Origin: Spirochaetales bacterium Spiro_12
GTDB lineage: Bacteria > Spirochaetota > Spirochaetia > Treponematales > Rectinemataceae
Assembly: GCA_001603165.1 (NCBI GenBank)
Contig: LVBN01000051.1
Span: 1 to 41,068 of the forward strand
Direction: 5' to 3'
Length of the DNA: 41,068 nucleotides
A model generated the notes under the pieces. That model worked only from the letters and a program-made list of their open reading frames with translations, ran no database searches and was not told where the DNA came from. The position numbers and the translations under genes are program-made. Shown piece by piece: positions 1 to 41,068 of the stretch; within the stretch, counting starts at the first letter, position 1; every line of letters starts with the position of its first letter.

Positions 1-46
1 CAGCATATTTTGCCACCAAGTAGATGGGGGTAACGTACTACACCCA

Positions 47-76
47 TTTCCACGCCTGCCGGGCCTAGTCTATACT
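47..76 (+). promoter_or_regulatory. Candidate lysS promoter, probably leaderless
   Basis: TTTCCA (47-52) and TATACT (71-76) are separated by 18 bases. The -10 element ends seven bases before the lysS ATG at 84, so the expected transcription start falls on or next to the A of the start codon. No Shine-Dalgarno sequence precedes the ATG. The -35 match is only moderate, but TATACT recurs as the -10 element of other genes here. Confidence 0.5.
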
Positions 77-83
77 CAGTCGC

Positions 84-1667
84 ATGGAAAAGAACAAGGC
101 ATCCCATTGGGCGGACCAGACCGCCGAAAAAATAATTCAGACCTGGGGGGACAAGGATATCTACACCTGCGCCTCGGGCATAACTCCTTCCGGAACGGTG
201 CACGTAGGCAATTTCCGCGAGATGATCTCCGTCGAGCTGGTCGTCAGGGCCCTGCGCGACCGGGGCAAGAAGGTGCGCTTTATTTATAGCTGGGACGATT
301 ACGACGTGTTCAGAAAGGTGCCTCTCAACATGCCCCAGGCCGAGCTGCTGGAAAAATTCCTCCGCCAGCCCATAACCCTGGTGCCCGATCCCTGGGAAAG
401 GGATTCCTCCTATGCCCGGCACCACGAGGTGGACGTGGAGTCGATCTTGCCCGAGGTGGGAATCGCCCCGGAGTTCCTTTACCAGGCCGAGCGTTACAGG
501 AAGGGCATGTACGCCCAGGGTATGCGAAGGGCCTTGGAAATGCGGGAGCAGCTGAAGACGATTCTGGATAAGTACCGGGACGAGGACCACAAGATACAGG
601 GCGAGTGGTGGCCCGTATCCGTATTCTGCTCCGCCTGCAACAGGGATACCACCGAAATAGAGGGCTGGGACGGTGAGTGGGGGCTCTCCTACCGTTGCGA
701 CTGCGGCCACAGGGAAACCGGGGATCTGCGCAGCCTCAAGGGAGCCAAGCTCGTATGGAGGGTCGACTGGCCCATGCGCTGGGATTTCGAGCAGGTGGAT
801 TTCGAACCCGCCGGCAAGGACCACCACTCCCAGGGGGGCAGTTTCGACACTTCCAAGCACGTGGTGGAGGAAGTCTACGGCCGCAAGCCCCCGGTTACCT
901 TCCGCTACGACTTTATCGGCATTAAGGGCTCGCCGGGCAAGATGTCCTCGTCCAAGGGTAAGGTGGTCGATCTGCCCGATCTCCTTCGGGTCTATCAGCC
1001 CGAGCTGGTGCGTTATCTTTTCGCCGGCACCAGGCCCAACACCGAGTTCGTCATCAGCTTCGATCTGGACGTGATAAAAATATACGAGGACTACGACAGG
1101 ACCGAACGAATTTACTGGGGAAAAGAAAAAGCCAAGGACCAGGCCACGGAAGCCAAGGAGCGGCGGATCTACGAACTCTCCCAGGTGGGCCCCGTACCTT
1201 CCGAAGAGCCTTATCAAGTGCCGTTCCGCCACCTCTGCTCGCTCCTGCTGATCCATCAGGGCGACGTGGAAGCGGTGATGGAAGCCCTGCCCGGGCTCAA
1301 GGATTCCCAAAAACCCAAGGTCCGCTCCAGGGCGGAGCGGGCTTGGTACTGGATCAACGAATGCTCGCCCGAGGATTTCCGCTTCAGCGTGAGGAAGCCG
1401 GGCGAAAAAGCAAGGTTGAGCGATGCCGAGACCGAGGCGCTGCGACGCCTCAGGGACGAGGTGGTTCTCCGCCTGGAAAGCTTCGGGAACGAAAAATCCA
1501 TCGCCGAGGCTATTTACGCGGCCGCCGGCGCCGCGGGCGTGGACAGCAAAACACTTTTCCGCGCCGCGTATCAGGCCCTCATCGGCAAGGATCAGGGACC
1601 CCGGCTCGCGGGTTTTCTCGGGACCCTGGGCAAGGAAAAGGTCCTGGGAATCCTGGCCGCGTACTGA
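84..1667 (+). CDS. lysS: Lysyl-tRNA synthetase, class I (archaeal/spirochaetal type)
   Basis: This cytoplasmic enzyme charges tRNA-Lys with lysine using ATP. The 527-residue protein has the class I signatures, not those of the class II LysRS of most bacteria. The HIGH-like motif reads TPSGTVHVGN near residues 34-43, and the KMSKS loop reads KMSSS at 286-290. A Cys-rich insert (CSAC and CDCGH, roughly 180-212) may bind zinc. The C-terminal part is helical and fits the anticodon-binding domain of the class I family. Class I LysRS is typical of archaea and spirochaetes, so this gene is one of the best taxonomic clues in the window. The ATG at 84 is chosen because the N-terminus matches the family; there is no ribosome-binding site, and a TATACT box lies directly upstream. 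Confidence 0.96.
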   Translation: MEKNKASHWADQTAEKIIQTWGDKDIYTCASGITPSGTVHVGNFREMISVELVVRALRDRGKKVRFIYSWDDYDVFRKVPLNMPQAELLEKFLRQPITLVPDPWERDSSYARHHEVDVESILPEVGIAPEFLYQAERYRKGMYAQGMRRALEMREQLKTILDKYRDEDHKIQGEWWPVSVFCSACNRDTTEIEGWDGEWGLSYRCDCGHRETGDLRSLKGAKLVWRVDWPMRWDFEQVDFEPAGKDHHSQGGSFDTSKHVVEEVYGRKPPVTFRYDFIGIKGSPGKMSSSKGKVVDLPDLLRVYQPELVRYLFAGTRPNTEFVISFDLDVIKIYEDYDRTERIYWGKEKAKDQATEAKERRIYELSQVGPVPSEEPYQVPFRHLCSLLLIHQGDVEAVMEALPGLKDSQKPKVRSRAERAWYWINECSPEDFRFSVRKPGEKARLSDAETEALRRLRDEVVLRLESFGNEKSIAEAIYAAAGAAGVDSKTLFRAAYQALIGKDQGPRLAGFLGTLGKEKVLGILAAY

Positions 1668-1707
1668 ACCGCGCCTGAGGGCCGGCGATCCATAAGGACC
1701 TATGCTG

Positions 1708-1758
1708 ACGCTGAAAGGGGGCGCCGCAAGCTATGCTTGCGGCGCCCCCTTTCAGCGT
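1708..1758. repeat. Perfect 24-bp inverted repeat with 3-base loop
   Basis: The left arm (1708-1731) and right arm (1735-1758) are exact reverse complements around the loop TAT (1732-1734). The stem is G+C-rich with a GGCGCC core. It lies 40 bases after the lysS stop and could end lysS transcription, but no T-run follows on either side, so it is not a textbook intrinsic terminator. No second copy of the arm was found elsewhere in the window. Confidence 0.9.
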
Positions 1759-1760
1759 TG

Positions 1761-1766
1761 TATACT
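1761..1766 (+). promoter_or_regulatory. Possible -10 element (TATACT) before the small ORF
   Basis: TATACT directly follows the long hairpin. The best -35 candidate is TTGCGG (1737-1742) with an 18-base spacer, matching only TTG of the consensus and lying inside the hairpin's right arm. A start near 1773 would give a leader containing a 7-bp hairpin (1824-1830 with 1834-1840) and the strong AAGGAGG at 1854-1860. This is weak evidence, useful mainly with the small ORF that follows. Confidence 0.25.
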
Positions 1767-1866
1767 TGGTTTTGTCCACGGAAGTCGATCCATCCTTTTT
1801 CGACCGACAGTTCCGCGGCGGGACCCGCGCCTGGCGCGGGGAAACTTTCGACCAAGGAGGCGTTGA

Positions 1867-1944
1867 ATGAACAGGGCCATACTCGACAACAGCCCCAGGG
1901 AAGAGTCCAGGGTCGGAAGGAAGACCGGCGCGATTCGTCTGTAA
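1867..1944 (+). CDS. Possible 25-residue small protein or leader peptide
   Basis: This short ORF has an unusually good translation start: AAGGAGG (1854-1860), six bases, then ATG at 1867. It runs 25 codons to TAA at 1942-1944. The product is basic, with no membrane segment, and I do not recognise it. Its beginning (MNRAILDNSPREE) faintly resembles the N-terminus of HflX in this window (MNELYDNSPQVE), so it could be a decayed gene start, but the match is too short to trust. A 7-bp GC-rich hairpin (CCCGCGC, loop CTG, GCGCGGG; 1824-1840) lies just upstream. It might be a leader peptide for rsgA, which starts 164 bases later, or simply noise. Confidence 0.3.
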   Translation: MNRAILDNSPREESRVGRKTGAIRL

Positions 1945-2107
1945 TATCCCGTCCCCCGACCCCCCTTTCCCACGGCTGATCCAGACATCCACAACAGCAA
2001 TTCCCGCGCATCCGGCAATAGAGGTTGCGCGGCGGCACTAAGGGTGGCCGGCTTACCGCGTCAAGCCCGGACCCCGCGGCAAATCGATTGTCATAAGGAA
2101 TGGAACA
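1945..2107. other. Non-coding remainder of the lysS-rsgA gap
   Basis: The lysS-rsgA gap covers 1668-2107. Beyond the hairpin, the -10 candidate and the small ORF listed separately, this part holds only G+C-rich sequence with weak short inverted repeats. I see no tRNA, small-RNA signature or convincing gene. The rsgA ribosome-binding site (AAGGA, 2095-2099) is at its end. Confidence 0.5.
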
Positions 2108-3304
2108 GTGTGCTCGAATATATCGAAACCAAGCTCAGACCTTTCGGCATCCCCTTCCTCCGGCCTCGGGATGTGGGGTTGGAACGAATCGTGGGAAGAA
2201 CAAGCGCTGAAGATAGGCGGCTCCGCCTACCTCGATGCCGAGATTTTCCCCGCAAGGGTGGTCGAGATCCAGAAATCAGGGGCCACGGCGGTCAGTGGGG
2301 GAACCAGCGGAGCATCGGCTAAAGAAGGCCGGATTCTCTTGGCGGGCGCCTTCGCCGAGGGAATAGCCCTCCCCGAGGACCTCCCGGCCGTAGGAGACTG
2401 GCTTCTAGTCCGGGAACTAAGGGCCGATCCGATAAACACAGGCGATGCGCCCTGGCTCGTCCAAGCGATTCTTCCCAGGAAATCCTTCCTGGCCAGAAGG
2501 GCGGCGGGTTCCCGCCATGGCGATGCGCGATTCGTGCAGGCCCTGGCGGCCAACGTCGATACCGCGCTTTTAATGACCGCCTGCGGCGCGGATTTTTCCC
2601 CTGGACGGGTGGAACGGCTGCTCGCCCTGTGTCATGCCTCGGGAGTGAATCCACTGGTGGTGCTCAGCAAGATCGACCTGGCCAGGGATCCCGAGGTTCC
2701 GCTTTCAGATTTGGCCATGGTATCGGGCGGAACGCCGGTCCTGGGACTGAGCGCCGCAACCGGCGCGGGGATGGCCGAGCTTGAGCTCTGGTTGAAGCCC
2801 GGCGGCACCCTGGCCCTTTTAGGCTCGTCGGGCGTGGGGAAATCCACCCTGCTCAACGCCCTGGCCGGCCATAGGCTGGCGGAGACCTCCCCTGTGCGCG
2901 AAGGCGACGGCAAGGGGGTCCATACGACGAGCCATAGGGAACTCTATCGATTGCGCTCCGGCCTTATCGTGCTGGACAGCCCCGGCTTGAGGGAGGTGCA
3001 GCTCTGGACCGACGACGCGGACATCGATGCGGTGTTTCCCGAGATAGCCGCGCTGGCTTCGTCGTGCAAATTCAGGGATTGTACGCACAGGAAGGAGCCG
3101 GGCTGCGCGGTCTTAGCCGCTCTCGAAGCCGGCAGCCTCGATCAGGGGCGCTACAGTCGCTGGAGAAAGATGATCCAGGAAACGGCATTCCTGGACAGGA
3201 GGGAAGACAGGGCCGCGGCCGCCGTGGAACGGGCCAAGTGGAAGGCCATCAACAAGGCAGGCAAGGCCTTGCGCCGCGACAGGGCAAGCCGGGGCATGCC
3301 CTGA
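2108..3304 (+). CDS. rsgA: Ribosome small-subunit biogenesis GTPase RsgA (YjeQ)
   Basis: RsgA is a circularly permuted GTPase that binds the 30S subunit late in assembly and releases maturation factors. The motif order is permuted as expected: the G4-like SKID, the G5-like LSAATG, then the P-loop GSSGVGKST and the G3 motif DSPGL. The family zinc knuckle follows (CKFRDCTHRKEPGC), then a basic C-terminal helix. An N-terminal OB-like region precedes the GTPase. The start is uncertain. GTG at 2108 has AAGGA eight bases upstream, giving 398 residues. ATG at 2171 has no ribosome-binding site but fits homologues better, since family members usually begin a few residues before the GWN motif. A strong terminator follows. 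Confidence 0.93.
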   Translation: MCSNISKPSSDLSASPSSGLGMWGWNESWEEQALKIGGSAYLDAEIFPARVVEIQKSGATAVSGGTSGASAKEGRILLAGAFAEGIALPEDLPAVGDWLLVRELRADPINTGDAPWLVQAILPRKSFLARRAAGSRHGDARFVQALAANVDTALLMTACGADFSPGRVERLLALCHASGVNPLVVLSKIDLARDPEVPLSDLAMVSGGTPVLGLSAATGAGMAELELWLKPGGTLALLGSSGVGKSTLLNALAGHRLAETSPVREGDGKGVHTTSHRELYRLRSGLIVLDSPGLREVQLWTDDADIDAVFPEIAALASSCKFRDCTHRKEPGCAVLAALEAGSLDQGRYSRWRKMIQETAFLDRREDRAAAAVERAKWKAINKAGKALRRDRASRGMP

Positions 3305-3376
3305 GCCCAGGCAGTTTCTTCGAAGGCGGCTAAGACAACAGTATTGGCGGCGACAGGGGCAGGGACTTCAACTATT

Positions 3377-3422
3377 GCGCAACGAAGGCCGGCGACCGGT
3401 TCCTCCTTCGTTGCGCTTTTTT
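3377..3422 (+). terminator. Rho-independent terminator of rsgA
   Basis: A 12-bp stem, GCGCAACGAAGG (3377-3388) with CCTTCGTTGCGC (3405-3416), encloses a loop that can itself pair (CCGG with CCGG). Six Ts follow (3417-3422). The T-run lies on the plus strand, so it serves rsgA; its last base is the last base of the convergent peptidase gene. Confidence 0.9.
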
Positions 3423-5230
3423 CAGTAAGCCTCATCCGCCAGAGTCTCGAAGGTCTCGACCTGCCGGGCGAAAACCCGGAGGGAGGAGAGCCAGAATTCC
3501 GGCGACTCGATATCGAAGCCCGCTTTTTTGCTCAGGTCCACCGCCGATACGGTCCCTGTTTCCGAAAGCAGCGTTCTGTAAGTCTTCGCAAAGCCCGGGC
3601 CCTCCTCCCTGTAGCGCTCGTAGAGACCGAGCCCGAAAAGCTGGCCGAAGGCGTAAGGAAAGTTGTAGTAGGAAAGCGAAGGGATATAGTAATGCCCCTT
3701 CACCGCCCACATGTAGGGATGCCGCTTTTCGGGGTCCAAGCCCTCCCCGTAGGTTTTGTCCTGGGCATCCAGCATCGCCGCGCAATAGTGTTCCGGGCTC
3801 AGCTCGCTTTCCTCCCGCCGGGAGAATACTTCCTTTTCGAAATAGAACCGGGACAGGATATCCACGATCACTTGGCAACCGTCCTGCAGATGCATTTCGA
3901 CCAAGGACAGTCTCGCCGCAGGTTCGGCCTCGGCGAGCGCCGCTTCGGCCACGATTGTTTCCGCGAAGATCGACGCCGTCTCCGCCAGAGTCATGGGATA
4001 ATGGCGTAGTCCGTAGGGTTTGTCCTTAATGCATTCGTGATGCCAGGCATGGCCCAGTTCATGGGCTATGGTGCTCACCGACGAAAAACTGCCATCGTAG
4101 TTGCACAACACCCTCGCCTCTTTCGACAGCGGGAAATCGGTGCAGTAGGCGCCGCCCACCTTGCCCTCCCTGGGCTTCGCGTCGATCCAGCGGGAAGCGA
4201 ATGCCTTGTCGGCAAAGGCTCCCATATCGGGATCGAAGGATGAAAACTTCCCCACGATAAAGGATCTCGCCTCATCCCAGGAAAAGCTCGACAGGGAAAA
4301 ATCCTTTTTCCCCACAGGAGCGAAGAGGTCGAAAAACGCCAGAGCCTTCTGCCCGAGCGTCTTCGCCTTGATTTTGAGGTACTTTCTCCAGAACGGAAGG
4401 GAGGATTCCATGGCGGAAACCAAGGCCTCCAGCGTTGCGGCGGAAATTCTCGCCTGGGCCGTGGATTTCTCCAGGGCGTCTTTCCAGCCTCTGCGGACGT
4501 TCAGGCTCTGGGTCGTACCCTTAACCCCATTCAAGGCCGCGGCCAGGGGAATTTCCGAGGCCTTCCAGATCGAGAGTTCCAGATTGTAGGCCTTTTCTCG
4601 TACCCTTCTATCGGGATCGAAGGCCAAATTGCGCAGTTCGATCAGGGTCTTGCGCTGACCCCTCGCCTCGTCCCATACCGTCGAAGCGTTGGAGCTGATC
4701 GCTTCCTGCAGCCTGGACCACGCGTCGGCGCCGCTTCGGCCCAAATCCTCGGCCAAATCCTCCATCTCGGGGCTCATCTGTCTGGATTGAAAAAACAGCT
4801 CTTCCTTCAGCAAGAAAGCGTAAGGTTCAAAAAAGGTATCGGCGGCGATCAGCTCTTCAATAGCGTTTCTCCGGGCAGCCAGGGCGTTCTTGTAGAGGAC
4901 ATCGACCCGCTTGGCGGGCAGCATCAGGGCCTCGACGGCGTTGAGCTCGGCCATAGCCCCGGGATCCCTGGTGGCGGTGCTGAACCGGGCGTAGGTATAG
5001 GCCGAAAGGGTTTCCATAAGGGAACCCAGCTCGTCGTTGAGGGCCAGGGCCTTTTTGAGCCAGACCGCCACATCCTCTCCGGGGAAGGGGTTCTGGCTCG
5101 TACGGTAGAACTCCAGGGCTTCGGCGCTTAAGCCGGCCGCCCGGCTTTTTGCGGCCAGATATTTTTCAGACCCGAAATCCGGAAATACCGAGTTCAAGTC
5201 CCAAACTGGCAGGTTTTCAGATCCATCCAT
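3422..5230 (-). CDS. pepF: Oligoendopeptidase F-like zinc metallopeptidase (M3 family)
   Basis: This 602-residue protein is the usual length for M3B oligoendopeptidases, which cut short peptides in the cytoplasm. The zinc site is clear: HELGH at residues 390-394 and a downstream Glu (E417) in LAETAS supply the ligands, with E391 as the catalytic base. An N-terminal helical region (about 1-200) forms the family's cap. The start is ATG at 5228-5230, preceded by GGGAGG; a longer reading frame upstream has no family resemblance and runs inside ndk. The gene's first 14 bases overlap the end of ndk, so the two are probably co-transcribed and translationally coupled. There is no signal peptide. The exact substrate is unknown; peptide turnover is inferred from the family. 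Confidence 0.93.
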   Translation of the reverse strand: MDGSENLPVWDLNSVFPDFGSEKYLAAKSRAAGLSAEALEFYRTSQNPFPGEDVAVWLKKALALNDELGSLMETLSAYTYARFSTATRDPGAMAELNAVEALMLPAKRVDVLYKNALAARRNAIEELIAADTFFEPYAFLLKEELFFQSRQMSPEMEDLAEDLGRSGADAWSRLQEAISSNASTVWDEARGQRKTLIELRNLAFDPDRRVREKAYNLELSIWKASEIPLAAALNGVKGTTQSLNVRRGWKDALEKSTAQARISAATLEALVSAMESSLPFWRKYLKIKAKTLGQKALAFFDLFAPVGKKDFSLSSFSWDEARSFIVGKFSSFDPDMGAFADKAFASRWIDAKPREGKVGGAYCTDFPLSKEARVLCNYDGSFSSVSTIAHELGHAWHHECIKDKPYGLRHYPMTLAETASIFAETIVAEAALAEAEPAARLSLVEMHLQDGCQVIVDILSRFYFEKEVFSRREESELSPEHYCAAMLDAQDKTYGEGLDPEKRHPYMWAVKGHYYIPSLSYYNFPYAFGQLFGLGLYERYREEGPGFAKTYRTLLSETGTVSAVDLSKKAGFDIESPEFWLSSLRVFARQVETFETLADEAY

Positions 5231-5666
5231 GGTTGCAATCCTCCCAATCGAAAATCTCCTCGGGTCTGAAGAACAGCCCAATCTCGCGTTCCGCCGATTC
5301 ATGGGAATCGGAGGCATGTATGATATTGAAATTGGTATGCAGGGCAAAATCGCCGCGGATCGTCCCCGGCGCCGCCTGGTCGGCCTTGGTGGCTCCGCAA
5401 AGATGCCTCAGCATGGCGACCGCCCCGTCGGCCTCGAGCACCAGGGCGATGAGGGGGGCCGAGCAAATGTAATCCACCAGCTCGCCGAAAAAAGCCTTGT
5501 CCCTATGTTCCCGATAATGGGTTTCGGCCAGTTGTCTGGAAACCCGCATCATTTTGAGCCCGATTATCCTAAACCCCTTAGCCTCCAATCGGGAAAGGAC
5601 TTCGCCCACGATGCGCCGCTGGAGAACCCCTGGCTTGAGCATCGAAAAACTACGTTCTTCGGCCAT
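5217..5666 (-). CDS. ndk: Nucleoside diphosphate kinase
   Basis: Ndk moves the gamma phosphate from ATP to other nucleoside diphosphates through a phosphohistidine. The 149-residue protein has the standard single-domain length. The active-site histidine is H117 in NIIHASDS, and K11 begins the phosphate-binding KPG segment (KPD in most relatives, so the Asp is replaced by Gly). The APGTIRGDF stretch and the final aromatic segment are typical. The ATG at 5666 has AGGAGG a few bases upstream. The end overlaps the M3 peptidase start by 14 bases. Confidence 0.96.
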   Translation of the reverse strand: MAEERSFSMLKPGVLQRRIVGEVLSRLEAKGFRIIGLKMMRVSRQLAETHYREHRDKAFFGELVDYICSAPLIALVLEADGAVAMLRHLCGATKADQAAPGTIRGDFALHTNFNIIHASDSHESAEREIGLFFRPEEIFDWEDCNHGWI

Positions 5667-5804
5667 ACTTCCTCCTCAGGCCCCATAGTACCAGAGTCCG
5701 CCCGGGCGTGCCATGAGGGTAAAGCGGAAATACAGGCGCATTTCACATCCCGGGGATTCGAAGACTTGTCGTTACGCCTTCTCTGCGTCATATTTTATGG
5801 GCCG

Positions 5805-6824
5805 ATGAATATCGAATTCCACTACTACGCCCTGTATTATCTCTGCCGCAGCGCGGGCTTGCCTGAGGACTCCGCCTCGAAGATCGCCGTCTCCAGTCAG
5901 ATGGTTGATGAAAATCTCGCGGCCTGGGAGATCAGAGGCGGGGACAAGACCAGCCTGAGTATAGTTACACAAAACTACCAGTTTTGGGATGAAACCACGG
6001 CGAGGAGCATCTACCGCCCCTTTCATTTTTTGCCGGGCGAAAAGGCCAAAGCCGATTCGTATCGAAGGGACGGAAGGGCGGGGAAATACCCGGTGACCGC
6101 CGATTCCCCCTTGGCCAGGGAAATTCTCATCGCCGCGTTAAGAAGCGGGAATCCTTACAGAATCGGCGTAGCCTTACACGCCTACGCCGACACCTGGGCG
6201 CACCAGAACTTTTCCGCGGACCAGGAGCCCCAGAACGCCCTCGATCCCCGATCGCCCCTTCCTCCGGTGGGACATCTCCAGGCGCTCAAACACCCGGACA
6301 ATCCCAGGCTCGTTTGGAAAGACCCCAGGCTCAAGGACGAGTACGTCGATGTGCGCAATGCCCAGCGATTCTCCCAGGCCGCCACCATGATCTATCGATT
6401 CTTGACAACCTACAGAAAAAAAGGATTCGAAGACGAGGTTTTCGTCATCGGTAGGCTCGGGGAGCTATGGGAGAACGATGGCGGGACAAGAGGCGGCCTT
6501 GCGGGGGAAGACAGCCTCGCCCGGGCATCGGATTATATCATCGAATTCGATATTCCGCCCTATGAACCCGAAGCCTGGATCCGGCGCCTTGGAGCTCAGG
6601 CAAAAGGCCTTTTGGGGATGGACTCGGCCCCAGAGAAGCTCGGTTACGACCGGCTCTCATGGATCAGGCATGCCGCCACCAAGGCTTCCTCCGCCCTAGG
6701 CTCGACCCGAGGAAGCATCACCCGGGCTTCATATGAAGAATCCGATTTCGCGGCCTGGAACCAAGCCGCGAAAACTCATCTAGACTACTGTAGCCTAATA
6801 TTCGAACAACGAGGTATCGCATGA
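5805..6824 (+). CDS. DUF6765-like protein, possible metal-dependent hydrolase fold
   Basis: This 339-residue protein resembles the DUF6765 family by pattern: an N-terminal FHYYALYYL, then QMVDE, RPFHFLPG, ALHAYADTWAHQNF (residues 123-136) and VGHL. Conserved-looking His/Asp residues (H6, D35, H74, H125, D129, H133, H157) resemble the metal-ligand spacing of the helical zinc phospholipase C/S1 nuclease fold, but that link is my inference. There is no signal peptide. ATG 5805 is chosen because the conserved segment starts there; the open frame extends further upstream but overlaps ndk on the other strand. No clear ribosome-binding site is visible. The stop overlaps the next gene's start (ATGA), so the lipoprotein is probably its partner. 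Confidence 0.7.
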   Translation: MNIEFHYYALYYLCRSAGLPEDSASKIAVSSQMVDENLAAWEIRGGDKTSLSIVTQNYQFWDETTARSIYRPFHFLPGEKAKADSYRRDGRAGKYPVTADSPLAREILIAALRSGNPYRIGVALHAYADTWAHQNFSADQEPQNALDPRSPLPPVGHLQALKHPDNPRLVWKDPRLKDEYVDVRNAQRFSQAATMIYRFLTTYRKKGFEDEVFVIGRLGELWENDGGTRGGLAGEDSLARASDYIIEFDIPPYEPEAWIRRLGAQAKGLLGMDSAPEKLGYDRLSWIRHAATKASSALGSTRGSITRASYEESDFAAWNQAAKTHLDYCSLIFEQRGIA

Positions 6825-7843
6825 AAGCATTCCATGGCAGGCGGCGCAGCCTGCCTGTCCTGTTCGTCGCATTGTCCGTACTTTTGCTGGTCTGGGGCTG
6901 CGCCCTCATACCCGAGGAAGTTTCCTTGGGCGAGCCTTCGGGATATCTGGAATACTCCCCCCAGATTTACGCCCGCTTATCCGGTCAAACATTGAGGGAC
7001 ATCACCAAAGGCATGGATGATAAGAAACTCTCGGATTTTCTTACATCCCTCATGCCAAACCCGAAGGCCAAGGGCGGTGGAACTTCCTCATCCTCCGATT
7101 CCACCATCGATACGTCTTTCATTAAGGAATTCCTGGACAAAACCAATTCCTTCGGCGCGGGGATTCGAGGGATCGGCAGCGATCAGCCAAAGGCCGAAGC
7201 GATATTCCTGGGTCGCTTTTCGCCCGTATCGCTCAGGCTGGCCTTGACGATGGAAGGCAGCTGGCGTCGCCTGGAGGACGGGGGCTACAGGTCGGCCCAA
7301 TACCCTCTCTATCTGCGCTCACCCCAGGCGGGATGGATACATTTGAGCACCGAGGCTGGTCCGCCCCCAAAATCCGAGCCGGTCCAGGCTTTTCCGGAAC
7401 GAATGAGAGCGATGGCGTCCTCGGATATTTTCATCAGCATCAACGAGCCGAAAATCCTTTTCTCCGGAACCCTTCCCCTGGAGGCATCGGCGATACCCCT
7501 CGAGACGGTGCTGCTCTCTGGTTTCCTGGAACGCCCCAGCGCTCCCGCCGTTCCTGCGGCGTCCTCGTCGAGCGCGGGCTTGGTAACAGACAGCATGAGG
7601 AACTACCTTGTGGAACTTCGGGTTGTGGTTAAAGACGAGGCTACGGCGAAGGCCTACAGACCGGTCGTACGCTTTCTCTGGGCCGCCGCGGTGGCCCGAA
7701 TTTTCGGGAACCGCAGCGATATCGCGTCCTTGCCCCTCAGCCTCGAGGGTGCCGTCTACGTGGTACGCGGAATCCGCCTGAGTGGCGAGGAAATTCGCCG
7801 GATCCTGAGTACCGGCGGTATGACGCGCGGTCCTACTTCCTGA
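6821..7843 (+). CDS. Predicted lipoprotein of unknown function
   Basis: This 340-residue protein begins with a basic stretch (RRR, 7-9), a hydrophobic core and a possible lipobox, LLVWGC, with C27 as the lipidated cysteine. Trp before Gly is unusual, but spirochaete lipoboxes are relaxed. A Ser-rich low-complexity stretch lies near residues 89-94. I recognise no domain in the rest. The start overlaps the DUF6765-like gene by four bases (ATGA), which suggests translational coupling and a shared role at the cell envelope. The last 11 bases overlap the end of the convergent hydrolase-like gene. Confidence 0.7.
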   Translation: MKAFHGRRRSLPVLFVALSVLLLVWGCALIPEEVSLGEPSGYLEYSPQIYARLSGQTLRDITKGMDDKKLSDFLTSLMPNPKAKGGGTSSSSDSTIDTSFIKEFLDKTNSFGAGIRGIGSDQPKAEAIFLGRFSPVSLRLALTMEGSWRRLEDGGYRSAQYPLYLRSPQAGWIHLSTEAGPPPKSEPVQAFPERMRAMASSDIFISINEPKILFSGTLPLEASAIPLETVLLSGFLERPSAPAVPAASSSSAGLVTDSMRNYLVELRVVVKDEATAKAYRPVVRFLWAAAVARIFGNRSDIASLPLSLEGAVYVVRGIRLSGEEIRRILSTGGMTRGPTS

Positions 7844-9269
7844 TGTAGCTAAACGAGCTTTGGGGAGCTGGACGGGCCCGCACGAAGGCGGCGAGCAACT
7901 CCACCAAAGCCTCCGGCACGGGATATGCGGGGTTGGTGAAGGAATCGAAGTTCTCGGTTTCGGTTTCGACCTGTTTCAGGACATAGTTCATCGAGGGAAC
8001 AATCCTCGCGGCGGCTTGGGGCCGGGCGTCCAGAAGTTTCTCGAAGGCCGCCGGCGAAACCTGCATATCCTTTTCTCCGTAAATCAGAAGAAGGGCTGTC
8101 TTGACCCTGGAAAGCTCCTTGGCCGGATCGAAGCCAAGCCAGGATTTCAGCCACGGAATCCGCTGGGAAGCAAAAAAATCCGCCAACTGGGGCGACGGCG
8201 AAGGAAAGGAGCGGTTCGATAGAATAGCCTCGGTGATAGTCCGCGCCTCATCCTGGAGGCTTTGGCTCAAGCCTTCCAGGGAGGATCGCAGAAGATCCAG
8301 CGGCCGCTCCCCCGATACGGCTATGGCGACCAACCCATCGACGAAGAACTCTTCCTCCGCAAGGCGGTTGAGCGCCGCGGCGCCGATCCAAGCTCCTTCG
8401 TTCATGCCCACAACGATTATCCGGGAATAGTCGCCCGATTCGATAAAGCCGGCGACAATCCGCGTCGCATCGTCGATGTGCTCATCCAGGCTTACGCTCA
8501 GCCCCGGCGAAGCCTTCGTATAGGCTTCTCCGGAACCTCGTTTATCGTATCGGAAGCTGGCTATCGATCGTGACGCCAATGCCCTTGCCAGAAGGGCGAG
8601 GCTGTCCGAGCGGCCGGGAACGTTAAAATTGTTTCCGTCCCTGTCGCTGGTGCCCGAGCCCGATACAAATATCACCAGGCTGGAAGCCGCCGAGCCCGAT
8701 TCGGGGATGAGAAGGGTTCCCGGAAGATGGCCGTCCCGGACTTTTACATTGATCTTTCTCTCGCCCGGATAAAGCTCCGCCTCCGTGGGCGATAGTCTGA
8801 AGCTCCCCTTCCAGGATTTGGAGCGGGCCGTCCCGACAACCGCGTCGAGGGAAGAGGCGTAAATACCCTCGAAGAGAAGATCCTCCCCCGGTCCCAGGGC
8901 GCCGAAGGAGAAGCTCAGCCTGGAGCCGGTCCAGGAAACCTCATCCAAGGGATACCCGAACATGGACTGCCCGGGAATATCCAGAAGCGCTCCCAGGCCC
9001 CGGTCCAACAACCTGAGGCTGATCGAAGCCTGGAGCGAAGAGCCTTCTTCCGCCGGGCTTCCCGGAGAGGCAGATTTCGTGCCGCCACGGGGAGCGGCCG
9101 GCCCCTTTGTCTCCTTCCTGATCGCTAAGGTACCGGTCCATACCCCGGATCGAATCCCCGTCGTGGCCTTCCCCGCATTTTCCCCCTCCGAGGATGCCTG
9201 GGCGGTCGTGAGCGGGGGAGCGAGAAGAAAGAGAAGAAGCGCCAAAAGAACGGGCGGCAGGGATTTCAC
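7833..9269 (-). CDS. Exported alpha/beta-hydrolase-like protein lacking catalytic Ser and His
   Basis: This 478-residue protein begins with a signal peptide (about 1-24, possible cleavage at TTAQA). It has an N-terminal beta-rich domain (about 35-180), then a bacterial exported alpha/beta hydrolase domain with VSGSGTSDRDGN (202-213) and FRYDKRGSGEA. The nucleophile elbow, normally GHSEG in this family, reads GMNEG (288-292), so the Ser position is Asn290. The catalytic Asp is present (EKDMQV, D401). The His that usually follows Asn near the end is Tyr429 (PSMNYVLK). Two of three catalytic residues are gone, so it is probably a non-catalytic or altered relative. The start is GTG, five bases after the adk stop, so it is probably co-transcribed with adk. 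Confidence 0.85.
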   Translation of the reverse strand: MKSLPPVLLALLLFLLAPPLTTAQASSEGENAGKATTGIRSGVWTGTLAIRKETKGPAAPRGGTKSASPGSPAEEGSSLQASISLRLLDRGLGALLDIPGQSMFGYPLDEVSWTGSRLSFSFGALGPGEDLLFEGIYASSLDAVVGTARSKSWKGSFRLSPTEAELYPGERKINVKVRDGHLPGTLLIPESGSAASSLVIFVSGSGTSDRDGNNFNVPGRSDSLALLARALASRSIASFRYDKRGSGEAYTKASPGLSVSLDEHIDDATRIVAGFIESGDYSRIIVVGMNEGAWIGAAALNRLAEEEFFVDGLVAIAVSGERPLDLLRSSLEGLSQSLQDEARTITEAILSNRSFPSPSPQLADFFASQRIPWLKSWLGFDPAKELSRVKTALLLIYGEKDMQVSPAAFEKLLDARPQAAARIVPSMNYVLKQVETETENFDSFTNPAYPVPEALVELLAAFVRARPAPQSSFSYIRK

Positions 9270-9274
9270 GGCAG

Positions 9275-9904
9275 TCAGGCCTTGATGGCCTCCATGAAAC
9301 GCTCATACACCCTTTCGGGGGCACCGGTGCCGTCGATGGTCAGAAGTTTGCCCTTGCCGCCGTACCATTCGACCAGCGGAGCTGTCTGGCTTCTGTAGGC
9401 CGACAACCGGGTCCTGATGGACTCCTGGCTATCGTCGGGCCTCGTGTATAAACCCGCGCCGCAGGCATCGCAGACACCCTCCACCGAAGGGGGCATGGAT
9501 TCGATGTGATAGATTTTCCCGCAGCCCGAACATATGCGACGTCCGGTGAGCCGCTTGAGTATCACCGAGTCCTCCACGTCGAAATTGATCACCCATTCGG
9601 GGTCGGAAATACCCGCCAAGGCTTCGGCCTGACCTGTGGTACGCGGAAATCCGTCCAGGATCCACCCTCGTTGCGCATCGTTTTGGGATAGGCGTTCCTC
9701 CACGAGGGCTATGGTAAGCGCATCCGGCACGAGACTGCCTTCGTCGAGTATACCTTTTACCTTTTTTCCCAATTCGGAGCCGTCCTTGATCGCGGCCCTG
9801 AAGAGATCGCCGGTGGAAATATGGGGAAGCCCCATCCGTCCGGAGGCCAGAGCCGCCAGCGTACCTTTGCCGGCCCCCGGAGGGCCGAGAAATACCATTT
9901 TCAT
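9275..9904 (-). CDS. adk: Adenylate kinase, zinc-lid type
   Basis: Adk interconverts ATP plus AMP with two ADP. The P-loop is GPPGAGKGT near the N-terminus, the AMP-binding segment is HISTGDLFR, and DGFPRT is present. The LID domain has a Cys4 zinc site (CSGC, then CDAC), as in many Gram-positive and spirochaete enzymes. I take ATG at 9902-9904 (209 residues), because GGAG lies about ten bases upstream; the in-frame ATG at 9913 has the same GGAG only one base away. The hydrolase-like gene follows after five bases and the NadD-like gene lies upstream on the same strand. Confidence 0.95.
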   Translation of the reverse strand: MKMVFLGPPGAGKGTLAALASGRMGLPHISTGDLFRAAIKDGSELGKKVKGILDEGSLVPDALTIALVEERLSQNDAQRGWILDGFPRTTGQAEALAGISDPEWVINFDVEDSVILKRLTGRRICSGCGKIYHIESMPPSVEGVCDACGAGLYTRPDDSQESIRTRLSAYRSQTAPLVEWYGGKGKLLTIDGTGAPERVYERFMEAIKA

Positions 9905-10022
9905 GCGTCGCATTCTCCAATACTTCTGAATTTTATCGCGAGCCCCGAGCGTATACTATTTGGTCGCTTCTTCCAATCCTCGGTCTGTTGCAGATTCGAA
10001 AACCTTTCGCCGAAGGCACTAA

Positions 10023-10961
10023 TCAGGACCCCGACCAAGGCTGGTTCATATTATACCTGAAAAGAATCTCGAGTTTATCCCTGATGCTTTCAGTGGGCAA
10101 AACCAGGGTTATCGCCCTGTTCTCCCTGAAAACAGTGCTCGATGGAGTTCCGACCACACGCTTTTCAATAGTCACCGGAACACCCATTTTCCGTATTCTT
10201 TCGAGATAAGGAACAAAACTTCCCTTTACCGATCTTCGCGCCACATGAATCGAGTGGCTGAACTCCACTCCCGACAGGGAAGCCTGGCGCCTCCAGACCC
10301 GCAGGTCCTCCTCAAGAAAATCGGTGGCGATCGGAAGGACATCGGAGCCGATAAGGTGGGTGAGTTCCAGCTTCATGCCCGTGTGCATGGCCACGAAGCG
10401 TCGGACGATTTCGATGGTATCCGCGTTCGCCCCAATATCCAAGGGTAGTATGAAGGGTTCGAAGAGGCCGGCCAGTTGCATTTTCGCGATCTGATAGCGG
10501 AAGGAATAATCGGTTTTCCGCGGCTTGTCCTGATTTTGGGCGCCTTCGGGTACGGCGATGAGAATATCCGACCTGTTGTGGCTGGAGGCGAGAAGTCTCA
10601 GCGCGATGGTGAGGTGGGTAAGTTGGAACGGATCGAACGAACCGATATAGAGGGCGACCCGGGCCACCCCCCCTGGATATCTTACGATTTTCGGGTAGTC
10701 CTTGGTATCCAGCGGTATGATCTGCCCCCTGGAAGCCTTCGTATCGATATCGAACAAGGCTTGTACGATGAGCTGTTCATAGTAGGCATAGTCCCGGAGC
10801 TCTCCCGGCCCAAGGTAACCGAGGTGCGGAAGGGATTCAAAAATCTTCTTCAATCGTTTGGCGAGAAGCTCCACCTTGGAATTGGAAAACTTTGAAGGCC
10901 ATAAACAGGGAAATCCCAAATCCTTGTGTACGGAAAGCCCCTGCCCTTCGGATCGATCCAT
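10023..10961 (-). CDS. NadD-like nucleotidyltransferase with altered HxGH motif
   Basis: This 312-residue protein has an N-terminal region of about 100 residues that I do not recognise, followed by a nicotinate-nucleotide-adenylyltransferase-like domain. The nucleotide-binding motif is GSFDPFQLTH (107-116): H116 is kept, but the first His of HxGH is Gln113. Other family landmarks are present: KPRKTDYSFRYQIAKMQL, IGSDVL (204-209) and the C-terminal SSTVFRE (274-280), equivalent to SSTxIR. NAD synthesis from nicotinate mononucleotide is the likely role, but the altered motif and extension leave other nucleotidyl substrates possible. The ATG at 10961 is preferred; an in-frame TTG at 11000 would add 13 poorly conserved residues. 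Confidence 0.72.
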   Translation of the reverse strand: MDRSEGQGLSVHKDLGFPCLWPSKFSNSKVELLAKRLKKIFESLPHLGYLGPGELRDYAYYEQLIVQALFDIDTKASRGQIIPLDTKDYPKIVRYPGGVARVALYIGSFDPFQLTHLTIALRLLASSHNRSDILIAVPEGAQNQDKPRKTDYSFRYQIAKMQLAGLFEPFILPLDIGANADTIEIVRRFVAMHTGMKLELTHLIGSDVLPIATDFLEEDLRVWRRQASLSGVEFSHSIHVARRSVKGSFVPYLERIRKMGVPVTIEKRVVGTPSSTVFRENRAITLVLPTESIRDKLEILFRYNMNQPWSGS

Positions 10962-11013
10962 GCCTACAGTATCCCTTGAAAAAAAGAAAAAGGCAATCAA
11001 ATTTGTTTTATGT

Positions 11014-11130
11014 TAATAATTATATATTTATCGATTCAGGCAACCCAAAACCGGCTCTATAAAATATTTTTATATTTATCACATTTTATCGATAATTATT
11101 TCTTGACAGCAAAAAAAAAGGATGCATACT
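11014..11130 (+). promoter_or_regulatory. A+T-rich hyd operon promoter region
   Basis: TTGACA (11103-11108) and CATACT (11125-11130) are separated by 16 bases, giving a start near 11138 and a leader of about 65 bases before hydC. Upstream lies an A+T-rich block, unlike the G+C-rich surroundings. It contains an inverted repeat AATAATTAT (11015-11023) with ATAATTATT (11092-11100) and two copies of ATCGAT (11030-11035, 11088-11093). These could be an UP-like element or a regulator site; no known operator was recognised. Confidence 0.6.
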
Positions 11131-11204
11131 GAAGCTGATAGAATCCAGAACCACCGTTGTACCCGCCCGCCTTACGCTTCGGTTCGAACGGACAAGGAGG
11201 CCGT

Positions 11205-11720
11205 ATGCCAACGACCCTTTCCAGTCAATCAAGTCCCGGCATCGAAGCGATCATCCAAAAACACAAGGGGACATCGGGAGCGCTGCTCAAGGTGCTGGAG
11301 AACGTACAGGAGGAGGATCCCAAACACTATCTATCCGAATCCTCAATGAGGAGCATCTCCTCATTGATGGGATTGCCTCTCTCCCAGGTATATTCCATGG
11401 CGACGTTTTACTCATTTTTCAATTTGAAGCCCCAGGGCAGGCACTCCATCGTCGTCTGCAGAGGCACGGCCTGTCACACCAGGGGATCGCTCGCCCTCCT
11501 CAACGAAGCTCTTTCGAGAATGGGAATCAAGGAATTCAAAGAGGAAGAGGAAAACTCGGCTACGAGCCTCGACGGTTTCGCTTCAATCCGCACCGTAGCC
11601 TGCTTCGGCCAGTGCGCCCTGGCGCCGGTGGTAATGATAGATGGCGTCGTGAAATCCCGCATGACCATCGGGAAGCTCGTCTCCCTCCTCGAAAAAATGA
11701 AAAAGGGAGGCGTCGAATGA
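11205..11720 (+). CDS. hydC: Hydrogenase subunit HydC, NuoE-like [2Fe-2S] protein
   Basis: HydC is the small thioredoxin-like [2Fe-2S] subunit of multimeric NAD-linked [FeFe]-hydrogenases and is homologous to NuoE of complex I. The 171-residue protein has the NuoE helical N-terminus, including LPLSQVYSMATFYSFF, and all four cluster cysteines: C85 and C90 (CRGTAC), then C133 and C137 (CFGQC). In known complexes HydC sits beside HydB and takes part in electron transfer. The ATG at 11205 has AAGGAGG ending four bases upstream. The stop overlaps the hydB start as ATGA, so the two are translationally coupled. It is the first gene of the operon. Confidence 0.94.
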   Translation: MPTTLSSQSSPGIEAIIQKHKGTSGALLKVLENVQEEDPKHYLSESSMRSISSLMGLPLSQVYSMATFYSFFNLKPQGRHSIVVCRGTACHTRGSLALLNEALSRMGIKEFKEEEENSATSLDGFASIRTVACFGQCALAPVVMIDGVVKSRMTIGKLVSLLEKMKKGGVE

Positions 11721-14700
11721 AAACCCAGACCGATCTCGGAACCCTGAGAAAAGAAGGATTATCCCATTTATTCAACGGGAAACCTTGGATCTCCGTCGGA
11801 TTGGGAACCTGCGGCATAGGCAACGGAGCCGACGAGGTTTTTCAAGCCCTGCAAGATAAGGCCACGGCGGAGAAGCTCGATCTGCGGATACGACAGGTAG
11901 GTTGCTTTGGTTTCTGCGCCGCCGAGCCCATGGTCATGGCCTACCGTCCGGGCAAGCCGGTACTCATGTTCTCCGAGGTAAGGGCCTCCAGAGCCCAAAC
12001 TTTACTGCGGGGCATGGCCGATGATGAAGCTTTCGACAAGCTGGCAAAGCTGGCGGAGGCTAAAATCGAATCCTGGGACTTCAGGACCCATTCTCTCAAT
12101 TTCGGCCAGGCCTATCCATTTTTACCCACCTGGAAAGAGCTGGCTTTTTTCAAAGGCCAGGAAAAATTGGTCTTGCGGGATTGCGGGCTTATAGATCCCG
12201 AGCGGATCGAAGAATATGTGGGTATCGGCGGCTATTTCGGCCTTCTCAAAGCCCTTAGCACCATGACTCCGGATTCGATTATCGAAGAGCTGAAGAAATC
12301 GGGACTCAGGGGACGGGGAGGCGCGGGTTTTCCCTCCTGGAAAAAATGGAGAATCATGCGGGACAACGTACTGGCCAAGCCCGGCGAGGCATACGTGGTC
12401 TGCAACGCCGACGAGGGCGATCCCGGCGCCTACATGAACAGGAACGAAATCGAGTCCGATCCCCACATGCTTCTGGAAGGGATAATCATCGGCGCCTATG
12501 CCATGGGAGCCACCAAGGGCATCGTCTATGTGAGGGCCGAGTATCCCCTCGCGGTGGAACGCTTTACCAAGGCTCTCGGGCAGGCCAGAAGCGCCGGGCT
12601 CCTGGGCAAGAACATACTTGGTAGCAAGTTTAACTTCGATATTGAAATAGTCACCGGAGCGGGCGCCTTTGTCTGCGGCGAGGAAACGGCCCTGATCGCA
12701 TCCATCGAGGGAAAGGCTGGCAGGCCTTCGCCGCGCCCGCCCTTCCCCGCCCAGCAGGGCTTGTACGGCAGGCCGACGACGATCAGCAATGTCGAAACCT
12801 GGTGCAATATTCCCCTCATAATCGCCCGGGGGGGAGACTTCTTCTCCACCTTCGGAACCGCGAACAGCAGGGGGACCAAGGTCTTCTCCTTCGTCGGAAA
12901 GGTCAGAAATACCGGCCTCGTGGAGCTGCCCCTGGGATCCACCCTCGAAAGCGCCGTTTACGGAATCTGCGAGGGCATGGGCCCAAAGAAAAAGATCAAG
13001 GGCCTGCAGTCCGGCGGCCCCTCGGGAGGCTGCATTCCCGCTTCGCTTTTCAAGACTCCCATCGATTACGAGCACCTTACCGAACTAGGGGCCATCATGG
13101 GCTCCGGCGGCATGGTAGTCATGGACCAGGACAACTGCATGGTGGACGTGGCGCGCTACTTTATCAGCTTTACCGCCAACGAATCCTGCGGCAAGTGCAC
13201 TCCCTGCCGGGAGGGCACTTCCCAAATGCTCAACATCCTCCAGGGTGTTTCCAACGGAGAGGCCAGCGAACAGGATCTGAAAACCCTGGAGTCCCTGGCC
13301 TTGGCCGTAAAGGATTCGGCGCTCTGCGGGCTCGGCCAGACAGCGGCCAATCCGGTGCTCACCACCCTGAAGTACTTCAAGGACGAGTATATCCAGCATA
13401 TAAAGGCCAAGCGCTGCCCGGCGGGCATTTGCGAAAATCTTTACGTGGCGCTCTGCGAATCCTCCTGTCCCTTGCACATGAACATTCCGGGATACCTGCA
13501 GCTGCTCAAGGAAAACAGGATCGAAGACGCCTTCGAGCTGACCCTGAGGGAAAACCCCCTGCCCGGCGCCCTGGGAAGAATCTGTCATTTCCACTGCAGA
13601 ATGCGCTGCCGTCGGGATATGTTGGACGAATCGGTGTCCCAGGGCGAAATCCACCGCTATCTGGCCGACACCATGTACAAGATGGGCAGAGAAAAGTCCA
13701 TCTACAACAAGCTTATCAAAGAAAAGCTTCCCCCCGGCGGCAAGAAGATATCCATTGTCGGCGCAGGCCCCGCCGGCCTCTCCGCCGCTTTCTGGCTCAG
13801 CAGGCTCGGGCACGAGGTTACGGTGTACGACGCCGAACAGGAAGCCGGCGGAATCCTGCGCTGGGGCATCCCCGCCTATCGCCTGCCCAAGGATGTGCTG
13901 AAAAAGGAAATCGCCTTTATCCAAAAATTGGGCGCCAGATTCATTTTCAACACGAGGATGGAAACCAAGGATCAGTGGCAGCGACTTTTGGACGCATCCG
14001 ACGCGGTGATCGTCGCCGTAGGCGCAAGCCATGAAATTGCCCTCGGCATTCCCGGCGAGGACATGAAAGGAGTCTTCGGCGCCGGGGAATTCCTCAAAAA
14101 AATCAGTGAAAACCAAAAAATGAAGCTCGGCAGCGAGGTTGTGGTGGTCGGCGGCGGTAACTCGGCCATCGACGCGGCTAGATCCGCCCTCAGGCTGGGC
14201 GCCACCGTCACCCTGGTATATCGGAGAGCCCGCTCCGATATGCCCGCCAACGCCGAAGAGCTCAACGGAGCCCTGGATGAAGGTATTTCGGTTCTCTGTA
14301 TGACCCAGCCCATAGAGGTGCTCGGCAAAACGGAAGGATCTTCCAAAAAAGTGAGCGCGCTCAAGGTGCAGCGTATGAAGGCAGGACCTGTGGATAGCTC
14401 CGGCCGGCCTACGCCTGTGCCCACCAACGAATTCTACGAGATTCCCTGCGATTCGATCCTCGTGGCTATAGGCGAAAAAGTCAGGATTCCCGGATTGGAC
14501 GGCCTGGACATACAGATGGAAAAGGACGGTCGCCTCAAGGTTGATCCCTACTCCCTCAGGTCGGCGAATAACAAGCTCTTCGCCTGCGGCGACGCGGTTA
14601 TGGGGCCGGCGACAGCCGCCGAGGCTATGGGGCAGGCCAGGGTGGTCTCGGAAGTGCTGGACGAGGTCTTGAGCGGTCAAAAACGTTTCTTCAAGCTTTT

Positions 14701-14917
14701 CAGGCATTTTGACTACAAAATGGAAGTTCCGTCGAAACTCACCAAGGCCAAAATGATCAGAGCCACATTCATACCCGTGGACGCCCGCAAGAACAATTTT
14801 ATGGAGATATCCCTGGGATACACGGGCGAACAGGCCAGGATCGAGGCGGAGCGCTGCCTGCGCTGCGACGTCCGGGACCGCAAGCGCGAAACCTACAGCG
14901 CCCCGGTCCAGGAATAA
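11717..14917 (+). CDS. hydB: HydB (NuoF-like) fused to a GltD/NfnB-like flavoprotein
   Basis: This 1066-residue protein joins two enzymes. Residues about 20-100 form a thioredoxin-like [2Fe-2S] region with C32, C63 and C67 visible. Residues about 150-560 are the NuoF/HydB core: FMN loop GRGGAGFPSWKKW (199-211), NADEGDPGAYM (230-240), and the [4Fe-4S] cysteines C491, C494, C497 and C537. Where HydB normally continues into a 2[4Fe-4S] ferredoxin, the chain passes through CPAGIC (567-572) into a GltD-type region. That region has further Cys (C580, C584, C623, C627, C631), an FAD fold (VGAGPAGLSAA, 681-691), a nucleotide fold (VGGGNSAIDAA, 811-821) and ACGDAVMGPATAAEAMGQ (956-973). YRRARSDMPA (835-844) hints at NADP(H). 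The expected role is electron exchange among H2, NAD(H), ferredoxin and perhaps NADP(H); bifurcation is inferred. Confidence 0.92.
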   Translation: MKTQTDLGTLRKEGLSHLFNGKPWISVGLGTCGIGNGADEVFQALQDKATAEKLDLRIRQVGCFGFCAAEPMVMAYRPGKPVLMFSEVRASRAQTLLRGMADDEAFDKLAKLAEAKIESWDFRTHSLNFGQAYPFLPTWKELAFFKGQEKLVLRDCGLIDPERIEEYVGIGGYFGLLKALSTMTPDSIIEELKKSGLRGRGGAGFPSWKKWRIMRDNVLAKPGEAYVVCNADEGDPGAYMNRNEIESDPHMLLEGIIIGAYAMGATKGIVYVRAEYPLAVERFTKALGQARSAGLLGKNILGSKFNFDIEIVTGAGAFVCGEETALIASIEGKAGRPSPRPPFPAQQGLYGRPTTISNVETWCNIPLIIARGGDFFSTFGTANSRGTKVFSFVGKVRNTGLVELPLGSTLESAVYGICEGMGPKKKIKGLQSGGPSGGCIPASLFKTPIDYEHLTELGAIMGSGGMVVMDQDNCMVDVARYFISFTANESCGKCTPCREGTSQMLNILQGVSNGEASEQDLKTLESLALAVKDSALCGLGQTAANPVLTTLKYFKDEYIQHIKAKRCPAGICENLYVALCESSCPLHMNIPGYLQLLKENRIEDAFELTLRENPLPGALGRICHFHCRMRCRRDMLDESVSQGEIHRYLADTMYKMGREKSIYNKLIKEKLPPGGKKISIVGAGPAGLSAAFWLSRLGHEVTVYDAEQEAGGILRWGIPAYRLPKDVLKKEIAFIQKLGARFIFNTRMETKDQWQRLLDASDAVIVAVGASHEIALGIPGEDMKGVFGAGEFLKKISENQKMKLGSEVVVVGGGNSAIDAARSALRLGATVTLVYRRARSDMPANAEELNGALDEGISVLCMTQPIEVLGKTEGSSKKVSALKVQRMKAGPVDSSGRPTPVPTNEFYEIPCDSILVAIGEKVRIPGLDGLDIQMEKDGRLKVDPYSLRSANNKLFACGDAVMGPATAAEAMGQARVVSEVLDEVLSGQKRFFKLFRHFDYKMEVPSKLTKAKMIRATFIPVDARKNNFMEISLGYTGEQARIEAERCLRCDVRDRKRETYSAPVQE

Positions 14918-14927
14918 GGGGGAAGCC

Positions 14928-16709
14928 ATGGAACAAAAACTGATTTCCATAAGCGTGGACGGAAAAAAGATCGAGGTCGATCCCGGGATGAACCTTATCG
15001 ACGCCTGCGCCTTGGCGGGCGCCAGTGTCCCCTCGCTTTGTTTTATGAAAGATATTTCCGCCAACGCTTCCTGCGGCGTTTGCGTCGTGGAAGTGGAAGG
15101 GGCCAAGGCTCTCGTCCGCTCCTGTGTCCAAAAGCCTGTCGAGGGGATGAAGATACGAACCGCCGGTCCCAGGGTGATGAGCGCCCGCAGAACGGCGGTG
15201 GAGCTCCTTTTGGCCAACCATCCAACCGATTGTCTCTCATGTATCCGCTCGGGAACCTGCGAACTGAGGGTTCTGGCTGAAACGCTGGGGGTGAGGGCCT
15301 CCCGCTACCCTAAGTTAAAAAAATTTCCTCCCCCCGACACGAGCACGGAAGGATTGGTCCGGGACGACTCTAAATGCATTCTCTGCGGCCGTTGCGTGGC
15401 CGCCTGCGCCGAAACCCAGAGCGTCCACGCCATCGCTTTTGCCGGGCGGGGGGCAAGGACAAGGGTTACCAGCTTTATGGACAAGGGCTTGGCGAACAGT
15501 CCCTGCATACAGTGCGGTCAGTGTTCGGTGGTCTGCCCGACGGCGGCCATAACCGAAAAGGATCAGTCCTCCGAGGTAATGGCCGCCCTGGCCGATCCAC
15601 GGTTGACGATGATCATCCAAACCGCGCCGGCGATACGAGCATCCCTCGGCGAGGCCCTGGGAATGCCTCCGGGCAGTCTCGTAACCGGCAAGATGGTCGC
15701 GGCCCTGCGAAGACTCGGATTCGCCAAGATTTTCGACACCCAATTCAGCGCCGACCTCACCATCATGGAAGAGGGAACGGAGTTCATCCAGAGAGTTCAG
15801 ACTGGCGGAACCTTGCCGATGATCACCTCCTGTTCGCCGGGCTGGATCAACTTTATCGAAACCTTCTACCCGGAGCTGCTGAGCCATCTGTCAAGCTGCA
15901 AAAGCCCCCAGCAGATGTTCGGAGCCGTGGCGAAGACCTTTTACGCGCAAAAGACGGGCATCGATCCAGCCTCGCTGAGGGTGGTTTCCATTATGCCTTG
16001 CACGGCCAAAAAGGGCGAAGCCGGCAGGCCCGAAATGGATTCCGCCTATCGCTGGTGGAGGGAAAAAGCGGAAAAAGACGGGACGAAGATGAGCAGGGAG
16101 CACTACAGGGACGTGGATTGGGCTATCACCACCAGGGAGCTTGCCCGTATGATCCGGCAATCGGCCATAGACATGGCGAGCTTGCCAGAGGAGAACTTCG
16201 ACAGCAGCCTAGGGGAATCCACCGGCGCCGCGACGATCTTCGGCAACACCGGCGGCGTCATGGAGGCGGCCCTGCGTACGGTCTACGAGATACTGGAGGG
16301 CAAAGCCCTCCCTCAGACCGACTTCCTCCCCGTCCGGGGCTTGCAGGGCATCAAAACCGCGGAGGTGCCGGTCGCCGGCATGAAGGTCAAGGTGGCTGTA
16401 GCCCATGGGCTGAAAAACGCCAGAGTCCTTCTGGACGATATCGCGGCGGGCAAGAGCGACTATCACTTTATCGAGGTGATGGCCTGTCCCGGCGGCTGCA
16501 TAGGCGGCGGCGGCCAGCCCGTACTGCCGGATATAGGGAAGAAACTGGCGCGCAACAGGTCGCTTTATATGGAGGATCTGCGCCTGCCCGAGCGGAAGTC
16601 CCACCAGAACGCCGAGGTAAGCGCCCTTTACAAGGAGTTCCTCGGCCAGCCGGCGGGGCATCTCTCCCATGAGCTGCTTCATACGAAGTACAAGGCGCGG
16701 ATTGTCTAG
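14928..16709 (+). CDS. hydA: [FeFe]-hydrogenase catalytic subunit HydA
   Basis: HydA makes or oxidises H2 at the H-cluster. The 593-residue protein has, in order, a [2Fe-2S] domain (C38, C49, C52, C66), a His-Cys3 [4Fe-4S] site (H98, C102, C105, C111), a two-cluster ferredoxin domain (C150/153/156/160 and C193/196/199/203) and the H-cluster domain. The H-cluster motifs are TSCSPGW (300-306), MPCTAKKGE (356-364) and EVMACPGGCIGGGGQP (516-531). The second Cys of the textbook TSCCPxW motif is Ser303. Proton-path glutamates in IMEEGTE are kept. An insert of about 20 residues (roughly 371-392, rich in charged residues) follows motif 2. GGGGGAAG-like ribosome binding (AAGGGGGAAG) precedes the ATG, ten bases after hydB. 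There is no signal peptide, so the complex is cytoplasmic. Confidence 0.95.
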   Translation: MEQKLISISVDGKKIEVDPGMNLIDACALAGASVPSLCFMKDISANASCGVCVVEVEGAKALVRSCVQKPVEGMKIRTAGPRVMSARRTAVELLLANHPTDCLSCIRSGTCELRVLAETLGVRASRYPKLKKFPPPDTSTEGLVRDDSKCILCGRCVAACAETQSVHAIAFAGRGARTRVTSFMDKGLANSPCIQCGQCSVVCPTAAITEKDQSSEVMAALADPRLTMIIQTAPAIRASLGEALGMPPGSLVTGKMVAALRRLGFAKIFDTQFSADLTIMEEGTEFIQRVQTGGTLPMITSCSPGWINFIETFYPELLSHLSSCKSPQQMFGAVAKTFYAQKTGIDPASLRVVSIMPCTAKKGEAGRPEMDSAYRWWREKAEKDGTKMSREHYRDVDWAITTRELARMIRQSAIDMASLPEENFDSSLGESTGAATIFGNTGGVMEAALRTVYEILEGKALPQTDFLPVRGLQGIKTAEVPVAGMKVKVAVAHGLKNARVLLDDIAAGKSDYHFIEVMACPGGCIGGGGQPVLPDIGKKLARNRSLYMEDLRLPERKSHQNAEVSALYKEFLGQPAGHLSHELLHTKYKARIV

Positions 16710-16726
16710 ACTTTTTCCTTGAAATC

Positions 16727-16782
16727 GAAGGGACGCCCGTGTCCAGCGAGGATTGGACCTCGCTGGACACGGGCGTCCCTTC
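16727..16782. repeat. Perfect 25-bp inverted repeat with 6-base loop
   Basis: Arms at 16727-16751 and 16758-16782 are exact reverse complements around ATTGGA (16752-16757). It begins 17 bases after the hydA stop and ends at the ribosome-binding site of the HAD gene (AGGAT, 16783-16787). No T-run follows, so it is either an atypical terminator, an mRNA-stabilising 3' hairpin for hydCBA, or a translation insulator. It matches the lysS hairpin in design but not in sequence. Confidence 0.9.
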
Positions 16783-16797
16783 AGGATATATACAATT

Positions 16798-17493
16798 ATG
16801 GCAATACAAGCCCTGGGCTTTGATCTCGACGGTACGCTGTATCCGGCGTGGAAGATGTACGGCGCGTCCGCGGGCTTGGCGTTTCGCTATGGTACGTTTC
16901 TCCGGGCCTTTGCCAAAGCCAGGAAAATCCTCAGGGATCCCGGGCTAATGCTCCGCTATGAAAACGGGGCTGTCGAGAACCTTGCCGCTTTCAGAGACCT
17001 GCAGGCTCGAATCGTCGCCGAGCGGCTATCCTCTTCGATCGGTGATATAAAATCGCTCATCGACACGATTATCTATGGGAAAGTCGAAGAATCCTTTCAC
17101 AGCCTCCAACCATATCCGGACCTCATCCCCTGCCTCGAAGCGCTGCGTTCCGCCGGATTCAAGCTCGGCCTTCTCTCCGATCTCCCGCCGGAAAGGAAGC
17201 TTTCCTTGATGGGCCTGGAACGTTTTTTCCACCGCAGCCTTTGCTCCGAGGATTCGGGATCGCTAAAACCGGATCGGCGACCTTTTCTAGCCCTCGCGGC
17301 GGCCCTCGATCTCCCCCCCGCCTCGATCCTCTATGTGGGAAACAAAGAAGCCTATGACATCCGCGGAGCACGGTCCGTAGGAATGAAAACCGCGCTCCTC
17401 GGTTCCGGCAGGGGTTCGGAAGCGGATTTTTGTTTCCGCCGCTGGAAGGATTTCAACAATTGGTTTTTCGAAGGCGCCGGGCGCTTGATATGA
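16798..17493 (+). CDS. HAD-family hydrolase (phosphatase-like)
   Basis: This 231-residue protein has the HAD motifs in order: DLDGT (D9 nucleophile, D11 acid/base), LLSD in motif II, KPDRRPF with the conserved Lys, and YVGNKEAYDIRGA, which holds a motif IV acidic residue although the usual GD is GN. A helical cap lies between the first two motifs. These enzymes dephosphorylate small metabolites, but the substrate cannot be read from sequence. The start is ATG 16798, with AGGAT ten bases upstream; a TTG further upstream lies within the long hairpin and is unlikely. It follows hydA but is separated by that hairpin, so a hydrogenase role is not implied. Confidence 0.85.
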   Translation: MAIQALGFDLDGTLYPAWKMYGASAGLAFRYGTFLRAFAKARKILRDPGLMLRYENGAVENLAAFRDLQARIVAERLSSSIGDIKSLIDTIIYGKVEESFHSLQPYPDLIPCLEALRSAGFKLGLLSDLPPERKLSLMGLERFFHRSLCSEDSGSLKPDRRPFLALAAALDLPPASILYVGNKEAYDIRGARSVGMKTALLGSGRGSEADFCFRRWKDFNNWFFEGAGRLI

Positions 17494-17505
17494 GCTGCTC
17501 AAAGT

Positions 17506-18249
17506 CTAAATAAGAAACAGATCTCCCGCCTTCGCGTATTCCAAGCGTCCCTCGGAAACCCGTCGACCCGCGTAATGGGTGGCAAGCAGGCGGGCTGTAT
17601 CGGCCATCCCGGGAAGTATATGTTCCCGGATATCCTCCGGACTCATATGGACATCCCCCGGCTTCGCCCCTCCGCTGTCGCAGAGCAGCAGTCTGGCGCC
17701 CTTTTTCGCCAGGGTTTCGATCGCCGGGCCCCAGCGGGTATCCGAGGTCGCGATGAAAGCCGGATTTTCCTCCCCAGCATTACCCGCCAGGATCGAAAAC
17801 GTTTCGGGCGAGTGATAGCTGCGGCTGAATTCCAGCCATAGCCCCTTTGGCAGCCGGTAACGTCGGCCTTCCTCCATTTCGACAATTTCGAAGTTCGAGA
17901 ACGCCCACTCGATATAGGGATGGTCAGGGGAAATAGCCAGGCCGAGAAGGGTCCTCATCCATTCCCGTACCCCCGGTGGAGCGATGAGGCGCGTCGGCGG
18001 CCGGGTCGTCTGCTTCGTTTTTTTCCGGAGAAACATATTGAAAAGCAGGAAGGGTAGCCCGAAACAATGATCCCCGTGAAAATGGCTTATGAGGATGGTG
18101 TCGATATCTTCAAGCGGAATCGAGGAGGCCCTCAGGGACTGGAGGATGTCCGGCGGGGTTTCCGCGAGGAGATGCCCGTCGATCGCAAAACAGTTATAAA
18201 AACTGCCGTCGTTGGAAAAGCCGCCGGTGCCGAGAATTTTTATTTCCAT
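17506..18249 (-). CDS. Metallo-beta-lactamase-fold hydrolase
   Basis: This 247-residue protein has the metallo-beta-lactamase metal motif HFHGDH near the N-terminus (SHFHGDHCFG), a later His in SYHSPE, an Asp in ATSDTRW and a His in ATHYAG. These match the ligand pattern of the RNase Z/phosphodiesterase-like branch, which cuts phosphodiesters or related bonds with two zinc ions. It lacks features that would let me name it RNase Z with confidence. The ATG at 18249 has GGAG about eight bases upstream; a longer open frame running into dnaE is not needed. It starts 23 bases after dnaE on the same strand, so it is probably the second gene of that operon. Confidence 0.82.
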   Translation of the reverse strand: MEIKILGTGGFSNDGSFYNCFAIDGHLLAETPPDILQSLRASSIPLEDIDTILISHFHGDHCFGLPFLLFNMFLRKKTKQTTRPPTRLIAPPGVREWMRTLLGLAISPDHPYIEWAFSNFEIVEMEEGRRYRLPKGLWLEFSRSYHSPETFSILAGNAGEENPAFIATSDTRWGPAIETLAKKGARLLLCDSGGAKPGDVHMSPEDIREHILPGMADTARLLATHYAGRRVSEGRLEYAKAGDLFLI

Positions 18250-18272
18250 ATCTTCTCCATCTTTTCCCCTTT

Positions 18273-21200
18273 TCAGTCCCGCCAGACATCGTTCACCAGC
18301 GGATGGCTCCTCAGGTTCTCCAGGTCCCTCTCCAGGGCTGAACAGGTAATATGGGCCCCTGCCCTCAACAAGGCTTCTTTTCTTCTCCCCTGAAGCGGAA
18401 TATGGAAATAAAGGGAACACTGTCCGGGGATGGAGTAAATGAGATCCCGCAGCGTGGTGAGGTTCCGCTCTTCATAGTTTCCGGCCTCAACCGGCGATTC
18501 CATACGAACGTGCAGCTCCCTGTAGCTTTTCTCCCTCAGGCTGGCCGGATCGAGCAATTCCTTTACCTGCAGACAGGGCTTTCCCCGGGATGCGTCGAAG
18601 CTCCCTTTAAGGCAATATACCCTATCCACCGCGAGCTGCTCTCGCAACTGCTCCAAGGTGTCCGGGAAGAGAACAATTTCGATACTGCCCGCGTAGTCCT
18701 CCAGAAGACCGAAGGCCATCTTCTTTCCCGTCCTGGTGATCACCTCCCTGAACTCGGTCAGCATGGCCACCAGGATGTATTCCCTGTCCTGGCTCGCCCG
18801 CTCGGGATGGCTAAGATCGAGGGTGGAAGAGCGCTCCCAGAGGGTTTTGAAATCATCCATCGGGTGTCCGGTAAAATAAAACCCCAGGAGGCTTTTCTCG
18901 AAATCCAGCATCTCCTGCCGGCCGTACTCCTCGCAGGATTCCATCACCAGAGGAGGGAATACAGTTTCGTCGTCGGTATCGAAAAGGCTCTGTTGGCGAG
19001 AGGATTCATGGTCCAGTTTCGCGGCCACCCAGTCGATAGCCCGCTCGAGGTTGAACATCAACTCCTTGCGCTTGCAGGCCAGGGAGTCGAAACAGCCGGC
19101 GTGGATAAGGGATTCGAGAATTTTCTTATTGAGGCCGGCCTCCGACATCCGGGCGAGGAAGTCAACGAAACCGGAAAAACTCCCGCCGCTTTTTCTTTCT
19201 TCGACGATGGCCTCGGCGACTCCCTCCCCCACCCCCTTGATGCCCAAAAGCCCGTAAACGATGTCGTTGGCCTCAACGCTGAAATTGGCCTGGGAGTAGT
19301 TGATATCGGGAGGGCGAATCGCGAGGCCCATGGCTCTCGCTTCGCCAATGTACTGGGTCAGCTTGTCCGTATTGTTGATTTCGTTGGTCAGGTTGGCCGC
19401 CATGAACTCGGCCGGGTAATTAGCCTTTAAAAAAGCGGTCCTGTACGCCACGACCGAGTACGCGGCGGCATGGGATTTGTTGAATCCGTAGCCGGCGAAG
19501 GGAGTCAGTATATCGAAAATCTCCTCGGCCTGGGCGGCGCTATAGCCCCGGGAAAGGGCCCCTTCTATGAAGGGAGCCCTTTCCTTGGCCAAAATCTCGG
19601 GCTTTTTCTTACCCATGGCTCGCCTGAGCAGGTCCGCGCGCCCGAGAGAGTACCCCGCCACCTCCCTGGCCACCTGCATGACCTGCTCCTGATACACGAT
19701 GACGCCATAGGTGCCTTTGAGATACTTTTCCAGGGAGGGATGGGGATAACTTATCGGAATCTTGCCGTTCTTGGAATCGATGAACTTATCGATAAAATCC
19801 ATCGGCCCGGGTCTGTAAAGGGCGTTTAAGGCTATAAGATCCTCTATGGAGGCGGGCTTCGCCCGTTTCAGGATATTCTGCATGCCCGAGGACTCGAACT
19901 GGAATATGGAAGTGCTCTTGCCCTCCCCGAGCATGCGGAATGTCTTGGGATCGTTGTCCGGAATTTCCTCTTCCCTGATGTCCACGCCCCTGGCGTTGAG
20001 AAGTTCCAAGGTATTTTTTATGAGGGTCAGGGTCTTCAAGCCCAGAAAATCCATTTTAACCAGGCCGCAGTTCTCCAGGTAGTCCATGGTGTACTGGGTG
20101 GAGACGCCGCCGGTTTTTGGATCCTTGTACAGGGGAACGAAATCCATGAGCTGGGTTTTGCCGATAACGATGCCCGCGGCGTGCAGAGAGCTGTGGCGGT
20201 GCATGTTTTCGAGCCTGAGCGCGATTTTGAACAGGTCCTTGTATTTTTCGTTTTCCGCCAGGCCCCGGAGGCGCGGTTCCATCTCGAAGGCGGTTTCCAG
20301 GGTCATCTTGGGATCTTCGGGGATGAGCTTGGCTATGTTGTTAGCCTCTTCGAAGGGAATATCCAGGGAACGGGCCACGTCCTTGACCACAGCCTTAGCC
20401 TTGAGGGTTCCGAAGGTGATTATCTGCCCTACCCGGTCATCGCCGTACTTCCTCGTGACATAGTCGATGACCTCGCCCCGCCGTTCGAAGCAGAAGTCCA
20501 CATCGAAGTCGGGCATGGAAATTCGCTCGGGATTCAAAAAGCGCTCGAAGAGAAGGTCGTACTTGAGCGGATCGATATCGGTGATCCTCAGGCTATAGGC
20601 GACGATGGAGCCGGCGCCCGAGCCTCGGCCCGGCCCGACAGGAATATCGTGGCGTTTGGCCCAGTCGATAAAATCCCATACGATGAGAAAGTACCCCGTG
20701 AACCCCATGGAGATGATAACCGAGAGCTCGAATTCGGCTCTCTGGCGAATTTCTTCCTCAGGGTTGGGATAGCGCTTTTCGAGCCCTTCCATGGTTAAAT
20801 GGCGGAGATAGTCCTCCGGCGAGGCGAACTCCGAGGGAATTTCGTAGTCCGGCAGCATGGGGCCCGGAAACTCTATGTTCAGGTTCGCCATTTCGGCGAT
20901 CTTGAGGGTGTTGGTCAGGGCTTCGGGCACTTCGCCGAAAAGCGCCGTCATTTCTTCGGCGGTTTTCAGATAGAAGTGATCGTTGGGGAAGCGCATCCGT
21001 CCCGGGTCGTTGCGTTTGCGGTTGGTGCCTACGCAGAGCAGGATATCCTGGGCGACCGCGTCTTCCTTGTTGATATAGTGAAGATCGTTGGTGGCCACCA
21101 GGGGTATGCCATGGCGACGGGAAAGAGCCACCAGCTCCCGGTTCACCAGCCGTTGCTCCTCCAGACCGTGGTCCTGGAGTTCGAGATAAAAGCGTTCGGG

Positions 21201-21704
21201 ACCGAAGAGTTCCCGGTACTCCAGGGCCTTGGCTTCGGCGGCCTTTAGTCTTCCGGCCAGGATAAGGGAGGGAATCTCCCCGGCCAGGCAGGCGCTGGAG
21301 GCGATGAGCCCTCCCGAATAGGCCCGCAGCAGTTCTTCGTCTATTCTCGGCTTGTAGTAAAAGCCCTCGGTATAGGATAGCGACGAGAGCTTCATCAGAT
21401 TTCGATATCCTTCCTGGTTTTCCGCCAGAAGGATGAAGTGCCAATACTTGTTGCCGTTCTCCGTGCCGGTCTTTTCCCTGCGGGAGCCCCCGGCCATGTA
21501 GAATTCGCTGCCGATTATCGGCTTGATACCCTCGTCCTTGCAGGCTTTGTAAAAGCTCAGGGCTCCGAAAAGGTTCCCGTGATCGGTGATCGCCAGGCCT
21601 GGCATGCCGTAACGCTTTGCCGTCGCGGCCAGTTCCTTGATGGGGGCGGCCCCGTCCAGAAGAGAGTAGTCGCTATGGTTGTGAAGATGTACAAATTCCG
21701 CCAT
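18273..21704 (-). CDS. dnaE: DNA polymerase III alpha subunit
   Basis: DnaE is the replicative polymerase. The 1143-residue protein is the usual DnaE1 length. The PHP domain starts at once (HLHNHSDYSLLDG, 6-18; ITDHGNLFG, 39-47), and the catalytic aspartates are in MPDFDVDF (397-404: D399, D401, D403). GPGRGSGAGS and GYGFNKSHAAAYS are the expected nucleotide and palm/finger motifs, and an OB-fold region lies near the C-terminus. ATG at 21704 is chosen because DnaE proteins begin at this PHP motif. The apparent AAAGGA touches the ATG with no spacing, and TGCTATACT lies directly upstream, so translation may be leaderless. The MBL-fold gene follows after 23 bases. Confidence 0.97.
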   Translation of the reverse strand: MAEFVHLHNHSDYSLLDGAAPIKELAATAKRYGMPGLAITDHGNLFGALSFYKACKDEGIKPIIGSEFYMAGGSRREKTGTENGNKYWHFILLAENQEGYRNLMKLSSLSYTEGFYYKPRIDEELLRAYSGGLIASSACLAGEIPSLILAGRLKAAEAKALEYRELFGPERFYLELQDHGLEEQRLVNRELVALSRRHGIPLVATNDLHYINKEDAVAQDILLCVGTNRKRNDPGRMRFPNDHFYLKTAEEMTALFGEVPEALTNTLKIAEMANLNIEFPGPMLPDYEIPSEFASPEDYLRHLTMEGLEKRYPNPEEEIRQRAEFELSVIISMGFTGYFLIVWDFIDWAKRHDIPVGPGRGSGAGSIVAYSLRITDIDPLKYDLLFERFLNPERISMPDFDVDFCFERRGEVIDYVTRKYGDDRVGQIITFGTLKAKAVVKDVARSLDIPFEEANNIAKLIPEDPKMTLETAFEMEPRLRGLAENEKYKDLFKIALRLENMHRHSSLHAAGIVIGKTQLMDFVPLYKDPKTGGVSTQYTMDYLENCGLVKMDFLGLKTLTLIKNTLELLNARGVDIREEEIPDNDPKTFRMLGEGKSTSIFQFESSGMQNILKRAKPASIEDLIALNALYRPGPMDFIDKFIDSKNGKIPISYPHPSLEKYLKGTYGVIVYQEQVMQVAREVAGYSLGRADLLRRAMGKKKPEILAKERAPFIEGALSRGYSAAQAEEIFDILTPFAGYGFNKSHAAAYSVVAYRTAFLKANYPAEFMAANLTNEINNTDKLTQYIGEARAMGLAIRPPDINYSQANFSVEANDIVYGLLGIKGVGEGVAEAIVEERKSGGSFSGFVDFLARMSEAGLNKKILESLIHAGCFDSLACKRKELMFNLERAIDWVAAKLDHESSRQQSLFDTDDETVFPPLVMESCEEYGRQEMLDFEKSLLGFYFTGHPMDDFKTLWERSSTLDLSHPERASQDREYILVAMLTEFREVITRTGKKMAFGLLEDYAGSIEIVLFPDTLEQLREQLAVDRVYCLKGSFDASRGKPCLQVKELLDPASLREKSYRELHVRMESPVEAGNYEERNLTTLRDLIYSIPGQCSLYFHIPLQGRRKEALLRAGAHITCSALERDLENLRSHPLVNDVWRD

Positions 21705-21710
21705 TCCTTT

Positions 21711-21719
21711 AGTATAGCA
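21711..21719 (-). promoter_or_regulatory. Extended -10 promoter of dnaE, probably leaderless
   Basis: On the minus strand the sequence reads TGCTATACT, six bases, then ATG. The TGN extension before TATACT can replace a -35 element, and no good -35 is present. The predicted transcription start lies at or next to the start codon. The lysS start has the same arrangement. Confidence 0.5.
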
Positions 21720-21835
21720 GAAGCTTCCCATCGGGAGTAGGGTTTTGGCATCCGATACGATGGACGGAGGCAGGTCCATAGTTATTGACCTCGCAACCAA
21801 GCTTCCCCATACTCCAGGGAAAGGATACCACGACC

Positions 21836-23194
21836 ATGACAAGCCTCGAAGCAAAGACTTCCGCCTTTCCCGGGCTCGCGAAAAAGCTCTCCCGTCTCAT
21901 TCAATTCGCGACGGTGTCTTCCTATACCGTGACGGATGAAGTCGAAGAAGGTTTTTCGGGGCTCATCGACGAGTTGCCCCTGCTTTTTCCCAAGCTCCAT
22001 CGGGCCCTCAAACTGGAAAAGCCCTCCGACCGGGCGCTTCTCTATACCTGGAAAGGAAGCGATCCGAGCCTTGCTCCGGCGATACTCTGCGCGCACTTCG
22101 ACGTGGTTCCCGAGGGGAATTCCCAGGACTGGGAGCAGGGGGCCTTTTCCGGGGCTATCGTCGACGGACAGCTCTGGGGCAGGGGCAGTCAGGATATCAA
22201 AGTGCTCATGGCTTCGATCATGGAGGCTGCCGAACAGCTGCTGGACCAGGGATTCAAACCCCGCAGAACCATTCTCTTCGCCTTCGGGGGGGACGAAGAG
22301 GTGGGGGGCACACGCGGGGCGGGGGCGATAGCGCGCCATCTGGCCGAAAAAGGCGTCAGGGCCTCTTTTCTCGTGGATGAGGGCGGTCCGATTTCGATCG
22401 GGATGCTCTCCTTCGCCCCCCGCCCCCTGGCCCTGGTGGGCGTGGCGGAAAAAGGCTACGCCGACCTTCTCGTGACCACGAAAGGCAAAGGCGGCCACGC
22501 CTCCATGCCGCCCAAAGACAGCGCCACCGTAAATCTAGCCAAGGCTATCGTCGCCATGCAGAACAAACCATTCCCGGCGAGAATCACCGGAACGCTCAAA
22601 GCCTTCCTAAGGCGATTGTCCATGATCTCCGCGCAGCCGTACAGGTTCCTTTTCAGGTTCGCCGGGCTGACGGCGCCTTTCATCAAAGCCGCTTTTTCCG
22701 CCACGCCCACCACAAACGCCCTTATACGCAGCACAGTGGCCTGCACAATGCTAAAAGGAAGCCCCAAGGAAAACGTTCTGGCCGAAAAGGCGCAGGCTAC
22801 GCTCAACGTCCGCATTCTGCCGGGCGAAAGCTCGGTTTCCGTTATCGACAGACTGAATGCGCTGGCGGCGCCCTTCGGCGCAGAGGTCAAGGTCAAACAC
22901 GAAGGGCAGGTCGTGGAGGCCTCCAATGAATCTTCTACGGAACACGAGGGCTGGGGGTATATCGAACATGCCCTGTCCCTCTCCCATCCCGAAGCATTTT
23001 GCCTTCCCTTTCTTTTCAGCGCCGCCACCGATACCAAACATTACCGGGACATCGCCGAAGCGATATACCGTTTCACCGCCCTTCCCCAAAGCCAGGAAGA
23101 CCTCGCCCGGGTCCACGCGGCTAACGAAAGGGTAAAAATTTCCGACCTGGAACGGTGCGCGTCTTTTTACACGAATCTGATCGGCTCGCTTTAA
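21836..23194 (+). CDS. M20 family metallopeptidase (carboxypeptidase CPS/PM20D1-like)
   Basis: M20 enzymes are two-zinc peptidases or amidohydrolases. The 452-residue protein has CAHFDVVPE (H87, D89), GRGSQDIK (D120), GGDEEVGG (E154 general base, E155 ligand), a later acidic ligand in FLVDEGG and the C-terminal TDTKHY His. The TDTKHY end and overall order resemble the Gly-Xaa carboxypeptidase/PM20D1 branch rather than DapE or ArgE. A dimerisation-type lid domain lies in the middle. There is no signal peptide. ATG 21836 has AAAGGA about ten bases upstream; an in-frame TTG at 21785 would add 17 residues without support. It is transcribed divergently from dnaE. Its likely role is peptide or acyl-amino-acid breakdown. 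Confidence 0.9.
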   Translation: MTSLEAKTSAFPGLAKKLSRLIQFATVSSYTVTDEVEEGFSGLIDELPLLFPKLHRALKLEKPSDRALLYTWKGSDPSLAPAILCAHFDVVPEGNSQDWEQGAFSGAIVDGQLWGRGSQDIKVLMASIMEAAEQLLDQGFKPRRTILFAFGGDEEVGGTRGAGAIARHLAEKGVRASFLVDEGGPISIGMLSFAPRPLALVGVAEKGYADLLVTTKGKGGHASMPPKDSATVNLAKAIVAMQNKPFPARITGTLKAFLRRLSMISAQPYRFLFRFAGLTAPFIKAAFSATPTTNALIRSTVACTMLKGSPKENVLAEKAQATLNVRILPGESSVSVIDRLNALAAPFGAEVKVKHEGQVVEASNESSTEHEGWGYIEHALSLSHPEAFCLPFLFSAATDTKHYRDIAEAIYRFTALPQSQEDLARVHAANERVKISDLERCASFYTNLIGSL

Positions 23195-23299
23195 GCAAGA
23201 ACAGCGAAAATCCGGTCCAGGGCTGACTCGTTTTTAACGTATATCGTATGTAAAAATCTTTTCCTTGCCTCGGCCGTATCGATACATTAACTTTTCACA

Positions 23300-23857
23300 A
23301 TGAAAAGAAACCTGGCTGCGGCACTTTTGCTCCTCGGCATAGCGGTCTCGGCGGCTCACGCGGTCGATGTGGATGGAAAAATACTTCCAGGGGAGTACGC
23401 CCGGGAAGTAAGTTTCGATAAGGGTAGTTTCAGACTCCTCTGGCGGATTGCCGGAGATAAGGTCTTTATGGCCATCGACTCCGACGCCAAGGGCTGGGTG
23501 GCTATCGGCTTCGAACCCACCAGGATTATGGCCAACTCGGACATGATCTTCGGTTTTGTGGAAACTTCCGGCGGCGTCAGGGCGGTGGATGCCTGGTCCA
23601 CCGGCATGTTCGGCCCTCATCCAGCCGATACCGCCCAGGGAGGGAAGGATTCCATTCTCTCCTTCGCGGGGCTCCGCTCCGGCAACAGGTTGGTGTTTGA
23701 GTTCTCCAGGGCGCTGGATACGGGCGATAAGTTCGACAAGATAATACCCGCCGCCGGCACTTTTAAAATCATCTGGGCCCATTCCCAGAGCATGGACTTT
23801 AACGCCAAGCACAGCAAGGCGGGCAGCGCCGCCCTCGACATGGGAGGCTCCTATTGA
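23300..23857 (+). CDS. Secreted DOMON-domain protein, probable heme b carrier
   Basis: This 185-residue protein has a signal peptide (about 1-21, AHA cleavage region) followed by one DOMON domain. GWVAIGF (65-71) and MANSDMIFGF (77-86) are the family's core; DOMON cytochromes use a Met and a His as heme ligands, and M77 or M82 with one of H161 or H171 are candidates. It would sit outside the cytoplasmic membrane. The end overlaps the next gene, a b561-like membrane protein, so the pair probably carries electrons across the membrane, as fused DOMON-b561 proteins do in eukaryotes. There is no clear ribosome-binding site before ATG 23300. Sugar binding is an alternative for DOMON domains. Confidence 0.83.
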   Translation: MKRNLAAALLLLGIAVSAAHAVDVDGKILPGEYAREVSFDKGSFRLLWRIAGDKVFMAIDSDAKGWVAIGFEPTRIMANSDMIFGFVETSGGVRAVDAWSTGMFGPHPADTAQGGKDSILSFAGLRSGNRLVFEFSRALDTGDKFDKIIPAAGTFKIIWAHSQSMDFNAKHSKAGSAALDMGGSY

Positions 23858-24258
23858 TCCCCGTCTATCTTCATCTGGGGTTCATGAGCACCGCCTTTCT
23901 GGCGATGGTCGCGGGTATCGTGATTTCGCGGTTCTTCAAAAATAAAAAATGGTGGCTGAAGGCCCACAAGGGCCTGGGCAGCGCCGCCGTTGCCATGGCG
24001 CTCCTGGGGATCATCATCATCGCGATTTCCGTCCAAGCCTCCGGCGGCCCCCATTTCAGGGTGAGCCACGCCTTCTACGGCGCCGCGGCCCTTGTGCTTC
24101 TCCTAAGCTCGCCCGCCCTGGGTTTTGCCATATTCAAAGCGAAGGACAAAACGATGATCCCCCGGATAAGAAAACTCCATCGCTGGTCGGGCAGGATTAC
24201 GCTTGTGCTCATGGCGGCGGCCATGGTGGCGGGATTTTCCCTGGCGGGGTTTTTCTAG
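23854..24258 (+). CDS. Small b561-like four-helix membrane protein
   Basis: This 134-residue protein has four predicted membrane helices (about 5-26, 40-60, 70-94 and 112-132) and histidines near helix ends: H7, H38, H67, H72 and H109 (KLHRWSGR). This pattern fits a cytochrome b561/ferric-reductase-like transmembrane domain that binds heme b. The start is TTG at 23854, overlapping the DOMON gene's stop (TTGA), so translation is coupled. Working with the secreted DOMON protein, it could pass electrons to or from the periplasm. The electron donor and acceptor are unknown. The family call is by pattern only. Confidence 0.72.
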   Translation: MIPVYLHLGFMSTAFLAMVAGIVISRFFKNKKWWLKAHKGLGSAAVAMALLGIIIIAISVQASGGPHFRVSHAFYGAAALVLLLSSPALGFAIFKAKDKTMIPRIRKLHRWSGRITLVLMAAAMVAGFSLAGFF

Positions 24259-24349
24259 CGCTCCGAGCCAACCAATCTTCGATGCAGGTACTCAGCCTTA
24301 GGCAATTACCCGGCCCTCGCCTCAAGAGAAGGCTTGTGGCAAGTCAGAC

Positions 24350-25066
24350 TCAGATCTTGCCGGATTTCGAACCCAGATAGGCGGCCCTCACCGCCGGATC
24401 GCCGGCGATCTGGGCTACGGGCCCCGAGGTGACGATGCGTCCCTGTTCGAGCACGTAGGCCCTGTCGGCCACGGCCAATGCCTTGAAAGCGTTCTGCTCC
24501 ACCAGGAGTATGGTTTTCCCCATGGATCTGATGGTCTCGATGATTTCAAAAACCGTCTTGACCAAGAGGGGCGCCAGGCCCAGGGAGGGCTCGTCCATGA
24601 GGATCAGCTCCCCTTGGGTCATCAAAGCCCTCCCCATGGCCAGCATCTGCTGCTCTCCCCCCGAAAGGGTGCCCGCCATCTGCTGCTCCCGCTCTTTCAG
24701 CCTGGGGAAGAGGGCGAAAACCTTGTCCATATCGTCCCGAATCGCCTTTTTATCGGCCCTGAGATAGGCTCCGAGGCGCAGATTATCCAGCACCGAAAGG
24801 TTGGCGAAGATGAGTCTCCCCTCGGGAACGTGACAGATACCCGACTGGACCACCAAATCAGGCCGTTTGGCCAGTTTCTGGCCCTTATAGAGGATATCGC
24901 CGGCTGTAGGCCTTAAAAACCCGGAAATCGTATTCAGCAACGTTGATTTCCCGGCACCGTTAGCCCCGATTATGGTCACGATCTCCCCGGCCCTCACCTC
25001 CAGCGAAACACCCTTGAGCGCCCGTATGCCCCCGTAGGAAACATGGAGGTCCTTGATCTTCAACAT
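24350..25066 (-). CDS. livF: Branched-chain amino acid ABC transporter ATPase LivF
   Basis: LivF is one of the two ATPases that drive branched-chain amino acid uptake. The 238-residue protein has Walker A (GANGAGKST), the signature LSGGEQQ, Walker B (LILMDEP) and the switch His region (LVEQNA has the usual LivF Gln-Asn form). ATG 25066 has GGAGG seven bases upstream and lies two bases after the livG stop. It is the last gene of the livKHMGF operon. Confidence 0.95.
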   Translation of the reverse strand: MLKIKDLHVSYGGIRALKGVSLEVRAGEIVTIIGANGAGKSTLLNTISGFLRPTAGDILYKGQKLAKRPDLVVQSGICHVPEGRLIFANLSVLDNLRLGAYLRADKKAIRDDMDKVFALFPRLKEREQQMAGTLSGGEQQMLAMGRALMTQGELILMDEPSLGLAPLLVKTVFEIIETIRSMGKTILLVEQNAFKALAVADRAYVLEQGRIVTSGPVAQIAGDPAVRAAYLGSKSGKI

Positions 25067-25068
25067 GC

Positions 25069-25842
25069 CTAGGCCTCCTCTGTGGCACCCAGATAGGCTT
25101 CGATAACCTTCGGATCTTTCGAAATGTCCGCCGGACAGCCCTCAGCCAACTTAATCCCGAAGTTGAGCACGACAATCCGCTCGCAGATACCCATGATGAG
25201 ATCCATGTGGTGTTCGATCACGAGTACGCTGAGCCTGAACTCGTCCCGTATTCGCGAGATGAGTCGCATCAGCTGCTCGGTCTCGTCGGGATTCATGCCC
25301 GCGGCCGGTTCGTCGAGCAACAACAGCTTCGGATCCAAAGCCAGGGCGCGGACGATTTCCAGGCGCCGCTGCATGCCGTAGGGAAGATTGTTAGCCACCA
25401 AATCCCTGCGCTCGGTCAATCCCATTATGGATAAAAGCCTTTCCGCTTTTTCCACCAGGGCTTTCTCTTCTTTTCTGAACTTGGGCAGCCGCAATACCGA
25501 ATCGAGGATGCTGTAGCTGGCGCCCAGATGGCAGGCTGTGAGAACATTTTCGAAAACCGTCAAATTCTTGAATAGCCTGATGTTCTGGAAGGTCCTGGTA
25601 ATGCCCATATCGGCGATTTTGAACGGCGGAAGACCGATAACGCTCTTCCCCCTAAATCGCACATCGCCTTCGGTAAGGGAATAGACCCCGGTGACCAGAT
25701 TGAAAATCGTGGTCTTTCCCGCTCCATTCGGGCCGATAAGCCCGAAGATCCCCCCCTCGGGGATGGAAAAACTCACATCGTTCACCGCCGCCAGCCCGCC
25801 GAATCGCTTGGTCAGCCGGCGTATTTCCAATATATCAGCCAA
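25069..25842 (-). CDS. livG: Branched-chain amino acid ABC transporter ATPase LivG
   Basis: This is the second ATPase of the Liv transporter, 257 residues. Walker A is GPNGAGKTT, Walker B is [12 protein letters not shown] and the switch region is VIEHHMD, all typical of LivG. The signature motif is diverged ([12 protein letters not shown]), as usual for this subfamily. The start is TTG at 25842 with GGGGAGG six bases upstream; it overlaps the end of livM by eight bases. The livF start follows two bases after the stop. Confidence 0.95.
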
Positions 25843-26770
25843 CGCCGACCTCCCCGTTTTGCGAGTTCTTGCTCTCCTTCAGGGCCTGGACGCGGGCCTT
25901 CCGTTCGTTTCGAGCCTTGCGTATCCCGGCGGGGGTCAATTCCATTCCGCCCATCAGCCCTTTCGGCCTCGAAATCATTATGAGAATCACCGCCGCTCCG
26001 TAAAACACAAGCCTCCATATCTCGAAGGCCCTCAGGATTTCCGGCAGCGCGGTGAGCAAAAGAGCCCCCAGCACCGATCCGGAGATGGAACCGAGACCGC
26101 CGAAGATGACGATGATCGTCAGTTCGGTGGACTTGGTCATGGAGAACATCTTGGGCTGGATGAAGGTCATGTAATGACCGAAGAACACTCCGGCGACCCC
26201 GGCGTATACCGCGCTCACCACCAGGGCGATCATCTTGTATTTGAAAACATTGACCCCGGCGATCTGGGCCGCCAGCTCCTCCTCCCTCACGGCGATCATG
26301 TTCCTGCCGTGCCGGGAGCGCACAAGATTGGCCAAAAAAATCACCGCCAGGATATCCACGATGATGATGGCAGGAAGGGTCGATTTGTAAGGCACGCCCG
26401 GCCAGCCTCGGGAGCCGCCGAAAAGCTGGACGTTGTTGAGGATCAGCCTGATGGCTTCGCCGAATCCGAGGGTGGCTATGCAGAAATAATCGCCCTTCAA
26501 GTTGAGCGTTATGCGACCGATAAAATAACTCACGATCCCCGCGCCGGCGCCGCCCGCGATCACGCCCACCGCGAAGGGAAGCCCCAGCCCGGCGGGACTG
26601 GTCGTCGGCGATACGGTCATGAGCGCGCCTAAATAGGCCCCGATCGCCATGAAGCCCGCGTGGCCGAAAGAAAAAAGCCCAGTGAATCCGGTGAGCAGGC
26701 TCAAGCCCAGCACCGCGATCAGATTGATCCCGGCGAGCATCAAGATTCCCTGGATATAGAACCAATCCAT
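25835..26770 (-). CDS. livM: Branched-chain amino acid ABC permease LivM
   Basis: LivM is a membrane permease subunit that pairs with LivH. The 311-residue protein is largely hydrophobic, with eight or so membrane segments and the family EAA-like region around [14 protein letters not shown]-type sequence (here [15 protein letters not shown]). A basic tail of about 25 residues ([17 protein letters not shown]) ends the protein and overlaps livG. A G-rich site (GGGGGTAGGG) precedes ATG 26770, 13 bases after livH. Confidence 0.93.
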
Positions 26771-26783
26771 CCCTACCCCCGTT

Positions 26784-27662
26784 CTAGGCCTTGTCCACCG
26801 TATTTTTCCCCATTATGCCCGAAGGCCTGAAAATGAGGACGCCGATAAGAATCACGAAGGCGATCAGATCGCGGAACTGCGATGAAAGGTACCCGGCCAC
26901 CAGGGTTTCGATCGTTCCCAGAAGCACGGAACCCAGCACCGCGCCGGGCAGGCTCCCCAGCCCTCCGAAAACCGCGGCGATAAAGGATTTGGTGGTGATA
27001 TTGCCGATCTGAGGATACACCGTGTACTTCATGCCGAAAAAAACGCCCGCCACACCGGCAAGGAATCCGCCGAGCCCGAAAACGATGAGAATGATTTTGT
27101 CGGTATTCACGCCCATGAGGGCGCAGGCCTTTATATTATAGGCCGCCGCCTGGATAGCCTTGCCCATTTTTGTCTTTTCGATAAAGAGAATGAGTCCCGT
27201 TAGGCAGACCGCCGATATGAAGAACATGATGAGATCGAGTCGGCCGACCGCCAATGCCCCAAGCTGAATGGGGGTGCGGGGAATAACCGCCGGATAGGTC
27301 CTGAAGGTGGGTCCTATGGTGGCGATGACGATATTCTCCAGGAGAATCGAGGCTCCCATGGCCGAAATGATGAAATACAGAAAAGGGGCGTTGCGTTCCC
27401 TCAAGGGTTTGTAGGCGATCCGCTCCACCAGGATCGCCAGGAGCGTCGTGCCCGCGCAGGCCAGAATAAATGCGAGAATAAAGGGAAGTTTGAGCAGGGT
27501 AAGGGCGAAAAAGCCGAAATACGCCCCCAGCATTATCACCCCACCGTGGGCGAAGTTGGAAAAGCTCATGATGGAATAGACCAGGGAATAGCCGACGGCC
27601 ATCAGCGCGTATACGGAACCTATGGAAAGCCCGTTTATCAATTGCTGCATAAACTGAATCAT
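26784..27662 (-). CDS. livH: Branched-chain amino acid ABC permease LivH
   Basis: LivH is the other permease subunit. The 292-residue protein starts with the LivH-typical QQLINGLSIGSVYALMAVGYS-like N-terminus and carries several membrane helices and the ATPase-contact loop (IQAAAYNIKACALMGVNTDKI). AAAGGA lies seven bases before ATG 27662. A strong hairpin separates it from livK upstream. Confidence 0.95.
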   Translation of the reverse strand: MIQFMQQLINGLSIGSVYALMAVGYSLVYSIMSFSNFAHGGVIMLGAYFGFFALTLLKLPFILAFILACAGTTLLAILVERIAYKPLRERNAPFLYFIISAMGASILLENIVIATIGPTFRTYPAVIPRTPIQLGALAVGRLDLIMFFISAVCLTGLILFIEKTKMGKAIQAAAYNIKACALMGVNTDKIILIVFGLGGFLAGVAGVFFGMKYTVYPQIGNITTKSFIAAVFGGLGSLPGAVLGSVLLGTIETLVAGYLSSQFRDLIAFVILIGVLIFRPSGIMGKNTVDKA

Positions 27663-27700
27663 GGCCGGTCCTTTTTCGAACTTGGGAGAAAAAGGACGCC

Positions 27701-27729
27701 ACGGCGCCGGGCTTAAAGCCCGGCGCCGT
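27701..27729 (-). terminator. Hairpin between livK and livH, probably a leaky terminator
   Basis: ACGGCGCCGGGC (27701-27712) pairs with GCCCGGCGCCGT (27718-27729) around TTAAA. On the minus strand the stem is followed by GGCGTCCTTTTTCTCC, a short T-rich tract. It sits in the 90-base gap after livK. Such a hairpin would let the binding protein be made in excess over the membrane and ATPase subunits. Confidence 0.65.
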
Positions 27730-27752
27730 AACGCCCCGCGTGTTGCCGAATT

Positions 27753-28907
27753 TTATTGCGCCGCGTATTTCTCCTGGAATACATACTGGCCATTTACGAT
27801 CTTGAGTATGGCCGCGTCCTTGCCTTCGGGATTGTGGGTCTCGGGACTAATCTTGATATTGCCGGTGATTCCCTGAACCTCTATGCCCTCCAGCGCCTTG
27901 GCCACGGCCTCGCCGTTGACCTTGCCCGCTTTTTGCAGGGCGGCGACGAGCACCAGAACGGCGTCGTGCACCAAAAAGCCGTTGAGCTCGGTTTCTTTTC
28001 CATACTTAGCCAGGTAGCGGGCTTTGTAATTCTGGACGGCGGGATCGGCGTAGTCCAGATGGTTGACGAAGTAGCAGCCCTCGACGGCGGCGCCGCCCAT
28101 GGAGATAAGCTGCTCCGAAGGCCAACCGTCGCCGCCCATCAATACCTGGGTTATGCCGAGCTCCCTCGCCTGGTTGGCCGACAGGGCCACTTCTTTGAAG
28201 AAGTAAGGCATGAAAATAATGTCCGGTCCGGCGGCCTTGATTTTGGAAAGCTGCGGCCTGAAATCCACATCGCCGGCGTTGAACGATTCATCTGCCACGA
28301 TGCTGCCGCCTTTCTTCTCGAAATTGATCTTGAAGAATTCGCGCAACCCCTGGCTGTAATCGTCGGATACATCGTAGAGAATCGCCGCCTTCGTGGCGCC
28401 CAGCTTGTCGAAGGCATAGCCCGCCGCGACCGCTCCCTGGTAAGGATCGATGAAGCAGACTCTGAAGTTGTACGGCTTTACTTTCCCATCAAGAACCGTG
28501 ACTTTCGGATTGGTGGCGACGGTGGCGATATCAGGCACCTTGGCTTGCTCAAGCACCGGCGCTATGGGAATCGCGTTGCCCGACGCATTCGGACCCAATA
28601 TCGCGACGACCTTGTCCTGGCCGGTCAGTCGCTTGACAACGTTGACCGCTTCCTGGGCGTCGCCCTTGTTATCGTAACCGACGGCTTCCAGCTTGTACTT
28701 CTTGCCGCCGACTTCGATGCCGCCTGAGTTGTTGTATTCCTCGAACAACATCTTGACGGTATTGAACTCGTTTTCGCCCCAGACTGCCTGATCGCCGGTA
28801 AGTGCTCCGAACCAACCCACCTTGATCGTATCGCCCTTGCCGCCTCCGGCGCAGCCGAGCAGAACGATCGTGAGAACGACCGCGACAGCCATCCATGTCC
28901 TTTTCAT
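27753..28907 (-). CDS. livK: Branched-chain amino acid ABC transporter substrate-binding lipoprotein
   Basis: This 384-residue protein is the periplasmic-binding-protein subunit that delivers the amino acid to LivHM. It starts with a lipoprotein signal: a hydrophobic stretch ending VLLGC, so Cys is lipidated and the protein is anchored in the membrane. The rest is the type I periplasmic-binding fold (KVGWFGALTGDQAVWG near the start, VAILGPNASGNAIP, ALYDVSDDYSQG-like segments). ATG 28907 is chosen because it has AGGAGG five bases upstream and begins the signal peptide; an upstream in-frame start is unsupported. The substrate could be leucine, isoleucine and valine or another hydrophobic amino acid. 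Confidence 0.93.
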   Translation of the reverse strand: MKRTWMAVAVVLTIVLLGCAGGGKGDTIKVGWFGALTGDQAVWGENEFNTVKMLFEEYNNSGGIEVGGKKYKLEAVGYDNKGDAQEAVNVVKRLTGQDKVVAILGPNASGNAIPIAPVLEQAKVPDIATVATNPKVTVLDGKVKPYNFRVCFIDPYQGAVAAGYAFDKLGATKAAILYDVSDDYSQGLREFFKINFEKKGGSIVADESFNAGDVDFRPQLSKIKAAGPDIIFMPYFFKEVALSANQARELGITQVLMGGDGWPSEQLISMGGAAVEGCYFVNHLDYADPAVQNYKARYLAKYGKETELNGFLVHDAVLVLVAALQKAGKVNGEAVAKALEGIEVQGITGNIKISPETHNPEGKDAAILKIVNGQYVFQEKYAAQ

Positions 28908-28943
28908 AGATCCTCCTGAAGGATTCAATGGTAAACCTCGGGT

Positions 28944-28972
28944 AGTATAAACCCAAGGCTACAGCACAACAA
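28944..28972 (-). promoter_or_regulatory. livKHMGF promoter
   Basis: On the minus strand TTGTTG (28972-28967) and TATACT (28949-28944) are 17 bases apart. The start would fall near 28937, leaving a leader of about 30 bases with an AGGAGG site before livK. Confidence 0.7.
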
Positions 28973-29044
28973 GCATAAATCAACAGGCTTCGCCGTAGAA
29001 GCTCGTCCCTGATCGGCGGTGCGATCGGAGAGTGAACAGGATGC

Positions 29045-30880
29045 TTATTCCACTGTGACGCTTTTGGCCAGATTGCGCGGCTGGTCCACGTCCCGCCCCA
29101 ATTCGAGGGCGCAGAAATAGGCGAACAACTGTAGGGGAATGACCATGGTAAAGGGATAAAAACGGGAATCGGATTTGGGCACAGGAATAAAGTCGTCGAC
29201 CAGCGACTTAGTCTCATCGTCACCCTCCACGCCGACGGCGATAACTGGACCGCCTCTTGCCTTTATCTCCCTGATATTGGAAATTGTCTTTTCCCTGAGA
29301 TAATCGTCGGAAACGAGGAAGACGCTGGGGACCTCCGGACTTACCAAGGCGATGGGGCCATGCTTCATCTCCCCGGCGGAACAACCCTCGGCGTGGATAT
29401 AGCTTATCTCCTTGAGCTTTAGGGCTCCTTCCAAGGCTATCGGATACAGAATACCCCGTCCCAAGAAAAGGAAATCCTTCGCTTTATGGTACTTTTTGGC
29501 CATAGCCTGAACCTTGTCCCGCTGCGCCAGGGTTCTTCGCACAAGATCCGGCACCGACTGCAGGGTGCTGAGGAAGGAGATGCCCTCGTCCCTGGACATA
29601 TCCTTCATCCTGGCGACCAAAAGGGTGAAGAGATAAAAGGCCGCGAGCTGGCTGGTAAAAGCCTTGGTAGAGGCCACGGCGATCTCGGGGCCGGAATGGA
29701 CGTAGATCCCCCCGTCGGATTCCCTGGCGATGGTCGAACCGACGACATTGCAGATGCCCAACACCGTCGCCCCTTTGCGTTGGATCTCCCGCATGGCGTA
29801 GAGGGAATCGGCGGTCTCCCCTGACTGGCTCACGGTAAACCAGAGGCTGTCCCGCTCGACCACCGGGTTCCGGTAGCGGATTTCGCTGGCCAGTTCCGAC
29901 TGGGCGGGAATCCGCGCCACGTGTTCGAGCAGATGGGCGCCTACGAGACCCGCATGCCAGCTGGTCCCGGCCGCGATTATCCGCACCCTTCCTATGCCCG
30001 AGAGATGGCGGCGTTCCAGGTTGAGCCCACCCAGCTTGGCGGTGGAGTTTTCAACATCCAAACGACCGCTGATGGCCCTGGCTATGGACTCGGGTTGTTC
30101 GAATATCTCCTTTTCCATATAGCAGGGGAAATCGCCTTTTTCGATGGAGCCGAGTTCCCAGGTGACTTCGTCAACCTTTTTATCCACCCGGTTTTCGTCC
30201 CGGTCGATTATCGAGTAGCTGTCCTGGGTGATATCGACGATCTCTCCGTCGTTGAGGTAGACGACCTTGTTGGTATAAGCCACCATGGCGGTGACATCGC
30301 TGGCTAAAAACATCTCCCCCGCGCCGACGCCCACAACCAGGGGGCTGCCGTTCCTCGCCCCTACGATGCGCCCCGGCTCGTCCGCATGGATGCAGGCGAT
30401 GCCGTAAGTACCCCGCAGGCTCTGGACCGCCGCCCTCACCGCCTCGAGCAGATTACCCTTATAGTAGTGCGCGATGAGTTGGGGAATCACTTCGGTATCG
30501 GTCTCGCTCACAAAGACGCAGCCCTTTTTCTCCAACATGGCCTTAAGGGACATGTGGTTTTCGATTATCCCATTGTGAACGACGGCGATCTTGCCCGAGC
30601 AGTCGGTGTGAGGATGGGCGTTGGCGAGGGTAACCCCGCCGTGGGTGGCCCAGCGGGTATGCCCGATACCCCAGGCTCCATCCAGGTCGGCGGGCATTGC
30701 GGCCTTGAGGGCGGCTATCTTCCCCACGGCTTTCACGATCCCCAGGGAATTATCGCTGCGGCCTTCTCTTCCCACGGCAATTCCCGCCGAATCGTAGCCC
30801 CGGTATTCCAGGCGTCGCAGGCCTTCCAGGAGCAGGGGAGAAGTTTTTCGCGGACCAGAATAACCTATTATGCCGCACAT
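29045..30880 (-). CDS. glmS: Glucosamine-6-phosphate synthase (glutamine-dependent)
   Basis: GlmS makes glucosamine-6-phosphate from fructose-6-phosphate and glutamine, the first step toward UDP-GlcNAc and cell wall. The 611-residue protein starts MCGIIGYSG, so after Met removal Cys1 is the glutaminase nucleophile. The N-terminal amidotransferase (TRWATHG) and two SIS sugar-isomerase domains (GTSWHAG, SQSGETADS; AEGCSAGEMKHGPIALV) follow. It ends DQPRNLAKSVTVE, the standard ending. ATG 30880 has GGGAGG about nine bases upstream. No glmS ribozyme is visible in the leader. Confidence 0.97.
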   Translation of the reverse strand: MCGIIGYSGPRKTSPLLLEGLRRLEYRGYDSAGIAVGREGRSDNSLGIVKAVGKIAALKAAMPADLDGAWGIGHTRWATHGGVTLANAHPHTDCSGKIAVVHNGIIENHMSLKAMLEKKGCVFVSETDTEVIPQLIAHYYKGNLLEAVRAAVQSLRGTYGIACIHADEPGRIVGARNGSPLVVGVGAGEMFLASDVTAMVAYTNKVVYLNDGEIVDITQDSYSIIDRDENRVDKKVDEVTWELGSIEKGDFPCYMEKEIFEQPESIARAISGRLDVENSTAKLGGLNLERRHLSGIGRVRIIAAGTSWHAGLVGAHLLEHVARIPAQSELASEIRYRNPVVERDSLWFTVSQSGETADSLYAMREIQRKGATVLGICNVVGSTIARESDGGIYVHSGPEIAVASTKAFTSQLAAFYLFTLLVARMKDMSRDEGISFLSTLQSVPDLVRRTLAQRDKVQAMAKKYHKAKDFLFLGRGILYPIALEGALKLKEISYIHAEGCSAGEMKHGPIALVSPEVPSVFLVSDDYLREKTISNIREIKARGGPVIAVGVEGDDETKSLVDDFIPVPKSDSRFYPFTMVIPLQLFAYFCALELGRDVDQPRNLAKSVTVE

Positions 30881-31135
30881 GGATAAAGCCTCCCAATGGG
30901 GACAGGATTGGATCAAGGCTCCCTTAGGCCCTGGAAGATGGACCTGAGGAACCCAAACAATGATACTCTAAACGGAGCGCGGCGCAAGTACCGGAGCGTG
31001 CGACATAGCAAAGAAGTTCAAAAAACCGAAACGAGCGCAAGAAACGGCTATGGCGTGAAGCGGCGCGAGGCACGGCGCCATGTTCCCTTCCGCGCCGCCC
31101 CGGGCTCCGCCGCGCGGCCGCTCCCCGGCCGCCGA

Positions 31136-31164
31136 TTGATACGAGCCGACCGCCGTCATATAGT
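31136..31164 (+). promoter_or_regulatory. birA promoter
   Basis: TTGATA (31136-31141), 17 bases, TATAGT (31159-31164). Transcription would start near 31171, 23 bases before the birA ATG, with AAAGGG about fifteen bases before the ATG. It lies in the 313-base gap between the divergent glmS and birA; I see no other gene or RNA there. Confidence 0.65.
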
Positions 31165-31193
31165 AGCCATAACAAAGGGCGAGACTGACCACG

Positions 31194-31961
31194 ATGAAAA
31201 TACTTCACTTTCCCCAGGTGAAATCCACAATGGACGAAGCCCGCAGGGCGATCGAGGGGGGGCATATCCCGCCCTTTCTCCTGCTGGCCGATCGGCAGAC
31301 CGAGGGGCGGGGCCGGCTGGAAGGGAGGCGCTGGGAATCAGGCCCGGGAGCCTCCCTCGCCATGACCCTTTGTCTCGATCCTTCGATAAGCTTATCGCCG
31401 GCTTTACCCCTGAGGGTCGGCCTGGGCGTCGCCCAGCGACTCTGCGGACTCGAAGGGCTTAGCCGGCGCATTGCGCTCAAATGGCCCAACGACATTCTCG
31501 GCCTTGGGACGGCGGAAGGGGGATGGAAAAAACTGGGGGGAATCCTCTGCGAATCCTCGGGCTCCGGTCTTTTCATCGGCATAGGAATCAACCTCAAACG
31601 CGAAGCCTATGGACCAAGGCTGAGCGAAAAGGCGACGAGCCTCGAAGAACTGCCGTCCGAGCCGGAGCAGAAGGCCCGGCTGGCCCTGATATCAGGTTCC
31701 GAGGAATTCGCCAGCACCCTTGCCCGCGCTGTGGTCGAAAGCCTTGAGGACCCCCGCTGGCGGGAGAAATATATTTCCATGCTCTGGGGCTTGGGTCAGG
31801 AGATGCGGTTCATTGCCGGCGATCCCCGTTCCGGCGGGGAGGAGACGGGGAAAATGCTCGGCGTGGAAGAGGACGGGAGCCTTGTCTTGCTCGAAAACGG
31901 GAAAGGTCTAAAGCGCTATCACTCCGGAGAGATATCCGGACTTCTTCCGCGACAAGGCTAG
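31194..31961 (+). CDS. birA: Biotin--[acetyl-CoA-carboxylase] ligase, no DNA-binding domain
   Basis: This enzyme activates biotin with ATP and attaches it to a carrier-protein lysine. The 255-residue protein is the short type without the N-terminal helix-turn-helix of E. coli BirA, so it should not act as a repressor. The biotin/ATP motif is EGRGRLEGRRWES, followed by ALKWPNDIL, GGILCE and IGIGINL. A small C-terminal SH3-like domain follows. The stop shares four bases (CTAG) with the stop of the convergent hflX. Confidence 0.94.
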   Translation: MKILHFPQVKSTMDEARRAIEGGHIPPFLLLADRQTEGRGRLEGRRWESGPGASLAMTLCLDPSISLSPALPLRVGLGVAQRLCGLEGLSRRIALKWPNDILGLGTAEGGWKKLGGILCESSGSGLFIGIGINLKREAYGPRLSEKATSLEELPSEPEQKARLALISGSEEFASTLARAVVESLEDPRWREKYISMLWGLGQEMRFIAGDPRSGGEETGKMLGVEEDGSLVLLENGKGLKRYHSGEISGLLPRQG

Positions 31962-33229
31962 ACGACAAATTCCGCGAACCTGGCTATGAGCCTCGAAGGC
32001 ATCTTGCATCTGACCAGGGTGTTTTCCTCCCCGCCTTTTTCCTCCAAAACCAGGCCCTCCCTATGAATGAGAGGAATAAGGGCATAGTGGGCGTGCGGTA
32101 TGAGCAGCTTCAGCTCCTGCATATCCGAGCTAAGCTCGTCTTCGATACGGGCGGCGAGATCCTCAAGCCCCGCCCCGGTTTTAGCCGATACGGAAAGAGC
32201 TTCGGGATGGGTTCTTCGCCAATCCATGAGGGTTTCGGAATCCACGAGGTCGGTTTTGTTGAGCACGAGTATGTGGGGAAGAGAACCGGCGCCTATTTCG
32301 GATAAAACCTGGCGCGTCGTAGCCATTTGCCGTTCCCTCTCCGGGTCGGCTCCATCCACCACATGAATCAGCAGGTCGGCGCTGGACGCCTCCTCCAGGG
32401 TGGCTTTGAAGGCTTCGACCAGACCATGGGGCAAATTCCTCACGAAGCCAACCGTGTCAGTGAGGAGCAGACTCGCCCCAGAGCCCAGACAGAGTCTGCG
32501 GGTGGTGGGATCCAACGTTGCGAAAAGCTTATCCTCGGCGAGGACCTCAGCCTTGGTCATGGCGTTGAGGAGGCTGGATTTGCCCGCGTTCGTATAGCCG
32601 ACTATGGCGGCCCTGGGAAGGGGCAGCCGCTGTCTTCGCTTACGCTGCACATCCCTGGACTTGCGCACTACCTTGAGTTCTTCCTTCAGCTCGTGAATCC
32701 TGCGCTCTATGGACCTTCGGTCCAATTCGATTTTCTGCTCCCCCGAGCCCTTGGTGCCATACCGTCCTCCCCGCTGACGGGAGAGTTCTTCGTAAGAATG
32801 GGCCAACCTCGGGAGGGCGTATTCCAGCCGTGCCAGCTCCACCTGGAGACCGGCCTCCCTGGTAAGCGCCCGGGCGGAAAATATCTTGATGATAAGCTCC
32901 GCCCTATCGTAGACCTTGAGGCCCGTGAGCTTTTCCCAGTTTCTCTGTTGAATGGGGCTCAACGGATGATCGAAAATGATCGAATCGACCCCTTCAGCCT
33001 TGGCGGCGGCGGCGATTTCGTCGGCCTTGCCGCTCCCGAGCAGTAGATTGGCAGTCTTTTCCCTCAGCTTGACCATCATCGTTGTGACGGGTTCCACCCC
33101 CAGGCTGGAGGCGAGACCGGAGAGCTCCCGTAAAAGGCTGGCGGCTTCCCTGGCTTCGATTCGGTCCGACTCCAGCCCTACCAGCAGAGCCCGCTCCACC
33201 TGGGGAGAGTTGTCGTAAAGTTCGTTCAT
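31958..33229 (-). CDS. hflX: GTPase HflX
   Basis: HflX binds the 50S subunit and rescues or splits stalled ribosomes under stress. The 423-residue protein has the HflX N-terminal domain, a coiled-coil/arginine-rich helical linker (GGRYGTKGSGEQKIELDRR) and the GTPase with GYTNAGKSSLLNAMT (G1), DTVGFVRNLPH (G3) and LNKTDL (G4). The C-terminal domain ends normally. It lies 58 bases downstream of argF on the same strand, across a 6-bp hairpin (GCCTGT/ACAGGC), so it may share the argF transcript. The ATG has only a weak ribosome-binding site. Confidence 0.96.
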   Translation of the reverse strand: MNELYDNSPQVERALLVGLESDRIEAREAASLLRELSGLASSLGVEPVTTMMVKLREKTANLLLGSGKADEIAAAAKAEGVDSIIFDHPLSPIQQRNWEKLTGLKVYDRAELIIKIFSARALTREAGLQVELARLEYALPRLAHSYEELSRQRGGRYGTKGSGEQKIELDRRSIERRIHELKEELKVVRKSRDVQRKRRQRLPLPRAAIVGYTNAGKSSLLNAMTKAEVLAEDKLFATLDPTTRRLCLGSGASLLLTDTVGFVRNLPHGLVEAFKATLEEASSADLLIHVVDGADPERERQMATTRQVLSEIGAGSLPHILVLNKTDLVDSETLMDWRRTHPEALSVSAKTGAGLEDLAARIEDELSSDMQELKLLIPHAHYALIPLIHREGLVLEEKGGEENTLVRCKMPSRLIARFAEFVV

Positions 33230-33287
33230 GCGGTACCTGCCTGTTTCAGCGCGACAGGCTGCGCGGTATCGTATCGGCCCTTCTGTT

Positions 33288-34289
33288 CTACAGGTCGCCT
33301 ATCGTCGCCACCATGACGGCTTTGATCGTATGCAATCTATTTTCAGCCTGGTCGAATACCACCGAGTGCCGGGACCGGAACACCTCGTCCGACACCTCCA
33401 TTTCTTTTATGCCGTGCTGGGCCGCGATCTCGGCGCCGACCGCGGTCTCGGTATCGTGAAAGGCGGGAAGGCAATGCAGGAAGATCGCGTCGGGATTGCC
33501 TGTCTTCTTCACGAACTCCATGCTGACCCTATACTTTTCCAGTTGGACGATGCGCTGGGCGAACTTGGCTTCCTCGCCCATGGATACCCAGACGTCGGTA
33601 TAGAGCACATCGGCACCCTTGAGCGCCTCATCTTTCTTTTCGATATCGAAAAACTCGATGGTCCCGCCGGAACCGGCCGCTACCTTCAGCATCTCTTCGG
33701 TGAGGGCTTCGTTGGGCCAGAGTTCCCGGGGCGCCAGGGCCACGAAATGAAGGCCCATTTTCGCGCTTCCTATCATCAGGGCGTTGCCCATGTTATTCCT
33801 CGCGTCGCCGCAATAGACCAATTTTATCTTATTGAGCGGCTTGCGCACATGTTCTTCTATGGTGAGAAGATCGGCAAGAATCTGGGTCGGATGGTCCTCG
33901 TCGGTAAGACCGTTCCAGACGGGAATACCGGAATGCTTGGCGAGGTCTTGAACCAGCTTCTGGGAAAAGCCCCGGTACTGAATGCCGTCGTACATCCGGC
34001 CCAGCACCTTCGCCGTATCCTCCACCGATTCCTTTTTCCCCATCTGGGAGTTGGTGAGGAAGGTAACGTTCCCCCCCTCGTCCCAGCAGGCGGTTTCGAA
34101 AGCGCAGCGGGTCCGGGTCGATGCCTTATCGAAAATGAGGACTATATTCTTGCGGAACAATGTATTTCCCTTTATGCCCGCCCGCTTTTTAGCCTTGAGA
34201 TCCCGGGACAGGTCGAGCAGATAGCGAATTTCGCCGGCGGTAAAATCCTTGAGGGTAAGAAAGCTTCTACCTTTTAAATTGACGGGCAT
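33288..34289 (-). CDS. argF: Ornithine carbamoyltransferase
   Basis: OTC makes citrulline from ornithine and carbamoyl phosphate, or works in reverse in arginine breakdown. The 333-residue protein has the carbamoyl-phosphate motif [17 protein letters not shown], the ornithine loop region DVWVSMGEE and [10 protein letters not shown]. Sequence alone cannot separate anabolic ArgF from catabolic ArcB; no other arg or arc gene is nearby. ATG 34289 has GGAGG five bases upstream; an upstream in-frame start is less likely. Confidence 0.95.
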
Positions 34290-34366
34290 ATGATCCTCCA
34301 CGAAAAATGACCCAAAGCCGCGGCGCTCCTGGGCTTTCCGGATGGAGATGGGGCCGCGGCATTCAA

Positions 34367-34395
34367 CGTATATACCAAGAGACTCCGGGGGTCAA
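34367..34395 (-). promoter_or_regulatory. argF promoter
   Basis: On the minus strand TTGACC (34395-34390) and TATACG (34372-34367) are 17 bases apart. The start is near 34360, about 70 bases before the argF ATG. It is back to back with the aminotransferase promoter; no ARG box was recognised between them. Confidence 0.7.
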
Positions 34396-34434
34396 GTATA
34401 GTTAAAAAATGCGGCATATGAAAATACCCGACCT

Positions 34435-34463
34435 TTGACTCGATAAGGACCCCAAGTTATACT
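34435..34463 (+). promoter_or_regulatory. Promoter of the alanine-aminotransferase-like gene
   Basis: TTGACT (34435-34440), a 17-base spacer and TATACT (34458-34463) give the best sigma-70 match in the window. The start is near 34470, leaving a leader of about 44 bases with AAGGAG five bases before the ATG at 34514. Confidence 0.8.
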
Positions 34464-34513
34464 GAAGTCCACCGGTGGCCGGTCCGTAGACCGACTGCCG
34501 ACAAGGAGCGACT

Positions 34514-35884
34514 ATGAGTCTCTCGCTGTCAGACTTAAGCCAGGAGGTCCTTGCCACCCAGTACGCTGTTCGAGGCCCGATAGTAACCAGGGCCAGGGAA
34601 TTGGAGCGCAGCGGCAAGGCGATTATTTATTGCAACATAGGAAATCCCCAGGCGCTGGGCCAGAAGCCCTTGAGCTATGTCAGGCAAACGCTGGCGCTCA
34701 TGCAGTATCCCGAACTCGCGCTGAGAAACCCGCAGGCCTTTCCTCCCGACGTTTTAGAAAGGGCTGCCGAACTGCTTAAATCCTCGGGCGGCGGTCTCGG
34801 CGCCTATTCCGAGTCCAAGGGACTGCGAATCGTCAGGGAAGCGGTGGCCCGTTTTATCGCAAAACGCGATTCCGATGGTTCCTTAACCCTTGGGGCCGAC
34901 CCAGAGTCCATCTATCTCACCGATGGAGCCTCCAAGGGGGTACAGTCGGTCTTAAGGCTTCTCATCGCCTCCGATAGGGACGGCATCATGATTCCCATCC
35001 CTCAATATCCTCTGTATTCGGCCAGCATAACCCTCTATGGGGGAAGGCAAGTTGGCTATTATCTGGACGAGAGTTCCGGCTGGAGCCTTTCGAGGCAGGA
35101 ACTCGAACGCGCCCACGCCCGCGCCGTGGCGGAGGGCGTCACAGTAAAGGCGATCTGCGTAATCAACCCCGGCAATCCCACCGGCGCTGTGCTGGACAGG
35201 GACAATATCGCCATGGTCATCGCCTTTGCCAAGGAGCACGGACTTTCGATATTGGCCGACGAGGTTTACCAGCAGAACATTTACAGGCCGGAAGACAAAT
35301 TCGTTTCATTCGCCAGGGTTCTCGCTGAGTTGGGCGACACCGATGTGTGTCTTTTCAGCTTCCATTCCTGTTCCAAGGGTTTCCATGGCGAATGCGGCCA
35401 ACGCGGGGGGTATCTAGAAGCGCGCAACGTTTCTTCGGAAGTCATGGCTCAGATCACCAAGCTCCAGTCCATAGCCCTTTGCGCCAACTTGAGCGGGCAG
35501 GTTCTCGTGTACCTGATGGTGCGGCCGCCCGAACCCGGGGAAGCTTCGTTCGATTTGTACGAAAAGGAAAAAAGGGAAATACTGGGAGAACTGGCGGCCA
35601 GGGCCCGGCTCTTGGCCGAGGGGCTGAATCGGATTCCGGGATATTCCTGCGCCCCGATAACGGGGGCTATGTACGCGTATCCGCGAATTAAACTACCTTT
35701 CGGGCGCAGCGATTCCGAATACTGTCTCGCCCTTCTTGAGGAAACGGGCATTTGTCTGGTTCCCGGCGAGGGCTTCGGACAGGTAGAGGGGAGCGCCCAT
35801 TTCCGGACCACGATCCTGCCCCCCAGAGAGCAGTTGCATCAGGTGCTGGAAAAACTCGAAAACTTTCACCGCCGGTGGAGATAG
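34514..35884 (+). CDS. Class I aminotransferase, alanine-aminotransferase-like
   Basis: This 456-residue PLP enzyme is remarkably like eukaryotic alanine aminotransferase (GPT). Shared signatures include IGNPQALGQKPLSYVRQ, the GAYSESKG loop (96-103), IPIPQYPLYSA (160-170), CVINPGNPTG (215-224), LADEVYQQNIY (247-257), the PLP lysine K288 in FHSCSKGFHGECGQRGGY, and LLEETGICLVPGEGFGQ. N221, D249 and Y252 are the expected PLP contacts, and the C-terminal Arg in HFRTTILPP should bind the substrate carboxylate. It probably swaps amino groups between alanine and 2-oxoglutarate, linking pyruvate and amino acid metabolism. ATG 34514 has AAGGAG five bases upstream. The parvulin gene follows closely. 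It differs from the AlaA/AlaT family of many bacteria. Confidence 0.92.
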   Translation: MSLSLSDLSQEVLATQYAVRGPIVTRARELERSGKAIIYCNIGNPQALGQKPLSYVRQTLALMQYPELALRNPQAFPPDVLERAAELLKSSGGGLGAYSESKGLRIVREAVARFIAKRDSDGSLTLGADPESIYLTDGASKGVQSVLRLLIASDRDGIMIPIPQYPLYSASITLYGGRQVGYYLDESSGWSLSRQELERAHARAVAEGVTVKAICVINPGNPTGAVLDRDNIAMVIAFAKEHGLSILADEVYQQNIYRPEDKFVSFARVLAELGDTDVCLFSFHSCSKGFHGECGQRGGYLEARNVSSEVMAQITKLQSIALCANLSGQVLVYLMVRPPEPGEASFDLYEKEKREILGELAARARLLAEGLNRIPGYSCAPITGAMYAYPRIKLPFGRSDSEYCLALLEETGICLVPGEGFGQVEGSAHFRTTILPPREQLHQVLEKLENFHRRWR

Positions 35885-35894
35885 GAGCGAAATA

Positions 35895-36170
35895 ATGGAG
35901 TGGAGAGCGAGCCATATATTGGTTAAAGACAGGGCCCTGGCCCAGGAACTGGCAAAGCGGTGCAAGCAGGGAGGCAGTTTCGAAAGCCTCGCCCGGGAGC
36001 ACTCGACCTGTCCCTCAAAATCATCGGGCGGCGACCTGGGCTGGTTCGGTCCGGGCAAGATGGTGCCCGCCTTCGAGTCGGCCTGCAAAGGCCTGGGCGT
36101 GGGTTCCATTTCCGATGTGGTGCAAACCCAGTTCGGTTACCACATCATAAAGCTTACGGGACGACGTTAG
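35895..36170 (+). CDS. Small parvulin-type peptidyl-prolyl isomerase
   Basis: This 91-residue protein is a single parvulin domain, about the size of E. coli PpiC. It begins RASHILVKD, has GGSFESLAREHSTCPSKSSGGDLGWFGPGKMVPAFE and ends GYHIIKLTGRR, the standard family ending. There is no signal peptide, so it should work in the cytoplasm, helping proline-containing proteins fold. AGGAG lies eight bases before ATG 35895; it starts ten bases after the aminotransferase stop and is probably co-transcribed with it. Confidence 0.94.
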   Translation: MEWRASHILVKDRALAQELAKRCKQGGSFESLAREHSTCPSKSSGGDLGWFGPGKMVPAFESACKGLGVGSISDVVQTQFGYHIIKLTGRR

Positions 36171-36234
36171 CCGATTTCAGATTACAAGGTCTGATCGAAC
36201 AGCCGCGTCATATCCGTCGTGACGTCGCCGGATT

Positions 36235-36972
36235 TTAACGCGAAGACGCTTTTCCGAGTTGCGCGATCGCGGCTTTCAGGTCTTTGGGCAGCGGGGCCGC
36301 GAGGTCAAGTTCTCTCCCATCCTTCGGGTGCCCGAGCTTCAGCGCTTGGGCGTGGAGCCCTGTGCGGGCCAGCAGGGGACGCTCTTCAAAACTGTCGCCC
36401 TTCCACCCCCGCTTGATCTTGGACAGAAAAAGGGGCTTGCCGTCCCCATAGAGGGGATCAGCGATGATGGGATAGCCCGAGGCCGCGCAATGCACCCTTA
36501 CCTGGTGAGTTCTCCCCGTTTCCGGCCTCACCCTGACCAGGCTGTATTCCTCGTAGCGTTCCACTGTCTCGAATCTGCTCAAACATTCCTTGCCCCTGCG
36601 CTTGTCCACGATGCTGCGATGGAGCTTGTCGGCGTCGGCCAGAAGAGGAAGCTCGCAGACCCATTGATCCGCCTCCGTCCGTCCCCGAACGAGGGCGAGA
36701 TAGGTTTTTTCAATAGCCCTGGAATGAAAGAGGGCGTTAAGGGCTTTGTGGGTAGCCTGATCCCTGGCGAAGAGAAGGACGCCGCTGGTATCCTTGTCGA
36801 TTCGATGCACGACAAGGAGCTTCCCGTAGGTTTTCTCCAGCAGGTTCAGGATGACCGGCGCATCGGCATCGTAGCGGTCGGGTATGGAAAGCATACCCGC
36901 CGGCTTGTCCACCGCCAGGAGAAATTCGTCGTAAAACAGAATGTCCGGTTTCTTGTTCACGAGTCTGAGCAT
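36235..36972 (-). CDS. RluA-family pseudouridine synthase
   Basis: This 245-residue enzyme isomerises uridine to pseudouridine in RNA. The catalytic Asp is in HRIDKDTSGVLLFA, and ETGRTHQVRVHCAASGYPIIADPLYG is the second signature. There is no S4 domain, so it is the short RluA/RluC-like core. The target site in rRNA or tRNA cannot be read from sequence. I choose ATG 36972, where the conserved part begins; an in-frame TTG at 37026 would extend it, and neither has a clear ribosome-binding site. It lies downstream of marR on the same strand, with a short hairpin (37067-37081) between them. Confidence 0.9.
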   Translation of the reverse strand: MLRLVNKKPDILFYDEFLLAVDKPAGMLSIPDRYDADAPVILNLLEKTYGKLLVVHRIDKDTSGVLLFARDQATHKALNALFHSRAIEKTYLALVRGRTEADQWVCELPLLADADKLHRSIVDKRRGKECLSRFETVERYEEYSLVRVRPETGRTHQVRVHCAASGYPIIADPLYGDGKPLFLSKIKRGWKGDSFEERPLLARTGLHAQALKLGHPKDGRELDLAAPLPKDLKAAIAQLGKASSR

Positions 36973-37085
36973 AGCACGAAGGCGGACCTTTGTGAACGAA
37001 GCGGGGCGCCCGCCATTCTGTACCAACGCGGCTGCGTACCGGAATCCCGCGCCCCGTCGAACCCTGGGGCCTTGAAGGCCCGGGC

Positions 37086-37514
37086 TTACACAAAGACGTC
37101 CCTTGCCCTCCTTGAGACCCTGTCCATCATTCGCTTGAGCTCGCTCCGCTCCTCCGAGCCCAGCACATCCAGGGCGTCGCCCAGCGACTCGGGCGAAAAG
37201 AGCCTCAGGGCCTCGATCTTGTCCAGGAGTTCCTCGCCCAAGCCGCTGAGACTGAGCCGGGAGGCTCTTCTATCGGTCATGCTGTCCGTCCTGGTCAGCC
37301 AGCCCGCCTCCACGCACTTTCTGGCCACCAGGCTCAAGGTGGGCTTGTCCATACCCAGTTCCCCGGCGGCGGCGCTCAAGATCAGGGCGCCCTTTCTGCG
37401 GGCTTGCCGAACCAATTGGTATTGTTGGAAAGTAATTCCAAAAGGCTCGAGGGCTGCGGAAGCCTTGCGGCGCCATAAACCGTAGGCCAGACCCATCATC
37501 AAATACTCTTCCAT
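37086..37514 (-). CDS. MarR-family transcriptional regulator
   Basis: This 142-residue protein has the winged-helix MarR core: ITFQQYQLVRQARRKGALILSAAAGELGMDKPTLSLVARKCVEAGWLTRTDSMTDRRASRLSLS, with the recognition helix around DKPTLSLV and the wing DRRASRLSLS. MarR proteins repress genes and respond to small ligands or oxidation. The start codon abuts a near-palindrome (37516-37533) that looks like its own operator, so autoregulation is likely. It is divergent from groEL. The inducer is unknown; no obvious redox Cys pair is visible. Confidence 0.93.
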   Translation of the reverse strand: MEEYLMMGLAYGLWRRKASAALEPFGITFQQYQLVRQARRKGALILSAAAGELGMDKPTLSLVARKCVEAGWLTRTDSMTDRRASRLSLSGLGEELLDKIEALRLFSPESLGDALDVLGSEERSELKRMMDRVSRRARDVFV

Positions 37515-37515
37515 T

Positions 37516-37533
37516 TAGTTAGTATACGAACTA
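37516..37533. promoter_or_regulatory. Probable MarR operator overlapping the marR promoter
   Basis: TAGTTAGTATACGAACTA is an 18-base near-perfect palindrome centred on GTATAC, of the shape bound by many MarR proteins. It begins two bases upstream of the marR start codon. On the minus strand TATACT, the usual -10 sequence here, lies inside it, so a bound repressor would block marR transcription. Confidence 0.7.
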
Positions 37534-37567
37534 TATAACAAAAATTCCAGTTTTTTCCCAAAAGTCC

Positions 37568-37616
37568 TTGTCATTTTTTGATAATATGGGTATCTTCCAT
37601 GTGACCCAAGGGGTCA
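37568..37616 (+). promoter_or_regulatory. groEL promoter and leader palindrome
   Basis: TTGTCA (37568-37573) and TATCTT (37591-37596) are 17 bases apart. A short palindrome TGACCCAAGGGGTCA (37602-37616) overlaps the expected transcription start. The CIRCE element (TTAGCACTC-N9-GAGTGCTAA) used by HrcA at many groE operons is absent, so the palindrome is a candidate for other control. Confidence 0.55.
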
Positions 37617-37629
37617 TCAATCCAAATAA

Positions 37630-39291
<1,662 letters not shown>

Positions 39292-39319
39292 TACTAACAG
39301 TTCCGCTCCGAATGATACC

Positions 39320-39350
39320 AAGACCCTGCCTGCGGGCAGGGTCTTTTATT
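39320..39350 (+). terminator. Rho-independent terminator of groEL
   Basis: AAGACCCTGCC (39320-39330) pairs with GGCAGGGTCTT (39335-39345) around TGCG and is followed by TTATTT. It ends groEL transcription 28 bases after the stop codon. Confidence 0.88.
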
Positions 39351-39415
39351 TAAGCTTAAGCCCATTCCGCCCACGTTTCGGCGTTCCCGCGAATCCGGTT
39401 TTCCGGGTTCACCGG

Positions 39416-39450
39416 GCCGCGCGCCGGCGCGGCAAGGGATGGACTACTAA
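39416..39450 (+). other. GC-rich hairpin and 12-base echo of the groEL 3' end
   Basis: GCCGCGC (39416-39422) pairs with GCGCGGC (39427-39433). It is followed by ATGGACTACTAA (39439-39450), an exact copy of the last twelve bases of groEL (Met-Asp-Tyr-stop, 39280-39291). The match does not extend beyond twelve bases. It could be a scrap of an ancient partial duplication or chance. The rest of the 225-base gap shows no gene. Confidence 0.4.
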
Positions 39451-39515
39451 ATCAGTCCAACTCCCAAAGCAGCGGCCAGAGGGCGTCCTTTCGGGCGTCT
39501 TTTCCCGTCTCCGAC

Positions 39516-41027
39516 TTATTTTCTTCCAGAAACCGAAATTCCCAGCCGCTTCATTTTGCTCTGCAGGGTGCTCGGTTTGAGTCCAAGGCTGACGGCGGCC
39601 CCTCCGGGGCCGTAAATCTTGCCTCCCGAGCGCTCCAAGGCATCGAGGATATGCCGACGTTGGGCTTCGTCGAGGGTTGCCGAGACAAAAACCTGCGGTT
39701 CGCCGTGATGGGGTGCCGGCTTGCTTTCCCCGGCTTCACGCTTGCCCGAGCTCCCTGCGCCCAATTCCTGGGCCCCGATCGCTCCACCCCGGGATAGGAT
39801 GGCTGCGCGTTCGATGGCGTTGCGAAGTTCCCGCACATTGCCCGGCCAGGACCTGGATTCGATAAGGTCCAGGGCATCGGCCTGGAAGCGCAGGCCTGAC
39901 CAGCCAGGCCTGGATCTGAGGCGAGAGAGGAAAAGCTCGGCTATGAGCACAGCATCTCCTCCGCGTTCCCGCAAGGGTGGCAGGCGCACTGGGAAGACTG
40001 CTATCCGGTAATAAAGATCCTCCCTGAAGTCCCCCCGTTCCACCTCCAAGGAAAGGTCCTTGTGAGTGGCCGCGATGATACGCACGTCCACCGCTACGGA
40101 ACGTTCGCCTCCCACGCGCTCGAACCTGCCTTCCTGGATCGCCCGCAGGAGTTTCGGCTGGATCTCGGACGGCAGATCGCCGATTTCATCCAGAAAAAGA
40201 GTTCCCCCGTCGGCCAGTTCGAACCTCCCCTTCCGCAGGGCCTGGGCGCCGGTAAAGGAGCCCTTTTCGTGGCCGAAGAGCTCGCTCTCGGCCAGCGCAG
40301 GGGGAAGGGCGGAGCAGTTGACCGCCACGAAAGGCTGGTTCGCCCTGGCTGAGAGTCTGTGCAGAAGCCGGGCGGCCTCTTCCTTGCCCGTGCCCGTCTC
40401 TCCCTGGAGAAGGACGGGGCTATCGGTGGCCGCCACGAGCTTGAGGGAATCCAGGACTTCGAGCCAGGCGGGAGAATTGCCGGCCAGATTCTTGAATACC
40501 TCCGCATCTGCGCCGAGAAGACGGTTTCGTTCCTCGGCCAGACGGCCGGCTTCCTCCTTCAAGACCCCCGCTTCCTCGGCCTGGGCAAGGGCTACGGCGA
40601 TAAGCCTGGAAATCGCCCCGATAAAGCGGACGATCTCGGAAGAAAAAACCCCGCAGCTCCTGTGATCGAGGGTCAGAAGGCCAATAGGCTTGCCCTCCAG
40701 CATGAGGGGGGACGCAAGGCAGGAATGTCCTTGGGGCAGGTCCAGCACTTCCGCATAGGTGTCTATATGATCCTCTTCCGCTCCGAAAAGATGGGGAGAA
40801 CCCACCTGGAGCAAATCGACCAAGTCCGGCCTTTGGGAAAGCGCGATCGAATAGGAAGAAAGCCTGGAGCCCGCCAGGGGGCCGCGGGTCTTCTTGACCG
40901 AAAGTTTGTCCCAGCCTTCAAGCATGAGCACCACCGCCAGTTCGTAATCGACCAGCTCCCCGATGCTTTCCAGGACGATTTCCAGGGTTTTTTCCGGACT
41001 CAGGCTTGTCCTGCTCCCTCCATTCAT
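39516..41027 (-). CDS. Sigma-54-dependent activator, FhlA/NorR-like (GAF-AAA-Fis)
   Basis: This 503-residue regulator activates RNA polymerase carrying sigma-54. An N-terminal GAF-like sensor (about 5-150; [13 protein letters not shown]) is followed by a short helical linker and the AAA+ domain: Walker A GETGTGKE, the sigma-54 contact loop GSFTGA (GAFTGA in most relatives), Walker [13 protein letters not shown] and arginine finger [21 protein letters not shown]. The C-terminal Fis-type helix-turn-helix ([26 protein letters not shown]) is very like that of FhlA and NorR. FhlA senses formate and NorR nitric oxide, but the GAF ligand here is unknown. ATG 41027 has AAGGAG six bases upstream. A palindrome lies just upstream. 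Confidence 0.93.
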
Positions 41028-41043
41028 GCCGTCTCCTTGTCAT

Positions 41044-41068
41044 GAAAAGTCGGTGATACCGACTTTTC
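41044..41068. promoter_or_regulatory. 25-base palindrome at the window edge, operator or terminator
   Basis: GAAAAGTCGGT (41044-41054) and ACCGACTTTTC (41058-41068) are exact reverse complements around GAT. The flanking A and T runs also fit a bidirectional intrinsic terminator for a gene beyond the window. It lies 17 bases upstream of the regulator's ATG, so an operator for the regulator is equally possible. Confidence 0.6.

Follow-up and report, generated by a model that had tools for sequence, protein, structure and literature searches.

Conserved pseudoenzymes of the α/β-hydrolase fold are best known from eukaryotes, the NDRG proteins and the neuroligins among them. Non-enzymatic proteins of this fold, such as NDRG3, are already on record: in the NDRG family and in other members of the fold, the catalytic triad has been replaced, the fold is kept, and the proteins are reported to lack enzymatic activity (PMC7022630). 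The closest described enzymes to the protein discussed here, P0001, are the EstD-like esterases (NF041096; lipolytic Family X, the type of EstD of Thermotoga maritima). EstD uses the Ser of a GxSxG motif and loses 96% of its activity upon treatment with PMSF (PMC6622161). P0001 is encoded in a window of 41,068 nucleotides, the whole stretch of DNA that was analysed, and it shares with these esterases an N-terminal domain followed by a hydrolase domain. It also keeps the acid of the triad, Asp401, but its catalytic Ser and His are both replaced. The closest solved folds belong to feruloyl and cinnamoyl esterases (LJ0536, 3pf8; GthFAE, 7wwh), which, unlike P0001, are active serine esterases without an N-terminal domain and are 19-20% identical to it. 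EstDZ2, of the HGGG type, was considered as a further relative and dropped.

The NDRG proteins are human (eukaryotic), and NDRG3 has substitutions at every triad position and a blocked pocket, whereas P0001 keeps the Asp and the loops neighbouring it; the origin of P0001 is independent of NDRG. What is new here is a bacterial, probably exported and lineage-wide case, in which the triad is lost by degrees and a lipoprotein gene persists as neighbour. Searches of the open-licence literature returned no description of such a protein, including in Treponema, and no matching paper on an inactive esterase, a null result of little weight. The replacement of Ser by Asn, Gly, Ala, Thr or His across sister lineages, with one member that keeps it, makes the route from enzyme to non-enzyme traceable within one family.

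Catalytic positions and predicted fold

The P0001 gene (7833-9269, minus strand) is an open frame of 478 codons, from a GTG start at 9269 to a TAG stop. Directly upstream on the same strand is adk (adenylate kinase; 9275-9913, minus strand), with 5 bases between its stop and the GTG start. The protein begins with a putative signal peptide (residues ~1-24, assigned by eye; MKSLPPVLLALLLFLLAPPLTTAQA, ending TAQA), followed by an N-terminal β domain (residues ~36-165) and the hydrolase-fold domain (residues ~168-467). P0001 is thus probably an exported protein, and it would reside in the periplasm. Matches to Hydrolase_4 (2.9e-8) and Abhydrolase_6 (8.1e-8) both exceed the Pfam cut-offs. The top NCBIfam model is that of EstD esterase, NF041096 (residues 172-412, E 1.7e-17), at 63.6 bits, which does not reach the curated cut-off of 600 bits; this equivalog model is narrow, since relatives with intact Ser and His also score only ~90-120 bits against it.

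Asn290 (codon AAC, 8400-8402, minus strand) occupies the nucleophile-elbow position, giving GMNEG in place of GHSEG, and Tyr429 (TAT, 7983-7985, minus strand) stands at the site of the catalytic His, giving MNYVLK in place of MNHVLK. Asp401 (GAT, 8067-8069, minus strand) is invariant among homologues wherever the site is covered. Of the residues that define an active serine hydrolase, P0001 therefore has the Asp and lacks both the Ser of GxSxG and the His. These assignments rest on several comparisons. The same genome encodes an intact EstD-like paralogue (contig C64, L051:811-2454) with GHSEGG and LNHLF motifs, and BLASTP places GMNEG of P0001 on its GHSEG, D401 on its Asp and MNYVLK on LNHLFQ. 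A search of the PDB with the single P0001 sequence gives no significant match, and an alignment profile is required; the family profile places GHSEG on GHSQG, and NHVLK on the C-terminal His region, of cinnamoyl esterase LJ0536, whose Ser106 is named in PDB titles. An AlphaFold2 model built from 46 sequences (pLDDT 91.6, pTM 0.87) predicts a strand at 283-289, residue 290 at the turn and a helix at 291-305, the classical nucleophile elbow. The solved folds nearest to the model are feruloyl and cinnamoyl esterases and a thermophilic lipase (Z ~24-25.5 over ~240 residues). The predicted structure, together with the Pfam matches, assigns P0001 to the α/β-hydrolase fold superfamily.

A preliminary description of this DNA had read GHSEG as changed to GMNEG at Asn290 and the catalytic His as changed to Tyr429, with Asp401 and the fold motifs retained, both changes clear in the DNA and the frame of 478 codons otherwise intact. 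This reading stands in full. The AAC and TAT codons are read directly; BLASTP to the paralogue and the PDB profile agree on both substitutions, as does the modelled elbow geometry for residue 290; and the acid aligns Asp on Asp within a predicted esterase-like fold. That description also held that a Ser/His pair elsewhere in the active site would speak against it, and none is visible. P0001 contains only two His residues, His181 and His264, and no His is invariant in the 19-genome subclade to which it belongs, His264 being present in 17 of the 19 members. Hydrolysis by a Ser-His mechanism has very probably been lost in P0001, as judged from its sequence.

The presence of an intact GHSEGG/LNHLF paralogue in the same genome raises the alternative that P0001 regulates or stabilises an active hydrolase as one of its subunits, such as the C64 paralogue or the DUF6765 protein encoded two genes away; pairing of an inactive with an active protein is a common mode of action for pseudoenzymes. 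The C64 paralogue is, however, just 23% identical and is encoded on a separate contig, and no sign of pairing was found, so that we consider a subunit role improbable.

Distribution, selection and the order of residue loss

Orthologues of P0001 occur in 25 of 30 examined genomes of f1, the family to which the window belongs, and in many genomes of f4, a second family in the same order, with few others in a phylum-wide sample; the named ones come from uncultured Spirochaetes, among them Spirochaetaceae bacterium UBA4077, UBA5556 and UBA6089 and Treponema sp. HJP_bin34. The 1.1 Mb genome G039 yielded no relative of the hydrolase. A maximum-likelihood tree of 66 sequences unites 40 spirochaete orthologues in one clade (support 100/99), a grouping further supported by position 444, which is Phe in all 39 clade members that have the site and Tyr in 70 of 70 homologues outside. 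The outside homologues compared, from Bacteroidota, Bacillota, Pseudomonadota, other spirochaetes and further groups, carry Ser, Asp and His without exception (70/70), so the replacements in P0001 amount to more than a chance difference. Inside the clade, position 290 is Asn in 28 members, Gly in 5, Ala, Thr and His in 2 each and Ser in a single one, leaving 39 of 40 without the nucleophile.

P0001 falls into an inner subclade of 19 genomes from 7 genera (support 100/100), marked by the signature M-N-E-G-[AS]-W together with M-N-Y-x-L-K. Position 290 is Asn in 18 members, and the sole exception, L018, has His (CAT); position 429 is Tyr in all 18 sequences that reach the site. In one of the 19 genomes the gene is broken across two contigs, each half bearing its part of the signature. 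Both sites show synonymous codon variation (AAC/AAT and TAT/TAC), and the recurrence of the changes in 18 further genomes with such variation shows that they are not sequencing errors. Homologues with the same two changes, which the preliminary description had proposed to look for, are therefore present across an entire subgroup of the clade.

Outside the inner subclade, 20 of 21 clade members still have His429 although Ser is nearly absent, so loss of Ser most likely preceded loss of His. L023 (G012:C131) alone in the clade has both Ser and His intact; it has Phe at position 444 like the other members, and may either retain the ancestral state or have reverted to it. By our own parsimony count on the tree, a single loss followed by one regain requires 2 changes, and at least five losses are required if Ser cannot be regained. 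A topology in which the 39 Ser-less sequences are forced together with L023 outside is 24.7 log-likelihood units worse (p-AU 0.055), a value that settles on neither one loss nor several. Another f1 member, L026 (G003:C10), has lost both residues independently (GHGEG, MGGALK); from its sequence, the double loss may have happened twice.

The frame is under selection, a point on which the preliminary description had proposed a dN/dS estimate. Pairwise dN/dS values for the hydrolase domain within the 19-genome subclade are 0.08-0.15 (Nei-Gojobori, own script), with dS near saturation in some pairs, and values in two f4 groups are 0.15-0.23 by the same method. Invariant columns of the subclade cluster near the former active site (32 of 66 there, vs 25 of 237 elsewhere; Fisher p 1e-10, given as a descriptive value). 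Retained residues comprise G204, G206, D209, R210, G212, N213, N214, R240, D242, R244, E291 and G292 and, in the C-terminal part, D401, Q403, N428, L431 and K432; M289, W294, Y429, Y250 and W373 have changed and then become fixed. Several of the former belong to a GSGxxDRDGNN loop (residues 204-216; 8622-8660, minus strand, as calculated from residue numbers) that is common to relatives with intact Ser and His. P0001 is under constraint, most of all close to where the active site was, and it has the two marks of a pseudoenzyme, loss of catalytic residues and conservation of sequence under selection.

Two alternatives bear on these patterns. Absence of the catalytic residues could reflect a decaying gene or an assembly error, as the residues are indeed gone. 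This explanation is rejected, and we give it practically no credence: the frames are open in related genomes, dN/dS is ~0.1, and the changes are common to 19 genomes of 7 genera. The earlier view that the gene is kept rather than decayed is well supported by the clade-wide double changes and the same dN/dS. A second alternative is that P0001 remains a hydrolase, or has become another enzyme, with a changed mechanism, based for example on Ser319 with Tyr429 and Lys432, or on deamidation of Asn290 to Asp. In its favour, Ser319 is invariant in the subclade, each of the 18 sequences that extend to positions 429 and 432 has Tyr429 and Lys432, and the DRDGNN loop has been retained. On the other hand, Ser319 does not lie at the elbow, no His is invariant to accompany it, and neither Ser319, usual in other clade members, nor Lys432, present in intact relatives, is newly gained. 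Residue 290 is Gly, Ala, Thr or His in sister genomes, a range that no single new chemistry fits. A changed mechanism is accordingly very unlikely.

The neighbouring lipoprotein gene

The gene order in the window is ndk (minus), DUF6765 (plus), lipoprotein (plus), pseudohydrolase (minus), adk (minus) and nadD-like (minus). The lipoprotein gene (6821-7843, plus strand; 340 aa, lipobox LVWGC) is convergent with that of P0001, the 3' ends overlapping by 11 bases, and lies directly downstream of the gene for a DUF6765 protein (PF20551; 5661-6824, plus strand). The lipoprotein of the window has no Pfam match, including to PF20740, the family of TP0453 of Treponema pallidum; its best-scoring orthologue reaches 26.1 bits against PF20740, just below the cut-off of 27. 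Searching the window's own genome with PF20740 gives no match, and the controls are equally silent; a sequence search of the PDB with the lipoprotein is likewise negative. An AlphaFold2 model of moderate confidence (pLDDT 77.5) is more informative. Foldseek matches it to TP0453 crystal forms only (E ~1e-11; next 0.05), and VIA-align superposes it on TP0453 with Z 16.4 over 230 residues (next best 6.6). All orthologues whose N-terminus is covered have a lipobox, which reads LALSC in the proteins beside L023 and L063, and in most of them the Cys aligns with that of the window protein in the profile. On the basis of this model, the product of 6821-7843 is predicted to be a lipoprotein of the TP0453 fold.

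According to a review, TP0453 is located on the inner side of the outer membrane, uses amphipathic helices to insert into bilayers and has been proposed to carry lipid (PMC5421087). The window lipoprotein has the fold and lipobox in common with it, but is only 13-15% identical, and its gene is paired with that of a pseudohydrolase. The link between the two offers a testable handle on how this fold of a syphilis spirochaete protein, with its proposed lipid carriage, functions in environmental relatives.

By HMM search, 35 of the 40 clade members, f4 genomes among them, carry the lipoprotein gene tail-to-tail with their hydrolase orthologue, with 3' ends from -96 to +178 bases apart; even L023 adjoins it. 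In three of the remaining genomes the two genes still converge, at distances of 6.2, 1.6 and 7.3 kb (G010, G063 and G066, respectively); in G043 the lipoprotein gene is on another contig, and the HMM search did not find it in G087. It is absent beside 5 of 5 nearest relatives with intact Ser and His (L029, L174-L177), as scanned over ~0.9-1.5 kb downstream, with 4 kb scanned for the f2 relative (as L064). In the clade, the lipoprotein gene usually stands behind DUF6765. This pair is found in many genomes, also where there is no pseudohydrolase (for example L203 and L204). In G020 (L210, G020:C58), adk is directly convergent with the lipoprotein gene and no hydrolase orthologue lies between them, an apparent loss. 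Taken together with the pairs that lack the hydrolase, this arrangement suggests that the hydrolase is a losable addition to an older pair. Searches of the PDB with the DUF6765 protein give just weak α-repeat and helicase matches and no solved relative, and a scan for promoters and terminators gives no signal above shuffled sequences.

Proposed function and other genes of the window

Because convergent genes do not form one transcript, adjacency is weaker evidence for partnership than an operon would be, and because the genes around the pair (ndk, adk and others) are generally conserved as well, its order may partly reflect inheritance. The gene for P0001 could thus encode a pseudoenzyme under selection for a role unrelated to the lipoprotein, such as a scaffold or a binder of cell wall or polysaccharide in the periplasm, with its position inherited along with the adk/ndk stretch. 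This alternative, to which we assign a real if minor chance, is favoured by the presence of adk and ndk at the flanks in most f1 genomes and by lineages that have the lipoprotein without the hydrolase. Against it, the hydrolase-lipoprotein junction is kept in f4 contigs with no adk found beside it, DUF6765 or adk is missing in some cases, and the nearest relatives with intact Ser and His lack the junction.

We lean slightly towards P0001 being a ligand-binding pseudohydrolase of the periplasm that works with the TP0453-like lipoprotein, the ligand perhaps being an acyl lipid. The preliminary description had suggested a role in binding or signalling; the neighbourhood, with its lipoprotein and DUF6765 protein, points to one in the envelope or in binding. 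That L023, with Ser and His intact, also adjoins the lipoprotein gene counts against the proposal. Cooperation with the lipoprotein itself, suggested by gene order, we hold to be an even call, and lipid as the ligand is a tentative guess, made because an acyl lipid fits both the esterase ancestry and a membrane-inserting partner. Under this proposal of a ligand-binding pseudohydrolase, the hydrolase domain would descend from an EstD-like esterase with a Ser-Asp-His triad; pocket features near the old active site (the GSGxxDRDGNN loop, Glu291, Asp401, Gln403, Asn428 and Lys432) are held by purifying selection. The ancestral hydrolase may first have become linked tail-to-tail to the pair of DUF6765 and TP0453-like lipoprotein genes, an order that is observed and from which a functional link is presumed. 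The loss of Ser, which 39 of 40 members lack, would have come next, either once with a reversal or several times, and in one subclade His has been replaced by Tyr, with Met289 and Trp294 newly fixed alongside it. The outcome would be a non-catalytic binding protein, with the lipoprotein on the inner side of the outer membrane as its likeliest partner, and the two may share or hand over an acyl lipid. A more elaborate version, in which the pseudohydrolase, the TP0453-like lipoprotein and the DUF6765 protein form an envelope lipid-transfer module and an esterase has been converted to a dedicated lipid-handling partner, is speculative and rather unlikely.

Other genes nearby are also of note. Between adk and a set of hydrogenase genes, a frame at 10023-11000 (minus strand) has a weak, sub-cut-off match to CTP_transf_like of the nadD type, and its position is conserved. 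The frame at 11717-14917 (plus strand; 1066 aa) fuses a NuoF-like subunit to a GltD/NfnB-like pyridine nucleotide-disulphide oxidoreductase, uniting Complex1_51K, Fer4_20 and Pyr_redox_2 domains. It is followed by an [FeFe]-hydrogenase gene (14928-16709, plus strand). Both are conserved in relatives, and the pair (11717-16709) resembles a HydABC-type complex to which an NAD(P)H module has been added.
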